Shown here: one piece after another, positions 1 to 64,000 of the stretch
Layout: each line of letters opens with the position of its first letter
Numbering within the stretch: the stretch's first letter is position 1
Source: Actinokineospora inagensis DSM 44258
Lineage (GTDB): Bacteria; Actinomycetota; Actinomycetes; Mycobacteriales; Pseudonocardiaceae
Reading direction: 5' to 3'
Length of the DNA: 64,000 bases
Assembly: GCF_000482865.1 (NCBI RefSeq)
Contig: NZ_AXWW01000031.1
Coordinates: forward strand, 1 to 64,000
The notes under the pieces: generated by a model
What the model was told of the DNA's origin: nothing
Seen by the model: the letters and a program-made list of their open reading frames with translations, nothing else
The model's database searches: none
Made by a program: the position numbers and the translations under genes

Positions 1-290
1 CCCCCCACCCCAGGTCGACCCACGACCCACTATCGACGAAGCGCCACCCCGGCACCGCGCGCCTCAAAACAAGCCCGCACAGATCGACGAAGCGCCACAA
101 CCAACCAGCACCGCGCGCCTCGAAACCCCACCCCACATCGACGAAGGCCGCTAGCCCGCCCCGCAGCGCCTCGAAAACCCCGCCTCACATCGACGAAGGC
201 CGCCAGCCCGCCCCGCGCGCCTCAAAACAAGCCCGCACAGATCGACGAAGCACCACCCCCGCACCGCGCGCCTCGAAACCCGCCGATCCC
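1..290. repeat. Module 1 of composite repeat, copy A: degenerate tandem repeat of about 55 bp
   Basis: Four to five degenerate units, each carrying a core like ATCGACGAAG followed by GCGCCACCCC and a second core GCGCGCCTC(A/G)AAA. No coding ORF is credible here. The same units occur at 7683-7790 and, inverted, at about 39480-39670, in each case directly beside the 146-bp inverted-repeat element. The stretch lies on the far side of module 2 from the 3' end of metB. It is the start of the window, so its left limit is unknown. Confidence 0.75.
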
Positions 291-295
291 AACCG

Positions 296-442
296 CCCGT
301 TGTGGTGAAGTTGTTTTGTTTGGGGGGAGCGGTGGCCTAAGCCGGCTGGCGGGTAAGGCCACGCTTTTCCAGTGGCCCCGCCTTTTAGCCTTACCCAGGC
401 TACCGCTAGGGGCCCCAAACAAAACAACTTCACCACAACGGG
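296..442. repeat. Module 2, copy A: 147-bp element with 30-bp perfect inverted ends
   Basis: The arms 296-325 and 413-442 are perfect inverted repeats of 30 bp (core GTTGTGGTGAAGTTGTTTTG), extendable by one G/C pair. The interior is itself an imperfect palindrome (AGCGGTGGCCT near the left, AGGCTACCGCT near the right), so the whole element could fold into one long hairpin on either strand. Near-identical copies lie at 7796-7941 and, inverted, at 39334-39479. The outer flanks are conserved between copies, so no target-site duplication is visible. It has no coding capacity; it resembles a MITE in form but has no transposase partner in the window. Confidence 0.85.
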
Positions 443-538
443 CACCACCGCTTTCATCTGGCGCCAATGGCCGGCGTCGCCGCCAGGCGACCAGGCCGAC
501 CCCCGAGGCGAAGCCGAGGCCCAGTGACCCCTCACACC
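443..538. repeat. Module 3, copy A: conserved block of about 95 bp
   Basis: Runs from the end of the inverted-repeat element to about CCCCTCACACC. It contains a small hairpin (GTCGCC / GGCGAC) and a duplicated CCGAGG motif. Nearly the same sequence is found at 7942-8036, inverted at 39240-39333, and alone at about 16422-16490. Variation in the hairpin loop while the stem is kept hints that structure may matter. Confidence 0.7.
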
Positions 539-712
539 AAGATCAACCGAGAACAAAGCCCCCGAACACACACCCTAGCCAACCCCACCGACAAGATCAC
601 CCCGCCGACCCACAACCATGATCAAACCCGCAGCAAAGCCCCCAAATGCACACCCTATCCAACCCCACCGACAAGATCAGCCGGCCGACCCACGACCATG
701 ATCAACCACTAC
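539..712. repeat. Module 4, copy A: tandem repeat of about 80 bp
   Basis: About two and a half units containing CAAGATCA, AGCAAAGCCCCC and ACACCCTA(G/T)CCAACCCCAC. The same unit is found in degenerate form at 8036-8110 and, inverted, at 39021-39240. It ends about 24 bp from the metB stop codon, so it would form the distal part of the metB 3' untranslated region. The + strand is very rich in C and A. Confidence 0.7.
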
Positions 713-735
713 GCGAGCGCCAACAGCCCCAGCCC

Positions 736-1893
736 TCAGTCCAACGCCTTCAACAAATCAGCCACCAAATCCGCACTGTCCTCAATCCCCACCGACAACC
801 GCAAAATATCCCCGGAAATCTGCAACGGCGACCCCGTGGTGCTCGCGTGCGTCATCTTCCCCGGGTGTTCGATCAACGACTCAATCCCCCCCAATGACTC
901 AGCCAGAATAAACAACCGAGTCCGCGCCGCCACTGCCAACGCCGCCTCTTCACCCCCCGCTACAGCGAACGACACCATCCCGCCAAACCGCCGCATCTGC
1001 TTCGCGGCGATCTCGTGCCCCGGATGCTCAGCCAACCCCGGGTAATAAACCCGAGTCACCCGCCGATGCCCCACCAACGCCTCGACCACCCGCTCGGCGT
1101 TGTCGCTGTGCTTTTCCATCCGCAACGCCAGTGTCTTCGCGCCGCGCAACGTCAGCCACGCGTCGAACGGCCCCGGAACCGCCCCGCCCGCGTTCCGCAG
1201 GAACGCGAACCCCTCCCGCAACGCGTCGTCCGACGTGATGAGCGCCCCGCCGACGACGTCCGAGTGCCCACCCAGGTACTTCGTCGTCGAGTGCAGCACC
1301 ACGTCCGCCCCGAGACCGAGCGGTGACTGCAGGTACGGCGTCGCGAAAGTGTTGTCGATGACCAGCTTCGCGCCCGCCTCCGCCGCGACCGTCGCCAATG
1401 CGGCGATGTCCACGATCCCGAGCAGCGGGTTCGTCGGTGTCTCCGACCAGATCACCTTCGTGTTCGGTCGGATCGCGGCCCGCGTGGCCGCCGGGTCGGC
1501 CAGGTTGACGGCGGAGTACTCGACCCCCCACTGGGTGAGCACCTTGTCCAGCAGCCGGAAGGTCCCGCCGTACGCGTCGTTGCCGAGCACGACGTGGTCG
1601 CCGGGCCGGGTCATGGTGCGCAGTGCGACGTCGGAGGCGGCGAGGCCGGACGCGAAGGCCAGGCCGTACTTGCCGCCCTCCAGGGCCGCGAGGGCCTCTT
1701 CCAGCGCCGTCCGGGTCGGGTTGGCGCTGCGGGAGTACTCGTAGCCGCCGTCGCGCAGACCGCCGACGCCGTCCTGGGCGAAGGTGGAGGTGGCGTAGAT
1801 GGGCACGATGACCGCGCCGGTACGCGGGTCGGGGGTCTGCCCAGCGTGGATGGCCCGGGTCTCGAAACCCCAGCGCGCCGTCTCGTCAACCAT
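736..1893 (-). CDS. metB: Cystathionine gamma-synthase (PLP-dependent Cys/Met metabolism enzyme)
   Basis: Expected to join an activated homoserine to cysteine to give cystathionine, in the cytoplasm; with cbs downstream-facing on the same strand it makes up a transsulfuration route. The protein is about 385 residues, normal for the family. Visible motifs are ATRAIHAGQ-like N-terminus, YSRSANPTR, the ASGLAA region, and HSTTKYLGGHSD with the PLP lysine near residue 205. The ATG at 1893 is chosen because homologues start close to the RAIHAGQ motif; a GTG at 1929 preceded by GGGAAGG is a possible alternative. It matches Rv1079 in the syntenic mycobacterial block. The 3' end is skewed to G/T on the coding strand, in line with the adjacent repeat. 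It could also act as a gamma-lyase; sequence alone does not settle that. Confidence 0.9.
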   Translation of the reverse strand: MVDETARWGFETRAIHAGQTPDPRTGAVIVPIYATSTFAQDGVGGLRDGGYEYSRSANPTRTALEEALAALEGGKYGLAFASGLAASDVALRTMTRPGDHVVLGNDAYGGTFRLLDKVLTQWGVEYSAVNLADPAATRAAIRPNTKVIWSETPTNPLLGIVDIAALATVAAEAGAKLVIDNTFATPYLQSPLGLGADVVLHSTTKYLGGHSDVVGGALITSDDALREGFAFLRNAGGAVPGPFDAWLTLRGAKTLALRMEKHSDNAERVVEALVGHRRVTRVYYPGLAEHPGHEIAAKQMRRFGGMVSFAVAGGEEAALAVAARTRLFILAESLGGIESLIEHPGKMTHASTTGSPLQISGDILRLSVGIEDSADLVADLLKALD

Positions 1894-1959
1894 GGCACCC
1901 AGGCTACGGGTGCCCCCCGCCCCCACCACAATGTGGGAGCCTTCCCATTGTCAGGAATA

Positions 1960-2487
1960 TCAACCGATCGAGTGAGCGGTTCGGCCGCGCAGCCACCTCG
2001 GGGTGGACGGCACGATCGCGAACACGAACGCCAGCACCCCGGCGACCCCGGCCGCCGCCAGCAGGGTCAGGTAGGTCTGCTCGAAGGTGAACATCTGCTT
2101 GAAGTAGTCGGCGAGGCTGACCTGCACCGACGACAGCACCTCCGACACGAACGGCTCGACCACGATCGCGACGACACCCAGGAACGCCGACACGGCAACG
2201 AGAGCGGCCCCGGCCATCCGGCGGGTGAACAGCAGCAGCGCCCCGACCAGCGCGAGCGCCGCGACCACCAGCCTGCCCGCGTAGAGCGCCTGCATCCCGG
2301 CGGGCAGGTCGGTGAAGCTGATGAACTTCAACACCTGGCCGAAGAACTCGCCGGTCGACCCGGCCAGTCCACCCGCGACGGCCAACCCCAGGACACCGGC
2401 GACGACCGATGTCGCCGGGCTGCCCGGAACCGACGGCCGGAAGGACGGGTAGTAGGCCTGTTGCGGGTAATTCCCTTGGTAGCTCAT
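1960..2487 (-). CDS. Small membrane protein, unknown function
   Basis: A 175-residue protein with a short Gln/Tyr/Pro-rich N-terminus (MSYQGNYPQQAYYPSF) and four hydrophobic segments at about 26-42, 66-86, 92-110 and 140-160. The N-terminus resembles the low-complexity head of the upstream Pra-like gene, which suggests related cytoplasmic tails. The ATG at 2487 is preceded by GAGGGGAAC at good spacing; longer reading is a shadow of the neighbouring gene. It lies 85 bp after the Pra-like gene on the same strand, but a strong hairpin separates them, so co-transcription may be partial. I do not recognise a family. Confidence 0.75.
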   Translation of the reverse strand: MSYQGNYPQQAYYPSFRPSVPGSPATSVVAGVLGLAVAGGLAGSTGEFFGQVLKFISFTDLPAGMQALYAGRLVVAALALVGALLLFTRRMAGAALVAVSAFLGVVAIVVEPFVSEVLSSVQVSLADYFKQMFTFEQTYLTLLAAAGVAGVLAFVFAIVPSTPRWLRGRTAHSIG

Positions 2488-2527
2488 GGTTTTGTTCCCC
2501 TCGCCTCGGTGACACCCCCAGAGACGC

Positions 2528-2560
2528 GGAAAGGCCCCGGCGGGTTGCCGGGGCCTTTCC
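2528..2560 (-). terminator. Hairpin between Pra-like gene and following membrane-protein gene
   Basis: A perfect 13-bp stem (2528-2540 with 2548-2560, GGAAAGGCCCCGG) and 7-nt loop. There is no long T-run on the - strand, so it may be an inefficient terminator or an attenuator reducing expression of the 1960-2487 gene. Confidence 0.6.
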
Positions 2561-2572
2561 GGGAAAATCTCG

Positions 2573-3859
2573 TCAGCTCCACTGCTGGGGCGGCTGCTGC
2601 TGCCCACCGGGGGGCTGCTGGCCGAACCCGCCACCGGGCGGCGGGGGCGGCTGCTGGCCGTAACCCTGCTGCGGCTGCCCGAACCCGGGCGGCGGGGGCT
2701 GCTGCGGCTGGCCGTAACCGGGCTGCGGCTGGCCGTACGGCTGCTGCTGGGCCTGCTGCGGCTGCCCGAACCCTCCCTGCTGCGGCTGGCCGAAGTTCTG
2801 CGGCTGCTGCCCGAACCCGCCGAAGCCACCGCCACCGGTGCCGCCGCCACTGCCGCCGCCGAGGTTGCCCAGCGGCTGGCTGTTCACCAGGAACGGCTTG
2901 GTCTGCGGGAAGAAGAACAGGGCGCCCGCCGCCGCGATGACGATGCCGAACAGCAGCAGCGTCACGACCCGGCCGATGAACGCGTAGCTCGCGCCGGTCA
3001 GGATCGAGGCCAGCAGGATCACACCGCCGCCGCCGAGCACCAGCAGGTGCGCGAACGCGGTCTTGCGCAGGTACAGGAACACCGCGCCCACCCCGGCCGC
3101 CGCCGCGCCCGCGATGATCAGCAGCGCGTAGAGGACGCCCATGCCGCCGCCGACGTAACCCGCCGCCCGCGCGCTCGCCTCGCACTGCGCCTGGTAGGAA
3201 CCCAGACCCGAGCAGGCGTCGGAGACGCTGGGCGCGCTGCCGAAGTCGGACGCCAAGGTGATGCCCATGATCAGCGTGATCAGGCCGAGCAGCACCACGA
3301 CACCCTGCACGATCAGCGCGATCACGCCGGTGTTCGCGCCCGCGCCGCCGACGCCGGGGGCGCCGCCGAGACCGGGCTGCTGGGCGAAACCGCCACCGGG
3401 CGGCGGGTAGCCACCGGGGGGCTGCTGGCCGTACGGCTGCCCGAACCCGCCCTGCGGCTGGCCGAACTGCTGCTGCGGCGGCTGCTGCCCGTACGGCTGG
3501 CCGAACCCACCGGGGGGCGACGCCGTGTCGGCCGCGCTCGGCGGCGGGGCGTACGGCGGCGACTGCGAGACCGAGCCCGGCGGCACCATCTGGGTCGCGT
3601 CACCCTGACCCGGGCGCACCACCTGGGTGCGGTCGCTGTTCTCGTCCTCGCCGGGCGCGTGCTGGCCGGGGCGGATCGCCTGGGTGCGCTCGACGCCGTC
3701 GGCCCCGGCGTTGTCACCACCGGTCGGGTACTGCGGCTGCTGCGGCGGGTACCCCGGCTGCGGCTGGCCGTAGGGCTGCTGTTCCTGGCCGGGTTGACCA
3801 GGCCACTGCTGGGGCTGACCGCCCTGCCATGGCTGGTTCGGCGGTTGGGGAGCACTCAT
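2573..3859 (-). CDS. Pra-like proline/glutamine/glycine-rich membrane protein
   Basis: A 428-residue protein in the position of Rv1078 (pra) between metB and cbs. Residues about 1-170 are low complexity (PQQPQ, GQPYGQQPP repeats), followed by about five hydrophobic segments (roughly 175-205, 235-265, 268-290, 292-330) and a second QPQQ/GGFGQ-rich tail to the C-terminus. Within the N-terminal tail three similar motifs occur, TQAIRPGQ, TQVVRPGQ and TQMVPPG; in actinobacteria threonines in such settings are often substrates of PknB-type kinases and docking sites for FHA domains (inference). The ATG at 3859 is preferred; an in-frame GTG at 3871 abuts its own ribosome-binding site. Function is unknown; a role at the cell envelope is plausible. 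Confidence 0.8.
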   Translation of the reverse strand: MSAPQPPNQPWQGGQPQQWPGQPGQEQQPYGQPQPGYPPQQPQYPTGGDNAGADGVERTQAIRPGQHAPGEDENSDRTQVVRPGQGDATQMVPPGSVSQSPPYAPPPSAADTASPPGGFGQPYGQQPPQQQFGQPQGGFGQPYGQQPPGGYPPPGGGFAQQPGLGGAPGVGGAGANTGVIALIVQGVVVLLGLITLIMGITLASDFGSAPSVSDACSGLGSYQAQCEASARAAGYVGGGMGVLYALLIIAGAAAAGVGAVFLYLRKTAFAHLLVLGGGGVILLASILTGASYAFIGRVVTLLLFGIVIAAAGALFFFPQTKPFLVNSQPLGNLGGGSGGGTGGGGFGGFGQQPQNFGQPQQGGFGQPQQAQQQPYGQPQPGYGQPQQPPPPGFGQPQQGYGQQPPPPPGGGFGQQPPGGQQQPPQQWS

Positions 3860-3878
3860 CGGGTTTCCCACCCCTTTT

Positions 3879-3902
3879 GACCTGGTACGTGACCTGGTAC
3901 GT
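3879..3902. repeat. 12-bp direct repeat upstream of the Pra-like gene
   Basis: GACCTGGTACGT occurs twice head to tail, about 20 bp upstream of the Pra-like start. It could be a regulator site or part of the promoter region; I see no clear -10/-35 pair. Confidence 0.4.
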
Positions 3903-3990
3903 CTCTTAACGACACGGGTAACACTGCGGGTAACGCTATCGGATGCTCTATCCGGGTGTACTCGCCGGCTCGCGGGCAGACCATAGGACG

Positions 3991-5370
3991 TTACCGTCCC
4001 GCGAGGAAGCCCAACAGATCTTGTCTGGTGACCACTCCGGCCGGTTTGCCGTCGACGAGCACCAGCGCGCCATCGGCGTCGGTCAGCGCCGTCATCGCCG
4101 CCGACACCTGCTCACCGGCGCCGATCGTGGGCAGCGGACCGGACATGTGCCGGTCGAGCCGGTCGGCCAGCGCCGCCTTGCCGGTGAACAGCGCGTCCAG
4201 CAGGTCGCGCTCGTTGACCGCGCCGACGACCTCGGCCGCCATCACCGGGGGTTCCGCGTTCACCACGGGCATCTGGCTGACCCCGAACTCGCGCAGGATC
4301 GCCACCGCGTCGGCCACGGTCTCCGTCGGGTGGGCGTGCACGAAGTCGGGGATGGTCGTCCCGGACACGCTCTTACGACGCAGCACATCCCCAACGGTTG
4401 CCCCGGAGTGCTCGGGCGGCAGGAACCCGTACTGCGCCATCCACTGGTCGTTGAAGACCTTCGACAGGTAGCCGCGACCGCCGTCCGGCAGCAACACGAC
4501 CACAACGTCGTCCGGACCGAGCCGCTTCGCCAACCGCAACGCGGCGGCGGCGGCCATGCCGCAGGAACCACCCACGAGCAGACCCTCTTCGCGCGCCAAC
4601 CTCCGCGTGACCTCAAAGGATTCGGCGTCACTGACCGCGATGATCTCGTCGGCCACGCTGCGGTCGTAGGTCTCCGGCCAGAAGTCCTCGCCGACACCCT
4701 CAACCAGATAAGGCCGACCGGTCCCACCCGAGTAGACAGAGCCCTCGGGGTCCGCGCCGATCACCCGCACCTTCCCGTCGGACGCGTCCTTCAGGTAGCG
4801 CCCGGTACCGGAGATGGTGCCGCCGGTGCCGACCCCGGCCACGAAGTGCGTGATCCGGCCCTCGGTCTGCCGCCACAGCTCCGGCCCCGTCGAGTGGTAG
4901 TGGCTCGCGGGGTTCTCCGGGTTGGCGTACTGGTTCGGCTTCCACGCGCCCTCGATCTCGCGGACGAGCCGGTCGGACACGTTGTAGTAAGAGTCCGGGT
5001 GCTCCGGTGCCACCGCCGTCGGGCACACCACCACCTCGGCGCCGTACGCCTTGAGGACGTTGCGCTTGTCCTCGCTGACCTTGTCCGGGCAGACGAACAC
5101 GCACTTGTAGCCCTTGCGCTGCGCGACCAAGGCCAGGCCGACCCCGGTGTTGCCGGACGTCGGCTCGACGATCGTCCCACCCGGACGCAACGCGCCGGAC
5201 GCCTCCGCCGCCTCCACCATCCGCAGCGCGATCCGGTCCTTGACGCTGCCGCCGGGGTTGAAGTACTCGACCTTCGCCAGCACGGTCGGGGCGAGCCCCG
5301 CGGCCAGCGAGTTCAGCTTCACCAGGGGCGTGTCACCGACGAGATCGATGATGTGCTCGACGTACTCCAC
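3991..5370 (-). CDS. cbs: Cystathionine beta-synthase with C-terminal CBS domains
   Basis: Condenses homocysteine and serine to cystathionine using PLP. The 459-residue protein has a fold-type II PLP domain (about 1-320) with the lysine in NPGGSVKDR (K44), the SGNTG phosphate loop and GVGTGGTISGTG, then two CBS repeats (about 335-459) that in the family bind adenine nucleotides or SAM as regulators. It has no N-terminal heme region, as is usual in bacteria. The start is a GTG with GGAGGA 9 nt upstream. It corresponds to Rv1077 and shares strand and neighbourhood with metB, so the locus can move sulfur between homocysteine and cysteine. The intergenic region to the SGNH gene (5371-5540) is divergent. 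Confidence 0.93.
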   Translation of the reverse strand: MEYVEHIIDLVGDTPLVKLNSLAAGLAPTVLAKVEYFNPGGSVKDRIALRMVEAAEASGALRPGGTIVEPTSGNTGVGLALVAQRKGYKCVFVCPDKVSEDKRNVLKAYGAEVVVCPTAVAPEHPDSYYNVSDRLVREIEGAWKPNQYANPENPASHYHSTGPELWRQTEGRITHFVAGVGTGGTISGTGRYLKDASDGKVRVIGADPEGSVYSGGTGRPYLVEGVGEDFWPETYDRSVADEIIAVSDAESFEVTRRLAREEGLLVGGSCGMAAAAALRLAKRLGPDDVVVVLLPDGGRGYLSKVFNDQWMAQYGFLPPEHSGATVGDVLRRKSVSGTTIPDFVHAHPTETVADAVAILREFGVSQMPVVNAEPPVMAAEVVGAVNERDLLDALFTGKAALADRLDRHMSGPLPTIGAGEQVSAAMTALTDADGALVLVDGKPAGVVTRQDLLGFLAGR

Positions 5371-5540
5371 CGGGGGTCCTCCAGGGGTTCGGGCCCGTCG
5401 TTCCGATCTGCTGGCAGCGTATCCCGGCCGCCTGCCGCCGACCCGACCGCCGCGTTCCGTCCCACATCTTTCGTAAGGAACGGGACCGCCGGGGCGATAG
5501 GTCTGAGACAGTCACCTTTGGTCGTGGTGAGGGGGCACAC

Positions 5541-6353
5541 ATGTACCGGATTCGCGCACTCTGGGTGGCCGCGTTGGCGGCGGGCTCCGTCGGTGGCCTC
5601 TCCGGCGCGGCGTACTCCCTGCTGCAGTCGCAGTCCCGGCACGCCCGCCTGCTCATCGGCGCCCCACGCGACCAGCCCTTCAACGCCGACGGCGGCTACC
5701 TGCCGGACGGTACCGGCCCGGTCGCCGTCGGTGACGCGCTCACCTTCGCCGTCTTCGGCGACTCCAGCGCGGCGGGCCTGGGCGCCGAGACCCCCGAGCT
5801 CCTGCCTGGCGTGCTGCTGGCGCGCGGCCTCGCCGAGGAGATGACCACCCCGGTGCGGCTGACCACGTACGCCGTCAGCGGGTCCCGCACCACGGACCTG
5901 GCCGCCCAGGTGGACCGCGCCCTGCTCGACCCGCCCCGGGTGGCGCTGGTCATGGTCGGCGGGAACGACGTCACCGCCCGCCGCGGCGTGCACGTCTGCG
6001 CCGGGCTGCTGGCCGCCGAGGTGCGCAGGCTGGTCGCCGCCGGAACCCGCGTCGTCGTCGGCACCTGCCCCGACCTCGGCACCGTCGAACCCATCCCGCA
6101 GCCGCTGCGCGCGCTGGCCCGCCGGTGGAGCCTGGCGCTGGGCCGGGCGCAGGCCCGCGCCCTGGCGGGCAGCGGTGCCGCGGTGGTGCCGTTGACCTTG
6201 TTGGCCCGGCACTTCCAGACCCGCCCGCGCGAGCTGTTCAGCCCGGACCGCTTCCACCCCAACGGAACCGGCTACGCCCTCGCCGCCGCCGTGCTGCTCG
6301 CCCCGCTGTGCCGTGCCGCCGGTCTGTGGAACAGTGCGGTGACACCCGGCTGA
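5541..6353 (+). CDS. Secreted or membrane-anchored SGNH/GDSL hydrolase
   Basis: A 270-residue esterase-like protein. An N-terminal hydrophobic segment (about 5-28) without a clear cleavage site suggests export or anchoring. The SGNH blocks are visible: FGDSSAAGLG with the nucleophile Ser (block I), MVGGNDVT with Asn (block III) and SPDRFHPNGTGYA with the Asp-x-x-His pair (block V). It starts at an ATG after GAGGGGGCACAC. The counterpart in M. tuberculosis is Rv1075c. The natural substrate cannot be read from sequence; family members cleave ester bonds of lipids or acylated glycans. Confidence 0.85.
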   Translation: MYRIRALWVAALAAGSVGGLSGAAYSLLQSQSRHARLLIGAPRDQPFNADGGYLPDGTGPVAVGDALTFAVFGDSSAAGLGAETPELLPGVLLARGLAEEMTTPVRLTTYAVSGSRTTDLAAQVDRALLDPPRVALVMVGGNDVTARRGVHVCAGLLAAEVRRLVAAGTRVVVGTCPDLGTVEPIPQPLRALARRWSLALGRAQARALAGSGAAVVPLTLLARHFQTRPRELFSPDRFHPNGTGYALAAAVLLAPLCRAAGLWNSAVTPG

Positions 6354-6405
6354 CCCGCTTACTCGTGGGTAATATCCGTGGTGACCCACCTGCGAAGGAG
6401 TTGCC

Positions 6406-7626
6406 ATGCCCGAGGCCGTCATCGTCGCCGCGGTCCGCTCCCCGATCGGGCGCGCGCACAAGGGCTCCCTGGTCGACATCCGCCCCGACGACCTCACCGC
6501 CCAGTTGGTCCGCGCCGCCCTCGACCGCGTCCCGGCCCTGGACCCCGCCGACATCGACGACCTCATGCTCGGCTGCGGCCTCCCCGGCGGCGAGTCCGGC
6601 AACAACATGGCCCGCATCGTCGCCGTGCTCCTCGGCTACGACTCCCTCCCCGGCTGCACGGTCACCCGCTACTGCGCCTCTTCCCTGCAGACCACCCGCA
6701 TGGCCTTCCACGCCATCAAGGCGGGCGAGGGAGATGTCTTCATCTCCGCCGGGGTGGAAACGGTCTCCCGTTTCGTCAACGGCAGCTCCGACTCCTGGCC
6801 CAACACCCACAACCCCATTTTCGTCGAAGCCGAGGCCCGCACCGCCACCGCCGCCCAATCCGGCTCCGATTCCTGGCACGACCCCCGCGCCAGTGGCATG
6901 GTCCCCGACGCCTACATCGCCATGGGTCAAACCGCCGAAAACCTCGCGCTCGCCAAGGGCATCACCCGCGAAGAAATGGACCACTTCGGCGTGCGCTCCC
7001 AAAACCTCACCGAACAAGCGATAAAAGACGGTTTCTGGGCCCGCGAAATCACCCCGGTAACCCTCCCCGACGGCCGCGTGGTGGATACGGACGACGGCCC
7101 CCGCCCCGGCGTGACCTACGAGAAGACGGCCACCCTGACCCCCGTCTTCCGCCCCGACGGCCGAGTCACCGCAGGCAACTGCTGCCCCCTGAACGACGGC
7201 GCCGCCGCCCTCATCATCATGTCCGACACGAAAGCCGCCACCCTCGGCCTCACCCCCCTGGCCCGCATCGTGTCAACCGGCGTATCGGCCCTCTCCCCGG
7301 AAATCATGGGCCTAGGCCCCGTAGCAGCATCACGGCAGGCACTGGCCCGCGCAGGCATGTCCATCGCCGACATCGACCTCGTAGAAATCAACGAGGCCTT
7401 CGCCGCCCAAGTAATCCCCTCCGCCCACGACCTCAACATCCCCGAAGAAAAACTGAACGTCAACGGCGGCGCCATCGCCATCGGCCACCCCTTCGGCATG
7501 ACCGGCGCCCGCATCACCACCACCCTCATCAACTCCCTCCAATGGCACGACAAGTCAATCGGACTAGAATCAATGTGCGTCGGCGGCGGCCAAGGCATGG
7601 CCATAATCCTCGAACGCCTAAGCTAA
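6406..7626 (+). CDS. Acetyl-CoA acetyltransferase / 3-ketoacyl-CoA thiolase
   Basis: A 406-residue thiolase, normal length. The acyl-accepting cysteine is C90 in VTRYCASS, followed by GGAIAIGHPFGMTGAR (catalytic His) and MCVGGGQG (second Cys). It would catalyse thiolytic cleavage of 3-ketoacyl-CoA or the reverse condensation of acetyl-CoA, in fatty acid breakdown or ketone synthesis. It is equivalent to fadA3 (Rv1074c). The start follows GAAGGAG at good spacing. The last 700 bp become C/A-rich with few G (I count 50 C and 23 G in 7441-7560), merging into the repeat region after the stop; this does not disturb the conserved motifs. Confidence 0.92.
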   Translation: MPEAVIVAAVRSPIGRAHKGSLVDIRPDDLTAQLVRAALDRVPALDPADIDDLMLGCGLPGGESGNNMARIVAVLLGYDSLPGCTVTRYCASSLQTTRMAFHAIKAGEGDVFISAGVETVSRFVNGSSDSWPNTHNPIFVEAEARTATAAQSGSDSWHDPRASGMVPDAYIAMGQTAENLALAKGITREEMDHFGVRSQNLTEQAIKDGFWAREITPVTLPDGRVVDTDDGPRPGVTYEKTATLTPVFRPDGRVTAGNCCPLNDGAAALIIMSDTKAATLGLTPLARIVSTGVSALSPEIMGLGPVAASRQALARAGMSIADIDLVEINEAFAAQVIPSAHDLNIPEEKLNVNGGAIAIGHPFGMTGARITTTLINSLQWHDKSIGLESMCVGGGQGMAIILERLS

Positions 7627-7639
7627 AAAACAACAAAAA

Positions 7640-7676
7640 CACCACCACCACCACCACCACCACCATCACCACCACC
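7640..7676. repeat. (CAC)n microsatellite
   Basis: About twelve nearly perfect ACC/CAC triplets just after the thiolase stop. It is at the edge of composite repeat copy B and likely prone to slippage. Confidence 0.85.
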
Positions 7677-7682
7677 GCACAC

Positions 7683-7790
7683 ACCCCATCGACGAAGCGC
7701 CACCCCCGCACCGCACGCCTCAAAAAAAGCCCGCCCCACATCGACAAAAGCCGCCAGCCCACCCCGCGCGCCTCGGGACCCGCCGATCCC
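7683..7790. repeat. Module 1 of composite repeat, copy B
   Basis: Two degenerate units of the ATCGACGAAG...GCGCGCCTC repeat seen at 1-290. It lies on the thiolase side of the inverted-repeat element. Confidence 0.75.
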
Positions 7791-7795
7791 AACCG

Positions 7796-7941
7796 CCCGT
7801 TGTGGTGAAGTTGTTTTGTTTGGGGGGAGCGGTGGCCTAAGCCGGCAGGCGGGTAAGGCCACGCTTTCCAGTGGCCCCGCCTTTTAGCCTTACCCAGGCT
7901 GCCGCTAGGGGCCCCAAACAAAACAACTTCACCACAACGGG
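7796..7941. repeat. Module 2, copy B: 146-bp inverted-repeat element
   Basis: Arms 7796-7825 and 7912-7941, 30 bp and perfect, same orientation as copy A and differing from it by only a few bases. It sits midway between the converging thiolase and greA genes. Confidence 0.85.
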
Positions 7942-8110
7942 CACTTCAGCTTTAATCTGGCGCCCGAGGCCGGCGTCGCCGAAGGCGACCAGGCCGACCC
8001 CCGAGGCGCAGCCGAGGCCCAGAGACCCCTCACACCAAGATCAGCCCGACAAGATCAACCAGCAGCAAAGCCCCCAAATACACAGCTTACCCACGAGCAC
8101 CGACAGCCCA
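7942..8110. repeat. Modules 3 and 4 of composite repeat, copy B
   Basis: 7942-8036 repeats the conserved block with the GTCGCC/GGCGAC hairpin; about 8036-8110 is a shortened version of the CAAGATCA...AGCAAAGCCCCC unit. It ends next to the greA terminator hairpin. Confidence 0.7.
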
Positions 8111-8120
8111 GACAGCAAAG

Positions 8121-8152
8121 AAAAAGCCACCCCCATCCACACCGGGGGTGGC
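8121..8152 (-). terminator. Intrinsic terminator of greA
   Basis: Perfect 9-bp stem (8126-8134 with 8144-8152, GCCACCCCC) and 9-nt loop, followed on the - strand by TTTTTCTTT. It starts 14 bp after the greA stop. Confidence 0.85.
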
Positions 8153-8165
8153 CATCCACACACGC

Positions 8166-8654
8166 TCACCCGCTGTACGGCACAGCCTTCGTCAACATCA
8201 CCTTCTGCGTCTTCCCGTTCGGCAGCTCGTACTCCCGGGTCTCGCCTTCCTTCGCCCCCAGCAATGCCCGCCCCAGCGGCGATTCCGGCGAGTACACCTC
8301 CAGCTCGCCCTCCCCGCCCTCTTCACGCGTCGCCAGCAGGAAGACCTCTTCCTCGTCGTCCCCGTCGTAGCGAACCGTCAGCACCATTCCCGGTTCCGCG
8401 ATCCCGTCGTTCGCCGGGGCCTCGCCGACCTTCGCGCCGCGCAGGAGCTCCTGCAGGTGCCGGATGCGGGCTTCCTGCTGCCCCTGCTCCTCGCGGGCGG
8501 CGTGGTAGCCGCCGTTCTCCTTGAGGTCGCCTTCCTCGCGGCTGGTGTTGATCTTCTGGGCGATGACCGGGCGGTTCTCAATCAGCTCGTCGAGCTCTTG
8601 CTTGAGCCGGTTGTAGGCCTCCTGGGTCAACCAGGTCACCTGGGTGTCGCTCAC
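8166..8654 (-). CDS. greA: Transcription elongation factor GreA
   Basis: Rescues backtracked RNA polymerase by stimulating cleavage of the transcript 3' end through the secondary channel. The 162-residue protein has the N-terminal coiled coil (about 1-80) with the acidic tip [19 protein letters not shown], and the C-terminal FKBP-like domain (about 85-162) with the [14 protein letters not shown] motif. The GTG at 8654 ([14 protein letters not shown]) is chosen because GGAG lies 9 nt upstream; TTG 8663 and GTG 8660 are too close to it. It corresponds to Rv1080c and has its own terminator. Confidence 0.95.
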
Positions 8655-8732
8655 GGTCACCAACTCCTCGTCGTACTCCTCTGCCCGTGGTCACGGGCTG
8701 GGGTCCGGGCCTTCGTGGTGCGCCCGGAATGG

Positions 8733-8759
8733 AAAAACACGGCCCTCCTAGGGGCCGTG
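8733..8759 (-). terminator. Intrinsic terminator of the DUF4307 gene
   Basis: 8-bp stem (8738-8745 with 8752-8759, CACGGCCC) followed on the - strand by GTTTTTCC. It lies 77 bp after the stop of the DUF4307 gene and upstream of greA. Confidence 0.75.
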
Positions 8760-8835
8760 CAGGTCTTCGAGGGTACCACGAACACACGTGCTATAACGAC
8801 TGTTTTGCCCGGTTGACGAGGTTCTGGGGCATAGT

Positions 8836-9276
8836 TCACCCCGTTGGCGGCTGGGCTGTGGACAGGTATGCGGGCACCTGGTACGAGCAGCCGAACACGT
8901 CGGCGGTGACCGGCTCGGTCGTGCCGCGGACAACGGTGGACACCTGCACGGAGGCACCCCCCGGGGGCACGTACACCTCTTTGCGCCCGTTCTCCTGGCC
9001 GTCCGCACCTCTTACCCGCACCACACACACGGCGGCCTTCTCGGGAGTGTCCCTGGTCACCGTTATCGTCATCTTCATCCGGTTACCGGGCTGACTGCTG
9101 AACGCGGTGCGCTCAGCGTCGACAGAGGACGTCCCCAGGTTCCGGTACCCGACGTAGGCCACCACCACCCCCACGACCAGCCCGCACGCGGTGAGCGTCG
9201 CGACCATCCGGCGCGAGCGCGCGGGGCGTTGCCGCCCGTAGCGGCCCTCGGGCAGGGCGCGGCCTGCGGCGGTCAT
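8836..9276 (-). CDS. DUF4307 family membrane protein
   Basis: A 146-residue protein with a basic N-terminus, one membrane segment (about 26-46, [19 protein letters not shown]) and an extracytoplasmic domain containing two Cys (AAVCVVRVR and DVFGCSYQV) that could form a disulfide. It starts at an ATG preceded by CAGGAGGCC. It matches Rv1081c, which sits between greA and mca in mycobacteria. The biochemical role of this family is unknown. It is divergent from mca; the two starts are about 130 bp apart. Confidence 0.82.
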
Positions 9277-9403
9277 AGCGGGGCCTCCTGACGCGGGCGG
9301 TCCGACCGGCGGGAACAATGGTCCCGGCGCCGGGCGTTGCGAGTGTCCGGGTCGAGTATCCGCTGACCGCGGAACCGCGCACCAGGAGGGGCCGAGGAGG
9401 ACC

Positions 9404-10285
9404 ATGTCCGAGCAGTTGCGTTTGATGGCCGTGCACGCCCACCCCGACGACGAGTCGAGCAAGGGCGCGGCGACGATGGCCAAGTACGTCGCCGACGGCC
9501 ACGAGGTGATGGTCGTGACCTGCACCGGCGGCGAGCGCGGGGACATCCTCAACCCGGCCATGGACCGCCCCGAGATCACCGCCGACATCCCGGGCATCCG
9601 CAGGCAGGAGATGGCCAAGGCCGCGGAGATCCTCGGCGTCCGGCACCGCTGGCTCGGCTTCGTCGACTCCGGGCTGCCCGAGGGCGACCCGAAGCCGCCG
9701 CTGCCCGACGGCTGCTTCGCGCTCGTGCCGCTGGAGGAGTCGGTGCCGCCGCTGGTCGCCGCGATGCGCGAGTTCCGCCCGCACGTCGTCATCACCTACG
9801 ACGAGAACGGCGGCTACCCGCACCCCGACCACATCCGCTGCCACGAGGTGTCGGTCGCCGCGTTCGAGGCCGCGGGCGACCCGGAGCTGTACCCGGAGGC
9901 GGGGGAGCCGTGGGCGCCGTTGAAGCTGTACTACTCGCACGGCTTCAGCCGCGCCCGTCTGGTCGCCATGCACGAGGCGCTGCTGGAGCGCGGCCTGGAG
10001 TCGCCGTACACGGAGTGGCTGGCGAACTGGCCCGCCGACCGCGGCGACATCGCGCACCGGGTCACCACCCGCGTCGAGTGCGGTGAGTACTTCGAGGTCC
10101 GCGACGCCGCGCTGCTCGCGCACGCCACCCAGATCGACCCGGACAGCCGGTGGTTCGCCGTCCCGATGGACCTGCAGCGCGAGGTGTGGCCGTACGAGGA
10201 GTACGAGCTGGTCCGGTCGCTGGTGGACAGCACCCTGCCCGAGGACGACCTGTTCTCCGGGGTCAGCGCCAAGGCCGCGCTGTGA
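9404..10285 (+). CDS. mca: Mycothiol S-conjugate amidase
   Basis: Cleaves mycothiol-toxin conjugates to a mercapturic acid and GlcN-Ins, the detoxification arm of mycothiol metabolism, in the cytoplasm. The 293-residue LmbE/PIG-L-type protein has the zinc motif HAHPDDES (H13, D16) and the distal [11 protein letters not shown]. The start follows AGGAGGACC. It is close to Rv1082 in position and length. The paralogous deacetylase MshB has the same fold, but the context and the [23 protein letters not shown] block favour Mca. Confidence 0.93.
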
Positions 10286-10569
10286 TCGGCCCGGCGTTCC
10301 CGGTCACCTTCGCCGAGGTCCAGACCCCCACGCCGCCCCCGCCGGGCCCGCAGGACAAGGGCGGCCAGGGCGAGGACTTCGGCAAGTCCTCGCCGCTCGG
10401 CTTCCTCGTCCTGGTGCTGTTCTTCATCGCGGTGGCGTTCCTGATCCGCTCCATGACCAAGCACCTGAAGCGGCTCCCGACCAGCTTCGACCCGCCCGCC
10501 GAGTCCGAGCCCGAGTCCGCGTCTGGGTCGGCGACCGCGGACAAGGACCCGGCGGACAAGCAGGGCTGA
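10282..10569 (+). CDS. Small single-pass membrane protein co-translated with mca
   Basis: 95 residues; the GTG start overlaps the mca stop (GTGA), implying translational coupling. A Pro-rich start ([17 protein letters not shown]) is followed by one membrane segment at about 38-57 and a Ser/Glu/Asp-rich cytoplasmic tail. A small membrane protein occupies the same position (Rv1083) in mycobacteria. Function unknown. Its stop is 1 bp from the stop of the converging Pnkp gene. Confidence 0.82.
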
Positions 10570-10570
10570 C

Positions 10571-13075
10571 CTACAGCCTCGGGTCGACCGGCTCGGACTC
10601 CAGGGCCAGCACGGCGAACACGCACTCGTGCACCCGCCAGAGCGGTTCCGCCCTGGCCCACCGCTCCAGGGCTTCCAGGCCCAGCGCGTACTCGCGCAGC
10701 GCCAGCGACCGCTTGGTGCCGAGTTTGCGCCCGCGCAGCCGGGGCAGGTGCTCGGTGTAGTCCGGGCCGTAGACCACCCGCAGGTAGTCGCGGCCGCGCA
10801 CCTTCAGGCCCGGCAACGTGAGCTTCCGTCCTATGCGGACGAAGTTGGCGGCCGGTTTCACGACCATCCCCTCACCGCCGTCCGCCGTCAGCGCCGCCCA
10901 CCAGGCCACCCCGTCGGCGACCGAGGCCGGGTCCGTCGGGTCGACGGCCAACCGCCGGGTCGAGGTGAACAGGTCCGGATCGGCCTCGCGCAGGCGGTCC
11001 GCGAAGTCCAAGTGCCAAGTGTGCGGCCGGTCCTGATAGGTCCGGCCCTCGGTGGCGAGCACCTGGAACGGTGCCAGCCGCACACCGTCCACACCGGACG
11101 TCGGCCAGCAGTACCGGCGGTAGGCGTCCCGGAACGCCGACGCGTTGTCAAGTCGGGACTCGGTGCGCGACAACAGGTCCGCGACCGGCACACCCCTGGC
11201 GACCGCCGCTGCCAGCGACGAGATCGCGGACGGCAGCGCGGCGTGCGCGGCGGCACCCACGGCGGCGAACTGGTCGGTGATCAGGTCCGCCGCCTTGGCG
11301 TTCCACGGCAACAACTCCGCGTCGAGCAGCACCCAGTCCGACCCCAACGCGTCCCAGTCGACCGCCGCGCGCACCCGGTCCAGCAGGACCGCCGTCGTCG
11401 CCTCGTCGAAGAACGGGCGACCGGTGCGGGTGTACACCGCCCCGTCGCCCTCGATCGCGAACCGCCGCGGTCCGACCTCGGGTGCCCGGGTGGCCAACAC
11501 GACCGCCCGCGAACCCATGTGCTTCTCCTCGCACAGCACCGGAAGCGGCCCGTACCCGGCGAACGCCTCGCGCGGGTGCTCCAGGTGGTCGCCGTCCGGG
11601 TGGGTGTCGGCGGGGGCCATCGTCGGCGGCAGGTAGACCAGCCAGCGCGGGTCGACCGCGAACCGGCTCATCACCTCCAGCGCCGCCGCCGACTGCTCGC
11701 CGCGCACGGTGACCGCGCCTTGCGCCGAGGTCTCCACGATCCGTTTGCCGATGACGTCGCCCAGCGCCAACGCCGTCGGCTCGCGTTCGGGCACGGCGGC
11801 CACCAGCGGGCGCACGGGCTCGTACCAGACTTGGTGCGCGGCAACGGAAACCAGCTCACGCTCGGGATACCGCAGTGCGGTCAGCCTGCCGCCGAACACG
11901 CACCCGGTGTCCAGGCACATGGTCCCGTTGACCCACTCGGCGTCGGGGGTCGGCGTGTGTCCATAGAGGACCATGGCGCGGCCGCGGTAGTCCTGGGCCC
12001 AGGGATAGCGGACCGGCAGGCCGTACTCGTCGGTCTCGCCGGTCGTGTCCCCGTACATCGCGAACGACCGGACCCGGCCGGACGCGCGCCCGTGGTACTG
12101 CTCGGGAAGACCGGCGTGCGCCACGACGAGCGCGCCGCCGTCGAGCACGTAGTGCGCCACCAGTCCGTCGCAAAAGGACTGGGCACGGCTGACGAACGCC
12201 GCGTCCTCGGTTTCCAATTGCGCCAACGACTCGGCGAGACCGTGGCGCACCGCGACCTTCTTGCCGCTCAACGCCCGCACGAGCTTGACCTCGTGGTTGC
12301 CCGCGACGGCGAGCGCGGTACCGGCCGCCACCATGCCCATCGCCAGTCGCAGCACGCCCGGGGTGTCCGGACCGCGGTCCACCAGGTCGCCGACGAACAC
12401 GGCCCGGCGGCCCGCCGGGTGGCTCGCGCCGACCGGCCTGCCCCGGTCGTCCCGGGTGATCGCGTAGCCCAGCTCGCCGAGCAGTTCCTCCAGTTCGGCG
12501 CGGCAGCCGTGCACGTCGCCGAGCACGTCGAACGGGCCGGTCTCGCCGCGCAGGTCGTTGCGCAACGGGTCGACCACGATCCGCGCGGTGTCCACTTCGG
12601 ACTCACCGCGCAGCACGTGCACCCGCCGGAAGCCCTCCTTGGCCAGGTTCCCGACCGACTGGCGCAGTTCGCCGACGTGCCGGTGCACCACGTGCGCGCC
12701 GAAGTCCCGGTCCGGCCGCTGGGCGTTTCGCCGCGCGCACACCGACTCCGGCAGGTCGAGCACGATCGCGACCGGCAGCACGTCGTGCTCCCTGGCCAGC
12801 CTGACCAGCTCGGCCCGCGGCCCGCGCTGGGTGTTGGTCGCGTCGACCACGGTCACCAACCCGGCCCGCAAACGCTTGCCGGCCACGAAGTGCAGCGCGT
12901 CGAAGGCCGCCGCGCTCGCGCCCTGGTCGTTCTCGTCGTCGCTGACCAGACCGCGGAAGAAGTCGCTGGAGAGCACCTGGGTCGGCTTGAAGTGCCTGCG
13001 CGCGAAGGTCGACTTGCCCGAGCCCGAGGCGCCGACCAGCACCACCAGCGCCATGTCGGGGATCGCCAGGTCCAT
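10571..13075 (-). CDS. pnkp: Bacterial polynucleotide kinase-phosphatase-ligase (RNA repair)
   Basis: Repairs RNA cut by ribotoxins together with Hen1. The 834-residue protein has three parts in the family order: an N-terminal 5'-kinase with P-loop GASGSGKS (15-22), a central metallophosphatase (about 170-480) with DVLGDVHGC, GDLVDRGPDT and GNHE motifs for removing 2',3'-cyclic phosphates, and a C-terminal adenylyltransferase/ligase-like domain with CEEKHMGSR (Lys about 518). The ATG at 13075 overlaps the hen1 stop by one base (TGATG), so the two are translationally coupled; a longer N-terminus would only be a shadow of hen1. The pair interrupts the otherwise mycobacterium-like order between the Rv1083 and Rv1084 equivalents. 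Confidence 0.93.
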   Translation of the reverse strand: MDLAIPDMALVVLVGASGSGKSTFARRHFKPTQVLSSDFFRGLVSDDENDQGASAAAFDALHFVAGKRLRAGLVTVVDATNTQRGPRAELVRLAREHDVLPVAIVLDLPESVCARRNAQRPDRDFGAHVVHRHVGELRQSVGNLAKEGFRRVHVLRGESEVDTARIVVDPLRNDLRGETGPFDVLGDVHGCRAELEELLGELGYAITRDDRGRPVGASHPAGRRAVFVGDLVDRGPDTPGVLRLAMGMVAAGTALAVAGNHEVKLVRALSGKKVAVRHGLAESLAQLETEDAAFVSRAQSFCDGLVAHYVLDGGALVVAHAGLPEQYHGRASGRVRSFAMYGDTTGETDEYGLPVRYPWAQDYRGRAMVLYGHTPTPDAEWVNGTMCLDTGCVFGGRLTALRYPERELVSVAAHQVWYEPVRPLVAAVPEREPTALALGDVIGKRIVETSAQGAVTVRGEQSAAALEVMSRFAVDPRWLVYLPPTMAPADTHPDGDHLEHPREAFAGYGPLPVLCEEKHMGSRAVVLATRAPEVGPRRFAIEGDGAVYTRTGRPFFDEATTAVLLDRVRAAVDWDALGSDWVLLDAELLPWNAKAADLITDQFAAVGAAAHAALPSAISSLAAAVARGVPVADLLSRTESRLDNASAFRDAYRRYCWPTSGVDGVRLAPFQVLATEGRTYQDRPHTWHLDFADRLREADPDLFTSTRRLAVDPTDPASVADGVAWWAALTADGGEGMVVKPAANFVRIGRKLTLPGLKVRGRDYLRVVYGPDYTEHLPRLRGRKLGTKRSLALREYALGLEALERWARAEPLWRVHECVFAVLALESEPVDPRL

Positions 13076-14409
13076 CACGCCGCCTTCCGGGCGAAGATCG
13101 CCATCTGGGTGGGAGCGCCCAGGTCCGGGTGCTCGGGGCCGACCGGCCGGAACCCCACCGAGTAGCCGGTGCGGTCGGCGACCCCGCCCGCCCAGCTCCG
13201 GAACTCGGCCCTGGTCCACTCGAACCGGTGATCGGGATGCCTGCGCGGCGCCGAACCCAGCAGCGGGTTGTACTCGACGTTCGGGGTGGTGACCACGACG
13301 TGCTCCGGGTGCGCGGCCTCGAACACAACCCGCTCCAGCGCGGGCAGCCGACCCGGGTCGAGGTGCTCGACGACCTCCATCAGCACGGCGGCGTCGAACC
13401 CGGCCAGCGCCGGGTCGGTGTAGGTCAGCGACGAGTGCCGCAGCGCCACCCGCGACCGCGCCCGGTCCGGCAGCCTGGACAACCTGCGCTCCGCCGCGTC
13501 CAACGCGCCCGACGACACGTCGGTGCCGACGATCTCGGTGAACGACGGGTCCTCGACCAGCCGGTCCAGCAACGCGCCGCCGCCGCAGCCGAGGTCCAGC
13601 ACCCGCCGGGCGCCCACATCCCGCAACACGAGGACCACTGCCTCGGCCCGCGCGACCGCCAGCGGCCGGGTGGTCGTGGGTGCCTCCTCGACCAGGGTGC
13701 CGTCCAGTTCGGCCAACTGCGTCAACGCGGTCCGGACGTACTTGCGCTGGTGGGCGAGGTAGCGGTGGCTGATCAGGTCACGCTCGGGGTGACCGGGCAG
13801 CCAGTCGCCGCCCATCCGGACCAGCTTGGCGATCTCGTCCGCGCCGACGTAGTAGTGCTTGGCGTCGTCCATCACCGGGAGCAGCACGTAGAGCTGCCGC
13901 AGCGCGTCCGACAGCTTCATCTCGCCGGTGAGCCGCAGGTCGACGACGTCCGACTCGCCCCACTCCGGGAACGCGGGGTCCAACGGGACCGGCCGCGCCT
14001 CGACCCGCCAACCGAGCGGTGCGAACAGCCGGGTTGCCAGGTCCGCGCCGCCACGGCACGACGCGGCGGGTAGTCGCACGTCCAGGGGGATCGCCGTCCC
14101 AGCCAGCTCGGGACGCGCGTCGCACCTTCCGGTCATGGCTGTGCGGAAAACCGCCCCGAGCGCCACGGCCAGCATCGACCCCGCCGCGTACGGGCGATCG
14201 TCGACGTACCGCCCGCCGCCCTGCGCCAGCGCGACCGGGTCGACCTCCAGCAGCAACGCCGCCGTGCAGGTCGCGTCGTCGGCCACCGGGTAGAAGACGT
14301 GCGCGGTGCCCGTCGCGGTGCTGAAGGTTTGCGCCCGGTCCGGATGCTTGAACAGCAGGAAACCGAGATCGGTGGCGGGTCGTGTGGTCGTGGTGACGGT
14401 CAGCAGCAC
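13075..14409 (-). CDS. hen1: 3'-terminal RNA ribose 2'-O-methyltransferase Hen1
   Basis: Methylates the 2'-OH at the damaged RNA 3' end before Pnkp seals it, making the repaired site resistant to the same nuclease. The 444-residue protein has the bacteria-specific N-terminal half (about 1-240) that activates the Pnkp ligase, and a C-terminal SAM methyltransferase with [12 protein letters not shown], the metal-binding EVVEHLDP near residue 345 and TTPNVEYN. It starts at a GTG; no strong ribosome-binding site is visible. It is first in a two-gene operon with pnkp and divergent from the DUF255 gene. Confidence 0.94.
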
Positions 14410-14468
14410 GCGCCGGAGTGTCGCAGACGGCCGTGACGCCGGTCAGCCGAGTTTGGGAAGCTTGCGGC

Positions 14469-16412
<1,944 letters not shown>

Positions 16413-16421
16413 CTACCAGAA

Positions 16422-16490
16422 AGCGCCGGCGTCGCCGCCAGGCGACCAGGCCGAACCCCGAGGCGCAGCCGAGGCCCAGAGACCCCTCAC
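16422..16490. repeat. Solitary module 3 of the composite repeat
   Basis: Only the conserved block is present here, without modules 1, 2 and 4: GGCGTCGCC, then CCAGGCCGA, CGAGGCGCAGCCGAGG and CCCCTCAC. It fills the gap between two converging genes, and its TGA (on the - strand) is the stop codon of the MFS gene at 16487. Same orientation as copies A and B. Confidence 0.8.
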
Positions 16491-17902
16491 CCCTCCAACC
16501 CCCCCGCCCGAGAAAGAAACACCCCAACAAAAACCGCAGCACCAAGGCACAACACCACATCCACCCAAATCGCCGCAGTGATACCAGTCAACAGCGTGGC
16601 CGAAGTCTCCCCACCCAGAGCAGCAACTCGACCGGCAACAACCGTGCTCATCAGCGGAATCCCCACAGTGATGCCAATCTGCTGGCTCATCGTAGCCAAC
16701 CCACCCGCCAAGCCTTGCTCACGATCAGGCAACGTCGAAGTAGCCGTCACCATAAACCCGACAATAGCTACAAGGTTGGCTACCCCACCCACAAAAGTCG
16801 CCAGCAGAAGCAGCACCCATTGCACAGACGGCCCAAGCAGCACCAACGGCAACGTCGCCACAGCTTGGCCAACGAGTCCCATCATCAAAGCATTCTTAGC
16901 CCCAACCCTACCAATCAGCTTCGGCGCCAAAACGCCACCCAACACAGTACCCGCCCCCAATACGGCAAATGACAGCCCGGTCGCCAAGGGCGTAAACCCG
17001 AGCACCTTCTGCAGATACAGAGTCAGCAAGAACACCAACGACGTCTCAGTCGCGAAGGCCAGCAGCCCAGCCAGGTTGCTCACGGCGTTGCGACGAAGGA
17101 TCGACATCGGCACCAGCGGGTTGGCGACCCGTTTCTCCACCACGACGAAGACAACCAGGGAGATCACGCCGACTACCAGGGACAATAGCGTCACCGGAGC
17201 GGTCCACGAGTGCTCCCCCGCCTGAGTGAGGCCGAAGACGATCGCCAGTAGTCCGATGGTCACTGACACCGCGCCGGGAAGATCAAGGCGCGGCCGGTTC
17301 GTGGGCCGGCTTTCCGCGATTACCGATGGGCCGATCAGGACGACCAGGCCCGCGACCGGCACATTGATGAAGAACGCCCAGCGCCAGGTGAGTAAGTCGG
17401 TGAGGAGGCCGCCGAGGATGGCCCCGGTCGTGAAGCCCGCCGCCATCAGGGCGCCGTTGAGGCCGAGGGCCTTGTCCCGGAGTTTGCCCTCCGGGAAGGA
17501 CGTGGTCAGCAAGGACAGCGCGGCCGGGGTGACGGCGGCGGTGGCGAGGCCCTGGGCGACCCGAGCCACGAGGAGCACGGGTGGGTTGGGTGCCAGGCCG
17601 CCGACCAGTGAGGCGATGCCGAGCAGGGTCATGCCGGTCAGGAACAGCCGTCGCCTGCCGAACAGGTCGGCGACGCGGCCGAACAGCAGGGTGAAGCCCG
17701 CGGCGCAGAGGGCGAACGTGGTGGCGATCCACTGCAGGTTCGCCAGCGAGAAGCCGATGTCGGAGCCGATCTTGGGTAGTGCCACGTTCAGGATGGAGAA
17801 GTCCACCGCCAGGGTGAAGCTCGCGGTGAGGAGCAGGGCGAGGACCAGCCGCTGCCGCGTGGTCATCCGCGAAGTGGCCGTGGGGTTGTCCGCCGTCACC
17901 AT
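16487..17902 (-). CDS. MFS drug-efflux transporter, DHA2-like
   Basis: 471 residues with about 14 hydrophobic segments. Motif A is seen as FGRVADLFGRRR after the second segment, and motif C-like PAALSLL/GFTTGAILGG near the fifth. Such proteins export drugs or metabolites with proton import. The ATG at 17902 has AAAGGAC 13 nt upstream. The MmyB-like regulator lies upstream on the same strand, with a terminator between them. The final codons and stop lie at the edge of the module 3 repeat, and the 3' part is C/A-rich on the + strand (51 C and 21 G in 16501-16620). Confidence 0.85.
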   Translation of the reverse strand: MVTADNPTATSRMTTRQRLVLALLLTASFTLAVDFSILNVALPKIGSDIGFSLANLQWIATTFALCAAGFTLLFGRVADLFGRRRLFLTGMTLLGIASLVGGLAPNPPVLLVARVAQGLATAAVTPAALSLLTTSFPEGKLRDKALGLNGALMAAGFTTGAILGGLLTDLLTWRWAFFINVPVAGLVVLIGPSVIAESRPTNRPRLDLPGAVSVTIGLLAIVFGLTQAGEHSWTAPVTLLSLVVGVISLVVFVVVEKRVANPLVPMSILRRNAVSNLAGLLAFATETSLVFLLTLYLQKVLGFTPLATGLSFAVLGAGTVLGGVLAPKLIGRVGAKNALMMGLVGQAVATLPLVLLGPSVQWVLLLLATFVGGVANLVAIVGFMVTATSTLPDREQGLAGGLATMSQQIGITVGIPLMSTVVAGRVAALGGETSATLLTGITAAIWVDVVLCLGAAVFVGVFLSRAGGLEG

Positions 17903-18023
17903 CGGGGTGTTGGTCCTTTCGAGAAGGGGACGTTGGGTCCACTCTCGGTCTGGGCGGGCAGGCCAACCAGATCTCTGGGGTGCCTAGCACTGGCGGGGGG
18001 TGGCAAGGCAAGCGAAGGGCGTG

Positions 18024-18056
18024 AAAAAGCCCCCCAACGAAAACGACGTGGGGGGC
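18024..18056 (-). terminator. Intrinsic terminator of the MmyB-like regulator gene
   Basis: Stem GCCCCCC (18029-18035) with GGGGGGC (18050-18056) and additional pairing in the loop, followed on the - strand by TTTTTCAC. It isolates the regulator transcript from the MFS gene. Confidence 0.8.
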
Positions 18057-18072
18057 GGATCGCACGTGGGAG

Positions 18073-18951
18073 TCAGTGGTCGGTCTGCTCGATGATCTCC
18101 GCGATGGGGCGCGGTGCCGCCGGGCGGTCGAGCAGGCGCAGGGCGGCCTCGGAGGGGGTGCCGGGTTCGGCGCTGTACATGAGCAGGCGGTGGGCTGAGT
18201 GGTCGGGCATCTGCAGGACCTCGAAGTGCAGGTCGAGCGAACCCACGGCGGGGTGGGCGAAGTGCTTCACGCCGAAGGTGCAGTTCAGCACCGGGTGCCG
18301 GGACCACAGCGCGGCGAACTCGGTGCTCCTCATGGACAGCTCGCCGATGAGTTCGGCCAGGTGCCGGTCGTCGGGATGTCTGCCCGCGACCAGCCGCAGC
18401 GACGCGACGGAGCGCTTGGCCTCGTCGTTCCAGCGTGAGTACAGCTCCCGGGTGTGCGGGTCGAGGAACAGCATCCTGGTCAGGTTCGGGCGGTTCGCGG
18501 CCGATGAGGTGCTGTCGAACGCGTAGTGCCCGGCGAGCAGTTGGTGCGCGAGGGGGTTCCACGCCAGCACGTCGCTGCGCCGGTCCATGGCCACGGCGGC
18601 CACGCCGTCCATCGCGTTCAGCAGTTGGAGCGTGCCCGGTCTGGCCTGTTCGGGGCGGCTCGCGGGTTTGCGTTTGCGGCGCCCCGGGCGCGCGAGGTCG
18701 CGCAGGTGCGCGGTCTCGTCCTCGTCCAACCGCAACGCTCGGGCGATGGCGTCTAGGACGTCGTCGGAGGCGTTCTGGCTTTGCCCCTGTTCGAGGCGGG
18801 TGTAGTACGTCACGCTGACACCAGCCAGTTGCGCCAGCTCCTCGCGGCGCAGCCCGGGTACGCGGCGCGCGCCGTAGGAGGTCATGCCGACCTCTTCGGG
18901 GCTGAGCCTGGCTCGGCGGGTGCGCAGGAAGTCGCCCAACTCGGTGTCCAC
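18073..18951 (-). CDS. XRE-family regulator with MmyB-like ligand domain
   Basis: 292 residues: an N-terminal helix-turn-helix (about 5-90; VPGLRREELAQLAGVSVTYY) followed by an MmyB-type PAS-like ligand-binding domain (about 105-280; WNPLAHQLLAG, NLTRMLFLDP, HPVLNCTFGVKHFAHPAVGSLDL). In the family these repress or activate an adjacent transporter or oxidoreductase gene in response to fatty-acid-like ligands. The start is a GTG that overlaps its own GGAGG, so translation could be inefficient or leaderless. It probably regulates the MFS gene below (inference from position). Confidence 0.85.
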   Translation of the reverse strand: MDTELGDFLRTRRARLSPEEVGMTSYGARRVPGLRREELAQLAGVSVTYYTRLEQGQSQNASDDVLDAIARALRLDEDETAHLRDLARPGRRKRKPASRPEQARPGTLQLLNAMDGVAAVAMDRRSDVLAWNPLAHQLLAGHYAFDSTSSAANRPNLTRMLFLDPHTRELYSRWNDEAKRSVASLRLVAGRHPDDRHLAELIGELSMRSTEFAALWSRHPVLNCTFGVKHFAHPAVGSLDLHFEVLQMPDHSAHRLLMYSAEPGTPSEAALRLLDRPAAPRPIAEIIEQTDH

Positions 18952-19083
18952 CCCTCCACTGTGGCGCAGCGGGAGCGGCTGTGCCTGTCACTGCTGGTGT
19001 CATGGAGCGGGTGTAACGGACGGTGGCGGCTGGTCGACTGGTGGTGTGTGCCGGACCACGACGGCGGCTGGGATGATCACCAG

Positions 19084-20370
19084 GTGCAGACCGGGGACGC
19101 GCGGGCGGTGTTGATCGGGTCGTCGACCTTCGACGACAGCGGGCTGACCGCGATCCCGGTCGTCAAGCGCTGCCTGGACGACCTGCGGCACGTCCTCACC
19201 GCCGACGGTCTCGTCCACCCGGACCACTGCGCCGTCCTGCTCGACGAAGCGGGCTTACCCGAGCTGGGCCGCAAGCTCATCGCGGGGTTGGCAGGCGCCG
19301 AGGACCTGCTGATCGTCTACTACGTCGGCCACGGGCTGATCGGCCGACGCGGCGAGCTGTACCTGGGGATGCGCGCCACCGACGTCGCCTACCCGGAGCA
19401 CGGCTCACTGCCCTGGACCACCCTGCACGACCGGATCGCGGACAGCCCGGCCCGGACGAAGATCGTCATCCTGGACTGCTGCTTCTCCGGTCGGGCGTTG
19501 GGGGAGACGCTGTCCGATCCGGTCAGCGTGGTGCGGGGCCAGTTGGAGATCGAGGGCACCTGCCTGCTCACCTCGGCCCAGCGCAACCAGGTGGCCTTGG
19601 TGCTGCCGAACGAGCCGCACACCAGTTTCACCGGCAGGCTGCTGGACATCCTCACCAACGGCATCGAGGGCGGCGGGGAGTTCCTGACGGTCGACGAGGT
19701 CTACCGGGCGTTGGTCAGCCGGATGACCGGCGCCGGGTTGTCCACCCCGGAGAAGCTCGGCACCCGCACCGCCGACCGGTTCCGGATCGCCCGCAACGCC
19801 GCCGCCCGCGACACCGCCGAGTCGCTGGAGGACCTGCTGGAGCAGACCATCGCGTTGGCGATGGCGCGGGGCTGGGCGAACTTCCGCGCCGAGTCGCAGG
19901 ACCTTGCGGACCGCCACACCGACCTGCTCGGGGCCGAACACCCGAATACCCTTCGTGCCAGGCGGATCGCGCTGGTGAGTCGGGGCGCCTCCGGTGACCC
20001 GACGGCGGCCGAACTGCTCACCGAACTGGTGGCCGCGCACATCCGGGTGCTCGGGCCGAGCCACCCGGACACCTTGCGCGCTCGACGTTCCCTGGCCATG
20101 GCGGTCGGCGAGTCCGGGGACCGCGCGCTCGCCATCGAGATGCTGCGCGTTCTGCTTCCGCACTGCCGGACCGTTTTCGGCGGCGAGGATGACGCGACCT
20201 GCCGCACCCAGCACGTGCTGGCCCGGTACTTGGCCGAGGCCGGCGCCCGTCCGGAAGCGGTCGCCCTGCTGGAGGAGGTGGTCGCCATCCGCGAGCGGGT
20301 GTGGGGCCACGACTACCCCACGAGCAGATCCGCCCGGCTCGACCTGCGCACGCTGACGACGAACGGCTAG
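19084..20370 (+). CDS. Caspase-like (peptidase C14) protein with TPR-like C-terminus
   Basis: About 428 residues. The N-terminal half (about 1-230) is a caspase-like fold: YYVGHGLIG gives the catalytic His (H83) and ILDCCFSGRA the catalytic Cys (C133). The C-terminal half (about 260-428) has tetratricopeptide-like repeats of the kinesin-light-chain kind (LGAEHPNTLRARR, LGPSHPDTLRARR, WGHDYPTSRSARL, about 45 residues apart), as used for protein binding. The start is uncertain: GTG 19084 gives a domain beginning right at ARAVLIG, GTG 19048 adds 12 residues. The next gene begins 10 bp after its stop with GGAGG between, so the two are an operon. Bacterial caspase-like proteins often act in cell death or defence, but the target here is unknown. 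Confidence 0.83.
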   Translation: MQTGDARAVLIGSSTFDDSGLTAIPVVKRCLDDLRHVLTADGLVHPDHCAVLLDEAGLPELGRKLIAGLAGAEDLLIVYYVGHGLIGRRGELYLGMRATDVAYPEHGSLPWTTLHDRIADSPARTKIVILDCCFSGRALGETLSDPVSVVRGQLEIEGTCLLTSAQRNQVALVLPNEPHTSFTGRLLDILTNGIEGGGEFLTVDEVYRALVSRMTGAGLSTPEKLGTRTADRFRIARNAAARDTAESLEDLLEQTIALAMARGWANFRAESQDLADRHTDLLGAEHPNTLRARRIALVSRGASGDPTAAELLTELVAAHIRVLGPSHPDTLRARRSLAMAVGESGDRALAIEMLRVLLPHCRTVFGGEDDATCRTQHVLARYLAEAGARPEAVALLEEVVAIRERVWGHDYPTSRSARLDLRTLTTNG

Positions 20371-20379
20371 GAGGACCCG

Positions 20380-21579
20380 GTGTTCGAGCGATTCACCGCC
20401 ACCGCGCGCCAAGTGGTCGACCTGGCAGGCGAAGAAGCCCGTCTGCGCAACCACAACTGCGTGGACACCGAGCACATCCTGCTCGGCTTGGCGCACGAGA
20501 GGGGAATCACGGCGAGGGCGTTGAGCTCGCGAGGGGTGACCCGGGAAGCCGTGCGGGAGCACGTCGAGCGGACCGTCGGGCGCGGGCCACGTGAGGTGTC
20601 GTCCAGTCGGCCCACGTACTCGCACGCGGTCAAGTGGGTCTTCGAGCTCTCGTTGCGCGAGGCCCTGCTGTTGGGGCACAACTACATCGGCCCCGAGCAC
20701 CTCCTGCTGGGACTGACCCGCCAGGACGAGGGCATCGCCGCCGAGATCCTGCGCGGGCTCGACGTGAACCCGGCCGACCTGCGGGAGACCGTCCACCAAG
20801 CGCTCTCCGGCCGCCCAGGGTTGCCCGCGGGTGGCCGCGATCTCGTGGCGGCCGCGCGGGCGGGCAACCTGCCGCCGGTGGTCGGGCGGGTGGCGGAGAT
20901 CGACCGGGTCCTGCAGGTGCTGTCCTACCGGACGAAGAACAACCCGGTGCTGATCGGGGCGACCGGGGTCGGGAAACGGGCCGTCGTCAACGGTGTGGCG
21001 GAGCGGATCGCGTCCGGGCGGACCCGGTTCACCAGGGACCTCATCGACCTGCCCGGTGACCGGGTCGAGCACGCGGACGCTCCGGCCGGTGTCGTCCTGG
21101 TCCTGGACGACCTCGCCACCGCGGTGTCCCTCGCCGCGACCCGCCAGGTCCTGACCATGACCACGCCGGAGATCTTCGCCGACGTCGAGCGCGTCAACCC
21201 GGCACTCACCCGGCTCTGCCAGCCGGTCCGCGTCGAGCCGTCCACCCGCGCGGAAGCGGAGGAAGTCCTGTTGAGCCTGCGCGAGAAAATCCAGACCCAC
21301 TACCGGGTGAGCATCACCGATGGGGCGATCAGGTTCGTGGCGCAGGTCGCCGACGAGCGGATCACCCGGCAGGCGTTGCCGGGCAGCGCGATCGACCTGC
21401 TCGACGAGGTCTGCTCGCGCAGGCAACCCGCCAACCGCGGTGGTCTCGGTGTGATCGAGGACACCGCGGTCGTCTCGGTGGTGGCGGAGTTGGCCGCCGA
21501 GGGGGAGTTCGCGCAACCCCGCCCGGCGACCACCGCGTCGGTTCCGCTGTTCACCGGGGACATCTGGTCCGTCGGCTGA
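20380..21579 (+). CDS. Degenerate ClpC-like protein (two Clp N-repeats plus defective AAA+ D1)
   Basis: 399 residues. Residues about 1-145 are a full double Clp-N domain (FERFTATARQVV, then VKWVFELSLREALLLGHNYIGPEHLLLGL). Residues about 163-375 resemble the first AAA+ module of ClpC (VGRVAEIDRVLQVLSYRTKNNPVLIG), but the Walker A is GATGVGKR with Arg in place of Thr, Walker B ends DD instead of DE, the pore-loop stretch (KYRGEFE in ClpC) is deleted, and the Arg-finger region is altered (ALTRLCQPV for ALERRFQPI). There is no middle domain, second AAA+ module or ClpP-binding loop. It is unlikely to unfold proteins; a substrate-recognition or decoy role for the caspase partner is possible. GTG start. 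Confidence 0.85.
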   Translation: MFERFTATARQVVDLAGEEARLRNHNCVDTEHILLGLAHERGITARALSSRGVTREAVREHVERTVGRGPREVSSSRPTYSHAVKWVFELSLREALLLGHNYIGPEHLLLGLTRQDEGIAAEILRGLDVNPADLRETVHQALSGRPGLPAGGRDLVAAARAGNLPPVVGRVAEIDRVLQVLSYRTKNNPVLIGATGVGKRAVVNGVAERIASGRTRFTRDLIDLPGDRVEHADAPAGVVLVLDDLATAVSLAATRQVLTMTTPEIFADVERVNPALTRLCQPVRVEPSTRAEAEEVLLSLREKIQTHYRVSITDGAIRFVAQVADERITRQALPGSAIDLLDEVCSRRQPANRGGLGVIEDTAVVSVVAELAAEGEFAQPRPATTASVPLFTGDIWSVG

Positions 21580-21601
21580 AACCGTTGTCGGGCAACAACT
21601 A

Positions 21602-22228
21602 TCAGATCAGGCCCTCGCGCAGCGCGAAAGCGACCGCGTGCGCCCGGTTGCGGAGTTGGAAGCGGCTGGTGATGTCGTGCAGGATGCCCTTCACCGTGCG
21701 CTGGGAGTAGCAGAGTTGCTCGGCGATCTCGCGGGTTTCCATGCCCTCGGCCACCATCCGCAGCACCTCCGCCTCCCGGGCGGACACCCCGGCCAGGTCC
21801 CAGCCGCGCGGGTTGAGGACCTGCCGTTGCAGGCGGGAAACCCGGTCGAGCAGGCGGGCCAACAGGTCCGGCGGTAGCGAGCCGTCGCCTGCCGCCGTCG
21901 CCTCGATGACGCGGACCAGCGTCTCCGGGGTCGCCTCGGCGCGGCGGATGACCGCGGCGACGCCGATGGCGACGGCCTCCAGCAGTTGGGCGTTGTCGAT
22001 CTCGCCCGCCACCAGCACCACCCGGCGGCTGCCCTGCACCTGCAGGCGGCGGAACAGGGCCTGGGTGGCGGTGTCCCAGGTCTCGGCGACGACCAGGGCG
22101 ACGGCGCGGTCGCCCGGATCGTCGGTGGTGAGCCGGATCTCGGGTCGGGCGCGCAGGGCGGCGTCCACGCCCGCGCGGGTGATGACGTCCATGGCGTGCA
22201 GCACGACCGGGATCGGGTCGGTGACCAT
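21602..22228 (-). CDS. LuxR-type regulator with atypical receiver-like domain
   Basis: 208 residues. The C-terminal helix-turn-helix is clear (LAGVSAREAEVLRMVAEGMETREIAEQLCYSQRTVKGILHDI, about 140-200). The N-terminal half has a receiver-like shape (VVLHAMDVITRAGVDAAL) but where a phospho-acceptor Asp should end the third strand it reads VALVVAETWD, so phosphorylation is doubtful. The ATG at 22228 has GAGGGGAGC upstream. It converges on the ClpC-like gene (22 bp between stops) and follows the two-component pair on the same strand. An orphan regulator of unknown target. Confidence 0.82.
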   Translation of the reverse strand: MVTDPIPVVLHAMDVITRAGVDAALRARPEIRLTTDDPGDRAVALVVAETWDTATQALFRRLQVQGSRRVVLVAGEIDNAQLLEAVAIGVAAVIRRAEATPETLVRVIEATAAGDGSLPPDLLARLLDRVSRLQRQVLNPRGWDLAGVSAREAEVLRMVAEGMETREIAEQLCYSQRTVKGILHDITSRFQLRNRAHAVAFALREGLI

Positions 22229-22366
22229 CCGCGTGCTCCCCTCGAGTGCGTCCGTTGGCACACATCCTCTCGCCCCGACGGTCGGCCGAGAAGTTCTCCG
22301 CTGTCCCCATTGGTCCCGATCGTCCGGTCCCGGTCCCACGGGAGTCCCACACCGGCCCGGGACCGG

Positions 22367-23008
22367 TCAGCGCAGGCCGCCGCCCTTGGCCAGCCGGATG
22401 GCCTCGCCGCGGTCGGCGACCTCGAGCTTGCGGAAGATCCGGGTGATGTGGTTGCGCACCGTTTTCGGGCTCACCACCAGGGTTCTGGCGATGGCGGCGT
22501 TGCCGTCGCCGCGCACGATCATGGTGAGCACCTCGCGCTCGCGGGCGGTGAGCGTGCTGAGCCCGGTGGGGGAGGGGTCCTGCGCGAACACGGCGCGGAC
22601 CTTCGCCGCGACCGGGTGCCCGAAGATGATCTCGCCGTCGGCCACGGCGTGGATGGCGCGCACGATCTCCTCGTGCCGGGCGGTTTTCAGCAGGTACCCG
22701 CTCGCCCCGGCGCGCACCGCCGCGGACACCGTCTCGTCCTCGTCGTCCATGGTGAGCACCAGGACCGCGGTGCCGGGGTGGTCCCGGGTGATCCGCTCGG
22801 TCGCGGTGACACCGTCCAAATCGGACATGTGCAGGTCCATCACCACCACGTCCGGGCCGAGCCGCCCGGCGGCGGCGACGGCCGCGGTGCCGCAGTCCGC
22901 CTCGCCGACCACGGTCAACCCGGGCACGGTGTCGAGCAGGGCGGCCAGGCCGAGCCGGAAGGTCGCGTGGTCGTCGACGATCAGGACCCGGCGGTCCGCC
23001 CCGGCCAC
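22367..23008 (-). CDS. NarL/LuxR-family response regulator
   Basis: 213 residues: a receiver domain (about 5-120) with VLIVDDH, phospho-acceptor D58 in VVVMDLHMSDLDG and the switch Thr and Lys (VLTMDDED, YLLKTA), then a LuxR helix-turn-helix (about 150-213; LTAREREVLTMIVRGDGNAAIARTLVVSPKTVRNHI). The GTG at 23008 lies 7 bp after the stop of the histidine-kinase gene, so they are one operon and cognate partners. Confidence 0.88.
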   Translation of the reverse strand: MAGADRRVLIVDDHATFRLGLAALLDTVPGLTVVGEADCGTAAVAAAGRLGPDVVVMDLHMSDLDGVTATERITRDHPGTAVLVLTMDDEDETVSAAVRAGASGYLLKTARHEEIVRAIHAVADGEIIFGHPVAAKVRAVFAQDPSPTGLSTLTAREREVLTMIVRGDGNAAIARTLVVSPKTVRNHITRIFRKLEVADRGEAIRLAKGGGLR

Positions 23009-23015
23009 GCCCGCC

Positions 23016-23690
23016 TCAGCCGGTGCCGAGCGGGATGGTCGCCGACACCCTGGTCCCCACCGGCACACCGGGTTCGATGGACCACCGGCCGCCGAGCTCG
23101 GTGACCCTGGCCCGCATCGACCGCAACCCGACCCCGCACCACGGGTCCGCGTCCCGGCCGGGCACCCCGATGCCGTCGTCGACGACCTCCAGGTTCAGCT
23201 CGCCTTCGTTGCGCAGCAACACGTGGCAGGTGCGGGCGCGGGAGTGCCGGACCATGTTGCTCAGCGCCTCGCACACGACCCGGTAGGTGGCGACCTTGAC
23301 CGGCAGCGTCAGCACGGTCAGGTTTCCGCGTGCCTGCACGTCTATCCGCAGTGGTGTGCCGGAGTCGGAGACGTGCCCGCTCAACGCGACCGCGTGCCTG
23401 CGGATCGCCTCCACCAGACCGACTTTGGCCAACACACCCGGGGGCCCGCCGTCGGTGATCCGGCGCAGGTCCGACAGGGCGCCGTGCAGTTCGTCCTCCA
23501 GTTGGCCGAGCAACCGCGCGGCGGACTCGGCGTCCCGGCCGACCAGGTTGCGGGCCGCCCGCAGGCCGAACGCCATCCCGGTGAGCGCGGGCCCGATCAC
23601 GTCGTGCAGTTCCCGGCGCAGCCGCGCGCCGTCGAGACCCGAGTCCCCAGTCGGGTCGGTGCCCGTGGTTACCGCCTCGTCGCGCCGCAT
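23016..23690 (-). CDS. Soluble histidine kinase of the NarX/DesK type
   Basis: 224 residues, with no membrane or sensor domain before the dimerisation helix. The phosphoacceptor is H29 in [16 protein letters not shown] (HisKA_3). The ATP-binding domain shows EALSNMVRH (N box), DDGIGV and [16 protein letters not shown]. The ATG at 23690 has GGAGGGGACC upstream. Lacking a sensor, it probably responds to a cytoplasmic partner or ligand. It is divergent from the DUF4157 gene. Confidence 0.87.
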
Positions 23691-23964
23691 GGTCCCCTCC
23701 GCACAACCCTTATCGGCGACCGTACGGGCAGCGTTTCCCCCGTGCGGGTGGTATTGCGGCGCATGCCCCGTTCGTAGCAAGCCCCCGGGGTTCACAGTGG
23801 GAAACCCGGCGCGTTCGGCGGAGTGGGCGGCGGCACGGGCAGGTCGGGTTGCCCGAACGGACGGCTGCGCGCCCGTGTCGGCGACCGTGCCCGGCGCGGG
23901 ACCCTCGACCCGACACCGGCCTCGGGGCTGTCGCGGCCATTCGGGTTTGCTGGAGGGGCGGCAC

Positions 23965-24633
23965 ATGCGCGACCACGAGCACGATCTCGTCGAAGAACAC
24001 CGACCGTCCGGGGACCGCCCGGAGAAGGTGGACGACGCCATCCTCGGCAAGGCCGTCGCCGCCGGGCGACCGGACGTCCTGGGCGCACCCGGCCTGCTGG
24101 GCCTGCAACGCGCGGTCGGCAACGCGGGTGTCGGCGCGCTCGTCGAGGAGGAACCGTCGCCGGTGCACTCGGTCGTCGGGTCCGGCGGCAGCCCGCTCGA
24201 CACCGACACCCGCGCGGACATGGAGGCCCGCTTCGGCGGCCAGGACTTCTCCGACGTCCGCGTGCACACCGGCGGCGCCGCCACCGAGTCCGCGCGCTCG
24301 GTCAACGCGCAGGCTTACACCGTCGGCTCGGACATCGTGTTCTCCGACGGCCGCTACGACCCCGGCTCGGACGCGGGCAAGCACGTGCTGGCGCACGAGT
24401 TGACCCACGTCGTCCAGCAGCGCTCCGGCCCGGTCGACGGCACCGACGCGGGCAGCGGGGTGAAGGTCAGCCACCCGTCCGACCGGTTCGAGCGCGAAGC
24501 GGTCGCCAACGCGGATCATGTGATGAGCCAACCAGTCCAGCGCGCCACCGAGGAACCCGCCGAGGAAGAAGAGGTCGCGCAGACCTACGTCCAACGCGCC
24601 GCCGAGGGCGAGGAGTACGCGGAAGAAGAGTGA
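23965..24633 (+). CDS. DUF4157 (eCIS-core) protein with HExxH motif
   Basis: 222 residues. The DUF4157 domain (about 75-152) carries the zinc-protease-like motif [13 protein letters not shown] (H144, E145, H148). In known systems this domain is found in proteins packed with or loaded into extracellular contractile injection particles, often as a self-processing or scaffold part ahead of a toxin. Here the C-terminus after residue 152 is short and very acidic ([11 protein letters not shown]), with no toxin domain. No tail, sheath or baseplate genes are in the window. The ATG follows GGAGGGGCGGC. Confidence 0.82.
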
Positions 24634-24851
24634 CCGGAGGTTCACTGCCGGCAAACAGCCTGCGGGTCCCGACTCGACCGTCCGATCGGAACGCCGAGGT
24701 CACGGCCGCCCCCGGTGGCACGTCGTCCGCCGGGCGGGTGCGGCCGAGACCGACATCCCGGTGAAGTTCCCGCGCGCCCGCCCTCCCGCGCCGCTTGCGT
24801 TGCTACCCTCTGACCAGCGTGAACACTCCTTGACCGACCGGGGGCGGCCCC

Positions 24852-25142
24852 ATGCCCGACATCGAAGCCGACATCGACACGGTGCGCGCGTTCCTGGTCA
24901 AGTACTACGCGGTGGAGCCAACCGATGAGCGCGCCGCCATCCGGGCCCGCCGCCACTTCGACGCCGACCCGGTGACCACCACCCGGGTCGCCAACGCCGT
25001 CCGCCACGTCCTCGCCGCGGACCTCGCTCCCGGCACCCTGCAACGCCTGGTCTCCGTCGCCGCCAACCGCGACCTCCGCACCGACCCGGCCGCCCGCGAC
25101 TTCCTCAGCGTCACCCTGACCGTCACCATGCCCACGGCCTGA
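24852..25142 (+). CDS. Small protein of unknown function
   Basis: 96 residues, soluble, mostly helical in appearance, with no membrane segment and no recognised motif (MPDIEADIDTVRAFLVKYY...). The ATG at 24852 has a GGGGGCGG stretch upstream. It is 218 bp downstream of the DUF4157 gene on the same strand and its stop lies 24 bp from that of the converging GGDEF gene. Codon use is ordinary for the region, which supports it being real. Confidence 0.55.
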   Translation: MPDIEADIDTVRAFLVKYYAVEPTDERAAIRARRHFDADPVTTTRVANAVRHVLAADLAPGTLQRLVSVAANRDLRTDPAARDFLSVTLTVTMPTA

Positions 25143-25165
25143 CCGAGCGCCTTGCTCGACGGCGG

Positions 25166-26467
25166 TCAGCGCTGGTTCGCGTCCGTGTGCGACACGCTGC
25201 CGGAGTTGGGTGGGGTGGCCAGTTTGACGCAGTCGCGGCCGTTGTGCTTGGCGGCGTAGAGGGCGGCGTCGGCGGCGAGTTGGAGGTCGGTGAGGGTGGT
25301 GATGCCGGGGGTGGGGTAAAGGGCGCCGCCGATGGAGATGGTGAGGTCCGGGATGTCGGTGGTGGTGCCGTCGCCCGTGGTGACGGTGGGGTTGAGGGTG
25401 CGGACCTGGCGGCGGATGCGGTCGCCGATGGCGTAGAGGTCTTCGCTGTCGATGTGCGGCAGGACGACGGCGAACTCCTCACCGCCCCAGCGGCAGGCGG
25501 CGTCGTAGCTGCGGATCGCGGACGTGATCGTCTCGGCGACGGCGCGCAGGACCTGGTCGCCCGCGAGGTGGCCGTAGTTGTCGTTGAGGCGCTTGAAGTG
25601 GTCCAGGTCGAGCATCAGCACGCCGACGCTGGTGCGGGCGTCGGCCGCGCGTTGCATGGCGCCGGTGGCGATCTGGTTCCACCAGGCGGGTGTGTACAGG
25701 CCGGTTTTGCCGTCGGTGCGCGAAGCGTGCCGGAACTGGGCCAGCAGCACACCGCGGTGCAGCGCCACGAGACCCACGACGATGCCGACGAGCAGCCGGG
25801 CGTCCAGTTGCAGCAGACCGGCGGCGGCGAGACCGAGGCCGAGCGCGCCCGCTTCCAGGATCTGGTCGCCGAAACCGTTGACTATCTTGCCCGCGCGCAG
25901 GTCCGGGGATGTCGCGAGCACCGCGCCGAGCACCAGCGAGTAGTTCACCAACCAGCGCAACGCCGCCACGGCAACCTCGAACCCCAATCCCACCCAGCCG
26001 GGCGGGACGCCGGGGTGCGGGCCGGGCGCGGCGTAGAGCACGACGGCGGACGCCTGCGTCGCCAGCAACACCGTGGCGGCGGAGAAAACCCACTTGTAGA
26101 GCGGACGACGGCCCCGCCACACCCGGTACCACACGTAGGTCTGGGTGAAGACCACGAACAGGCTGGACAGCGACGGCGGCAGCACCAACGCGCCCGCGAA
26201 GTGCCACGGGGTCAGGCAGTCGACGAACGGGCCGGAGCCCGCCGCGAGTTTGCGTTCCCGCTCGATGGACCGGCACAGTTCGACGTGCACGATCGCGCAG
26301 CCGACGAGGACCGCCAGCCGGGCGCCATCGGTCGGGGAGACGGGCAGCAGACCGGCGGTCGCGCCGGTGGCCGCGATGGCCAGCAGATCGATCGCCAGGA
26401 CGTACGCCACGACTTGCCGTGGCGTGGTGGACAGCTCGTAGCCTTGGACCCACCGTGGTTTCGCCAC
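25166..26467 (-). CDS. Membrane-bound diguanylate cyclase (GGDEF)
   Basis: 433 residues. About seven hydrophobic segments (roughly 18-235) form a sensor-like membrane region, followed by a GGDEF domain (about 250-415). The active site reads RWGGEEF near residue 328 and the inhibitory I-site RSYD is five residues upstream, so it should make cyclic di-GMP and be subject to product inhibition. The nucleotide-binding DLDHFKRLNDNYGHLAGD is intact. GTG start. Confidence 0.9.
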   Translation of the reverse strand: MAKPRWVQGYELSTTPRQVVAYVLAIDLLAIAATGATAGLLPVSPTDGARLAVLVGCAIVHVELCRSIERERKLAAGSGPFVDCLTPWHFAGALVLPPSLSSLFVVFTQTYVWYRVWRGRRPLYKWVFSAATVLLATQASAVVLYAAPGPHPGVPPGWVGLGFEVAVAALRWLVNYSLVLGAVLATSPDLRAGKIVNGFGDQILEAGALGLGLAAAGLLQLDARLLVGIVVGLVALHRGVLLAQFRHASRTDGKTGLYTPAWWNQIATGAMQRAADARTSVGVLMLDLDHFKRLNDNYGHLAGDQVLRAVAETITSAIRSYDAACRWGGEEFAVVLPHIDSEDLYAIGDRIRRQVRTLNPTVTTGDGTTTDIPDLTISIGGALYPTPGITTLTDLQLAADAALYAAKHNGRDCVKLATPPNSGSVSHTDANQR

Positions 26468-26625
26468 CTGCGCCCCCGGGTGCTCAAGTGATCAACTCTC
26501 GCGTTGGGTCAGCGTAACCGAACCGGCACAACAGGTAGCGGCACTCGTGGGAGACCATGTAAACGGTACCCGGATGGCCCACGGCCGTCCGACTGGTCGG
26601 TCCGCCCTGGAGGAGGTGAGCAACC

Positions 26626-26664
26626 ATGCGTGAGAACACCTGGCGCGAGAACACCTGGAAGTGA
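26626..26664 (+). CDS. Possible 12-residue micro-ORF with an internal duplication
   Basis: ATG at 26626 is preceded by a near-perfect ribosome-binding site (GGAGGAGGTGAGCAACC). It encodes MRENTWRENTWK and stops with TGA; the peptide is a RENTW duplication, made by a direct repeat CG(T/C)GAGAACACCTGG. It lies in the gap upstream of the GGDEF gene, on the other strand, and converges with the MFS gene at 26747. It may be a translated leader or a small peptide; no peptide-modifying enzyme is next to it. Confidence 0.4.
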   Translation: MRENTWRENTWK

Positions 26665-26746
26665 TGCCACGCTCACCCGTCCACTGACGGGGGCGGCGGG
26701 CGGAGATCACCCGCTGTGCTGGTCATCGGCGTCGGTTGGCCGCTGC

Positions 26747-28024
26747 TCAGGTGGTGCCCGCCACGTCGAGGTCGCCCGCCTCGCCCCGGCCCGACTCGGG
26801 TCGGGGCGACGCCGCGCGCAGCCACGCCACCCCGGCCGCCGCGGCCGCCGCCACCCCGGTCGCCCCGGCGAGCCCGACCACGATCGCCGGGGTCAGCCAT
26901 TGCGCCAGCAGGCCCGCGAGCACGATCCCCAGTCCCTGCGCGGTTTGCATCGCCGCGCCCGCCAGTCCGATCGCCTGGCCGCGGGAGCTGTCCGGCACCC
27001 GTCGCACGAACTCCGCCTGCACCACCATGTCGTGTGCCGACGCGAACCCGGACAACGCCCACAGCGCCGTTGTCACGGCGAGAACCAGCCCCCACTGGCC
27101 GGACATCAGCGCCGTCGGCACGAGCACCGCGCACGTCGCGACCGCGAGTGGTGGCATCAACCGGGTGCGCAGGTCTGGCCGGACTCCCTTGAGCCACACC
27201 ATACCCAGCACCGACCCGGCCGGGATCGCCGCCAACAACCAGCCAACCGCACCGGTCCCGCCGTGGATCTGCGCCGCGTACGGCACCGCGAGCGACTCGG
27301 GGATCACGTAGAACCCGTTCACACAGGCGATCGCGACCAGCGCGCGCAGCCGCGCGTCCCGGCCGACCAACCGGAAACCGGCCGTCAGCGACCGCCACCA
27401 CGTCTTCGGCGACCGCGCGTCCCCGGCGCCTTCCGGTCGGTGCGACCGAACCCCGACGACGATCAGCAACGCCGACACCGCGAACGTCACCGCGTCGATG
27501 ACCAGGGTCGTGTGCGTGCCCAATGTCGTCACCAGCGCCGCGCCGACCGCGATCCCGCCGACGAGGCCGAGTTGGTCCGTGGTCCGCATGACCGCGAGCC
27601 CGACCACGAACCGGTCGCCGGACAACAACTTCGGCAGCACCGCGTTGCGCGCGGCCGAGAACGGCGCGAACGGCAACTGCACCAGGCACAACAACCCCAC
27701 CAGCACCGCGATCGGTTGCCCCGGCACCGCCATCACCGCGACCAGCGCGGCCCGCACGACATCGGCGGCCACCATCACCCACCGCCGGTCGAACCGATCA
27801 GCGAGGCCGGACAACAATGCCCCACCGGCCAGGCTGGGCAGGATGGTCATCGCGTAGGTCAACGCCGTCCACGCCGCCGAATGCGTCCGGTCGAACACCA
27901 GCACCGACAACGCCACCCGCGCCAGTTGGTCGCCCACCCGCGACTGCGCGTGCGCCAACCAGAGCACCCGGAACTGCCCGACCGCGAACACGTCCCGATA
28001 TCGGGCCGCCCGCTCGTCTCCCAC
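26747..28024 (-). CDS. MFS transporter, MFS_3/EntS-like
   Basis: 425 residues, about 12 hydrophobic segments. The A-like motif GLADRFDRRWVMV and a conserved PFSAARNAVLPKLLSGDRFVVGLAV region place it with the exporters of the EntS/TetV type. The GTG at 28024 has AGGGGG 7 nt upstream; upstream codons to 28045 overlap that site and are unlikely to be translated. Substrate unknown. Confidence 0.85.
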   Translation of the reverse strand: MGDERAARYRDVFAVGQFRVLWLAHAQSRVGDQLARVALSVLVFDRTHSAAWTALTYAMTILPSLAGGALLSGLADRFDRRWVMVAADVVRAALVAVMAVPGQPIAVLVGLLCLVQLPFAPFSAARNAVLPKLLSGDRFVVGLAVMRTTDQLGLVGGIAVGAALVTTLGTHTTLVIDAVTFAVSALLIVVGVRSHRPEGAGDARSPKTWWRSLTAGFRLVGRDARLRALVAIACVNGFYVIPESLAVPYAAQIHGGTGAVGWLLAAIPAGSVLGMVWLKGVRPDLRTRLMPPLAVATCAVLVPTALMSGQWGLVLAVTTALWALSGFASAHDMVVQAEFVRRVPDSSRGQAIGLAGAAMQTAQGLGIVLAGLLAQWLTPAIVVGLAGATGVAAAAAAGVAWLRAASPRPESGRGEAGDLDVAGTT

Positions 28025-28180
28025 GACCAAACCCCCTGCCGGCACACCATGTGGTTCGCATCATGGCACGACCGTGCGCTCCGCCTCACCGGAATCGACG
28101 AAGGCGGGTGAATGTTTGACCACCGGTGGGTGAGCCCATCGGGAACCCCGACCGGCCGACGCCGATCCGCCGCTCGATAC

Positions 28181-28193
28181 TCCACAGTGGACT
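28181..28193. other. Palindromic AGTCCACTGTGGA motif, copy at a gene end
   Basis: TCCACAGTGGACT overlaps the TAG stop of the hybrid-kinase gene. The identical 13-mer occurs at 48463-48475 and a 12-base match (GTCCACTGTGGA) within the DUF255 gene near 14984. Confidence 0.4.
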
Positions 28194-31100
28194 ATATTGC
28201 GATTCGCATGTGGACGGTCGTGCCGTCCGGGCCGGGGGCGATGTCGAGCGTGTCGGCCAGCGCGCGCATCATGCTCAGGCCGCGACCGCGGTGGTCGGTG
28301 CGCGCGGCGGTCGACGGGTGCCAGCGGCCGGAATCCGCGATGCTCAGGTGCAGGTCGGAGACGGTGGCCTCGGCGTGCAACCGGACCGTGCCCGGCTCCA
28401 CGCCCCGGTAGCCGTGTTCGACGGAGTTGGCGCAGGCCTCGTCCACCGCCATGAGCGCGTCCTGGGCGGTGGACGGCGGGATGTCCGCGCGGGCAAGCCA
28501 GTCGCGCAGCGCGGCGCGGGTCACCGGGAGCTGGTCCGCGACGGCGGGGAAGGTCAGGTCCAGTGGCCCGGGGTGCCGGTAGAGCAGGACGGCGACGTCG
28601 TCCTCGTAGCCCGCGTCCGGTGCCAGCCGGGTCATCACGTGGTCGGCGAGGTCGGCCAGCCGCAGGTCACCACCTTCCGCGACGACCTCCCCGGCCACCC
28701 GCATGCCCTCGGTCAGCGCGACGCGCCTGCGTTCCACCAGGCCGTCGGTGTACATCAGCAGGGTGGACCGCGGCGGCAGCGCGCGGTGGGCCTCGGGGCG
28801 GGTGAAGCCCGGCCGGACGGCCAGCGGGGTTGACGCCGCTTGGTCGAGCATGGATGTCGTGCCATCTGGGGTGGCGAGGACGGCAGGCGGGTGACCGGCG
28901 CTCGAATAGGTGAGCACCCCGGTCTCGCGGTCGAGCACCCCGCAGAACACGGTGGTGCAGATGGCGCCGGGAACCTTCGCGGCGAAGTCGTCGAGGGCCA
29001 TCAGGGTGCGGCCGGGCCCGAGGTCCTGCAGCAGCAGGGCCCGGCAGGCGCTGCGCAGTTGCCCCATGACGGCCGCCGCCCCGATCCCCCGACCGACGCA
29101 GTCACCGACCACGATCCCGATGCGCCCGTCCGGCAGCGCCGCCGTGTCGTACCAGTCGCCACCGACCTCGACCGGGCGGGCCGCGGGCTCGTAGCGCACG
29201 GTGAACCCGGCGGGCACGTCCGCCGGACCGAGGATGGCGCGCTGCAGCTCGATGGCGGTCTCGCGCTGCTGGTCGATCTGGTGCACCCGGGCCAGCCCGG
29301 GACCGAGGTGGCCCGCCAGCAGCGCCAGCAGCAACTCGTCCTGGTCGGTGAACGGCCGCCGCGGGTCGAGGTCCAGCCACAACACCATCGGGCCCGCCGG
29401 GTGGTCCAGCGTGACGTGGACGCCGCCGTCGCCCGCCGCGGGCACCAGGTTCGGCCGCAGGCACAGCTTGACCAGTTCGTCGCGCCGCCGCTCGCTCAGG
29501 TCGTCCCACCCGAGGTCCGGGTCGGTACCGGTGAACAGCGGCACCGACGCGTCGGCGCGGATCACCGCGAGCACCCGCGGCACCTGCCAGAGGTCCTTGA
29601 ACTGGGCGAGGACGACCGCGAGGGCCTCCGCCAGGCTGGTCGCCTCGGACAGCGACACGCTCAGCGCCGCGAGCGCGGAGTCGCGCTGGACGGCGTGGTG
29701 CTCGGTCGTGACGTCCCGCAAGGTGCCCACGGTGACGGTCCGCCCGGTGTCCGGGTCGCGCACCCGGTTGACCGTGGCCCGGACCCACAGCCGGTGGCCG
29801 TCCCGGTGCGCCACCGGGACGGCCGGGATCGCGGACAGCTCACCCCCCGCGCCGTCGAGCAGGCGGCCGAACGCCGCGCTGACCTGCTGGTGGCCCTGCG
29901 GGTCGGCGAGCTCGTCCGGCCACCACGGGTGCGGGGCGGGGTAGGGGAGGCCGTCCGGGCCGTAGCCGAGGATGTCGGTGAACGCGGCATTGGCCTGGAC
30001 CACCGCGCCGTTCTCGTCGCAGACGAAGAACCCCTCCTGCAGCGAATCGATCAGCGCCGCGCGCCAGCGCGAGTGGTGGTCGCGCAGCCGGGCCAGCCGC
30101 ACGCTGGTCCGGACCTTGGCCAGCAGCTCCGCCGCCGCGAACGGTTTGACCAGGTAGTCGTCGGCGCCCGCGCGCAGCCCGTCGACCGAGGCCTCCTGCC
30201 CGGCGCGGGCGGAGAGCAGCAGCACCGGGACGGCCGCGGTGCGCGGGTCGGCGCGCAGCGCGGCGACCAGGGCGAGGCCGTCGAGCTCGGGCATCATCAC
30301 GTCGCTGACGACCAGGTCCGGTGGCGTGGCCAGGATCGCGGCGAGCGCCTGGGCGCCGTCGTCGGCCGTTCGGGTCCGGTACCCGGCGCCGGTGAGCAGC
30401 CGGGTGAGGTATTCGCGCATGTCGGCGTTGTCGTCGGCGACCAGGACCGTCGCGGGCGCCACATCCGACGACGCGGCATCGGACGCGCTGGGCGGCACCG
30501 GCTCGTCGACCCGCTCACCGGGCAACCAGCGCAGCGCCTCCTGCACGTAGGGGGCGGCCGAGGTGTGCGTGACGGGTGGTTCGGCGTCGACGGTCTCGGT
30601 GGCCAGGTGGGTGGCGCCGAACGGGAGCCGGATGGTGAACGCGGTCCCCACGCCCTCGGTGCTCTCCGCCGTGATGGTCCCGCCGTGCAGGCCGACCAGT
30701 TCGCGGACCAGGGCGAGCCCGATACCGCTGCCCTCGTTCGACCGGGACCGGGTGTTCTCGATGCGGTGGAACCGCTCGAACAGCCGGGGCACCTCGCCCG
30801 CCGGGACCCCGACACCGGTGTCGGCGACGACCACCTCGGCGTGCGCCCCGTCGGCGCGCACCGCCACCGAGATCGAGCCCGCGAAGGTGAACTTCACCGC
30901 GTTGCCGAGCAGGTTGAACAGCACCTTCTCCCACATGCCCCGGTCGACCAGCACCGGTTCGGGCAGCGCCGGGCAGTCCACCCGCAGCTCCAGCCCGGCC
31001 CGCTCGACGGCCGACCGGAACACGCCCGCCAACTCCGCGGTGACGGCGGCCAGGTCGACCGGTTCGTACCGCGCCCGCATCCGCCCGGCCTCGATCCGGG

Positions 31101-32271
31101 AGAAGTCCAGCAGTGAGTTCACCAGCTTGCCCAGCCGCAACCCGTTGCGGTGCACCAGTTCCAGCTCGCGCCGCAGCTCAGGGCCCGCCGTGCCGAGCAG
31201 GTCCTCGACCGGGCCCATGATCAGCGCCAGCGGGGTGCGGAACTCGTGCGAGATGTTGGCGAAGAAGGCGGTCTTCGCCCGGTCCAGCTCGGTCAGCTCC
31301 TCGGCCCGCCGCTGCTGCGCCCGGTAGCTGCGCGCGCTGGCCAGACCGGCGGCGAGGTGCCCGGCGACCAGTTCGACGAACCCCCGGTAGCCCTCGTCGA
31401 TCGGCCGGTAGCGGTTCAACCCGGCCACCAGGAACCCGGACGGCGTGCCACCCTGCTGGCGCAGCGGCACCGCCAGCGCCCGGGTGGGCGGCAGCGCCCA
31501 GGGACCCCGGGGCGGGTGGTCGAGGTGGTCCAGCGCGACGAGCACCGATTCGCCCCGCGCCAGTTCGGCGGTCGGCCAGGTGTCCGGGGGAGGGGTGTTC
31601 CCTGGCCAGGTGGAGCCTGCCTGCCGGGTGCTGCCGTCGTCGTCGACCAGGTAGACCAGGGTGAACGGCAGGTCGGCCCGGTTGCGGTCCAACTGCGCGC
31701 ACGCGAAGGCGAGCGCCTCGTCCTCGGTGCGCACCGCGCTCGGGTCCGACCCCAGGTCCCGCAACGTCGCCATCCGCCGCTCACCGATGACCTTGTCGGT
31801 GTCCTCGCTGACCACGCACAACATCCCCGCGACCGCGCCCGCGTCGTCGCGCACCGGGCTGTAGGAGAACGTGTGGTAGGTCTCCTCCGAGAAACCCGAT
31901 CGTTCCAACAGGAGCAGCAGCGACGCGTCCCAGGTGGCCTGCCCGGTCGTCAGCACCGTCTCGATGCGCGGTCCGATGTCCGGCCAGATCTCCGCCCACA
32001 CCTCGCGGGCGGGCTTGCCCAGCGCCCACGGGTACTTGCGGCCCAGCGTGTCCCGCCGGTAGGCCGCGTTGCAGAAGAACGTCAACCCCGGGCCCCACGC
32101 CAGCCACATCGGGAACCGCGATGCCAGCAGGATGCTCACCGCGGTGCGCAGGCTCTGCGGCCAGGTCGCGGGCTCACCCAGCGGCCCCGCCGCCCAGTCC
32201 ACCGCGGCGAGGTCGGCGCCCACCTCCGGATCAGCGGCGAACACGTCAACCGGCGAACCCGGGCTCCCCAA
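28192..32271 (-). CDS. Hybrid sensor kinase / PP2C phosphatase, 1,359 residues
   Basis: Domain order: a PAS-like N-terminus (about 1-165), GAF-like (about 170-320), HisKA with H342 in ANISHEFRTPL and its ATP-binding domain (to about 570), receiver with D657 in LVVSDVMMPELDG, PAS (about 750-870), GAF-like (about 880-1020), SpoIIE/PP2C phosphatase (about 1040-1230; GGDWYDTAALPDGR, GDCVGRGIGAAAVM, SSAGHPPAV, YTDGLVERR) and an RsbW-like anti-sigma kinase domain (about 1240-1359; AVDEACANSVEHGYRG). It therefore combines a phosphorelay with a partner-switching phosphatase/kinase pair that in the family controls anti-sigma-factor antagonists. No membrane segment is seen. The start is a TTG with AAGGGAAA 11 nt upstream; GTG 32244 is a possible alternative. 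Confidence 0.9.
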   Translation of the reverse strand: MGSPGSPVDVFAADPEVGADLAAVDWAAGPLGEPATWPQSLRTAVSILLASRFPMWLAWGPGLTFFCNAAYRRDTLGRKYPWALGKPAREVWAEIWPDIGPRIETVLTTGQATWDASLLLLLERSGFSEETYHTFSYSPVRDDAGAVAGMLCVVSEDTDKVIGERRMATLRDLGSDPSAVRTEDEALAFACAQLDRNRADLPFTLVYLVDDDGSTRQAGSTWPGNTPPPDTWPTAELARGESVLVALDHLDHPPRGPWALPPTRALAVPLRQQGGTPSGFLVAGLNRYRPIDEGYRGFVELVAGHLAAGLASARSYRAQQRRAEELTELDRAKTAFFANISHEFRTPLALIMGPVEDLLGTAGPELRRELELVHRNGLRLGKLVNSLLDFSRIEAGRMRARYEPVDLAAVTAELAGVFRSAVERAGLELRVDCPALPEPVLVDRGMWEKVLFNLLGNAVKFTFAGSISVAVRADGAHAEVVVADTGVGVPAGEVPRLFERFHRIENTRSRSNEGSGIGLALVRELVGLHGGTITAESTEGVGTAFTIRLPFGATHLATETVDAEPPVTHTSAAPYVQEALRWLPGERVDEPVPPSASDAASSDVAPATVLVADDNADMREYLTRLLTGAGYRTRTADDGAQALAAILATPPDLVVSDVMMPELDGLALVAALRADPRTAAVPVLLLSARAGQEASVDGLRAGADDYLVKPFAAAELLAKVRTSVRLARLRDHHSRWRAALIDSLQEGFFVCDENGAVVQANAAFTDILGYGPDGLPYPAPHPWWPDELADPQGHQQVSAAFGRLLDGAGGELSAIPAVPVAHRDGHRLWVRATVNRVRDPDTGRTVTVGTLRDVTTEHHAVQRDSALAALSVSLSEATSLAEALAVVLAQFKDLWQVPRVLAVIRADASVPLFTGTDPDLGWDDLSERRRDELVKLCLRPNLVPAAGDGGVHVTLDHPAGPMVLWLDLDPRRPFTDQDELLLALLAGHLGPGLARVHQIDQQRETAIELQRAILGPADVPAGFTVRYEPAARPVEVGGDWYDTAALPDGRIGIVVGDCVGRGIGAAAVMGQLRSACRALLLQDLGPGRTLMALDDFAAKVPGAICTTVFCGVLDRETGVLTYSSAGHPPAVLATPDGTTSMLDQAASTPLAVRPGFTRPEAHRALPPRSTLLMYTDGLVERRRVALTEGMRVAGEVVAEGGDLRLADLADHVMTRLAPDAGYEDDVAVLLYRHPGPLDLTFPAVADQLPVTRAALRDWLARADIPPSTAQDALMAVDEACANSVEHGYRGVEPGTVRLHAEATVSDLHLSIADSGRWHPSTAARTDHRGRGLSMMRALADTLDIAPGPDGTTVHMRIAI

Positions 32272-32373
32272 GTCGGCTTTCCCTTCATCCCGCGGCCGCC
32301 GACCACCTACCGACGACGCCTCAACAATCGCAGCCCACAGCCCCGCACGCGAGCCGCGGATCGCCCGTCAAGG

Positions 32374-32673
32374 CTAACTCCGCTCGGCCCAACCGCGGTC
32401 GGGGGCGGCGTGGCGGACTCGTCGTCTCGGCGCCAGCAGCGAGAGCGTCGCGCACGCCATGCCGACGAAGGTCAGCCACGGGGCGGTCGCCAGGGTGCCG
32501 ATGGCCGCGCCGAGCACGCCCAACGAGGCCAACGACAGCCGCGTGATCGGGTCCGGCGGCTCCGGGTCCGGTTCCTTGAGCATCGACACGAGTTCGGGGG
32601 CTTCCACGCCAAGGTGGACGGCGATGTCGTCGAGTCTGCGCTGCTCTCGTCTGTTCAGGGCTCGGCGGTTCAC
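32374..32673 (-). CDS. DUF3040 small membrane protein
   Basis: 99 residues; LNRREQRRLDDIAVHLGVEAPELVSML matches the cytoplasmic head of DUF3040 proteins, followed by two hydrophobic segments (about 44-80). The GTG start has AAGGAGGTCAGCC, an almost ideal ribosome-binding site. It lies 102 bp upstream of the hybrid-kinase gene on the same strand. Function unknown. Confidence 0.8.
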   Translation of the reverse strand: MNRRALNRREQRRLDDIAVHLGVEAPELVSMLKEPDPEPPDPITRLSLASLGVLGAAIGTLATAPWLTFVGMACATLSLLAPRRRVRHAAPDRGWAERS

Positions 32674-32832
32674 GGCTGACCTCCTTGCTCGGGCGGGCCC
32701 GCGACGACCGGCAGCGAGCGCGGTGGGTGACCGGCCGACGGCGCGAACGTGCTCCCTGCCTTGTGATCGAGATACCCGGTCCGCGCGCCCGGCACACGCC
32801 CGATCGCGGTTCGGTTGATCCGGTCGCCCCGG

Positions 32833-34107
32833 TCAGCAGGTGATCAAGAGCGCCAGGAGCGCCGTGCAACCGGCCACGGAGGTGTTGTTCGCGGGGGCCG
32901 GGTCCGCCGGTTTGCCACCGGTGATCGCGGCCGACGCGTCGAACCGGCCGAGAGCGAGCAGACCAACCGTCGTCCGGATGGCGTAACGGGTGCTGCCGCC
33001 CGCGGCGAGGGAGCCGACCGGGCACGTGACCTGGCTACCGGCGGCCGTGCAACCGGTGGTGGCGGAGGAGGCGGTGACGTTGGTGGGCAGGGTGAGGGTG
33101 ACGGTGGCCGAGTTCAGCGTGCCGGGCCCGTTGTTGGTCACGTCGATCGTGTAGTCGACGCGGCTGCCGGAAGCCGGGGCGGCAGCGGTGAGCTTCACGG
33201 CGGCGTCGGCGGGCGGCACCGCGACAGCCCAGTCGCTGACCATGAACGAGGTTTCGGCACCGCCGGGGGAGGCGGCCAAGCGGGTACGGCCGGTGCCGTC
33301 GGGCTTGACCGTGTACACGCTGTGCTCGGCGGGAACGGTGAACGCGATCGCGGTGCCGTCCGGCGACCACTGCGGGGCGTACTCGCGCGCGCCAGTGGTG
33401 AGTGTGGACAGTCCCGTGCCGTCGGCGTTGACCACATCGGTGCGGATGAGGCCGAGGGCGAACAGGGTGAACGCGATCTTCACCCCGTCCGGGGACCAGT
33501 CCGGGTGCCAGGCACTGGTGTAACTGGTGTTGTTCGTCAACCGGGTCGGGTTCGTGCCGGTCAGGTCCGACACCCACAGGTTCGGGTTGCCCAGCCCGGT
33601 CGGCGGCGCGACATAGGCGATCCGCTTGCCGTTCGGCGACACAGCCGGATCCCAACCGGTGATGCCGGTGGACACGCGCCCGGTGCCATCCGCCTTGACC
33701 GAGACAATGGCCCGATCGTGGTTCGAGTAGTAAACCCGCCCATCCGGCCCCCACGAGATGATCGGCGCCACCAGCCCGCCGTCAACCACCCCGTCCGTGC
33801 CGACCTGGACCAGCCCACTCCCATCCGGGTTCACCACCCACACCTGCAGACTCCCGGACCGGCTGCTGACGAACGCGATCTTCGCCCCGTCCGCCGCCGC
33901 CACCGGCGAAGTGTCGTAGGCGACGTCGTTGGTCAGCCGCACCCGGTCCGTGCCGTCCACGTTCACCGAGTAGATGTCGAAGTCGTCCTGGTAGTAGATC
34001 TTCCCGTTCCCCCCGCCGAACGCCGCCGAAGCCCCCGGCGCCCACACCGCCCCGGCCAGCACCCCAACCAGCACGCCAACCACAACCCTGACCCCGACAC
34101 GTGACAT
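32833..34107 (-). CDS. Secreted PD40 beta-propeller protein with DUF11-like domain
   Basis: 424 residues. A signal peptide (about 1-28, ending near APGASA|AFG) is followed by a six- or seven-bladed TolB-like propeller (about 30-320) with repeated PDG and DGT(G/D)R motifs (NVDGTDRVRLTND, NPDGSGLVQVG, KADGTGRVSTG, WSPDGVKIAF, WSPDGTAIAF). The C-terminal 100 residues form a DUF11/CARDB-like beta domain (YTIDVTNNGPGTLNSATVTLTLP) with paired Cys. Such proteins bind partners outside the cell; no enzyme motif is visible. The ATG at 34107 is supported by GAGGGAG and by the signal peptide. Confidence 0.83.
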   Translation of the reverse strand: MSRVGVRVVVGVLVGVLAGAVWAPGASAAFGGGNGKIYYQDDFDIYSVNVDGTDRVRLTNDVAYDTSPVAAADGAKIAFVSSRSGSLQVWVVNPDGSGLVQVGTDGVVDGGLVAPIISWGPDGRVYYSNHDRAIVSVKADGTGRVSTGITGWDPAVSPNGKRIAYVAPPTGLGNPNLWVSDLTGTNPTRLTNNTSYTSAWHPDWSPDGVKIAFTLFALGLIRTDVVNADGTGLSTLTTGAREYAPQWSPDGTAIAFTVPAEHSVYTVKPDGTGRTRLAASPGGAETSFMVSDWAVAVPPADAAVKLTAAAPASGSRVDYTIDVTNNGPGTLNSATVTLTLPTNVTASSATTGCTAAGSQVTCPVGSLAAGGSTRYAIRTTVGLLALGRFDASAAITGGKPADPAPANNTSVAGCTALLALLITC

Positions 34108-34259
34108 GGCCCCGACTCCCTCACGACTGGCGGATCGACCACCAACGTAGAAGAAACCCCCACCACCCCGACATCGCTCGATCGAGTACCCGGGTCGCCC
34201 CCGGCCGGGACTGCAAAGAAGTCTATGCAAAGGGTTCTTGTCAGTCTAGGTTGAGCCCG

Positions 34260-34841
34260 GTGACCGACGAACCCGAGTCGAAGCGGCTCGACGTGGGTGG
34301 GCTGCGCGCGCTCGCGCACCCGCTGCGGCTACGGCTGCTGGAGTTGCTGCGGTTGGACGGCCCGGCGACCGCCACCCGGCTGGCCGAGCGGGTCGGGGGG
34401 AACACCGGCAACATCAGTTGGCACCTGCGCCAGCTCGCGGCGGCCGGGTTCATCGAGGACCACGAGGAGCGCGGTACCAAGCGGGAGCGCTGGTGGCGGG
34501 CCTGCCACCAGTACACCAGCGTGCACGACGCCGATTTCCCGGCGGACCCGGAGATCCGTTCGTCCCTGTTCACCTTGATGACGCAGAACCTGGCCAGGCA
34601 GATGCGGCGGGCCGAGGAGTTCCTGCAAGAGGACTGGGACGAGGCGTGGCGCGCGGCCGCCGCGATGGGGCACTGGGTGCTGCGGCTGGACCCGGACGCG
34701 CTGCTGGCGCTGGGCCACGAGATCACCGCCGTACTCGAACGGCACGAGGCGCTGTCCCGGGAAGCTCCCCGGGAGCCGGGGGTCGAAGACGTGATCTTCC
34801 AGCTCCAGGTGTTCCCCCGGCGACGGGCGGACGAGGCATGA
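34260..34841 (+). CDS. ArsR-type helix-turn-helix regulator
   Basis: 193 residues. A winged helix (about 10-95; LRALAHPLRLRLLELLRLDGPATATRLAERVGGNTGNISWHLRQL) is followed by a helical C-terminal domain with no metal-binding Cys pair. The stop overlaps the next start (ATGA), so it is coupled to the MFS transporter that follows and probably regulates the pair. The GTG at 34260 is preferred; a TTG at 34251 is in frame. It is divergent from the PD40 gene. Confidence 0.85.
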   Translation: MTDEPESKRLDVGGLRALAHPLRLRLLELLRLDGPATATRLAERVGGNTGNISWHLRQLAAAGFIEDHEERGTKRERWWRACHQYTSVHDADFPADPEIRSSLFTLMTQNLARQMRRAEEFLQEDWDEAWRAAAAMGHWVLRLDPDALLALGHEITAVLERHEALSREAPREPGVEDVIFQLQVFPRRRADEA

Positions 34842-36112
34842 CCGAACCCGCGGCGACTGGGATCGGGGTATTGCGCAGTCGGACCTTCCGGTTGTTCTGG
34901 GCGGGTGAGACCACCAGCAAGTTCGGTAGCGCGATGACCGTGGTCGTGCTGCCGCTGGTCGCCGTCGACACGCTGCACGCGAGCACGTTCCTGGTCGGGG
35001 TGCTGCAGGCGGCGGCGTGGATACCGTGGCTGGCCATCGGGTTCCTGGTGGGCGCCTGGGTTGATCGGGCGTCCAGGTGGCGGGTGATGCTGCTCAGCGA
35101 CATAGCGTCCGCGCTGGCGTTCGCGTCGGTGCCGGTGGCCTGGTGGCTCGGCGTGCTGACCATGTGGCACCTGCTCGCCACCGCGCTCGTCGCCGGGGTG
35201 GCGTCGGTGTTCTTCTCCACGGCCTACAGTGCGTACCTGCCCGTACTGCTGCCCGGCGCCGACCTCGGCGCGGCGAACAGCAGGTTGCAGGGCACGGAGA
35301 AGGCCGCGCAGGTGGCGGGCCCCGGCATCGGTGGGGTGATCGCCCAACTCCTGGGCTCGGTCGGCGTGCTGTTGATCGATGCCCTGACCTTCGTGGTGTC
35401 CGCGGTGTGCCTACGTTTCCTTCGTGTGCCCGAACCGCACGTCCAGGCTGACGCCAGTGGTGCGAGGCCAGGTCTGCTGACGGAGATCGGTGCCGGTGTC
35501 CGTTTCTTGTGGACGGATGGCTACCTGCGTTCGCTCAGCCTCTACGCGGCCGGGTCCAACCTGGCGGCGGGCGCGTTGCAGGCCGTGCTGGTGGTCTTCC
35601 TGGTCCGCGAGGTCGGGTTGCCGCCCGCCGCCATCGGCATCCTGCTCGGCGGCATCGGCGTCGGCGGCATCCTCGGCGCGCTGGCCGCCGCCCCGCTGGC
35701 CCGCCGGTTCGGCACCGCCCGGACGATCATCCTCTGCGAACTGGTCGCGATGCCGTTCGCGCTGCTCATCCCGCTGACCGGTACCGGTTTCGGGGTCGTG
35801 TTCCTGCTCGTCGGCGGCGCCGTGGTGAGCGCGGGCATCGTGCCGCCCAACGTGATCAGCGCGACCTTCGTCCAGACCTACTGCCCGGACGGCATGATCG
35901 GTCGGGTCTCGGCAGGCATGCGGGTGGTCAACTTCGGCACCCTGCCGCTGGGTGCCCTGCTCGGCGGTGCGCTCGGCGACTCCCTCGGTACCCGGACCAC
36001 GATGTGGATCATCGCGGGCACCCTCGTCGCGTGCATCGCTCTCCTGCTGTGCGGACCGGTGGGCCGGGTACGCGACCTGCCCAGCAGGCCGCAACCCCTA
36101 CCGCGTGCGTGA
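34838..36112 (+). CDS. MFS transporter coupled to the ArsR-type regulator
   Basis: 424 residues with about 12 membrane segments; FRLFWAGETTSKFGSAMTVVVLPL is a typical first-helix sequence of MFS_3/MacAB-like macrolide exporters. ATG overlaps the preceding stop. Probably an efflux pump controlled by its neighbour; the substrate is unknown. Confidence 0.86.
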   Translation: MTEPAATGIGVLRSRTFRLFWAGETTSKFGSAMTVVVLPLVAVDTLHASTFLVGVLQAAAWIPWLAIGFLVGAWVDRASRWRVMLLSDIASALAFASVPVAWWLGVLTMWHLLATALVAGVASVFFSTAYSAYLPVLLPGADLGAANSRLQGTEKAAQVAGPGIGGVIAQLLGSVGVLLIDALTFVVSAVCLRFLRVPEPHVQADASGARPGLLTEIGAGVRFLWTDGYLRSLSLYAAGSNLAAGALQAVLVVFLVREVGLPPAAIGILLGGIGVGGILGALAAAPLARRFGTARTIILCELVAMPFALLIPLTGTGFGVVFLLVGGAVVSAGIVPPNVISATFVQTYCPDGMIGRVSAGMRVVNFGTLPLGALLGGALGDSLGTRTTMWIIAGTLVACIALLLCGPVGRVRDLPSRPQPLPRA

Positions 36113-36263
36113 CATGGCTTGATCTCCGTGGCGGCCGGGAGCGGGCAGTTGGCTCAACTGTCGCTCGTGGACCGTGTCGTCGCTGCCGGACCCAGTCGGC
36201 ATGGCGAGTGGTGGTGGCGGCTGGGTGCGGGACAATGGTGGTGGCTCGACGTTGGGAGGAGTC

Positions 36264-36782
36264 ATGGTGGTTTACGCCGGTCCGCGCTGGCTCACGGCTG
36301 CTCGTGGGGTGCTGGCCCTGGTGTTCGGCCTGCTCGCGATTCTGCTTCCCGGGTTGACGCTCGTCAGCCTGGCGGTCGTCTTCGGTGTGTATGCCCTGGT
36401 CGGTGGTGTGGTCGCGGCGGTCGCGGCGGCTGGGACGAGGGTGCGTGGGCCGTACCTGTGGGAGGCGGTCGTCTTGATTGTGACCGGTGTCGTCACGCTT
36501 GTGTGGCCGGGTGTCACGATTCTGGTGCTGGTGACAGTGCTGGGCATCTGGTCGATCGTGTCCGGTCTGGGGCAGTTGGGGTTCGCGTCCCGTGCTTTGC
36601 GTGAACACCGGGCGGCGTGGCTTGTTTTCCTGTCGGGCGCGTTTGGTGTGTTGTTCGGGATTCTGGTGATCGCCCGGCCGTCTGCGGGAGTCGCCGTGAT
36701 CGCGTTCTTGATTGGGCTTTACGCGATCCTGCACGGGGTCATGCTGTTGGCGCTCACATATGTCACGCGGCGGGTGGGGTAG
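36264..36782 (+). CDS. HdeD-like DUF308 membrane protein
   Basis: 172 residues with six hydrophobic segments (starting RGVLALVFGLLAILLPGLTLVSL; each pair ends in a GLxxLxxP-like turn), the pattern of the DUF308 family of acid-resistance protein HdeD. The ATG at 36264 is preceded by GGGAGGAGTC. Its stop codon is directly adjacent to that of the converging gene. Role in this organism unknown. Confidence 0.85.
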   Translation: MVVYAGPRWLTAARGVLALVFGLLAILLPGLTLVSLAVVFGVYALVGGVVAAVAAAGTRVRGPYLWEAVVLIVTGVVTLVWPGVTILVLVTVLGIWSIVSGLGQLGFASRALREHRAAWLVFLSGAFGVLFGILVIARPSAGVAVIAFLIGLYAILHGVMLLALTYVTRRVG

Positions 36783-37235
36783 CTATTTCTCGCATGCCAC
36801 GCCGTCGTGGTCCTTGTCGAGCGCGGCGCGGTAGCCGGGGTCGCCTTGGTGGAGGGGCGCGGCGCCTGCGGCCTTGGCTTCGGTGCAGTTCTTGTAGTAG
36901 GCCTGCGCGGGTTTGGCGACTTCCGGCTCCGCGGCCTCAACGGTCGTCACCGGGGCGGCTGGAACCGTGGTGACCGGCGGTGGTTTCGGCGCGGCGGTCG
37001 TGGTGGTGGGTGCCACTGTTGTCACCTTTGCCACTGTTGTCACCGGCTGGGCGGCGGCGCTGGTGATGTCAGCCGGGGTGACCACAACTGTTGTCGCAGG
37101 TACGTTCGCCACGGGCTGTACTGGCTGGGTGGGATTTCGCGGACTTCCGGCGATCCCGGCGATCACGATCAATGCCACGAGTCCGGCGCCCGCTACCCAC
37201 AGCCACTTGAGCCTGAGATTGCGCCACCACCGCAT
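36783..37235 (-). CDS. Membrane-anchored Excalibur calcium-binding domain protein
   Basis: 150 residues: an N-terminal anchor (about 8-30), a long Pro/Thr/Val-rich linker (about 35-105, TTVxP repeats) and a C-terminal Excalibur domain with YYKNCTEAKAAGAAPLHQGDPGY and the loop DKDHDGVACEK. Excalibur domains bind calcium at the cell surface; their exact role is unknown. The ATG at 37235 is chosen because AAAGGGG is 9 nt upstream; the ATG at 37244 would touch that site. Confidence 0.85.
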   Translation of the reverse strand: MRWWRNLRLKWLWVAGAGLVALIVIAGIAGSPRNPTQPVQPVANVPATTVVVTPADITSAAAQPVTTVAKVTTVAPTTTTAAPKPPPVTTVPAAPVTTVEAAEPEVAKPAQAYYKNCTEAKAAGAAPLHQGDPGYRAALDKDHDGVACEK

Positions 37236-37547
37236 CGCGCTCATCCCCTTTGTCCGAAGACGGAATTGTGCTGATGGGATCGTGTGTCTTTTGCGGTCTG
37301 TTACCGGGTGATCGGCCGGTGACCCGCGTGCCCAGGTCGGGCCGGTGGCGCTTCAGCTACTTGGCGGTGGTGTGTCCCATCGAGGTCGGGACATTTGTCG
37401 CTGGGATGGGTTAGGGTGGTGGTGGCTGCCAGGGAGCCACCGGTCCGCGGGAATGGGCTCAGCCCACCTGGCTCGCGCACCGCGTGTCACCATTGTTCTC
37501 CTTTCGGCCCGAGGACGCGGACATCGGGCGGACGAGAGGAGATCGTC
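37236..37547. other. Divergent intergenic region of 312 bp
   Basis: No gene or strong promoter seen. It holds one inverted repeat, TGTCCC at 37373-37378 and GGGACA at 37388-37393, nine bases apart, which could be an operator for the ankyrin-like gene. Confidence 0.4.
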
Positions 37548-39020
37548 GTGGCTGACATGCCGGAACGCCCGCACATCGACAACTTCCGCAAGCAGGCCCG
37601 CGCACTGCAGCGAGCGGTGCGGGCAGGTGACGCCGAGGCGGTCGCGCGGGTGGCGGGCCATCATCCGGGTGGGGTGTCCGCGGAGTTCCCGCTGAGTGGG
37701 GCGCAGTTGGTGGTCGCGCGGGAGTACGGGTTCGCCAGTTGGCCGCGACTCGTGCGGTACCTCGACACGGTGGCTGAGCACGGTTGGGACACGAAGCTCG
37801 GGGCGGCGGCGGTCTCGGATCCGGCCGACGAGTTCTGCCGGTTGGCGTGCCTGACGTATGGCGACGACAAGCCGGAGCGGTGGGCGCAGGCGCGTGCGGT
37901 GCTGGCCGAGCATCCTGAGTTGACCAGGGGGAACATCTGGGCCGCCGCCGCTGCCGCGCGGGTTGACGACGTTCGGGTATTGCTGGCCGAGCGCCCCGGT
38001 CTGGCGCGTGAGCGGGGTGGGCCGATGCGGTGGCGGCCGTTGTTCTACCTCGCGTATTCGCGGTTCGATCCGGATGTTGCTGCCGCGGATGTGCTTGGAG
38101 TTGCGCGGTTGTTGCTGGACGCGGGGGGTGATCCGAATGAGGGGTACTTGTTTGACGCGCTTCCGTCGCCGTTCACTGTGTTGACAGGGGTGTTCGGTGG
38201 GGGCGAACAGGGGCAGCCTGCTCATCCGCATTGTCTTCCGCTGGCCCAGCTTGTGCTCGAAGCGGGCGCGAGCCCGAATGATGCGCAGGCTCTTTACAAT
38301 CGGATGTTTGATTCTGATGACTCGCATTTGGAGTTGCTTTTCGCTCACGGGTTGGGTCGGGATGACGGTGGGCCGTGGTGGGAACGGGTTACCGAATTGG
38401 GGACGCCTGCGGATATGCTGCGGGTTCAGCTCCGGTGGGCTGTTGAACATCGGCAGCTCGGTCGGGTCCGGTTGTTGGCTTCGAATGGTGTGGACGTTTC
38501 GTCACCATTTGCGGGGCGGCGGCCGGTGTGGAGTCCTGGCGATGGTCGGACGCCGGTGGAAGTGGCTCATCTCAATGGGGATGTTGAGATAGTGTCGTAT
38601 TTGGGGTCTCTCGGGATTGCGGTGCCTGCGGTTTCGCCGGTGGATGATCTCATTGCGGCGGTTTTTCGGGGGGATCGGTCTGTCTTGCTCGCTGGGGCTG
38701 AGGTGATTGCTGAAGCTCGTCGGGAGCGGCCGGGGTTGATTGTTTGGGCTGCTGGGCGGGGGGTGGTGGAGGTGGTTGTTTTGCTGGTGGAGCTGGGGTT
38801 TGATGTGAATGCTTACGGGCGGGGGGATGTGCCGATTGAGGATGCTTGGGAGACGGCGTTGCACGTGAGTGCCGGTGCGGGGGATGTGGAGATGACTCGG
38901 CGGTTGCTGGAGTTGGGGGGTGATCCGGGGCTTCGGGACAAGCGGTTTGGGGGGACGGCGGTGGGGTGGGCTCGGCATTTCGGGTGGGCGGGGGTGGTGG
39001 CGCTGTTGGAGGGGTGGTGA
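37548..39020 (+). CDS. Ankyrin-repeat-like protein
   Basis: 490 residues, soluble. Repeated helical units with ankyrin signatures: DDVRVLLAERPGLA, GVARLLLDAGGDPNEG, PLAQLVLEAGASPNDA, RVRLLASNGVDVSSP, TPVEVAHLNGDVEIVSYLGSLG, VEMTRRLLELGGDPGLRD. The N-terminus (RPHIDNFRKQARALQRAVRAGDAEAV) is a cap seen in actinobacterial ankyrin proteins. The GTG at 37548 has AGAGGAG at good spacing. Composition changes along the gene: from about 38100 third positions lose C and gain G/T (67 G against 17 C in 38881-39000), towards repeat copy C. Confidence 0.82.
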   Translation: MADMPERPHIDNFRKQARALQRAVRAGDAEAVARVAGHHPGGVSAEFPLSGAQLVVAREYGFASWPRLVRYLDTVAEHGWDTKLGAAAVSDPADEFCRLACLTYGDDKPERWAQARAVLAEHPELTRGNIWAAAAAARVDDVRVLLAERPGLARERGGPMRWRPLFYLAYSRFDPDVAAADVLGVARLLLDAGGDPNEGYLFDALPSPFTVLTGVFGGGEQGQPAHPHCLPLAQLVLEAGASPNDAQALYNRMFDSDDSHLELLFAHGLGRDDGGPWWERVTELGTPADMLRVQLRWAVEHRQLGRVRLLASNGVDVSSPFAGRRPVWSPGDGRTPVEVAHLNGDVEIVSYLGSLGIAVPAVSPVDDLIAAVFRGDRSVLLAGAEVIAEARRERPGLIVWAAGRGVVEVVVLLVELGFDVNAYGRGDVPIEDAWETALHVSAGAGDVEMTRRLLELGGDPGLRDKRFGGTAVGWARHFGWAGVVALLEGW

Positions 39021-39333
39021 GTTGATCTTGTTGCTGGTGTTGTCGGTGTGGTGGGTTAGGGTGTGTATTCGGGGGCTTTGCTGCTGGTTGATCATGGGTG
39101 GGCGGACTGTGGGTGGGTGCGTCTAGGCTGTGTATTCGAGGCTTTCCGGCGGGTTGATCATGGTGCATGGGCGGCTGGGCGTTCTTGTCGGTAGGCTTGG
39201 GTAGGCTGTGTATTCGGGGGCTTTGCTGGCGGTTGATCTTGGTGTGAGGGGGCACTGGGCCTCGCTGCGCTCGGGGGTCGGCCTGGTCGCCTTCGGCGAC
39301 GCCGGCCTCGGGCGCCAGATTCAAGCTGGAGTG
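39021..39333. repeat. Modules 4 and 3 of composite repeat, copy C (inverted)
   Basis: 39021-39240 contains three degenerate tandem units (TTGATC(A/T)TGG, GGTGTGTATTCGGGGGCTTT) and 39240-39333 the conserved block with GTCGCC TTC GGCGAC. Same order as copies A and B but reverse complemented. It begins at the stop codon of the ankyrin-like gene. Confidence 0.75.
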
Positions 39334-39479
39334 CCCGTTGTGGTGAAGTTGTTTTGTTTGGGGCCCCTAGCGGTAGCCTGGGTAAGGCTAAAAGGCGGGG
39401 CCACTGGAAAGCGTGGCCTTACCCGCCTGCCGGCTTAGGCCACCGCTCCCCCCAAACAAAACAACTTCACCACAACGGG
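39334..39479. repeat. Module 2, copy C: 146-bp inverted-repeat element (inverted)
   Basis: Arms 39334-39363 and 39450-39479, 30 bp, perfect. The internal asymmetry shows it is in the opposite orientation to copies A and B, and the flanking modules are inverted with it, so the whole composite moved or was copied as one unit. Confidence 0.85.
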
Positions 39480-39670
39480 CGGTTGGGATCGGCGGGTTTC
39501 GAGGCGCGCGGTGCGAGTGTGGGGCTTCGTCGATGGGGGGGTGGGTTGGCGGCTTTCGTCGATTTGGGGTGGTTTTTTGAGGCGCGCGATGCGGGGGTGG
39601 TGCTTTGTTGATGAGGGGTGGGGTTGTTATGAGGCGCGTGGGGTTGGTGTGTTGTGGCGCTTCTTCGCCT
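39480..39670. repeat. Module 1 of composite repeat, copy C (inverted)
   Basis: Three degenerate units with GAGGCGCGCG(G/A)TGCG and CTTCGTCGAT, the reverse complement of module 1 elsewhere. Strongly G/T-rich + strand. It ends about 70 bp from the stop of the LamG gene. Confidence 0.7.
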
Positions 39671-39738
39671 GGTTGGTGTTGGTGGGTTGTTGTTGGCGTT
39701 TTTGGGTTCTGCTGAATTGCCACCTTGGGTCTCTGGTG

Positions 39739-42700
39739 TTAGTGGTTGGCGTGGTAGTGGCGGCGGATTTGGGCGTCGGTGAGTTGGGTGGGGTAGACGG
39801 CTAGTTCGTCCAGGGTGCCGACTAGGTAGTCGCTGGAGGGGCGGTTGGGGTAGTTGACCAGGGTGCCGCCGCCCCAGCGCCAGTAGCCGGTGAAGTTTTG
39901 GGCGGTGGTGGTTGTCGCGTCTTGGGCGATGAGGTTGCCGTCGACGTAGAGTTTCATGCCTGCGGTGCCCAGGCTGGCGGCGACGTGGTGCCAGGTGGCG
40001 TCGGTGTAGGAGGCGGTGGAGGTGATCGACTTCACCGTGGCGGGTTTGACGGCGAAGACGAGTTTGCCGGTGTTGTCGATGTAGAGGAGGCGGTCGCGGT
40101 TGGTGCTTGACGAGCTTGTCGTGTCGTAGAAGCCGGTGATGAGGCCGCCCCAGGGGCTGCCGGTGCGGAACCACGTTTCGATCGTGAACGACGTGGGGTT
40201 CGCGAAGCTGGTGAGGTTGGCGGCGTTGCCCGCGCCGTTGAAAGCCACCGCGGTGCTGGATGACTGGCCCTGTTGGGCGCCCTGGAGTGCGCCGGGGGCA
40301 CCGGCGGTCATGGGGGATAGGGCGCCTGCGACGGGGAGCGGGTCCGGCGGTGGGGACTGCTCGTTGTAGAGGTCCTGCACCTGCGAAGCCGACAGCGCGG
40401 CCTGGATGGTGCGGATTTTGTCCAGGTACCCATAAAAATAGTCCATTTGGGACCCGCTGCGCAGCGCGCGTCCGGTTTGGACGGTGCCGGTCGCGTTCCA
40501 CTTGGTACCGCCGCGGGTGGTGGAGTCCTGCAACACCCCGTTGACGTAGAGCTTCAGCGTTTCCGCGCCTGCCTGGTAGACGCCGACGATGTGGTACCAG
40601 CCGTTTTGTTGGGCGATGGCCTGGCTGTAGACCGCGTCGTACGTCGGGGAACTGGTGTCGGTGCGGGGAATGCGGAAACACCACCGCGTCGAGCTGATGT
40701 CCGCGCCCAGCAGGTAGCCGCTGCCGACGGTGCCCTGTTGCGCGATGATGCTGCGGTCGCCGTTCGGTGTGGTCAGGTACGCCCACCCCGAGACCGTGAA
40801 GCTCTCGTCGGTGCGCAGCGACGCGGCCTGGCTGACGGTCCAACTGCTGGAGCCGTCGAAGTAGCCGGAGGTGCCCGCGACCGCGGTGTCCGACCACTGG
40901 ACGTTGTTCATCGCGCCGCTGTTGCCGTTGCCGGAGGAGTCCGAGACGGTGACGGCCAGGTTGTCGTCGTACTGCCAGTCCAGACTGGGCCGGGTGTAGA
41001 TGTCGTCGATCTCGGCGGCGGTGACGGCGCGGTTGTAGAACTGGACCTCGTCGACCTTGCCCGGCCAGTACTGCGCCCCACCGCCGTTGTAGCCGCGGCC
41101 GATGGAGATCTGCCCGGTCGCGTTCCACCCGCCGCCGCGGCTGGTCGTGCCCTCCAGCGCGCCGTTGAGGTAGATCTTCATCTGCCCGTTGATCGAGTCC
41201 CACACACCGACCACGTACGTCCACGCGTTGGCGAGGGCACTGGTGCTGCTCGACACCCGCACGGTCGACGCGCCGGCCGAGTCGGACGCGGGCATGGTGA
41301 AGGCGTACTTGCCGGTCGAGGTGATGTAGGACAGCGCGAACGAGTTGACGTTGGTCCCGTCCTTGGCCAGGAATGTCCGGTCCGCGCCGCCCGCGCTGCT
41401 GATGTACACCCAGGCCGCGGCGGTGAAGCTGGTGTCGGTGCGCATGACGAAGGTCGACGCGCTGACGTAGTCGTCGACGCCGTCGAGGGACAACGCGCGC
41501 CCGGTGCGGCCCGACGTGCTCCAAGTCGCGCCGTTCTGCAGGGTGCCCGTGTAGCCGAACGGCCCGCTGTCGGTCGCGGTCGTGCCGGTCTGCTCCATGT
41601 TGTACTGGGCGTTGGGCGCGGTGGCGGCGCCGTAGATCCCGGACACCTCGCTCGCGCCGACCACGCGCGCGTAGATCCGGCCCTCGTCGAGGGCGCCCGC
41701 CCACGGGAACAGCCAGCTACCGCCCCGGTAGATGGACCCGGCGACGAGCCACCCGGTGGCCTTCCACTCGTAGGCGTCCGCCCGCGCGGTCGAGGCTTCC
41801 AGGGACCCGTTGACGTAGAGCTTGATGACGTTGTTCGGGTCGTCGTACACGCCGACCAGGTGCACCCAGGTGTTGGCGACGACCGAGGTGGTCGACTGGG
41901 CGTAGTCCTCGGTGCCGCTGGACGCGTCGCTGCGGGGCAGGCCGAACCGCCACTTGCCGCCCTGCTGGTACAGGTACCAGGCCCCGACGTTGCTGCCCTG
42001 CTGGGTGAACGCCACCGCCGTGGCGCTCGCCGAGGTCGTCTTGACCCACATGGACACGGAGAAGCTTGTGTCGGTCGCGACCGGTGACGGGTTCACGCTG
42101 GCCACCCGGTCGTTGACGCCGTCGAAGTTCACCGCGCCGCCCGCGATGCCGGTTGTCCAAGTAGGACCGTTGGTCAGCACGCCGGTGTTGACCCCGCCCG
42201 AGGAGTCGCCCGCGTTGGTCCCGGTTCCCTCGTCGAACCGCCAGTGCGTGGACGGCCCGTTGGTGGTGTTGTTGTACTGGCCCGGCCTGCTGTTGCCGGA
42301 CGAGTCGGCCGCCGTGCTGGTCGACGAGGAAGACTGGCTCTCCTCCTGGCGGTGGTAGAACAGCGGGCTGTCGCCGGTCACCGAGGCCGAATACGTGGGG
42401 AACGTGGTCGCCGCCCCCAGGCCGTTGCCCGTGTTGCCGCCGGTACCGGTGAACGCCGCGAAGCCCCCGCTGACGGAGGCGACCAGTAAGACGACCGTTG
42501 CGACCGCGCCCGCGGTCAGCCATTCGACGTTCCGCACGCCCGCGATCGGGCCCGGTGCGTGACCGCCGATGCCGATCAGCGGTCGCGGCGGGGGAGCGGG
42601 CACCGGTCGGCCCCCGAACGTCCAGGCCAGCGCGGTCAGCCCCACCAGCGCGACGAGTGCGATGGTGAGGCTCAGCCAGTCGCCGGAGTGCACCCAGTAC

Positions 42701-43170
42701 GAGGGCAGCCCGACCCACGGGACCCGCAGCCTGCCCTGCCCGTGGACGGCGTCCTCGGTGATCGGGGTGCTGTCGGCCTCGGCGTTCGCGTCGCCCTTGG
42801 TGATCAGTCCCGCGTCCGGGTCGACCCGGACCAGCCGGTGCAGCAGCGTGCGGTCGGCGTGGGTGGGGTCGTCGAACGCCAGCACCGCGCCGGGGGCCGG
42901 GTGGTCGGTCAACAGCCCGCCGACCACCACCACGTCACCCGGTCGGATGGCGGGGCTCATCGACCCCGACAGCACGACGTGCGACTGCCAGCCCACCAGG
43001 AACGGCGCCACGCTCCAGAACACCAGCCACACCAACACCGACAGCGTCGCCCCCGCGACGAACGCCACCAACTCACACGCGTACGCACGCGTCCGGGACC
43101 CACCGGTGACGGTGGGTCCGAGCTGGGTGAATCGGGGGCGGCGCACGGTCACGCACCCCGGGCTTCCCAC
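39739..43170 (-). CDS. SipW-type signal peptidase fused to LamG-domain surface protein
   Basis: 1,143 residues. After a first membrane helix (about 33-57) comes a signal-peptidase-I domain of the S26B type: catalytic Ser in LSGSMSPAIRPGD (S70), His in LLHRLVRVD (H111, where classical bacterial enzymes have Lys) and TKGDANAEADSTPI. Further helices lie at about 168-187 and 225-243. The latter runs into AAFTGTGGNTGNGLGAATTF, like the signal-peptide region of TasA/CalY proteins that SipW cuts. The rest (about 305-1143) has about four LamG/concanavalin-like jellyroll domains (HWRFDEGTGTNAGDSSG, YNMEQTGTTATDSG, SGWAYLTTPNGDRS, FTIETWFRTGSPWGG). The start at GTG 43170 is uncertain; later GTGs are possible. 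It may release its own C-terminal part to the outside (inference). Confidence 0.85.
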   Translation of the reverse strand: MGSPGCVTVRRPRFTQLGPTVTGGSRTRAYACELVAFVAGATLSVLVWLVFWSVAPFLVGWQSHVVLSGSMSPAIRPGDVVVVGGLLTDHPAPGAVLAFDDPTHADRTLLHRLVRVDPDAGLITKGDANAEADSTPITEDAVHGQGRLRVPWVGLPSYWVHSGDWLSLTIALVALVGLTALAWTFGGRPVPAPPPRPLIGIGGHAPGPIAGVRNVEWLTAGAVATVVLLVASVSGGFAAFTGTGGNTGNGLGAATTFPTYSASVTGDSPLFYHRQEESQSSSSTSTAADSSGNSRPGQYNNTTNGPSTHWRFDEGTGTNAGDSSGGVNTGVLTNGPTWTTGIAGGAVNFDGVNDRVASVNPSPVATDTSFSVSMWVKTTSASATAVAFTQQGSNVGAWYLYQQGGKWRFGLPRSDASSGTEDYAQSTTSVVANTWVHLVGVYDDPNNVIKLYVNGSLEASTARADAYEWKATGWLVAGSIYRGGSWLFPWAGALDEGRIYARVVGASEVSGIYGAATAPNAQYNMEQTGTTATDSGPFGYTGTLQNGATWSTSGRTGRALSLDGVDDYVSASTFVMRTDTSFTAAAWVYISSAGGADRTFLAKDGTNVNSFALSYITSTGKYAFTMPASDSAGASTVRVSSSTSALANAWTYVVGVWDSINGQMKIYLNGALEGTTSRGGGWNATGQISIGRGYNGGGAQYWPGKVDEVQFYNRAVTAAEIDDIYTRPSLDWQYDDNLAVTVSDSSGNGNSGAMNNVQWSDTAVAGTSGYFDGSSSWTVSQAASLRTDESFTVSGWAYLTTPNGDRSIIAQQGTVGSGYLLGADISSTRWCFRIPRTDTSSPTYDAVYSQAIAQQNGWYHIVGVYQAGAETLKLYVNGVLQDSTTRGGTKWNATGTVQTGRALRSGSQMDYFYGYLDKIRTIQAALSASQVQDLYNEQSPPPDPLPVAGALSPMTAGAPGALQGAQQGQSSSTAVAFNGAGNAANLTSFANPTSFTIETWFRTGSPWGGLITGFYDTTSSSSTNRDRLLYIDNTGKLVFAVKPATVKSITSTASYTDATWHHVAASLGTAGMKLYVDGNLIAQDATTTTAQNFTGYWRWGGGTLVNYPNRPSSDYLVGTLDELAVYPTQLTDAQIRRHYHANH

Positions 43171-43393
43171 AGGGACATGACGGCGCGCGGGAGCAGCGTG
43201 CTCCCGGTGCCTACGCGCAGTCCCATGGTCGGTACCCGTCTCGTGATCGTTGTGCGGATTGGTTCACCGAGGGATTCGGCGCAGGCGCTGTCCATCGGGG
43301 TGCCACACGGTTGCGAACCGGTTGCGCGGGGCCCGAACGCGAATTACCTGACGGTAACCGGGGATCGCGTTCGCACAGCACACCGACTACGGC

Positions 43394-43906
43394 TCAGGTG
43401 TGCCGCTCGGTGTGGTCCCACGGTGGTCTGCCGGAACGGTGGTCCCGGAGCGGCCTGCCCGCGGCGCCGGGGCCGGGCAACATGTCGATGTCGTTGGCGT
43501 GCATGGGTTCGCCGCAGTGCGGGCAGCGCAGGTCGACGGCCGCGATCTCGCCGCAGGCGCGGTGGCGGTAGAGCACCGGCGGACCCGCCTCGCCCGCGAG
43601 CCACCTGTCACCCCAGCCCGCCATGACCATGAGCAGGTCGACCAGCTCGGTGCCCTTCTCGGTCAGCACGTACTCGTGCCGGGGCCGCTGGTCGTACGGG
43701 CGGCGCTCCAGCACGCCCTGGTCGACCAGGTGGTTGAGCCGCTCGGTCAGGACCTTGCGGGAGATCCCCAGGTCAGCCTGGAGTTGGTCGAACCGGGTGA
43801 ACCCCACCCACACGTCCCGCAGGATCAGCGGTGACCAGGGCTCCCCGATGACGTCCCAAGTCCGCGCGATCGAGCAGGTCATCTTGCCGAAGTCCGTGCG
43901 CTGCAT
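43394..43906 (-). CDS. HxlR-family transcriptional regulator with C-terminal CxxC motif
   Basis: 170 residues. The winged helix (about 8-105; CSIARTWDVIGEPWSPLILRDVWVGFTRFDQLQADLGISRKVLTERL) is typical of HxlR regulators. The C-terminal extension has HRACGEIAAVDLRCPHCGEPM, a possible small zinc ribbon. Divergent from the PPOX gene, with two palindromes between them that are probably its operators. Confidence 0.87.
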   Translation of the reverse strand: MQRTDFGKMTCSIARTWDVIGEPWSPLILRDVWVGFTRFDQLQADLGISRKVLTERLNHLVDQGVLERRPYDQRPRHEYVLTEKGTELVDLLMVMAGWGDRWLAGEAGPPVLYRHRACGEIAAVDLRCPHCGEPMHANDIDMLPGPGAAGRPLRDHRSGRPPWDHTERHT

Positions 43907-43927
43907 GAGCCGAGCCTAGCCGTTGGG

Positions 43928-43980
43928 GTTCCTTCAAGGAACTTTGACGTGCTACGGTCATCGGGTCTCCTGAAGGAACT
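43928..43980. promoter_or_regulatory. Two palindromic operators between HxlR gene and PPOX gene
   Basis: GTTCCTTCAAGGAAC at 43928-43942 is a perfect palindrome and TCTCCTGAAGGAACT at 43966-43980 is a degenerate second copy; centres are about 38 bp apart. They lie immediately upstream of both start codons and are the natural binding sites for the HxlR protein. Confidence 0.65.
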
Positions 43981-43998
43981 CAAGTGGGGGTTGTCCCG

Positions 43999-44430
43999 AT
44001 GAGCAAGGTCCACCAGTCGAACAACGTCGTCGCGTCGCCCGAGACGGCCAAGGCGCTGAACCCCGACATTCGTGCCGTGCTCGATGGCACCCCGCTCGCC
44101 CACGTCGCCACCGTCCTTCCCGATGGCGCGCCGCACTCCGTTCCGGTGTGGATCGGCACGCACGGCGACCACGTTGTGATCTTCTCTGGCCCTGGTAGCC
44201 GGAAAGCCCGCAACCTCCGTCGCGATCCCCGGGTGGCGATCTCGCTCACCCCGCCCGACCGGCCGTTCACGCCGGTGCTGATCCGCGGTCGAGTGGTCGA
44301 CTGGCTGGACGGTGAGCGGGCCTGGGAGATCGTCGACCGGGTCGCCGCCAAGTACATCGGTGGTCCGTACAGCCGCGAGGACGCGCGGGTCGTCGCGATC
44401 ATCGAGCCCGATTGGCAGAGCCACGGCTGA
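43999..44430 (+). CDS. PPOX-class flavin/F420-dependent oxidoreductase
   Basis: 143 residues, a split-barrel protein of the pyridoxamine-5'-phosphate-oxidase-like class: LAHVATVLPDGAPHSVPVWIG, VVIFSGPGSRKARNLRRDPRVAISL and a C-terminal VVAIIEPDWQSHG. Members bind FMN or F420 and reduce small molecules; the substrate is not readable. The ATG at 43999 is preferred over a GTG at 43984. Probably regulated by the divergent HxlR protein. Confidence 0.87.
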   Translation: MSKVHQSNNVVASPETAKALNPDIRAVLDGTPLAHVATVLPDGAPHSVPVWIGTHGDHVVIFSGPGSRKARNLRRDPRVAISLTPPDRPFTPVLIRGRVVDWLDGERAWEIVDRVAAKYIGGPYSREDARVVAIIEPDWQSHG

Positions 44431-44436
44431 TGCGGT

Positions 44437-44496
44437 GCAACCGATGGTTGCGCATGGCGGTAACCCGCTCTACAGTGTTGAGCAACCGATGGTTGC
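44437..44496 (+). promoter_or_regulatory. Promoter with two flanking operators for the SRPBCC-ArsR operon
   Basis: A -35 TTGCGC (44448-44453) and -10 TACAGT (44471-44476) are 17 bp apart. The palindrome GCAACCGATGGTTGC occurs at 44437-44451, covering the -35, and again at 44482-44496, just after the -10; centres are 45 bp apart. This is a classic layout for repression, most likely by the ArsR protein of the same operon. Confidence 0.75.
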
Positions 44497-44511
44497 GCGA
44501 GAGGGAACGCT

Positions 44512-44967
44512 GTGGAGTTCGGGAGCATTGAGCGGGAAATCGAGATCGAGGCCACGCCGCAGGTGGTTTACCAGGTGGTGAGCACGCCGGAACACCTGCG
44601 GGAGTGGTGGCCGGACGACGCGGAGTTCGAGCCGGTGCCCGGGGCCACCGGGACCGTCTCGTTCGGCGCGGGAACTTCCGCGACCGACCACGTGGCACCG
44701 ATCGCGGTGGTGGAGGCGGACCCGCCGAAGCGGTTCTCGTTCCGGTGGGTGTTCGACGACGAGTTGGCCGGTCGGTCGCTGCTGGTCACGTTCGACCTGG
44801 TGCCCGCGGGGGCGGGCACGCTGCTGCGGATGACCGAGACCGGGTTCCGGGAAAAGGGCTGGGAAGCGGCCGTCCTGGAGGAGCAGTACCGCGACCACGC
44901 GTCCGGCTGGGACTTCTTCCTGCCCCGGATCGTCCCGTACGTGGCGAAACTGGTCGCGACCCGGTGA
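44512..44967 (+). CDS. SRPBCC/AHSA1-like protein
   Basis: 151 residues, a START-like hydrophobic-cavity fold: IEREIEIEATPQVVYQVVSTPEHLREWWPDDAEF, then a beta sheet and the C-terminal helix HASGWDFFLPRIVPYVAKLV. Such proteins bind small hydrophobic ligands or act as Hsp90 activator-like domains. GTG start after GAGAGGG; its stop overlaps the next start (GTGA). First gene of the operon. Confidence 0.86.
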   Translation: MEFGSIEREIEIEATPQVVYQVVSTPEHLREWWPDDAEFEPVPGATGTVSFGAGTSATDHVAPIAVVEADPPKRFSFRWVFDDELAGRSLLVTFDLVPAGAGTLLRMTETGFREKGWEAAVLEEQYRDHASGWDFFLPRIVPYVAKLVATR

Positions 44968-45293
44968 CGGTCGACGACGACCTGTGGTCCGCGGTGGGCG
45001 ATCCCACCCGGCGCAGGCTGCTCGACCTGCTACTGGCCGACGGCGGCGGCACGGCGACGACGCTGAGCGAGCGGCTCCCGGTCACCAGGCAGGCGGTCGC
45101 GAAACACCTCGGCGTGCTCGACCGCGTCGGCCTCGTCCACGCCACCCCGTCCGGCCGCGAACGCCGCTACGAAGTGGACGAGGCCCAACTCGCCCGCGCT
45201 GTAGCGCAACTGTCCTCGGTCGGAGCCGCGTGGAACGCCCGCCTGCTCCGCATCAAGCGCATCGCCGAGGCGATCCAGCGCAGCCAACCTTGA
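44964..45293 (+). CDS. ArsR-family repressor
   Basis: 109 residues, a winged helix without metal-binding Cys: LWSAVGDPTRRRLLDLLLADGGGTATTLSERLPVTRQAVAKHLGVLDRVGLV. It is commonly found beside SRPBCC genes. Coupled to the gene before it (GTGA). Expected to bind the GCAACC-GGTTGC operators upstream and so regulate its own operon. Confidence 0.88.
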   Translation: MTVDDDLWSAVGDPTRRRLLDLLLADGGGTATTLSERLPVTRQAVAKHLGVLDRVGLVHATPSGRERRYEVDEAQLARAVAQLSSVGAAWNARLLRIKRIAEAIQRSQP

Positions 45294-45316
45294 ACCCACA
45301 ACGCGAGGAGAACAGC

Positions 45317-45748
45317 ATGGTGGACATCCGGCACAGGATCGGCGTGCGCGCCACGCCCGACGACGTCTACACCGCACTGACCACGGTCGACGGCCTGTCC
45401 CGCTGGTGGACCGAGGACACCACCGACGACGGCGGGGTGCTCAAGTTCCGCTTCATCCCCGGGGGCTTCGACATGGTGGTCCTGGAGACCCGACCGGCCG
45501 AGTTGGTGCGCTGGGAGGTCGTGGCCGGTCCGGACGAGTGGGTCGGCACGACCGTGACCTTCGCGCTCAACGAGGAGGACGGCTACACGATCGTCCTGTT
45601 CGGACACGAGGGGTGGCGGGAGGCGGGCGAGTTCATGAGCCACTGCACGACCAAGTGGGGAACTTTCCTGCTGAGCCTGAAGAACCTCGTCGAGACCGGT
45701 GAGGGCGCCCCGGCTCCGCGCGATGTCCAGATCAGCAACTGGCACTGA
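45317..45748 (+). CDS. SRPBCC family protein, second in the operon
   Basis: 143 residues, related in fold to the protein at 44512: RIGVRATPDDVYTALTTVDGLSRWWTEDT, ending TTKWGTFLLSLKNLVETG. The ATG follows GAGGAG. It completes an SRPBCC-ArsR-SRPBCC operon and ends at a strong hairpin. Confidence 0.86.
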   Translation: MVDIRHRIGVRATPDDVYTALTTVDGLSRWWTEDTTDDGGVLKFRFIPGGFDMVVLETRPAELVRWEVVAGPDEWVGTTVTFALNEEDGYTIVLFGHEGWREAGEFMSHCTTKWGTFLLSLKNLVETGEGAPAPRDVQISNWH

Positions 45749-45752
45749 AGTG

Positions 45753-45785
45753 GGGTCCGGGCCGGGGCGTCCCCGGCCCGGACCC
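45753..45785. terminator. Bidirectional hairpin between converging genes
   Basis: Perfect 15-bp stem (45753-45767 with 45771-45785, GGGTCCGGGCCGGGG) with a 3-nt loop, 4 bp after one stop and 5 bp before the other. No T-run, but stability is very high; it can end transcripts from both sides. Confidence 0.8.
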
Positions 45786-45790
45786 GCGGG

Positions 45791-46015
45791 TCACTTGCCC
45801 GCCTGCTCCAACTGCAGCAGGGCGGCGGCGAGGGTGAAGTACTTGCTGGTCGCCAGGTCGCGCACGGTCTTGATGCCGAAGGCGGCACCCAGCTTCTCCG
45901 CGTCGCCCTCGCTGACACCCGACAGGGCCGCCACCGGCGCGTCGAGCACCTCGGTCAGGCCCAGGTTCTCGTACGCCTTGTCCAACTGCTTGTCCAGGTC
46001 CACCGAGATCGCCAC
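45791..46015 (-). CDS. Small helix-hairpin-helix-like protein, unknown function
   Basis: 74 residues: MAISVDLDKQLDKAYENLGLTEVLDAPVAALSGVSEGDAEKLGAAFGIKTVRDLATSKYF... The middle resembles a helix-hairpin-helix turn (LSGVSEGDAEKLGAAFGIKTVRDLA), a motif used for non-specific DNA binding or protein contacts. The ATG has GGAAGACCG nearby. Similar small proteins are common in actinobacteria, without a known role. Confidence 0.72.
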   Translation of the reverse strand: MAISVDLDKQLDKAYENLGLTEVLDAPVAALSGVSEGDAEKLGAAFGIKTVRDLATSKYFTLAAALLQLEQAGK

Positions 46016-46099
46016 AGCGGTCTTCCTCTCCGGGGGTGTGTGGGAGTCGATCAGATCTGCGTCACCCTATCGAGCGACCCCGATCGGCTTGCCCGGAGT

Positions 46100-47569
46100 T
46101 CAGCCGACGGGACTGGGCTCGTCCGCCGGGGCTTGGCGGGAGCGCAGGAAGCCCCAGGCGACGAGGACGGCGGCGAGGGCGGTGAGGGTGAGGCCCGCCG
46201 CGGTGATCGCGGTGTGGAACTCGGTGGTTTGGGCGGTGGACCAGGGGGTGGTGGCGACGTCGCCGGTGAAGAGGGTGGCGAGGATGGTGCCGGTGATCGC
46301 GATGCCCGCGCCGGAGGTCACCTCGGTGGCGGTGTCGGTGAGCGCCACGCCGATGGAGGTGCGGGACTTGGGCAGGCCGCGCAGGACGTTGACCGCGGCG
46401 ACCACACCGACGACGCGCAGGCCCGCGGCGACCAGCGCCAGCGAGACGGCCACCCACAGGTAGCCGAAGGTGCTGAAGAGACCGTAGACGGCCAGGCCGC
46501 AGACGACCGCGACAGCGCTGAGCCAGGCGGCTCGTTCGAGGCCGACCCGTTGGACGAAGGGGTTGACGAACGCGCCGCCCGCGATGAGCACGACCACCTG
46601 GGGGAGCATGCCGAGGGACGCGAGGGCGGGTGGCCAGCCCCAGTCGAGCTGCAGTTGCAGCGTCACCAGGTAGCCCAGGCCCGCGGTCGCGAGACCCGCG
46701 GCGGCCTTGAACGCGAGGCCGCTGGCGACGAGGGGGCGGGCGACGAGCGCCAGGTCGAGGAGCGGGTGGCGGGTTGATCGCTCGCGGCGGACGAACAGCG
46801 CGGCGGCCACGACGGCGGAGACGGTGACCGTCCACGGCGCCCACGAGCCGGTTCCCTGGTTCACGAACAGGGTCGGCGCGATGAGGGCGAGCACGATCGC
46901 GGTCGTACCCAGGACGGCGCCTGGGACGTCGGCGGGGTCGCGGTGCAGGTCGGCGGCGTCGTCCGGGGTGATGCCCGCCCGGACCCCGATGAAGGCGAGC
47001 GCGGCGATCGGCACGTTCACCAGCAGCAGGACCTGCCAGGGCGCGACCGAGAGGACCAGGCCGCCCACCGTCGGGCCGACCGCGAGCCCGACCAGGCCGA
47101 CGGTGGAGATGAGCGTGGTCGCGCGGACCCGCAGGCTGTCCACATCGAACAGCCGGAAGGCGAGCGCCATCGACCCGGGGGTGGTCATCGCGGCGGCCAC
47201 GCCGGTCACCACCCGGACCGCGATCAGTCCCGCCGCGCTGGTGACGAAGGCGGTCGCCAGGCTCGCTGCGCCGAGCAGCACCAGCCCGACGAGCATGACC
47301 CGCCGCCGCCCGAACCGGTCGGCGACCGCGCCGAAGACCAAAATCAGGCCGCCGAACACGACCGCGTAGGCCCCGGTCACCCACTGCAGGGCGACGGTCG
47401 AGGCGTGCAGGTCACGGCCGATGGTGGGCAGGGCGACGTTCAGGATGGAGTTGTCCAGCATCTCGAAGAGGAACACCGCGGACAGCCCGGCCAGGGCGAC
47501 CCAGGCGGCGCGCAGGGACTGCGGCCCGGGGGACCGGATCGCGGGTTCGTCGTGGTGAGGGGTGCTCAT
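46100..47569 (-). CDS. MFS drug-efflux transporter, DHA2-like
   Basis: 489 residues with about 14 membrane segments; motif A as FGAVADRFGRRRVM, LDNSILNVALPTIGRDL in helix 1. The ATG follows AAAGGAGCTCAG. It is divergent from a TetR gene, with three operator copies between, so expression is probably induced when the TetR protein binds a substrate of the pump. Confidence 0.88.
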   Translation of the reverse strand: MSTPHHDEPAIRSPGPQSLRAAWVALAGLSAVFLFEMLDNSILNVALPTIGRDLHASTVALQWVTGAYAVVFGGLILVFGAVADRFGRRRVMLVGLVLLGAASLATAFVTSAAGLIAVRVVTGVAAAMTTPGSMALAFRLFDVDSLRVRATTLISTVGLVGLAVGPTVGGLVLSVAPWQVLLLVNVPIAALAFIGVRAGITPDDAADLHRDPADVPGAVLGTTAIVLALIAPTLFVNQGTGSWAPWTVTVSAVVAAALFVRRERSTRHPLLDLALVARPLVASGLAFKAAAGLATAGLGYLVTLQLQLDWGWPPALASLGMLPQVVVLIAGGAFVNPFVQRVGLERAAWLSAVAVVCGLAVYGLFSTFGYLWVAVSLALVAAGLRVVGVVAAVNVLRGLPKSRTSIGVALTDTATEVTSGAGIAITGTILATLFTGDVATTPWSTAQTTEFHTAITAAGLTLTALAAVLVAWGFLRSRQAPADEPSPVG

Positions 47570-47599
47570 CTGAGCTCCTTTCGGCAGGTCAGTGGATAC

Positions 47600-47670
47600 G
47601 AACACTGTTCTACAGCAGAACGGCGTCCCGATCCATACGAACAGTGTTCTTATGGCGTAGAATACTGTTC
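47600..47670. promoter_or_regulatory. Three TetR operator copies between the pump and its regulator
   Basis: GAACACTGTTC (47600-47610), GAACAGTGTTC (47639-47649) and GAATACTGTTC (47660-47670). Centres are 39 and 21 bp apart. The middle copy sits in a wider palindrome (CCATA...TATGG). They cover the space between the two divergent start codons. Confidence 0.75.
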
Positions 47671-47692
47671 CGAGAGGCGCTAGACTCAGCCC

Positions 47693-48430
47693 ATGTCACC
47701 GACCCCGCGACAACGGCGCGCAGCCCGGCACCAGCTCGACCCGGGGCGGCAGCCCCCGGCGGCGCGGCGCGGGCCGTCCGGGGGGAGCAAGAAGCCGATC
47801 ACGGTGGACGCCATCATCGACACGGCGTTCGAACTGGTGGCCCGCGCGGGGTACGAGGCCCTCACCATGCGCGGGTTGGCCACCGCGCTGGAGACCGGGC
47901 CGTCGTCGCTCTACGCGCACGTGGTCAACAAGGAGGACCTGGACGAGCTGCTCATCGGCCGCCTCTGCGCCGGGGTCACCCTCCCCGAGCCCGACCCCAC
48001 CACCTGGCGCGAACAGATCATCGACGTCTGCACCCAGCTCCGCGACCAGTACCTGCGCTACCCGGGCATCTCCCGGGCCGCCCTCGCCGCCGCACCGTCC
48101 AACCTGGACACCCTCCGGGTCGGCGAGGGCCTGTTCGCCATCATGCGGGCGGGTGGCATCGACCCGCAGGCCGCGGCCTGGGCGATCGACTCGCTGACCC
48201 TCTACGTCAACGCGCACACCCTTGAGGTGTCCTTGGCCGCCAAGCGCTCCCGCACCGACGACACGTGGGTGGTGAGCCGCGCCGACCTCCTCGACCGCTT
48301 CGCCGCCCTGCCCGACACGTTCCCGACGACCAAGCGCTACGCCATCGAACTCACCGCGGGCACCACCGGCAACCGCTTCGCCTTCACCATCGCCCTCATG
48401 CTCGACGGCCTACCGGGCTTCCGGCGCTGA
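47693..48430 (+). CDS. TetR-family repressor of the divergent MFS pump
   Basis: 245 residues. The helix-turn-helix is at about 35-82 (ITVDAIIDTAFELVARAGYEALTMRGLATALETGPSSLYAHVVNKEDL), followed by a TetR_C-type ligand domain. A 30-residue Arg/Pro-rich N-terminal tail precedes it. The divergent arrangement and operator triplet indicate control of both genes. Confidence 0.88.
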   Translation: MSPTPRQRRAARHQLDPGRQPPAARRGPSGGSKKPITVDAIIDTAFELVARAGYEALTMRGLATALETGPSSLYAHVVNKEDLDELLIGRLCAGVTLPEPDPTTWREQIIDVCTQLRDQYLRYPGISRAALAAAPSNLDTLRVGEGLFAIMRAGGIDPQAAAWAIDSLTLYVNAHTLEVSLAAKRSRTDDTWVVSRADLLDRFAALPDTFPTTKRYAIELTAGTTGNRFAFTIALMLDGLPGFRR

Positions 48431-48462
48431 CCGGCACCTGCCCGAACTCCACCATCTCCAAT

Positions 48463-48475
48463 TCCACAGTGGACT
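48463..48475. other. Palindromic AGTCCACTGTGGA motif, second copy
   Basis: Identical to the 13-mer at 28181-28193; it lies between the 3' ends of two converging genes. Confidence 0.4.
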
Positions 48476-48483
48476 GATCAGGT

Positions 48484-49344
48484 CTACCGGGCCCCGGCGT
48501 TGCGGAGGGTCCCGGAGAACGGGCTGTGCCCGGCGAGCATCGCCGTGCAGGCGAAGCTGCGGACGGCCTCGCCCGGTGTCCCGTTCTCGAACACCCAGAC
48601 GTACCCCGACGCGTACTGGGGTCCGCCGCCGCCCAGCCAGCGCTGGGCGGCGTCGGGGCAGGTCCGGGCCTGGAAGTCCTGGATCTGGTCCATGGTCGGC
48701 ATGGTGCCGAACACCGGGGTCAGGTCGCGCAGCACGGTGACCTCGTCGGTGTGCGGGCCGCTGCACGGGACGGTGGTGATGTGGTACAGGTCGCTCGGCG
48801 TGGCCAGGCAGGTACCCACCTTGATCGTCGCGAAGACGTCGCCGCGCCCGATGTCCGATCCCGCGGCGGGCATCGCGTTCGCCGTCGTCCACGGCAGAGC
48901 GCGCTGGGGTGCGGCCGCGGTCTGCCGCGGTGCGGCCTTGCTGGGCGGCTGCCCGGTCGGGTCCGGCGTGTGGGTGACCGGGACCGGGGGGACCGCGGGG
49001 GCGGCGTTGGTCGTCGTGGGGGCGGGCCGCTGCTGCGACTGGAACGGGTCACGCGACGCCGATCTCGACGTGTTCCTGATCGCGAAGACCACGACGAGCA
49101 CGATCAGTCCGAGGAGGACGGTCAGCGTGCCGGTCAGCCTCGGCCCCCGCCGCCTCGCGGAGAGCACCGGAGCGGGCGCGGGCGGCGCCCACGTCCGCCA
49201 CGGTTGGGGCGCGGGCACCGGCGCGGGCCGGGGCCGCCGGATGTCAGCCTCGGACACCTTCGCCGCTTGGACCCACGCTTCGTCGAAGGCCGGTGGGTCG
49301 GCCTCCCCGTCTCCGTCGTTGTTCGTCCCCCAGGACTGTGCCAT
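48484..49344 (-). CDS. Membrane protein with septum-formation-like domain
   Basis: 286 residues: a Pro-rich cytoplasmic head (about 1-68), one membrane segment (about 70-92, GTLTVLLGLIVLVVVFAI), a Pro/Thr/Ala linker and a C-terminal domain with IKVGTCLATPSDLYHITTVPCSGPHTDEVTVL, resembling Pfam Septum_form domains, plus paired Cys (ARTCPDAAQRW, FACTAML). Some members take part in actinobacterial septation, but this is not proven for the family. No strong ribosome-binding site precedes the ATG at 49344. Confidence 0.72.
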   Translation of the reverse strand: MAQSWGTNNDGDGEADPPAFDEAWVQAAKVSEADIRRPRPAPVPAPQPWRTWAPPAPAPVLSARRRGPRLTGTLTVLLGLIVLVVVFAIRNTSRSASRDPFQSQQRPAPTTTNAAPAVPPVPVTHTPDPTGQPPSKAAPRQTAAAPQRALPWTTANAMPAAGSDIGRGDVFATIKVGTCLATPSDLYHITTVPCSGPHTDEVTVLRDLTPVFGTMPTMDQIQDFQARTCPDAAQRWLGGGGPQYASGYVWVFENGTPGEAVRSFACTAMLAGHSPFSGTLRNAGAR

Positions 49345-49613
49345 GCGCGCACGGTAATTCGCCCGGGGGCGACCGCCGCAACTCCTGGTCGAGCTGGTCG
49401 CCAACTCGTCGTTCGTCGTTCAGCAAAGCACTCTTGGCGACCCCCGCCCAACTGGTCGCCCCGCCCGAGTTCGTCACCCAGCCACGCCCAGGCATGGCCC
49501 CCACCGCCCCCCTCGCCCCCGGGCGGCCCCCACCCTTCCCGGGGGGCGTCCCCGAGGCCAGTCTACCGGGGTGGCGAGATCAACAGGGGCGAGGCAGGCG
49601 AGCTGTGGACTGC

Positions 49614-49649
49614 TGGGCAGGATGTGGATAACCCGCAGGATGTGGATAA
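49614..49649. other. DnaA-box cluster in an 18-bp tandem repeat
   Basis: TGTGGATAA (reverse complement of TTATCCACA) is present at 49623-49631 and 49641-49649, 18 bp apart, and a degenerate box TGTGGACTG abuts at 49614-49622. The perfect match to the DnaA consensus and the even spacing suggest DnaA binding, perhaps for titration, as no dnaA/dnaN genes are near. Confidence 0.5.
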
Positions 49650-49675
49650 CCCGCGCGAAGACGCGGGCCAAGAGC

Positions 49676-49979
49676 CACTAGCGGCTGTGGCCCGACCCAG
49701 AAGGTTGACAGGGTCTCGACGTGCCCCACGACGTCCCCGGCGGTCCAGTACGAGGCTGTTGCGGCGCCGGGAACGCCGTGGGCAGGCCGATACCCAGCCA
49801 ACCTCCGGGTCGAGCGGCTAGCGGCTCGACCCGGAACGTTGACCACGTCTCGACGTGCCCCGCGACGTCCCTGGCGGCGTTGCCGCAACGGCCAAGTACG
49901 TTCAGTACGAGGCCGTTGCGGCGCCGGGAATGCCGTGGGCAGGCCAATGTCCGGCCAACCTCCTGGGTCGAGCGGCTAG
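49676..49979. repeat. Imperfect direct repeat of about 140-160 bp, two copies
   Basis: Copy 1 at about 49676-49810 and copy 2 at about 49820-49979 share TCTCGACGTGCCCC, ACGACGTCCC-like sequence, GTTGCGGCGCCGGGAA, GCCGTGGGCAGGCC and GGGTCGAGCGGCTA. Copy 2 has an extra segment of about 25 bp. The region is non-coding and ends at the stop of the phosphoesterase gene. The remaining part of the gap (49345-49610) shows nothing recognisable. Confidence 0.75.
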
Positions 49980-49980
49980 G

Positions 49981-52734
49981 TCAGTCGGTCTCGGCGGAGG
50001 GGAGGTAGGCGCCCGGTACGTCGTCCGGGCTGTACACCTTGTCCTCACCCGCGTAGGGCAGGCTCCAGCCGTGGGTCTGGTACCAGGTGAAGTGGTTCAT
50101 CTGGGCCGGGTTGGCGAAGTCGGCCGTGGCGTTCGGGCCGGTCAGCCGCTGGTGCGTTTGCCATTGCTGCCACTGGGCCGCCACCTGCTGCTTGTCCGCG
50201 GGTACCGCGACCACTGGCGGCGACGCGGCTGTTGGCGCCGGGACGTCCGCGCCGCACGGTGGCAGCGTGGTCAGCCCGAGGGTCAGCGGGGTTTGGTTCG
50301 GCACCGCGGTGAACGGGGTGTAGTCCGGCTTCGTGGTGAAGGCGGTGCTCATCGGGGTGGCGGCGCTGTCCTTCTGGTTCATCGGGTGGATCCCGAGGAT
50401 CTGCTCGATGGTGCGGACCATGGTGATCTGCGTGTAGTAGCGGCTGTCCACCACGCCGTGCTGGGCCCACGGGCTGATCACCTGGATCGGCGCCCGGTGG
50501 CCGTCGACGTGGTCCAGACCGGCCTGGGAGTCGTCCTCGACGACGAAGATCGCCGAGTCCTTCCAGTACGGGCTGTGCGAGATGGTGTCGACGATCTTGC
50601 CGGTGGCGAGGTCGTTGTCGGCGACCTGGGCGGCCGAGTTCGGCGGGCCGCCGGTGTGGTCGCTCGACAGCCAGAACATGTTGAGGTTGGCCGGGCCGTT
50701 CTTCTGGAAGTCCTGCTTCCAGATCTCGTACCGGTAGATGTCCGGCACCGCGGTGTCGAACTTCGGGAAGCCCGGCACCGACACGGTGTTCAGCGACGGG
50801 ATCGGCGACGACGACACGAGCGGGTACGCGGTGGGCTGGCCGGTGGCCGCCATGTTCTTGGTGTCGCAGTACAGGTTCTGCCAGGTCGCGTCCGCGGGCT
50901 TGGTCAGGAACTGGTGGAACTCGCCGAAGTCGCGCACGGTCTTGCCCGCCGCCTGGGCGCCGGACCACAGGAAACCGGAGCTCTGGTGGCCGAGCGCGTC
51001 GTCCTCGGTGTCGTAGCTGCGCAGGTACTCACCGGCGGAGGACTCGGTGTACTCCGGGTCGTCGGCCTGCATCAGCCAGTTGTGGCCCTCGGCGGAGTTC
51101 GTGCCGATGTCGTAGGTGTTGTCGTAGAGCCCGAACTGGCGCTCCAGCGCGTGCTGGTTGGGGGTGACGGCTTCGCCGAACTGGGTCAGCTTCGGGTCGC
51201 CGTTGCCCCGGGTGTCGTCGCCGAACTGCTGGTCGTAGGTCCGGTTCTCCTTGACGATCAGGAACACGTGCTTGATCGTCGACGGGTCGCCGAGCCGCTG
51301 CGGCACCGCGACCGGGCGCTTGCTGCCCCACCCGTCGGCCTTCTCCACAGCGGAGTGCGTCCACCCGTTCTGCCGGAACACCTTGGACGTGTAGTCGCGG
51401 ATGGTTCGGTCGTCGGGCAGCGTGAACCTCTGCAGGCTGCCGGTCGTGTCGTGGGTGCCGTGCCCGGCGGCGGTGGTGGGCCGCTGGGCGTCGACGCCGC
51501 GGGTGTTGGACACCAGCACGCTGTTCCCGGACGAGGCGATCGCGGTCGGGAAGTAGTCCGTCGGCAGCAGACCGACGTAGCTGACCGGTTCCTGTCCGCG
51601 GTTGTGCAGCCGGTAGACCGCGACCGCGTTGGCACGGCCGAGGGTCACCAGCAGGTGCCCGTCGTCGGTGACCGTGATGCCGTCCGGCTCGTAGCCGACG
51701 CTGGCCTCCGGCCACGGCTGGGTGGTGATGGTCTGCACGACCCGGTTGTTGCCGGTGTCGATGACCGAGACCGTGTTGCTGTTGGTGTTGGCCACGAACA
51801 GCGACCCGTTGCGGGCGTACAGGTCGGTCGGGTGCAGGCCGACGGGGATGTTCTTGACCGCCGCCGTCGGGTTCGCCACGTCGATCACGCTGACGGTGCC
51901 GGTGGTGGTGGCGCCGGTGACCGGGCTCGCGGGCACCTGGGTGCCGTACGAGTTCAGCGTCTTGTCACCCGCGACCGCCGTACGGCCGCCCTCGTTGCCC
52001 ACGTACACCTTGGAGCCGACCAGGACCAGGTCGCGTGGCGCGTTGCCCACGGCCCAGCTCTGCTTGATCGTGCCGGTCGCGGCGTCCAGCGCCACCACCC
52101 GGTTCTGGCCGTTGACCGCCGCGTACACGGTCGAGCCGTCCGCCGAGAACACCGCCTGGGCGACGAGCGCGTGCTTGGGGCCGTCCGCGGCGATGGTGAC
52201 GAAGGTCGGGTTGGCGACGGTGCCGTCCGGGTTCACCGCGAACCGGCGGTAGCCGTCGGTCTGCGGCAGCCACAGCGTCTTGCCGTCGGGGGAGTAGGTG
52301 GGTCCTTCCTGGCCGACGTCGTTGCCGGGGATGCGCAGGTTCGCCGACGCGGAGTTGCCGACGAGCTGCTGCACCTTCCAGCTCTTGAGGTCGACGATGG
52401 TCAGCGCGATCCCACCGTCCGCGGTCAGCGCCGCGAGGTGGCCGCCGTCCGGGCTGACCGTGGACGACATGATCTTGCCGTTGGTGACCACCAGCCGGTC
52501 GCCGATGGGGTCGACGAACTGGTCGTCCGACACGACCAGGCCCTGGTCGGTGACCTGACCGACGTGGTCGGTGCCGAAGCCGAGGGTGGACGCGGAGCCG
52601 ACACCGGAGCCGACCGCGACCAGGGCGACGGTGGTGGAACTGGAGACAGCGATACGCAATCTGCGGCCGCTGCGTTCACCGAGGAGGCGCGAGTGCGTCT
52701 CCTCGGTGCGCCTGCGGCGGCGCGTTACCTGCAT
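49981..52734 (-). CDS. Secreted YncE-like beta-propeller / phosphoesterase protein
   Basis: 917 residues. Basic N-terminus and hydrophobic segment (about 25-48, RIAVSSSTTVALVAVGSGVGSAS) for export, then a YVTN/YncE-like propeller (about 50-440; VDLKSWKVQQL, VVALDAATGTIKQSW, VSVIDTGNNRVVQTI) and a phosphoesterase domain of the phospholipase C/acid phosphatase superfamily (about 470-830; KHVFLIVKENRTYDQQFGD, FVVEDDSQAGLDHVDGHRAPI). It should act on phosphate esters outside the cell. The ATG at 52734 starts 6 bp after the stop of the ABC permease gene, so it is the last gene of the transporter operon. Confidence 0.87.
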   Translation of the reverse strand: MQVTRRRRRTEETHSRLLGERSGRRLRIAVSSSTTVALVAVGSGVGSASTLGFGTDHVGQVTDQGLVVSDDQFVDPIGDRLVVTNGKIMSSTVSPDGGHLAALTADGGIALTIVDLKSWKVQQLVGNSASANLRIPGNDVGQEGPTYSPDGKTLWLPQTDGYRRFAVNPDGTVANPTFVTIAADGPKHALVAQAVFSADGSTVYAAVNGQNRVVALDAATGTIKQSWAVGNAPRDLVLVGSKVYVGNEGGRTAVAGDKTLNSYGTQVPASPVTGATTTGTVSVIDVANPTAAVKNIPVGLHPTDLYARNGSLFVANTNSNTVSVIDTGNNRVVQTITTQPWPEASVGYEPDGITVTDDGHLLVTLGRANAVAVYRLHNRGQEPVSYVGLLPTDYFPTAIASSGNSVLVSNTRGVDAQRPTTAAGHGTHDTTGSLQRFTLPDDRTIRDYTSKVFRQNGWTHSAVEKADGWGSKRPVAVPQRLGDPSTIKHVFLIVKENRTYDQQFGDDTRGNGDPKLTQFGEAVTPNQHALERQFGLYDNTYDIGTNSAEGHNWLMQADDPEYTESSAGEYLRSYDTEDDALGHQSSGFLWSGAQAAGKTVRDFGEFHQFLTKPADATWQNLYCDTKNMAATGQPTAYPLVSSSPIPSLNTVSVPGFPKFDTAVPDIYRYEIWKQDFQKNGPANLNMFWLSSDHTGGPPNSAAQVADNDLATGKIVDTISHSPYWKDSAIFVVEDDSQAGLDHVDGHRAPIQVISPWAQHGVVDSRYYTQITMVRTIEQILGIHPMNQKDSAATPMSTAFTTKPDYTPFTAVPNQTPLTLGLTTLPPCGADVPAPTAASPPVVAVPADKQQVAAQWQQWQTHQRLTGPNATADFANPAQMNHFTWYQTHGWSLPYAGEDKVYSPDDVPGAYLPSAETD

Positions 52735-52739
52735 CGGGA

Positions 52740-54104
52740 CTATCCCTTCGGGGAGGTGGACAGCAGGTCGACGTTGCCGTCGAACTGCCACAGCGGGTTG
52801 GGTTGGTCCCCGTTCGGGGTCCGCACCTGGAAGTAGCCGTTCACTTCCTTCGGTCCGTCGCCGTCCGCGACGTACCGCCCGTCCGAGGTGACGTCGAGCT
52901 GGTAGATGGCCGACCCGGTGGCGTCGATGCCGGGCAGGTGCCAGGACACGACGCACCGCCAGTCGTTGCCGGGTCCTTCGGGGGCGACCAGCCCGTCGCC
53001 CTTGGTGCAGGCCGCGGTGACCGCCAGGTGCTCCTCGGCGACGTCGGGCCGGTGGAGCTGCGCGGTTTGCAGCCGGTAGAGGTGCGCGAACGCCGTGGCG
53101 ACCGAGTCCTGCAGCTCGTCCTGCCGGATGCCGGACCCGCCGGCCGGGGTGGCCACGGCGACGACACCGACTGTCGCGGCGAACAGCACCGCCAGCGGCA
53201 GGGCGCCGGCGGTGAGCGCGCGGCGTCCCGAGCCCTGGTAGGTGGAGCTGGTGAAGTCGCGGCGCAGGAACAGCGCGTACGCGAGCGCGGTCGAGGTGAC
53301 CGCCCACACCAGGCTGACCACGATGCCGATCAGCAGCGGACCGGTCTGCGCCGGACTGGTGAACAGGCCGTTCCAGGCGATGAACGCGTAGCTGGGCAGC
53401 GCGAGCCGGACGGCGACCGGCAACGGCAGCATCTGCACCAGGTCCATCACCAGCGCCACGACGACCGGCAGCAGCAAGCCCATCGGCGACCGTCCGAACG
53501 CGACAGACCCGAGCAGGCCGATGGCCGCCAGGGCCAATGTCGGGGCCAGCACGCAGATCCACGCGAGCAAGACCCGCCCGGCCGCGGCCGCGGGGGACAG
53601 CAGGTGCCCGTCGAGACCGACCAGGTCCCGGTTGCCGACCGCCAAGACCCCGCCGACCGAACTGGACACCGCCAGCCCGGCGACCAGCAGCAGGATGACG
53701 GTGAGGCTCGCCAACGCCTTGGCGGTGAAGATCCGCCGGGGCGACCGGACCGCCACCAGCAGGTGCCGCCACGTGCCCAGGCGGTCCTCCGCGGCGAACA
53801 CGTCGCCCGCGATCAGTGAGGTCAGCAGCGGCAGCGCGTACACGCCCGCGAAGCCGAGCACGACCAGCGGGCCCGCCCACCCGGTCGCCCCCATCCAGCG
53901 GCCGAAGAGGGTGTCCACCGGCAGCGAGTCCTGTTGACTCACCGCGGCGACGAAGACTGCGGGCGCGAGCCAGCAGGCGACGAGCAGCACCCGAACCGCC
54001 CACTGGGACAGCAGCTTCACCAGCTCGAACCGGTAACCACGGCTGAGCGGCACGGGCCGGGCGGCAGTGGTGTCACTGGTTTCGCCGATGGTCGTCGCGG
54101 TCAT
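52740..54104 (-). CDS. ABC-2-like permease with extracytoplasmic C-terminal domain
   Basis: 454 residues. About six hydrophobic segments (roughly 35-320) form the membrane part, and a soluble C-terminal domain (about 330-454) lies outside. Its partner ATPase is two genes upstream on the same strand. The ATG overlaps the stop of the chimeric ORF (ATGA). The N-terminal 20 residues (MTATTIGETSDTTAARPVPL) are also found, slightly altered, in that ORF. Substrate unknown. Confidence 0.8.
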   Translation of the reverse strand: MTATTIGETSDTTAARPVPLSRGYRFELVKLLSQWAVRVLLVACWLAPAVFVAAVSQQDSLPVDTLFGRWMGATGWAGPLVVLGFAGVYALPLLTSLIAGDVFAAEDRLGTWRHLLVAVRSPRRIFTAKALASLTVILLLVAGLAVSSSVGGVLAVGNRDLVGLDGHLLSPAAAAGRVLLAWICVLAPTLALAAIGLLGSVAFGRSPMGLLLPVVVALVMDLVQMLPLPVAVRLALPSYAFIAWNGLFTSPAQTGPLLIGIVVSLVWAVTSTALAYALFLRRDFTSSTYQGSGRRALTAGALPLAVLFAATVGVVAVATPAGGSGIRQDELQDSVATAFAHLYRLQTAQLHRPDVAEEHLAVTAACTKGDGLVAPEGPGNDWRCVVSWHLPGIDATGSAIYQLDVTSDGRYVADGDGPKEVNGYFQVRTPNGDQPNPLWQFDGNVDLLSTSPKG

Positions 54105-54478
54105 CGGATGGCCTCCGGCTGGTCGGTCTGCTCGGTCAGGGCGAGAAACGCGGCTTCCAGCGGGGAGACCAGTGGGGCGAGCTCGCGCACCGCGAGGCCC
54201 GCGTGCACGAGCCGCACCACCAGGTCGTACCGGTAGCGGCTGAGCGGGATAGGCGGGGTGGCAGTGGTGTCGCTGGTTCCGCTGATTCCGCCGCCGGTGG
54301 TCTGCTTGGTGAGGGCGAGGAAAGCGGCTTCTAACGGGGAGACCAGGGGGGCGAGTTCGCGCACCGCGATACCGGCGTCCGCGAGCTGCACCACCAGGTC
54401 GTGCCAGTAGCCGCGGCCCAGCGGGACGGGCCGGGTGGCAGTGGTGTCGCTGGTTTCGCCGGTGGTCGTGGCGGTCAT
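54101..54478 (-). CDS. Chimeric ORF from a duplicated ATPase/permease gene junction
   Basis: 125 residues, made of two blocks. Each block combines the permease N-terminus (SDTTAT(R/P)P(V/I)PL) with the ATPase C-terminus (AVRELAPLVSPLEAAFLALT). Start and stop both overlap the neighbours by ATGA, so the reading frame is translationally coupled on both sides, like an ordinary operon gene. It arose by duplication of the junction and is not a known family. It may be a neutral by-product or supply extra copies of the ATPase C-terminal helix. Confidence 0.7.
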   Translation of the reverse strand: MTATTTGETSDTTATRPVPLGRGYWHDLVVQLADAGIAVRELAPLVSPLEAAFLALTKQTTGGGISGTSDTTATPPIPLSRYRYDLVVRLVHAGLAVRELAPLVSPLEAAFLALTEQTDQPEAIR

Positions 54479-54600
54479 CGGGTGGCCTCCGGCTGGTCGG
54501 TCAGGGCGAGGAAAGCGGCTTCCAGTGGGGAGACCAGCGGGGCGAGCTCGCGCACCGCGATACCGGCGTGCACGAGCCGCACGACCAGGTCGTCGAGCGC
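54104..54600. repeat. Three near-tandem copies of an ATPase/permease junction segment
   Basis: The segment encoding VSPLEAAFLALT recurs with matching bases (GCGAGRAAWGCGGCTTC) at 54141, 54315 and 54505, i.e. at intervals of 174 and 190 bp, each time followed by a copy of the permease start region. All copies stay in frame and open. Confidence 0.8.
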
Positions 54601-55404
54601 GGGGACGAGCGTGCGGACCACGACCAGTTCCGGATCGGGGACGTCGATGAGGTGGATCCCGGGCGTCCTGGCCGCCACCTCGCGCGCGGACTCCGGGTCG
54701 GAGGTGCGCAGCCGGTAGTCCAGGTCGCTGTTCTCGTCGGACAGTTCGGCCAGCGGGCCGGAGAACACGACCTGCCCGGTCGCCAGGATCGTGACCTCGG
54801 TGCACAGCGCCTCGACGTCGTCCATCCGGTGGCTGGAGAGCACCACGGCCGTGCCCTCGGCGGCGAGCCGGGTCAGCACGCCGTGCACGTGTTTCTTGCC
54901 CGCCGGGTCGAGGCCGTTGGCGGGCTCGTCGAGCACCAGCAGTCGGGGCTTGGTCAGCAGCGCGGCGGCCAGGCCCAGCCGCTGGCGCATGCCGAGGGAG
55001 AAACCACGCACCCGGTCGTCGGCGACATCGGTGAGCCCCACGTCGTGCAACGCCTCGCCGATCCCCGCCTTCCGCGGGTTCTCGCCGCGCAGCGAGACCA
55101 GCGCGGCCAGGTTCTGCCGGGCGGTGAGCGCGGGATAGAGCCCGGGGCCCTCGACGAACCCGGCAACCCCCTCGGGCGCGGCCAGCGCCCGGCCGACCCG
55201 CGTGCCCAGCACCTCCAACGTCCCGGTGTCCGCGACGGTCAGGCCGAGCAGGAGCCCGAGCAGTGTCGTCTTCCCGGCGCCGTTGGGGCCGACCAGACCG
55301 TGGATCCGCCCGCCGACCACCGCCAGGTCCACCCGGTCGAGCGCGATGACATCACCGAAGTACTTCGATATCCCAGTGGCCCGAACCGCGAGGTTTGCGT
55401 CCAT
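54475..55404 (-). CDS. ABC transporter ATP-binding protein
   Basis: 309 residues: Walker A GPNGAGKT (about 38-45), signature FSLGMRQR, Walker B LLVLDEP, H-loop SSHRM. The C-terminal 80 residues (from about 225) form a regulatory tail whose end, RELAPLVSPLEAAFLALT, is the part duplicated downstream. First gene of the operon ATPase-chimera-permease-phosphoesterase. ATG with AGAGGAT upstream. Confidence 0.92.
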   Translation of the reverse strand: MDANLAVRATGISKYFGDVIALDRVDLAVVGGRIHGLVGPNGAGKTTLLGLLLGLTVADTGTLEVLGTRVGRALAAPEGVAGFVEGPGLYPALTARQNLAALVSLRGENPRKAGIGEALHDVGLTDVADDRVRGFSLGMRQRLGLAAALLTKPRLLVLDEPANGLDPAGKKHVHGVLTRLAAEGTAVVLSSHRMDDVEALCTEVTILATGQVVFSGPLAELSDENSDLDYRLRTSDPESAREVAARTPGIHLIDVPDPELVVVRTLVPALDDLVVRLVHAGIAVRELAPLVSPLEAAFLALTDQPEATR

Positions 55405-55677
55405 TCATCCTCTTCCGTCGGCCGGGAAAACCGTGGTGATCCGAGGAACCTAGGTACCGGACATGACGTCAGCGGGGGCCGCCGGTTGAACGTTCTCGGA
55501 ACGCGTGATCGCCCATGCCGGGGCTGTCCTGGAACGGGTGGAATGCCCCTATCGCCGGGAAACGCGCCAGGTGAGCCGCCTGGCCGGTGGCAAGACCGCG
55601 TAAGGAAGCCCGGTGAGGGCGTTCGGGGTCCGTTAGGGACAGTCCCGTGCCCGCGGTGCGCGCGCTGGGATGTCGGT

Positions 55678-56106
55678 ATGCGCACACCGGTTCCGGGCGA
55701 GTTCGGGTTCCCGCTGGGGGTGGTCGTGGCCGTCGCCGCGGCTTTCGGGGCGGTCGCCGTCGGCGCGACCGGGCAGCCGGTCGTCTCCGTCGTCGCGATG
55801 GTCGCGGTGGTCGACCTGGTTGCGGTGGTGAGCACCGCTCGGGCAACCCTGGGCACCGCGGTGGTCTGCTGGTGCCTGCACTCCGGGTTCGTGCTCGGCC
55901 GGGCGGGGGAGTTGGTGTTCACCGGGCGGGCGGGGCACGACGCCCTGGTCATCGGGTTGTGCGCCGCTGTCGGGGCGCTGTTCGCGTCGTTGGCGCGCTC
56001 GGCGGTCGCCGACGTCGCCGTGGAGATCCCGCGTCCGCGTCAGCCCCGTGCCCTGGGCGGCGGGACACCGTACCCGATGGTCGGACCGGGTGCGCAGCCG
56101 TGGTGA
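55678..56106 (+). CDS. Small membrane protein, unknown function
   Basis: 142 residues with four hydrophobic segments (about 10-30, 36-56, 58-80, 92-115), then a cytoplasmic tail rich in Pro/Gly. The ATG at 55678 has GGGATG nearby. It is on the same strand as kup, 103 bp upstream. No family is recognised. Confidence 0.65.
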   Translation: MRTPVPGEFGFPLGVVVAVAAAFGAVAVGATGQPVVSVVAMVAVVDLVAVVSTARATLGTAVVCWCLHSGFVLGRAGELVFTGRAGHDALVIGLCAAVGALFASLARSAVADVAVEIPRPRQPRALGGGTPYPMVGPGAQPW

Positions 56107-56209
56107 GCAGCCACACCCGAAGGCATTAAGAGCGCGTAAATGCGCTGGCGAGAACCCGTCATGAGACTGCATGGTCACGACTGACATGTGCCGTCCACGA
56201 GGGGACACG

Positions 56210-58123
56210 ATGGATCAGGTCGCCGGGCCGGACGCCCGACACCCAGCCCGGCTCGCGGTGGTCGTCGGCGCTCTCGGGGTCGTGTTCGGCGACATCGGCA
56301 CCAGTCCGATCTACACGCTCCCCACCGTCTTCAACCCCGCCGACCCGCACCCCGTCCCGGTCAGCACCGAGAACGTCTACGGGGTGGTGTCCCTGGTGTT
56401 CTGGTCGGTGATGATCGTCGTCACGGTCACCTACGTGTTGCTCGCGATGCGCGCCGACAACGACGGCGAGGGCGGCATCATGGCCCTGATCACGCTGCTG
56501 CGCCGGTGGGGCGGCACGCGCGGGCGCAAGGTGGCCGCCGCGCTGGCCGCGTTGGGCATCTTCGGCGCCGCGCTGTTCTTCGGCGACAGCATGATCACCC
56601 CGGCGATCTCCGTGCTGTCCGCTGTGGAGGGTCTGAAGGTCGTCTCGCCCGGGTTCGACCGGTTCATCGTGCCGATCACCGCGGTGATCATCATCGGGCT
56701 GTTCCTGGTGCAGCGCCGGGGAACCGCGGTGGTCGGCCGGTTGTTCGGGCCGGTCATGATCGTGTGGTTCGGTGTGATCGGCGCGTGCGGGGTGGTCGGC
56801 ATCGCTGAGCACCCGCAGATCTTGCGGGCGCTGCTGCCGACCTACGCGCTGGGCTTCCTGGCAGGCCACTTCGGCATCGCCTTCTTCGCCCTGGCCGCGG
56901 TCGTGCTCGCCGTCACCGGCGCGGAGGCGCTCTACGCGGACATGGGGCACTTCGGCCGTCGGGCGATCACCCGCGGCTGGCTGGTCCTGGTGTTCCCCGC
57001 CTGCACCCTGAGCTACTTCGGCCAGGGGGCGCTGATCCTGGCCGATCCGGCCAACGTCAGCAGCTCGTTCTTCCTGCTCGTCCCCGGCTGGGGCAGGCTG
57101 CCGATGGTCGTGCTGGCGACGGCGGCCACCGTGATCGCCTCCCAGGCCGTGATCACCGGCGCGTTCTCGGTCACCTCGCAGGCCGCCCAACTCGGGTACC
57201 TGCCGCGGTTGCGCATCGCGCACACGTCCGAGTCGACCATCGGCCAGATCTACGTGCCGTGGATCAACTGGCTGCTGATGTCGTCCGTGCTGACCCTGGT
57301 GTTCGTCTTCCGCGCCTCGGCCGCGCTGGCGTTCGCGTTCGGCATGGCCGTCACCGCCACGATCACCATCACCACCCTGCTGTTCCTGTGCTACGCCCGG
57401 TGGCGCTGGCAGACCCCGCTGTGGGCGCTCGTGCCCGCGGGCGCGGTGCTGCTGACCGTCGACCTGCTGTTCGTCGCCGCCAACATGACCAAGTTCCTGC
57501 ACGGCGCCTGGCTGCCGCTGCTGATCGGGCTCGCCGCGTTCACCGTCATGACCACGTGGCAACGCGGCCGCCACATCGTCACCGCCGAACGGGAACGCCG
57601 CGAGGGCTCACTGCGCGAGTTCATCGACGAGTTGCGCGGCGAGGCGCTGGTCCGCGTCCCCGGCACCGCCGTGTTCCTCAACCGCGGCAAGAAAACCGCG
57701 CCGCTGGCCATGCGCGCCAACACCGAGCACAACCACACCCGGCACGAACACGTCGTCATCATGTCCCTGGACACCGAGCCGGTCCCGCGCGTCCCCGCCG
57801 AGCGCCGCGTCGTCGTCGACGACCTCGGCTACGCCAACGACGGCATCATCCACGTCAGCGCCCGCTTCGGGTACATGGAGCCCCCGGACGTGCTGGCCGC
57901 CCTCACCGCTCTCGACCCGGCCACCACCGAGGGCGGCATCGACCTCACCCGGGCCTCCTACTTCCTCTCCAAAATCGAACTCCACCGCGGCCCCGATCCC
58001 ACCATGGCGCCCTGGCGCAAACGCCTCTTCATCGCCACCTCCTACATCACCGCCGACGCCGCCGAACACTTCGGCCTGCCCCGCGACCGCACCGTCATCA
58101 TGGGTGCGCACATCGACGTATAG
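56210..58123 (+). CDS. kup: Kup/HAK/KT-type potassium transporter
   Basis: 637 residues, 12 membrane segments (to about 450) and a C-terminal cytoplasmic domain. Diagnostic sequences: VFGDIGTSPIYTL near the start, GGIMALITLLRR, GDSMITPAISVLSAVEG and TGAEALYADMGHFG. It takes up potassium with protons. The ATG at 56210 follows GAGGGGACACG; an ATG at 56171 has a weak site. Confidence 0.94.
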   Translation: MDQVAGPDARHPARLAVVVGALGVVFGDIGTSPIYTLPTVFNPADPHPVPVSTENVYGVVSLVFWSVMIVVTVTYVLLAMRADNDGEGGIMALITLLRRWGGTRGRKVAAALAALGIFGAALFFGDSMITPAISVLSAVEGLKVVSPGFDRFIVPITAVIIIGLFLVQRRGTAVVGRLFGPVMIVWFGVIGACGVVGIAEHPQILRALLPTYALGFLAGHFGIAFFALAAVVLAVTGAEALYADMGHFGRRAITRGWLVLVFPACTLSYFGQGALILADPANVSSSFFLLVPGWGRLPMVVLATAATVIASQAVITGAFSVTSQAAQLGYLPRLRIAHTSESTIGQIYVPWINWLLMSSVLTLVFVFRASAALAFAFGMAVTATITITTLLFLCYARWRWQTPLWALVPAGAVLLTVDLLFVAANMTKFLHGAWLPLLIGLAAFTVMTTWQRGRHIVTAERERREGSLREFIDELRGEALVRVPGTAVFLNRGKKTAPLAMRANTEHNHTRHEHVVIMSLDTEPVPRVPAERRVVVDDLGYANDGIIHVSARFGYMEPPDVLAALTALDPATTEGGIDLTRASYFLSKIELHRGPDPTMAPWRKRLFIATSYITADAAEHFGLPRDRTVIMGAHIDV

Positions 58124-58611
58124 CGCGTTCGCGGGTATCGGTGGTATGGGCTGGAAACTGTTCGCGGTTCGCCGCCCAAGGCCACTCGATACGTCCGGCT
58201 CTGCCGCCATCGCCGCAGTTGTGATAGGGCGCGGGGCCTGCCGGTGGTATTCCTCCGGGTGTTCCCGGCCATTCGGGTTCATATCACCGGCGGGAGCGCG
58301 CGGGTCGGTCCGGATAACAGGCGTTGCCAGTCGGGAATTCACGCGCCGGACACACGGCTATTCACCTGGAGATTCGCTGGAATCACGCGTGTCGGGTGGT
58401 TGCCGCGGATTTGCCTGATGTTGACAAACGGGCATTCCCACCATGGATTTCGTTGACTGGCGCACGGCCGCCCCCGAATGCTTGGTCGCGCTCGGTGACG
58501 CGTGCACAGCTCTGCGTCGCCAGTGCAGCCACTGGGCCGGTCGCCGGTGGGTCGCCCACGAGGCGGCGGCGAGCGGTACCGGGCGCGCAACCCTGCCCAC
58601 GAGGAGCATGA
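58124..58611. other. Non-coding region of about 490 bp upstream of the peptidase gene
   Basis: No gene, strong hairpin or repeat is seen. It lies between co-directional kup and the metallopeptidase and must hold the peptidase promoter. Open frames present lack a ribosome-binding site and recognisable protein sequence. Confidence 0.5.
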
Positions 58612-60168
58612 ATGAAGCGCAAAGGTATGACGGCCGGGGTAGCCCTCGCCGTGCTGGCCAGCGGCGCCGTCGCGTTGACCGCGTCGCCGGTGTTCGCCAG
58701 TCAGGACCAGGCCATCGACCACCAGGCACTCGCGGTCGCCGCCGCGGACCGGGCGGCGGCCAACGGTCTGGACGCCCTGGTCAAGGGCCCGGACGAGGTG
58801 TACGCCCGGGACATGGTGACCCCGTTCGTCAACGACCTGTACTCGATCAGCTACCAGCGGACCTGGCGCGGTGTGCCGGTGGTCGGCGGCGACGCGACCG
58901 TGCTGGCCGACGGCCAGGGCACCGTCCGGGCCACGGTCGCGGGCACCAGGGCCGGGGTGGCCGTCCCGTCCACCACCGCCAAGGTCGCCAAGGCGGCCGC
59001 CGAGCGGACCGCGCGGTCCCGGCAGGCGACCACCAGCCAGGCGCAGCCGAGCAGGCTGGTCGTCAAGGTCACCGACGACAAGCCCGCGTTGGCCTGGGAG
59101 CAGTTGCTGATCGGCACCCGGAAGGACGGTGGCCCCAGCCACCTGACCGTCTGGGTGGACGCCACCACCGGCGCTGTCCTGGACCAGGTCGAGGACGCCG
59201 CCGAGGGCACCCTCAACAGCGAGTGGAACGGCCAGGTCTCCATCAACACCACCCACTCCGGCAGCACGTACACGCTGGCCGACCCGACCCGTCCGGGTCT
59301 GCAGTGCGCCGACTACAGCGGCGGTCGGGTGTTCTCGAAGGCCACCGACAGTTGGGGCACCGGTAGTGCCTCCAGCAAGGAGACCGGCTGCGGCGACGTC
59401 ATGTACGACGCGAGCCAGGAGTGGAACATGCTCAAGGACTGGTTGGGCCGCAACGGTCACACCGGTTCTGGCCGTAGCTGGCCCGCGAAGGTGGGTCTGA
59501 ACGAGCTGAACGCGTACTGGGACGGTTCCACGATCACCATCGGCCACAACTCGGCCAACAAGTGGATCGCCTCGATGGACGTGGTCGGCCACGAGTACGG
59601 CCACGGCCTCGACCAGAACACCCCCGGCGGCACCTCGCGCGAAGCCGGTCTCGGTGAGGGCACCGGCGACATCTTCGGCGCGTTGACCGAGGCGTACGCC
59701 AACAACCCGAAGGACCGCCCGGACTACACCGTGGGCGAGACGGTCAACCTGCAGGGCTCGGGCCCGATCCGCAACATGTACAACCCGTCGCTGGTCAACA
59801 ACGACCCGAACTGCTACAGCGCCTCGATCCCGAACGCCGAGGTGCACAAGGCGGCAGGCCCGCTCAACCACTGGTTCTACCTGCTGGCCGAGGGCTCGGC
59901 CCCCGGCGGCGGCAAGCCGAACAGCCCGACCTGCAACAGCTCCAGCGTCACCGGGGTCGGCGTGAAGGACGCGGGCCGGGTCTTCTACGGCGCCATGCTG
60001 CTCAAGACCAGCGGCATGACCTACAAGAAGTACCGGGTCGCCACCCTGACCGCCGCGAAGAACCTCGACAAGACGTGCAACCTGTACAACCGCACCAAGG
60101 CCGCGTGGAACGCGATCTCGCTGCCCGCGCAAACCGGTGAGCCGACCACCTGCACTCCGCAGGTCTAG
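58612..60168 (+). CDS. Secreted M4-family (thermolysin-like) metallopeptidase
   Basis: 518 residues as a preproenzyme: signal peptide (about 1-29, ending VFAS|QD), propeptide of FTP/PepSY type (about 35-195), and catalytic domain (about 205-518). The zinc motif is [12 protein letters not shown] (H327, E328, H331), followed by [11 protein letters not shown] with the third ligand, and a distal [16 protein letters not shown] with the active-site His. It degrades proteins outside the cell. GAGGAGC precedes the ATG at 58612. Confidence 0.93.
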
Positions 60169-60196
60169 GCAGGTCTAGGCAGGTCTAGGCAGGTCT
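60161..60196. repeat. 10-bp tandem repeat over the peptidase stop codon
   Basis: AGGTCTAGGC is repeated three times plus six bases. The TAG of the first unit (60166-60168) is the stop codon; because the period is 10, the next two units put TAG in the other two reading frames. Confidence 0.85.
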
Positions 60197-60218
60197 GATC
60201 GCGCACAGAATGGCACGA

Positions 60219-60257
60219 CCCGGTGGGGTGGGACGACTTTCGTCCCACCCCACCGGG
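60219..60257 (+). terminator. Strong terminator after the metallopeptidase gene
   Basis: Perfect 18-bp stem (60219-60236 with 60240-60257, CCCGGTGGGGTGGGACGA) with a 3-nt loop, followed by CTTTG. It isolates the peptidase from the next operon. Confidence 0.85.
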
Positions 60258-60282
60258 CTTTGACCTGGGGTTTCACCCTGTG

Positions 60283-60354
60283 GTGCCATCGGTGGCACAT
60301 GGCCTGAGCCAAGATGGCTTGCAGCGGTGCCAAGCGTGTGCCATAGTGGTGCCA
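60283..60354 (+). promoter_or_regulatory. Operator array of GTGCCA boxes before the RHH regulator
   Basis: An inverted pair, GTGCCA at 60283-60288 and TGGCAC at 60293-60298, is followed by three direct GTGCCA boxes at 60327, 60338 and 60349, exactly 11 bp apart, the last one overlapping the ATG. A further TGGCAC is at 60211-60216. Helical phasing of short direct repeats is how ribbon-helix-helix repressors bind, so this is probably its own operator. Confidence 0.65.
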
Positions 60355-60878
60355 TGGACTTGACCACATACGTGAGCAACCTCGGCCGCGAGTTCGCCGC
60401 GCTCGCCGAGGCGGGTGGCGAGGACGCGCGCGCGCTGGTCGAGCGCCTGACCGGGCCGCTCGAGTCGGCGATCCGGATGGCCATGCTGGACGCGCTGTCC
60501 GCCGCGGCCGACGAGATCACCCGCGACCTGGCCCCGGGGTCGGTCGAGCTGCGCCTGCGCGGCCGCGACCCCAACTTCGTCGTCACCGCGCCCCCCGCCG
60601 AGCCGTTCGAGCCCGCGGGCGAGGCGCCCCCAGTCGACGGCGCGCCGGACGACCTGCTGTTCGCCGAGGACGGTCCCGCCGCCCGGATCAACGTCCGGCT
60701 GCCCGAGCAGCTCAAGGCCGCGGTCGAGGCGGCCGCCGCCAAGGAGGGCCGCTCGGTCAACGCCTGGCTGGTCCGGGCCGCGGCCGCCGCCCTGCAGCGC
60801 TCCGACCGCGAACCGCGCCCGGAGCCGCACGGCACCGCCAAGCGCGGCAAGCAGCGGCTCACCGGCTGGGTCCGCTAA
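60354..60878 (+). CDS. HicB/Arc-type ribbon-helix-helix regulator
   Basis: 174 residues. The C-terminal part holds a ribbon-helix-helix DNA-binding motif (about 112-150; ARINVRLPEQLKAAVEAAAAKEGRSVNAWLVRAAAAAL). The N-terminal 60 residues are helical, with no toxin-antitoxin partner. It heads the operon RHH-DUF4097-ABC ATPase-permease, an arrangement common in actinobacteria. Expected to repress the operon through the GTGCCA array. Confidence 0.82.
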   Translation: MDLTTYVSNLGREFAALAEAGGEDARALVERLTGPLESAIRMAMLDALSAAADEITRDLAPGSVELRLRGRDPNFVVTAPPAEPFEPAGEAPPVDGAPDDLLFAEDGPAARINVRLPEQLKAAVEAAAAKEGRSVNAWLVRAAAAALQRSDREPRPEPHGTAKRGKQRLTGWVR

Positions 60879-60948
60879 CCACCAGCCGTTCCCCCTTACG
60901 TCCCCGACCTGCGGGGACGGTTCAACCACTCATCTCCTGGAGACAGCC

Positions 60949-61794
60949 ATGCCAAAATTCGACACCCCCGAAGCCATCTCCCTCGTCGTCGAGCTCGGTG
61001 TCGGCGACGTGCGGATCACCGCGAGCGACCGGGGCGACACCGTCGTCGAGGTCCGCCCGAGCGACGAGACCGACGAGTCCGACGTGAAGGCCGCGCGCCA
61101 GGTCACCGTCGAGTACGCCAACGGGACCCTGCAGATCAGCGGCCCCAAGGCGCGCGTGTTCGACTTCTCCCGCAAGACCAGGGCGGTCGACATCAGCATC
61201 GAGCTGCCCACCGGCTCCCGGGTGTCCGCCGACCTGCAGGCGGGTGGCTTCCGCGGCGCGGGCGTGCTGGGGGAGTGCCGGTTCAAGACGTCGATCGGCA
61301 ACGTCGGGCTCGACCGCACCGGGCCGCTGCGCCTGGACACCGGCACCGGCCACGTGACCGTCGAAGGCGTCGCCGGGAGCGCGGAGGTCACCACCGGGTC
61401 CGGCAAGATCCGGATCGGCGATGTCGACGGCGGCGCGGTCGTCAAGAACTCCAACGGGAACACCACGATCGGCGCGGTCGCCGGTGACCTGCGGGTGCGC
61501 TCGGCCAACGGCGAGATCGAGGTCGAACGGGCGGGCGCCGGGGTCGACGCGAAGACCTCGAACGGCGGCATCCGGATCGGCGAGGTGGTCCGCGGCGCGG
61601 TCACCCTGGCGACCGCCCTGGGCGACCTGGAGATCGGCGTCGCCGCGGGCACCGCCGCCTGGCTCGAGGTCAACACCGCGTTCGGGCACGTGCACAACCT
61701 GCTGGACAACGCCACCCGGCCCGAGGACGCCGACGAGACCGTCGAGGTCCGCGGCCGCACGTCCTGCGGCGACGTCACCATCCGCCGCTCCTGA
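60949..61794 (+). CDS. DUF4097 beta-helix-like protein
   Basis: 281 residues, with regular 20-residue beta repeats (TGTGHVTVEGVAGSAEVTTGSGKIRIGDVDGGAVVKNSNGNTTIGAVAG split between turns) as in DUF4097 adhesin-like proteins. No signal peptide or membrane segment is seen. The start ATG follows CTGGAGACAGCC. Lies between the RHH regulator and the ABC exporter; function in the operon is unknown. Confidence 0.84.
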   Translation: MPKFDTPEAISLVVELGVGDVRITASDRGDTVVEVRPSDETDESDVKAARQVTVEYANGTLQISGPKARVFDFSRKTRAVDISIELPTGSRVSADLQAGGFRGAGVLGECRFKTSIGNVGLDRTGPLRLDTGTGHVTVEGVAGSAEVTTGSGKIRIGDVDGGAVVKNSNGNTTIGAVAGDLRVRSANGEIEVERAGAGVDAKTSNGGIRIGEVVRGAVTLATALGDLEIGVAAGTAAWLEVNTAFGHVHNLLDNATRPEDADETVEVRGRTSCGDVTIRRS

Positions 61795-61814
61795 TCTCCC
61801 GGAAGGGGAAAACC

Positions 61815-62741
61815 ATGCACGCCATCTCCGTGACCGGACTGCGCAAGTCGTTCGGCGACCACGTCGTGCTCGACGGCCTGGACCTGTCCGTCCACTCCGG
61901 AACGGTCTTCGCGTTGCTCGGTGCGAACGGCGCCGGGAAGACCACCACGGTCAAGATCCTGTCCACTTTGCTCAGTGCGGACGCGGGCGATGCCCGGGTC
62001 GCCGGGCACGACCTCGCCCGCGAACCCGACGCGGTGCGCGCCGCGATCGGCGTCACCGGCCAGTTCTCCGCGGTGGACACCCTGCTCACCGGCGAGGAGA
62101 ACCTCCTGCTGATGGCGGACCTGAACCACCTCGGCCGCGGCGCGCGGCGCGCGCGCGTCGCCCAGTTGCTCGACCAGTTCGACCTGGTGGACGCCGCCAA
62201 GAAGCCCGCGATGAGCTACTCCGGCGGCATGCGGCGGCGGCTCGACCTGGCGATGACCCTGGTCGGCAGCCCACGGGTGATCTTCCTGGACGAGCCGACC
62301 ACCGGGCTGGACCCGCGCAGCCGCCGGACCATGTGGCAGATCATCCGCGACCTGGTGGCAGGCGGCGTCACCATCTTCCTGACCACGCAGTACCTCGAAG
62401 AGGCCGATGAGCTGGCCGACCGGATCGCGGTCCTCGACGGCGGCAAGCTCGTCGCCGAGGGCACCGCGGCCGAGTTGAAGCGCCGCATCCCCGGTGGCCA
62501 CGTCCGCCTCCGCTTCGCCGACCAGCACGGCCTCGACACCGCCATGTCCGTGCTGGGTCAGGCTTCCCGCGACAACGACGCCCTCGCCCTGCGCGTCCCC
62601 AGCGACGGCAGCCTCCGCGCGCTCAAGGCGTTGATCGACCAGCTCGACCACCGGTCCATCCAGGTCGACGAGCTGTCCGTGCACACCCCCGACCTCGACG
62701 ACGTCTTCCTCGCCCTCACCGACCAGAAGGTGACCCGATGA
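61815..62741 (+). CDS. ABC transporter ATP-binding protein, daunorubicin-resistance (DrrA) type
   Basis: 308 residues: Walker A GANGAGKTT, signature YSGGMRRRLD, Walker B VIFLDEPTTGLDP, and a C-terminal DrrA-type domain ending DLDDVFLALT. It powers export by the permease that follows; its stop overlaps that start (ATGA). RBS GGAAGGGG. Confidence 0.93.
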   Translation: MHAISVTGLRKSFGDHVVLDGLDLSVHSGTVFALLGANGAGKTTTVKILSTLLSADAGDARVAGHDLAREPDAVRAAIGVTGQFSAVDTLLTGEENLLLMADLNHLGRGARRARVAQLLDQFDLVDAAKKPAMSYSGGMRRRLDLAMTLVGSPRVIFLDEPTTGLDPRSRRTMWQIIRDLVAGGVTIFLTTQYLEEADELADRIAVLDGGKLVAEGTAAELKRRIPGGHVRLRFADQHGLDTAMSVLGQASRDNDALALRVPSDGSLRALKALIDQLDHRSIQVDELSVHTPDLDDVFLALTDQKVTR

Positions 62742-63532
62742 CCACCATCAGCCCGCCCCTGCGCTTCCACCCCCTGCGCGACTCCGCGACGATGCTCCGC
62801 CGCAACCTCAAACGCATGCTCCGCTACCCGTCGATGACGGTGATGCTCGTCGGCATGCCAGTCGTGTTCCTGCTCCTGTTCGTCTACGTCTTAGGCGGAA
62901 CCCTCGGCGCGGGCCTGGGCGGCGGCCGCTCCGCGTACGCCAACTACGTCGCCCCCGCGATCATCCTGATGACCGTGACGGCGGTGGTCCAGGGAACCGC
63001 CATCTCGGTCGCCATGGACATGACCGAGGGCGTGATCGCCCGGTTCCGCACCATGCACATCGCCCGCGTCTCCGTCCTCACCGGACACGTGGTGGGCAGC
63101 GTGATCCAAGCCCTGTTCAGCCTGACCATCGTCATCGGCGTCGCCCTGCTCGTCGGTTTCCGCCCCACGGCGGGGGTGTTGGCCTGGCTGGCCACCGCGG
63201 GGTTCCTGGTGCTGGTGACCTTCGCCCTCGTCTGGCTGTCGGTCGCCCTCGGCCAAGTCAGCAAGACAGTCGAGACGGCCAGCAACCTCCCCATGCCGCT
63301 GATCCTCCTCCCCTTCCTCGGCAGCGGCTTCGTCCCCACCGACTCCATGCCCACCGCCCTCCGCTGGTTCGCCGAGTACCAGCCCTTCACCCCGATCATC
63401 GAGACCATCCGCGCCCTCCTGATGTCCCACCCCCTCGGCAACCACGCCTGGCTCGCCCTGACCTGGTGCGCCGCCATCACCCTCACCGGCTACCTCTGGT
63501 CCAAACACCTCTTCAACCGCGAATCCCACTGA
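62738..63532 (+). CDS. ABC-2 permease, DrrB type
   Basis: 264 residues with six hydrophobic segments, and the family pattern MLRRNLKRMLRYPSMTVMLVGMPVVFLLLF at the start and LPFLGSGFVPTDSMPTALRWFAEYQPFTPIIETIR near the C-terminus. With the ATPase it forms an exporter, possibly of a drug or lipid. Confidence 0.92.
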   Translation: MTTISPPLRFHPLRDSATMLRRNLKRMLRYPSMTVMLVGMPVVFLLLFVYVLGGTLGAGLGGGRSAYANYVAPAIILMTVTAVVQGTAISVAMDMTEGVIARFRTMHIARVSVLTGHVVGSVIQALFSLTIVIGVALLVGFRPTAGVLAWLATAGFLVLVTFALVWLSVALGQVSKTVETASNLPMPLILLPFLGSGFVPTDSMPTALRWFAEYQPFTPIIETIRALLMSHPLGNHAWLALTWCAAITLTGYLWSKHLFNRESH

Positions 63533-63758
63533 CCCGCCGCGCACCTGCCACGGGGATCGGCACATGCGGACAATGATCCGCTCGACCCCGTGGTCGGCTG
63601 CTGATCACCGCCGAGTGGGTGCCGGTCGCGACTGTGGGGTGGGCTCGGTCCGCCTGCGCTGGGTCGGCCATAACCTGGTTCAAGCGCGCACCATCGCCCA
63701 CGACGCCGAATGCGGGCTCGGGCGTGTACCGCCCAGGTTTCTCATCCACACCCACCGG

Positions 63759-64000
63759 TTACCGAGCACCGCCGTCCGGTTGTTTTGTGACCTGCGCCGG
63801 TGGTTGCCGTTGGTCGGGGAGGCGGGCCACGGCGGTCAGTCGCAACCGCAGGTCCTTCGGTCGCAGCGTGGCGGCGGGGACGGCGCGGACGGTGCCGGAA
63901 CTCGTTGGCGTCACGTACCAGTGGCGCAGGATGGTGGTCAGTGCGATCGCGATCTCGGTCAGCGCGTACTGGGTGCCGACGCACTTGCGGGCGCCGCTGC
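63759..64000 (-). CDS. Cytochrome P450, C-terminal fragment (cut by window edge)
   Basis: The last 79 codons of a gene entering from beyond the window. It reads SGARKCVGTQYALTEIAIAL, the end of the heme-binding loop with the Cys ligand, followed by the long C-terminal strands (RLTAVARLPDQRQPP) and a TAA at 63759-63761. Family and substrate cannot be determined from this part. The gap 63533-63758 holds nothing recognisable. Confidence 0.82.
   Translation of the reverse strand, partial: SGARKCVGTQYALTEIAIALTTILRHWYVTPTSSGTVRAVPAATLRPKDLRLRLTAVARLPDQRQPPAQVTKQPDGGAR

Follow-up and report, generated by a model that had tools for sequence, protein, structure and literature searches.

A composite repeat at gene ends in Actinokineospora looks like a remnant of little-known mobile DNA

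Background

What is a repeat made of several parts doing, again and again, in the gaps where genes end? The stretch of DNA analyzed here (the window: positions 1 to 64,000 of contig C26 of the soil bacterium Actinokineospora inagensis, whose genome of 7.28 Mb is assembled in 97 contigs) carries three copies of a composite of four modules. A preliminary description of this stretch held the composite to be confined to gaps between converging genes and to be tolerated or selected there, perhaps as a bidirectional transcription barrier. The question is whether the unit is a device for stopping transcription or an element of another origin that has come to rest at gene ends.

The composite repeat in the window

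Copies A (1-712), B (7683-8110) and C (39021-39670, inverted) contain the same modules in the same order, and a solo module 3 stands on the + strand at 16422-16493, between a DUF255 gene (14469-16412, + strand) and an MFS gene (16487-17902, - strand). On these points the sequence agrees with the preliminary description, as it does on the flanking genes (metB-like, thiolase, GreA, DUF255, MFS, ankyrin and LamG-like); the metB-like gene near copy A encodes a Cys/Met PLP enzyme. Module 2 is a 148-bp palindrome, or hairpin, with perfect 31-nt inverted arms in all three copies.

Copy A (+ strand) begins with tandem C/A-rich units of about 52 bp (ATCGACGAAGC...GCGCGCCTC), truncated by the contig start (module 1, 1-294; repeat listing), followed by the hairpin with arms at 295-325 and 413-443 (module 2, 295-443; inverted-repeat listing), small G+C-rich palindromes (module 3, 444-538) and two units of about 80 bp (module 4, 539-712; both from the direct-repeat listing). 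Only 294 bp of contig C26 precede its module 2, and a gene is known on one side only. Copy B (+ strand) has module 1 at 7683-7794 (repeat listing), module 2 at 7795-7942, module 3 at 7943-8036 and a single module 4 unit at 8037-8110 (both from the direct-repeat listing). Within its module 2, the arms of the outer helix P1 lie at 7795-7825 and 7912-7942 and those of helix P2 at about 7829-7838 and 7896-7905, and an inner helix a-c (GGGTAAGGC/GCCTTACCC) overlaps an alternative helix a-b. In copy C (- strand; inverted-repeat listing), module 1 is found at 39481-39670, module 2 at 39333-39480, module 3 at 39239-39332 and module 4, with three units, at 39021-39238.

Two candidate functions for the outer modules were set aside: a leaderless small open reading frame in reversed modules 4-3, whose frame is broken by differences of one to two bases among module 3 variants (by eye), and a sigma-factor promoter in reversed module 4, where a TAGGCT-like box has an unconvincing spacing to any -35 element. 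Two other local repeats in the window (49726-49966 and 54010-54605) are unrelated to the composite.

Copy number, module order and spread

Searched with a 31-nt asymmetric core pattern (at most three mismatches), the window genome holds at least 120 sites of module 2 (59 on the + strand and 61 on the - strand), and the same pattern read backward finds none there, which excludes chance; the figure is a lower bound because several contigs start or stop inside an element. The short-read assembly breaks within the repeat (window 1-294; C61:1, C63:1, C71 and C73), such that many copies lie at contig ends, where their neighbors are unread. The loci of A. diospyrosa hold at least 59 copies. Only these two figures are copy numbers, because match counts from the covariance models R1 and R2 may score both strands of one palindromic copy and end at 15-150 scored candidates.

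The fixed module order seen in the window holds genome-wide: among 63 copies of module 2 with readable flanks (14 of the 77 full-length copies were skipped, and modules were sought within 70 bp), 62 have module 1 immediately upstream and 62 have module 3 immediately downstream. Module 4 is found downstream in 27 of these copies and upstream in none. Motifs resembling module 1 are also present downstream in 11 of the 63, and motifs resembling module 3 upstream in four, the patterns for modules 1 and 3 being loose enough to match many coding sites too. What is repeated in Actinokineospora is the composite 1-2-3(-4), and not the hairpin by itself.

Searched against 84,980 named genomes, a degenerate arm pattern retrieved at least 84 stretches, all from Actinokineospora among the matches listed. 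R1 has a match in 15 of the 16 genus genomes (E <= 1.5e-8; G006 is the sole genome without one), and R1, then R2, extend the family to other genera, R2 matching 40 of 200 family genomes in 11 of 46 genera. Among 296 genomes sampled across the class, the only matches are those in the two Actinokineospora members and two marginal matches. The high copy number is genus-wide and the sequence species-specific. A plasmid-borne origin was set aside, module 2 having no match in plasmid records.

When the element loci of relatives (30 in all) were compared with about 70 loci of the window genome, none of the ten loci of G003, another member of the genus, shared a position with it, and two of five A. 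terrae loci had an adjacent gene in common (one in the same orientation, one in the opposite). G003 also carries (L243:1718-1780) a 63-nt mini-hairpin that consists of the outer arms with nearly the whole interior deleted.

The gap between thiolase and greA, which copy B occupies, can be followed across species, since five of the 16 genomes keep the two genes adjacent (tblastn on loci). In the window genome, where it contains the composite, it measures 540 bp; in A. terrae (G014) and A. globicatena (G008), which have no module 2 there, it measures about 78 and about 155 bp, respectively; in G003 (510 bp, L227:988-1498) and A. diospyrosa (875 bp, G005, L229:1995-2870) it is occupied by tandem module 4-like units, which carry a DnaA-box-like TTGTCCACA. 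Module 2 is absent from the gap in four of the five species that keep the gene pair, and a terminator-like greA hairpin is visible by eye in all five (in the window at 8126-8152 on the - strand, GCCACCCCC...GGGGGTGGC), indicating that the unit is not needed at this site. The filled and empty gaps further indicate that the composite comes and goes while the genes remain, and that the same gap attracts different modules.

The composite might instead be the site of a chromosome-organizing protein, in the manner of enteric BIMEs or of a DnaA-titrating array. In the A. diospyrosa loci, 112 of 125 TTGTCCACA sites are no more than 600 bp from an element, and sites near elements make up ten of ten in G003, ten of 12 in A. 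globicatena and five of five in A. terrae. The window genome, however, has only one of 23 near an element and NBRC 105648 neither of its two; moreover, the boxes are part of module 4, which is present in only 27 of the 63 copies of the window genome, and we regard such a role as very improbable.

Position relative to genes

Gene orientation around the copies was scored with a codon-usage gene caller written for this analysis, a crude tool that failed to detect the ankyrin gene next to copy C and so put that copy in the class with a far neighbor. From seven species we obtained 196 copies, of which 147 were classed, 34 stood at locus edges, 14 had a far neighbor and one lay inside a called open reading frame. 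The classed copies comprise 97 in convergent, 48 in co-directional and two in divergent gaps. The convergent enrichment behind the preliminary description is therefore strong, but the restriction to converging gaps is not upheld, and the near absence from divergent gaps is consistent with its suggestion that the unit is tolerated at convergent ends. In the window genome the counts are 44, 23 and two (n = 69), against a background in which convergent gaps contribute 7.8% of intergenic bases, co-directional gaps 58% and divergent gaps 34%. Compared with this background, the counts indicate that the elements avoid promoter regions and accumulate at 3' ends, above all at those that face another 3' end. 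Genome-wide, the copies are neither mostly co-directional or divergent in setting nor random in module order, the two outcomes that would have spoken against the preliminary description.

This distribution also counts in favor of a selected transcription barrier, in which the inner a-b hairpin and a following U-run would halt RNA polymerase on the + strand and convergent transcripts would be stopped or trimmed by the 31-bp outer stem together with the C-rich flanks (Rho-type loading): the convergent share of copies in the window genome compares with 13% of background gene pairs. The 200 nt upstream of 64 copies are indeed rich in C (47.5%, with 18.6% G and 8.1% T), and 12 of 20 element pairs less than 450 bp apart (for example, L246, L247, L258 and L262) face each other (+,-), the others pointing outward (-,+; six) or standing in tandem (two). 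Against a barrier, the 48 co-directional copies of the seven species have the + strand of the element in the sense direction in only 29 cases and antisense in 19, and the unit is absent from thiolase-greA in the other species, where the greA hairpin already stands.

A conserved fold under selection on one strand

To derive a fold for module 2, we aligned 65 distinct elements of seven species and ran RNAalifold, which reports two-sided changes at 16 of 38 predicted pairs. The hairpin spans 110-150 nt, with a foot that is typically GCCCG/GCTCG...CGAGC/CGGGC, and is composed of three helices, namely P1 (31 bp), P2 (9-13 bp) and P3 (segments a and c). In alignment A2, two-sided changes occur at 12 of 47 pairs, all in P1 and P2 and none in P3, as compared with 5.4 in shuffles (none of 500 shuffles scored as high). 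In the cross-genus alignment A5 (21 sequences), they occur at 19 of 25 pairs, including all nine P2 pairs, and the covariation score is 0.662 versus 0.220 for shuffled and at most 0.132 for slid alignments. The single-strand fold is maintained by compensatory changes. A known RNA family was rejected as its identity, the best Rfam match (MIR1144, E 0.18) being far under the gathering cut-off.

The exceptions to Watson-Crick pairing in P1 show which strand folds. Read on the + strand over distinct alignment rows, they comprise 112 G.U, ten A.C and 16 other mismatches, related rows not being independent; an A.C on the + strand is a G.U on the opposite strand. The excess of G.U over A.C is found in each of the seven species (it is weakest in the window genome, 8 versus 4), and this common direction indicates that the folded + strand is under selection, as RNA or as single-stranded DNA. 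Selection that is not symmetrical between the strands counts against the barrier, as does the opposite strand, on whose inner hairpin no terminator was seen by eye. The U-run that should complete the terminator follows the inner hairpin in the window copies and in many relatives, but it is missing or weak in several others (G013, G120, G121 and G137).

Within P2, segment a pairs either with b, forming a hairpin that is often followed by U's, or with c, forming a helix that adjoins P2, and the two helices overlap. Such overlapping alternatives are present in 33 of 37 parsed representatives (of 39), as against an expectation of 6.2 when dinucleotide-shuffled sequences are judged by the same fixed bar, and in 26 versus 0.5 at a stricter bar; the fixed-bar control is the one to quote, because another shuffle figure (0.51) set the bar by each sequence's own strength. 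The a-c pairing shifts in concert among subfamilies (GGGTAAGGC/GCCTTACCC, GCTGGGCC/GGCCCAGC and GATTGGGC/GCCCAATC). Together with the selection on one strand, these helices would fit a bistable 3'-untranslated RNA whose a-b/a-c alternation switches the end processing or the stability of the upstream gene's mRNA. An RNA of this kind is hard to reconcile with co-directional gaps in which antisense copies are about as common as sense copies (19 versus 29), or with the absence of module 2 from orthologous gene ends; nor was any common type of host gene noticed, and we consider it quite improbable.

Related hairpins at the ends of DUF222-HNH units

DUF222-HNH (13E12) genes rank with the most common multicopy genes in actinobacteria. 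In G121, a genome of another genus of the Pseudonocardiaceae, 28 of 31 distinct hairpin matches form 14 inverted (-,+) pairs 1434-1670 bp apart, and the gene between them encodes a protein of about 380 amino acids with a match to DUF222 (E 7e-18) and a weak Pfam match to HNH. Aligned DUF222 copies retain the cysteines and histidines of a complete HNH motif, and the best solved-structure matches to the HNH part of the protein profile are IscB HNH domains (E 1e-4). Seven G121 units, each of about 1.6 kb and 87-91% identical, lie at varied sites and in varied orientations, and their homology stops at the hairpin arms; the DUF222 reading frame is apparently split in two of the seven. The same two-hairpin layout recurs in four G152 and five G137 units, which were selected for that spacing. 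In G045, a DUF222 gene lies between hairpins in one chosen pair and at none of the four top loci; in G049 it comes immediately behind the hairpin, whose reading direction is away from the gene, at all four top-ranked loci, and a second hairpin was not found at these four. Hairpins thus form the ends of a multicopy DUF222-HNH unit, with both ends in one genus, one two-ended example in another and one end in a third. Module 2 and these hairpin ends share sequence and structure, according to the cross-genus model and alignment.

Hairpins without DUF222 are in the majority in several genera (top loci of G045 and G163; G157), and the gene is lacking at all four top loci of G163 and all four loci of G157. 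Among family genomes outside Actinokineospora, DUF222 is present in 28 of 30 hairpin-positive genomes versus 100 of 160 others (p = 5e-4), a comparison in which ancestry and genome size are confounders. Inspection by eye of 16 DUF222 units revealed no target-site duplication; the solitary copies lie inside repeated modules.

Neither the window genome nor 13 others of the 16 genus genomes have a DUF222 gene. The only three in the genus (L297, L298 and L299, in G011 and G012) belong to other subfamilies, and no hairpin match was found at their loci. As an autonomous unit within Actinokineospora we considered one pair 2 kb apart (G004), and rejected it because it encloses ordinary, unrelated open reading frames. 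By sequence comparison, then, the Actinokineospora element is related to the DUF222-HNH units solely through the homology of the hairpin, and because the window genome is without DUF222, its mobilization there is something that we infer.

A further point against a selected barrier, which on all these grounds we think unlikely, is that DUF222 units of other genera have related hairpins as their ends. We favor, with a probability of roughly 0.58, the reading that module 2 is a solitary, non-autonomous terminal hairpin of a DUF222-HNH (REP13E12-like) mobile element, kept where it is harmless. The complete element, as in other Pseudonocardiaceae, would consist of an outward-reading hairpin, the gene for a DUF222-HNH endonuclease and a second outward-reading hairpin. 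The nuclease would have acted on the folded strand (single-stranded DNA or RNA) and spread hairpins in trans; in Actinokineospora the hairpin would then have multiplied together with the adjacent modules 1, 3 and 4 as one composite. The convergent bias would mainly reflect the survival of harmless insertions, perhaps with some targeting to gene ends.

Comparison with known systems

MITEs are short, non-autonomous, dispersed elements with inverted repeats, and module 2 resembles them in being short and dispersed and in having terminal inverted repeats (the 31-nt arms); it differs in that the whole of it folds as one conserved multi-helix rod, and no target-site duplication was seen at the larger DUF222 units (16, by eye). 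IscB, of the OMEGA-RNA (HEARO) systems, combines HNH with a RuvC-like nuclease and is linked to a conserved structured element. The DUF222-HNH units likewise pair an HNH nuclease with such an element, but the protein of about 380 amino acids has only DUF222 and HNH by Pfam, with no RuvC-like domain, and module 2 matches no Rfam family.

Closer in distribution are the REP and BIME sequences, described in the available text of PMC3733652 as dispersed, high-copy palindromes that lie mostly in convergent or co-directional gaps, with few in divergent ones, and are often paired in opposite orientation. Module 2 shares all of this on that account: it is a dispersed palindrome of high copy number with the same gap preference, often paired oppositely. 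According to the same text, the REP hairpin measures 20-40 bp and has GTAG or CGTC at one foot (PMC3733652), whereas the module 2 family, at 110-150 nt, has no such tag at the foot of the hairpin. Some palindromes flank a presumed mobilizing gene, in REPtrons or TIRtrons with 'double palindromic TIRs' (PMC3733652, likewise in its available text), but the gene linked to the related hairpins elsewhere is DUF222-HNH. A REP driven by RAYT was rejected, since PF01797 occurs in only two of the 16 genus genomes (G001 and G012) and in neither the window genome nor the high-copy genomes.

The REP13E12, or DUF222-HNH, repeat family of Mycobacterium consists of multicopy units with a DUF222-HNH gene, as far as the accessible portions of PMC13061034 and PMC10589994 describe it, and the units of the other genera are likewise multicopy and carry such a gene, REP13E12 being compared by description only. 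Terminal structured hairpins are absent from its descriptions in those portions (PMC13061034, PMC10589994), relative to which hairpin-only derivatives at gene ends appear to be new. In the accessible part of a 2026 preprint, the REP13E12 regions are said to 'lack defined biological function' (PMC13061034). No description of the hairpin ends or of the module 2 repeat was seen in the accessible portions of the open-access literature on DUF222/REP13E12 and on Actinokineospora repeats.

Conclusion

The composite repeat looks like a remnant of little-known mobile DNA, and not like a device made for stopping transcription. In its behavior it resembles both a mobile-element end that has to fold as a single strand and a REP-like repeat surviving at gene ends. 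As a tentative extension, which we think has perhaps less than an even chance of holding by a good way, DUF222-HNH proteins may be a class of mobile element that moves by recognizing the folded single strand (DNA or RNA) of its own ends, with Actinokineospora having made the bare end into an abundant 3'-end repeat and the bistable a-b/a-c fold acting as an on/off switch of recognition. Module 2 is a structurally conserved, bistable hairpin with no family in Rfam, and its reading as a mobile end would account for a composite repeat that breaks assemblies and fills convergent gaps across the genus. A conserved folded end linked to DUF222-HNH genes would provide a concrete, testable handle on how these genes move.
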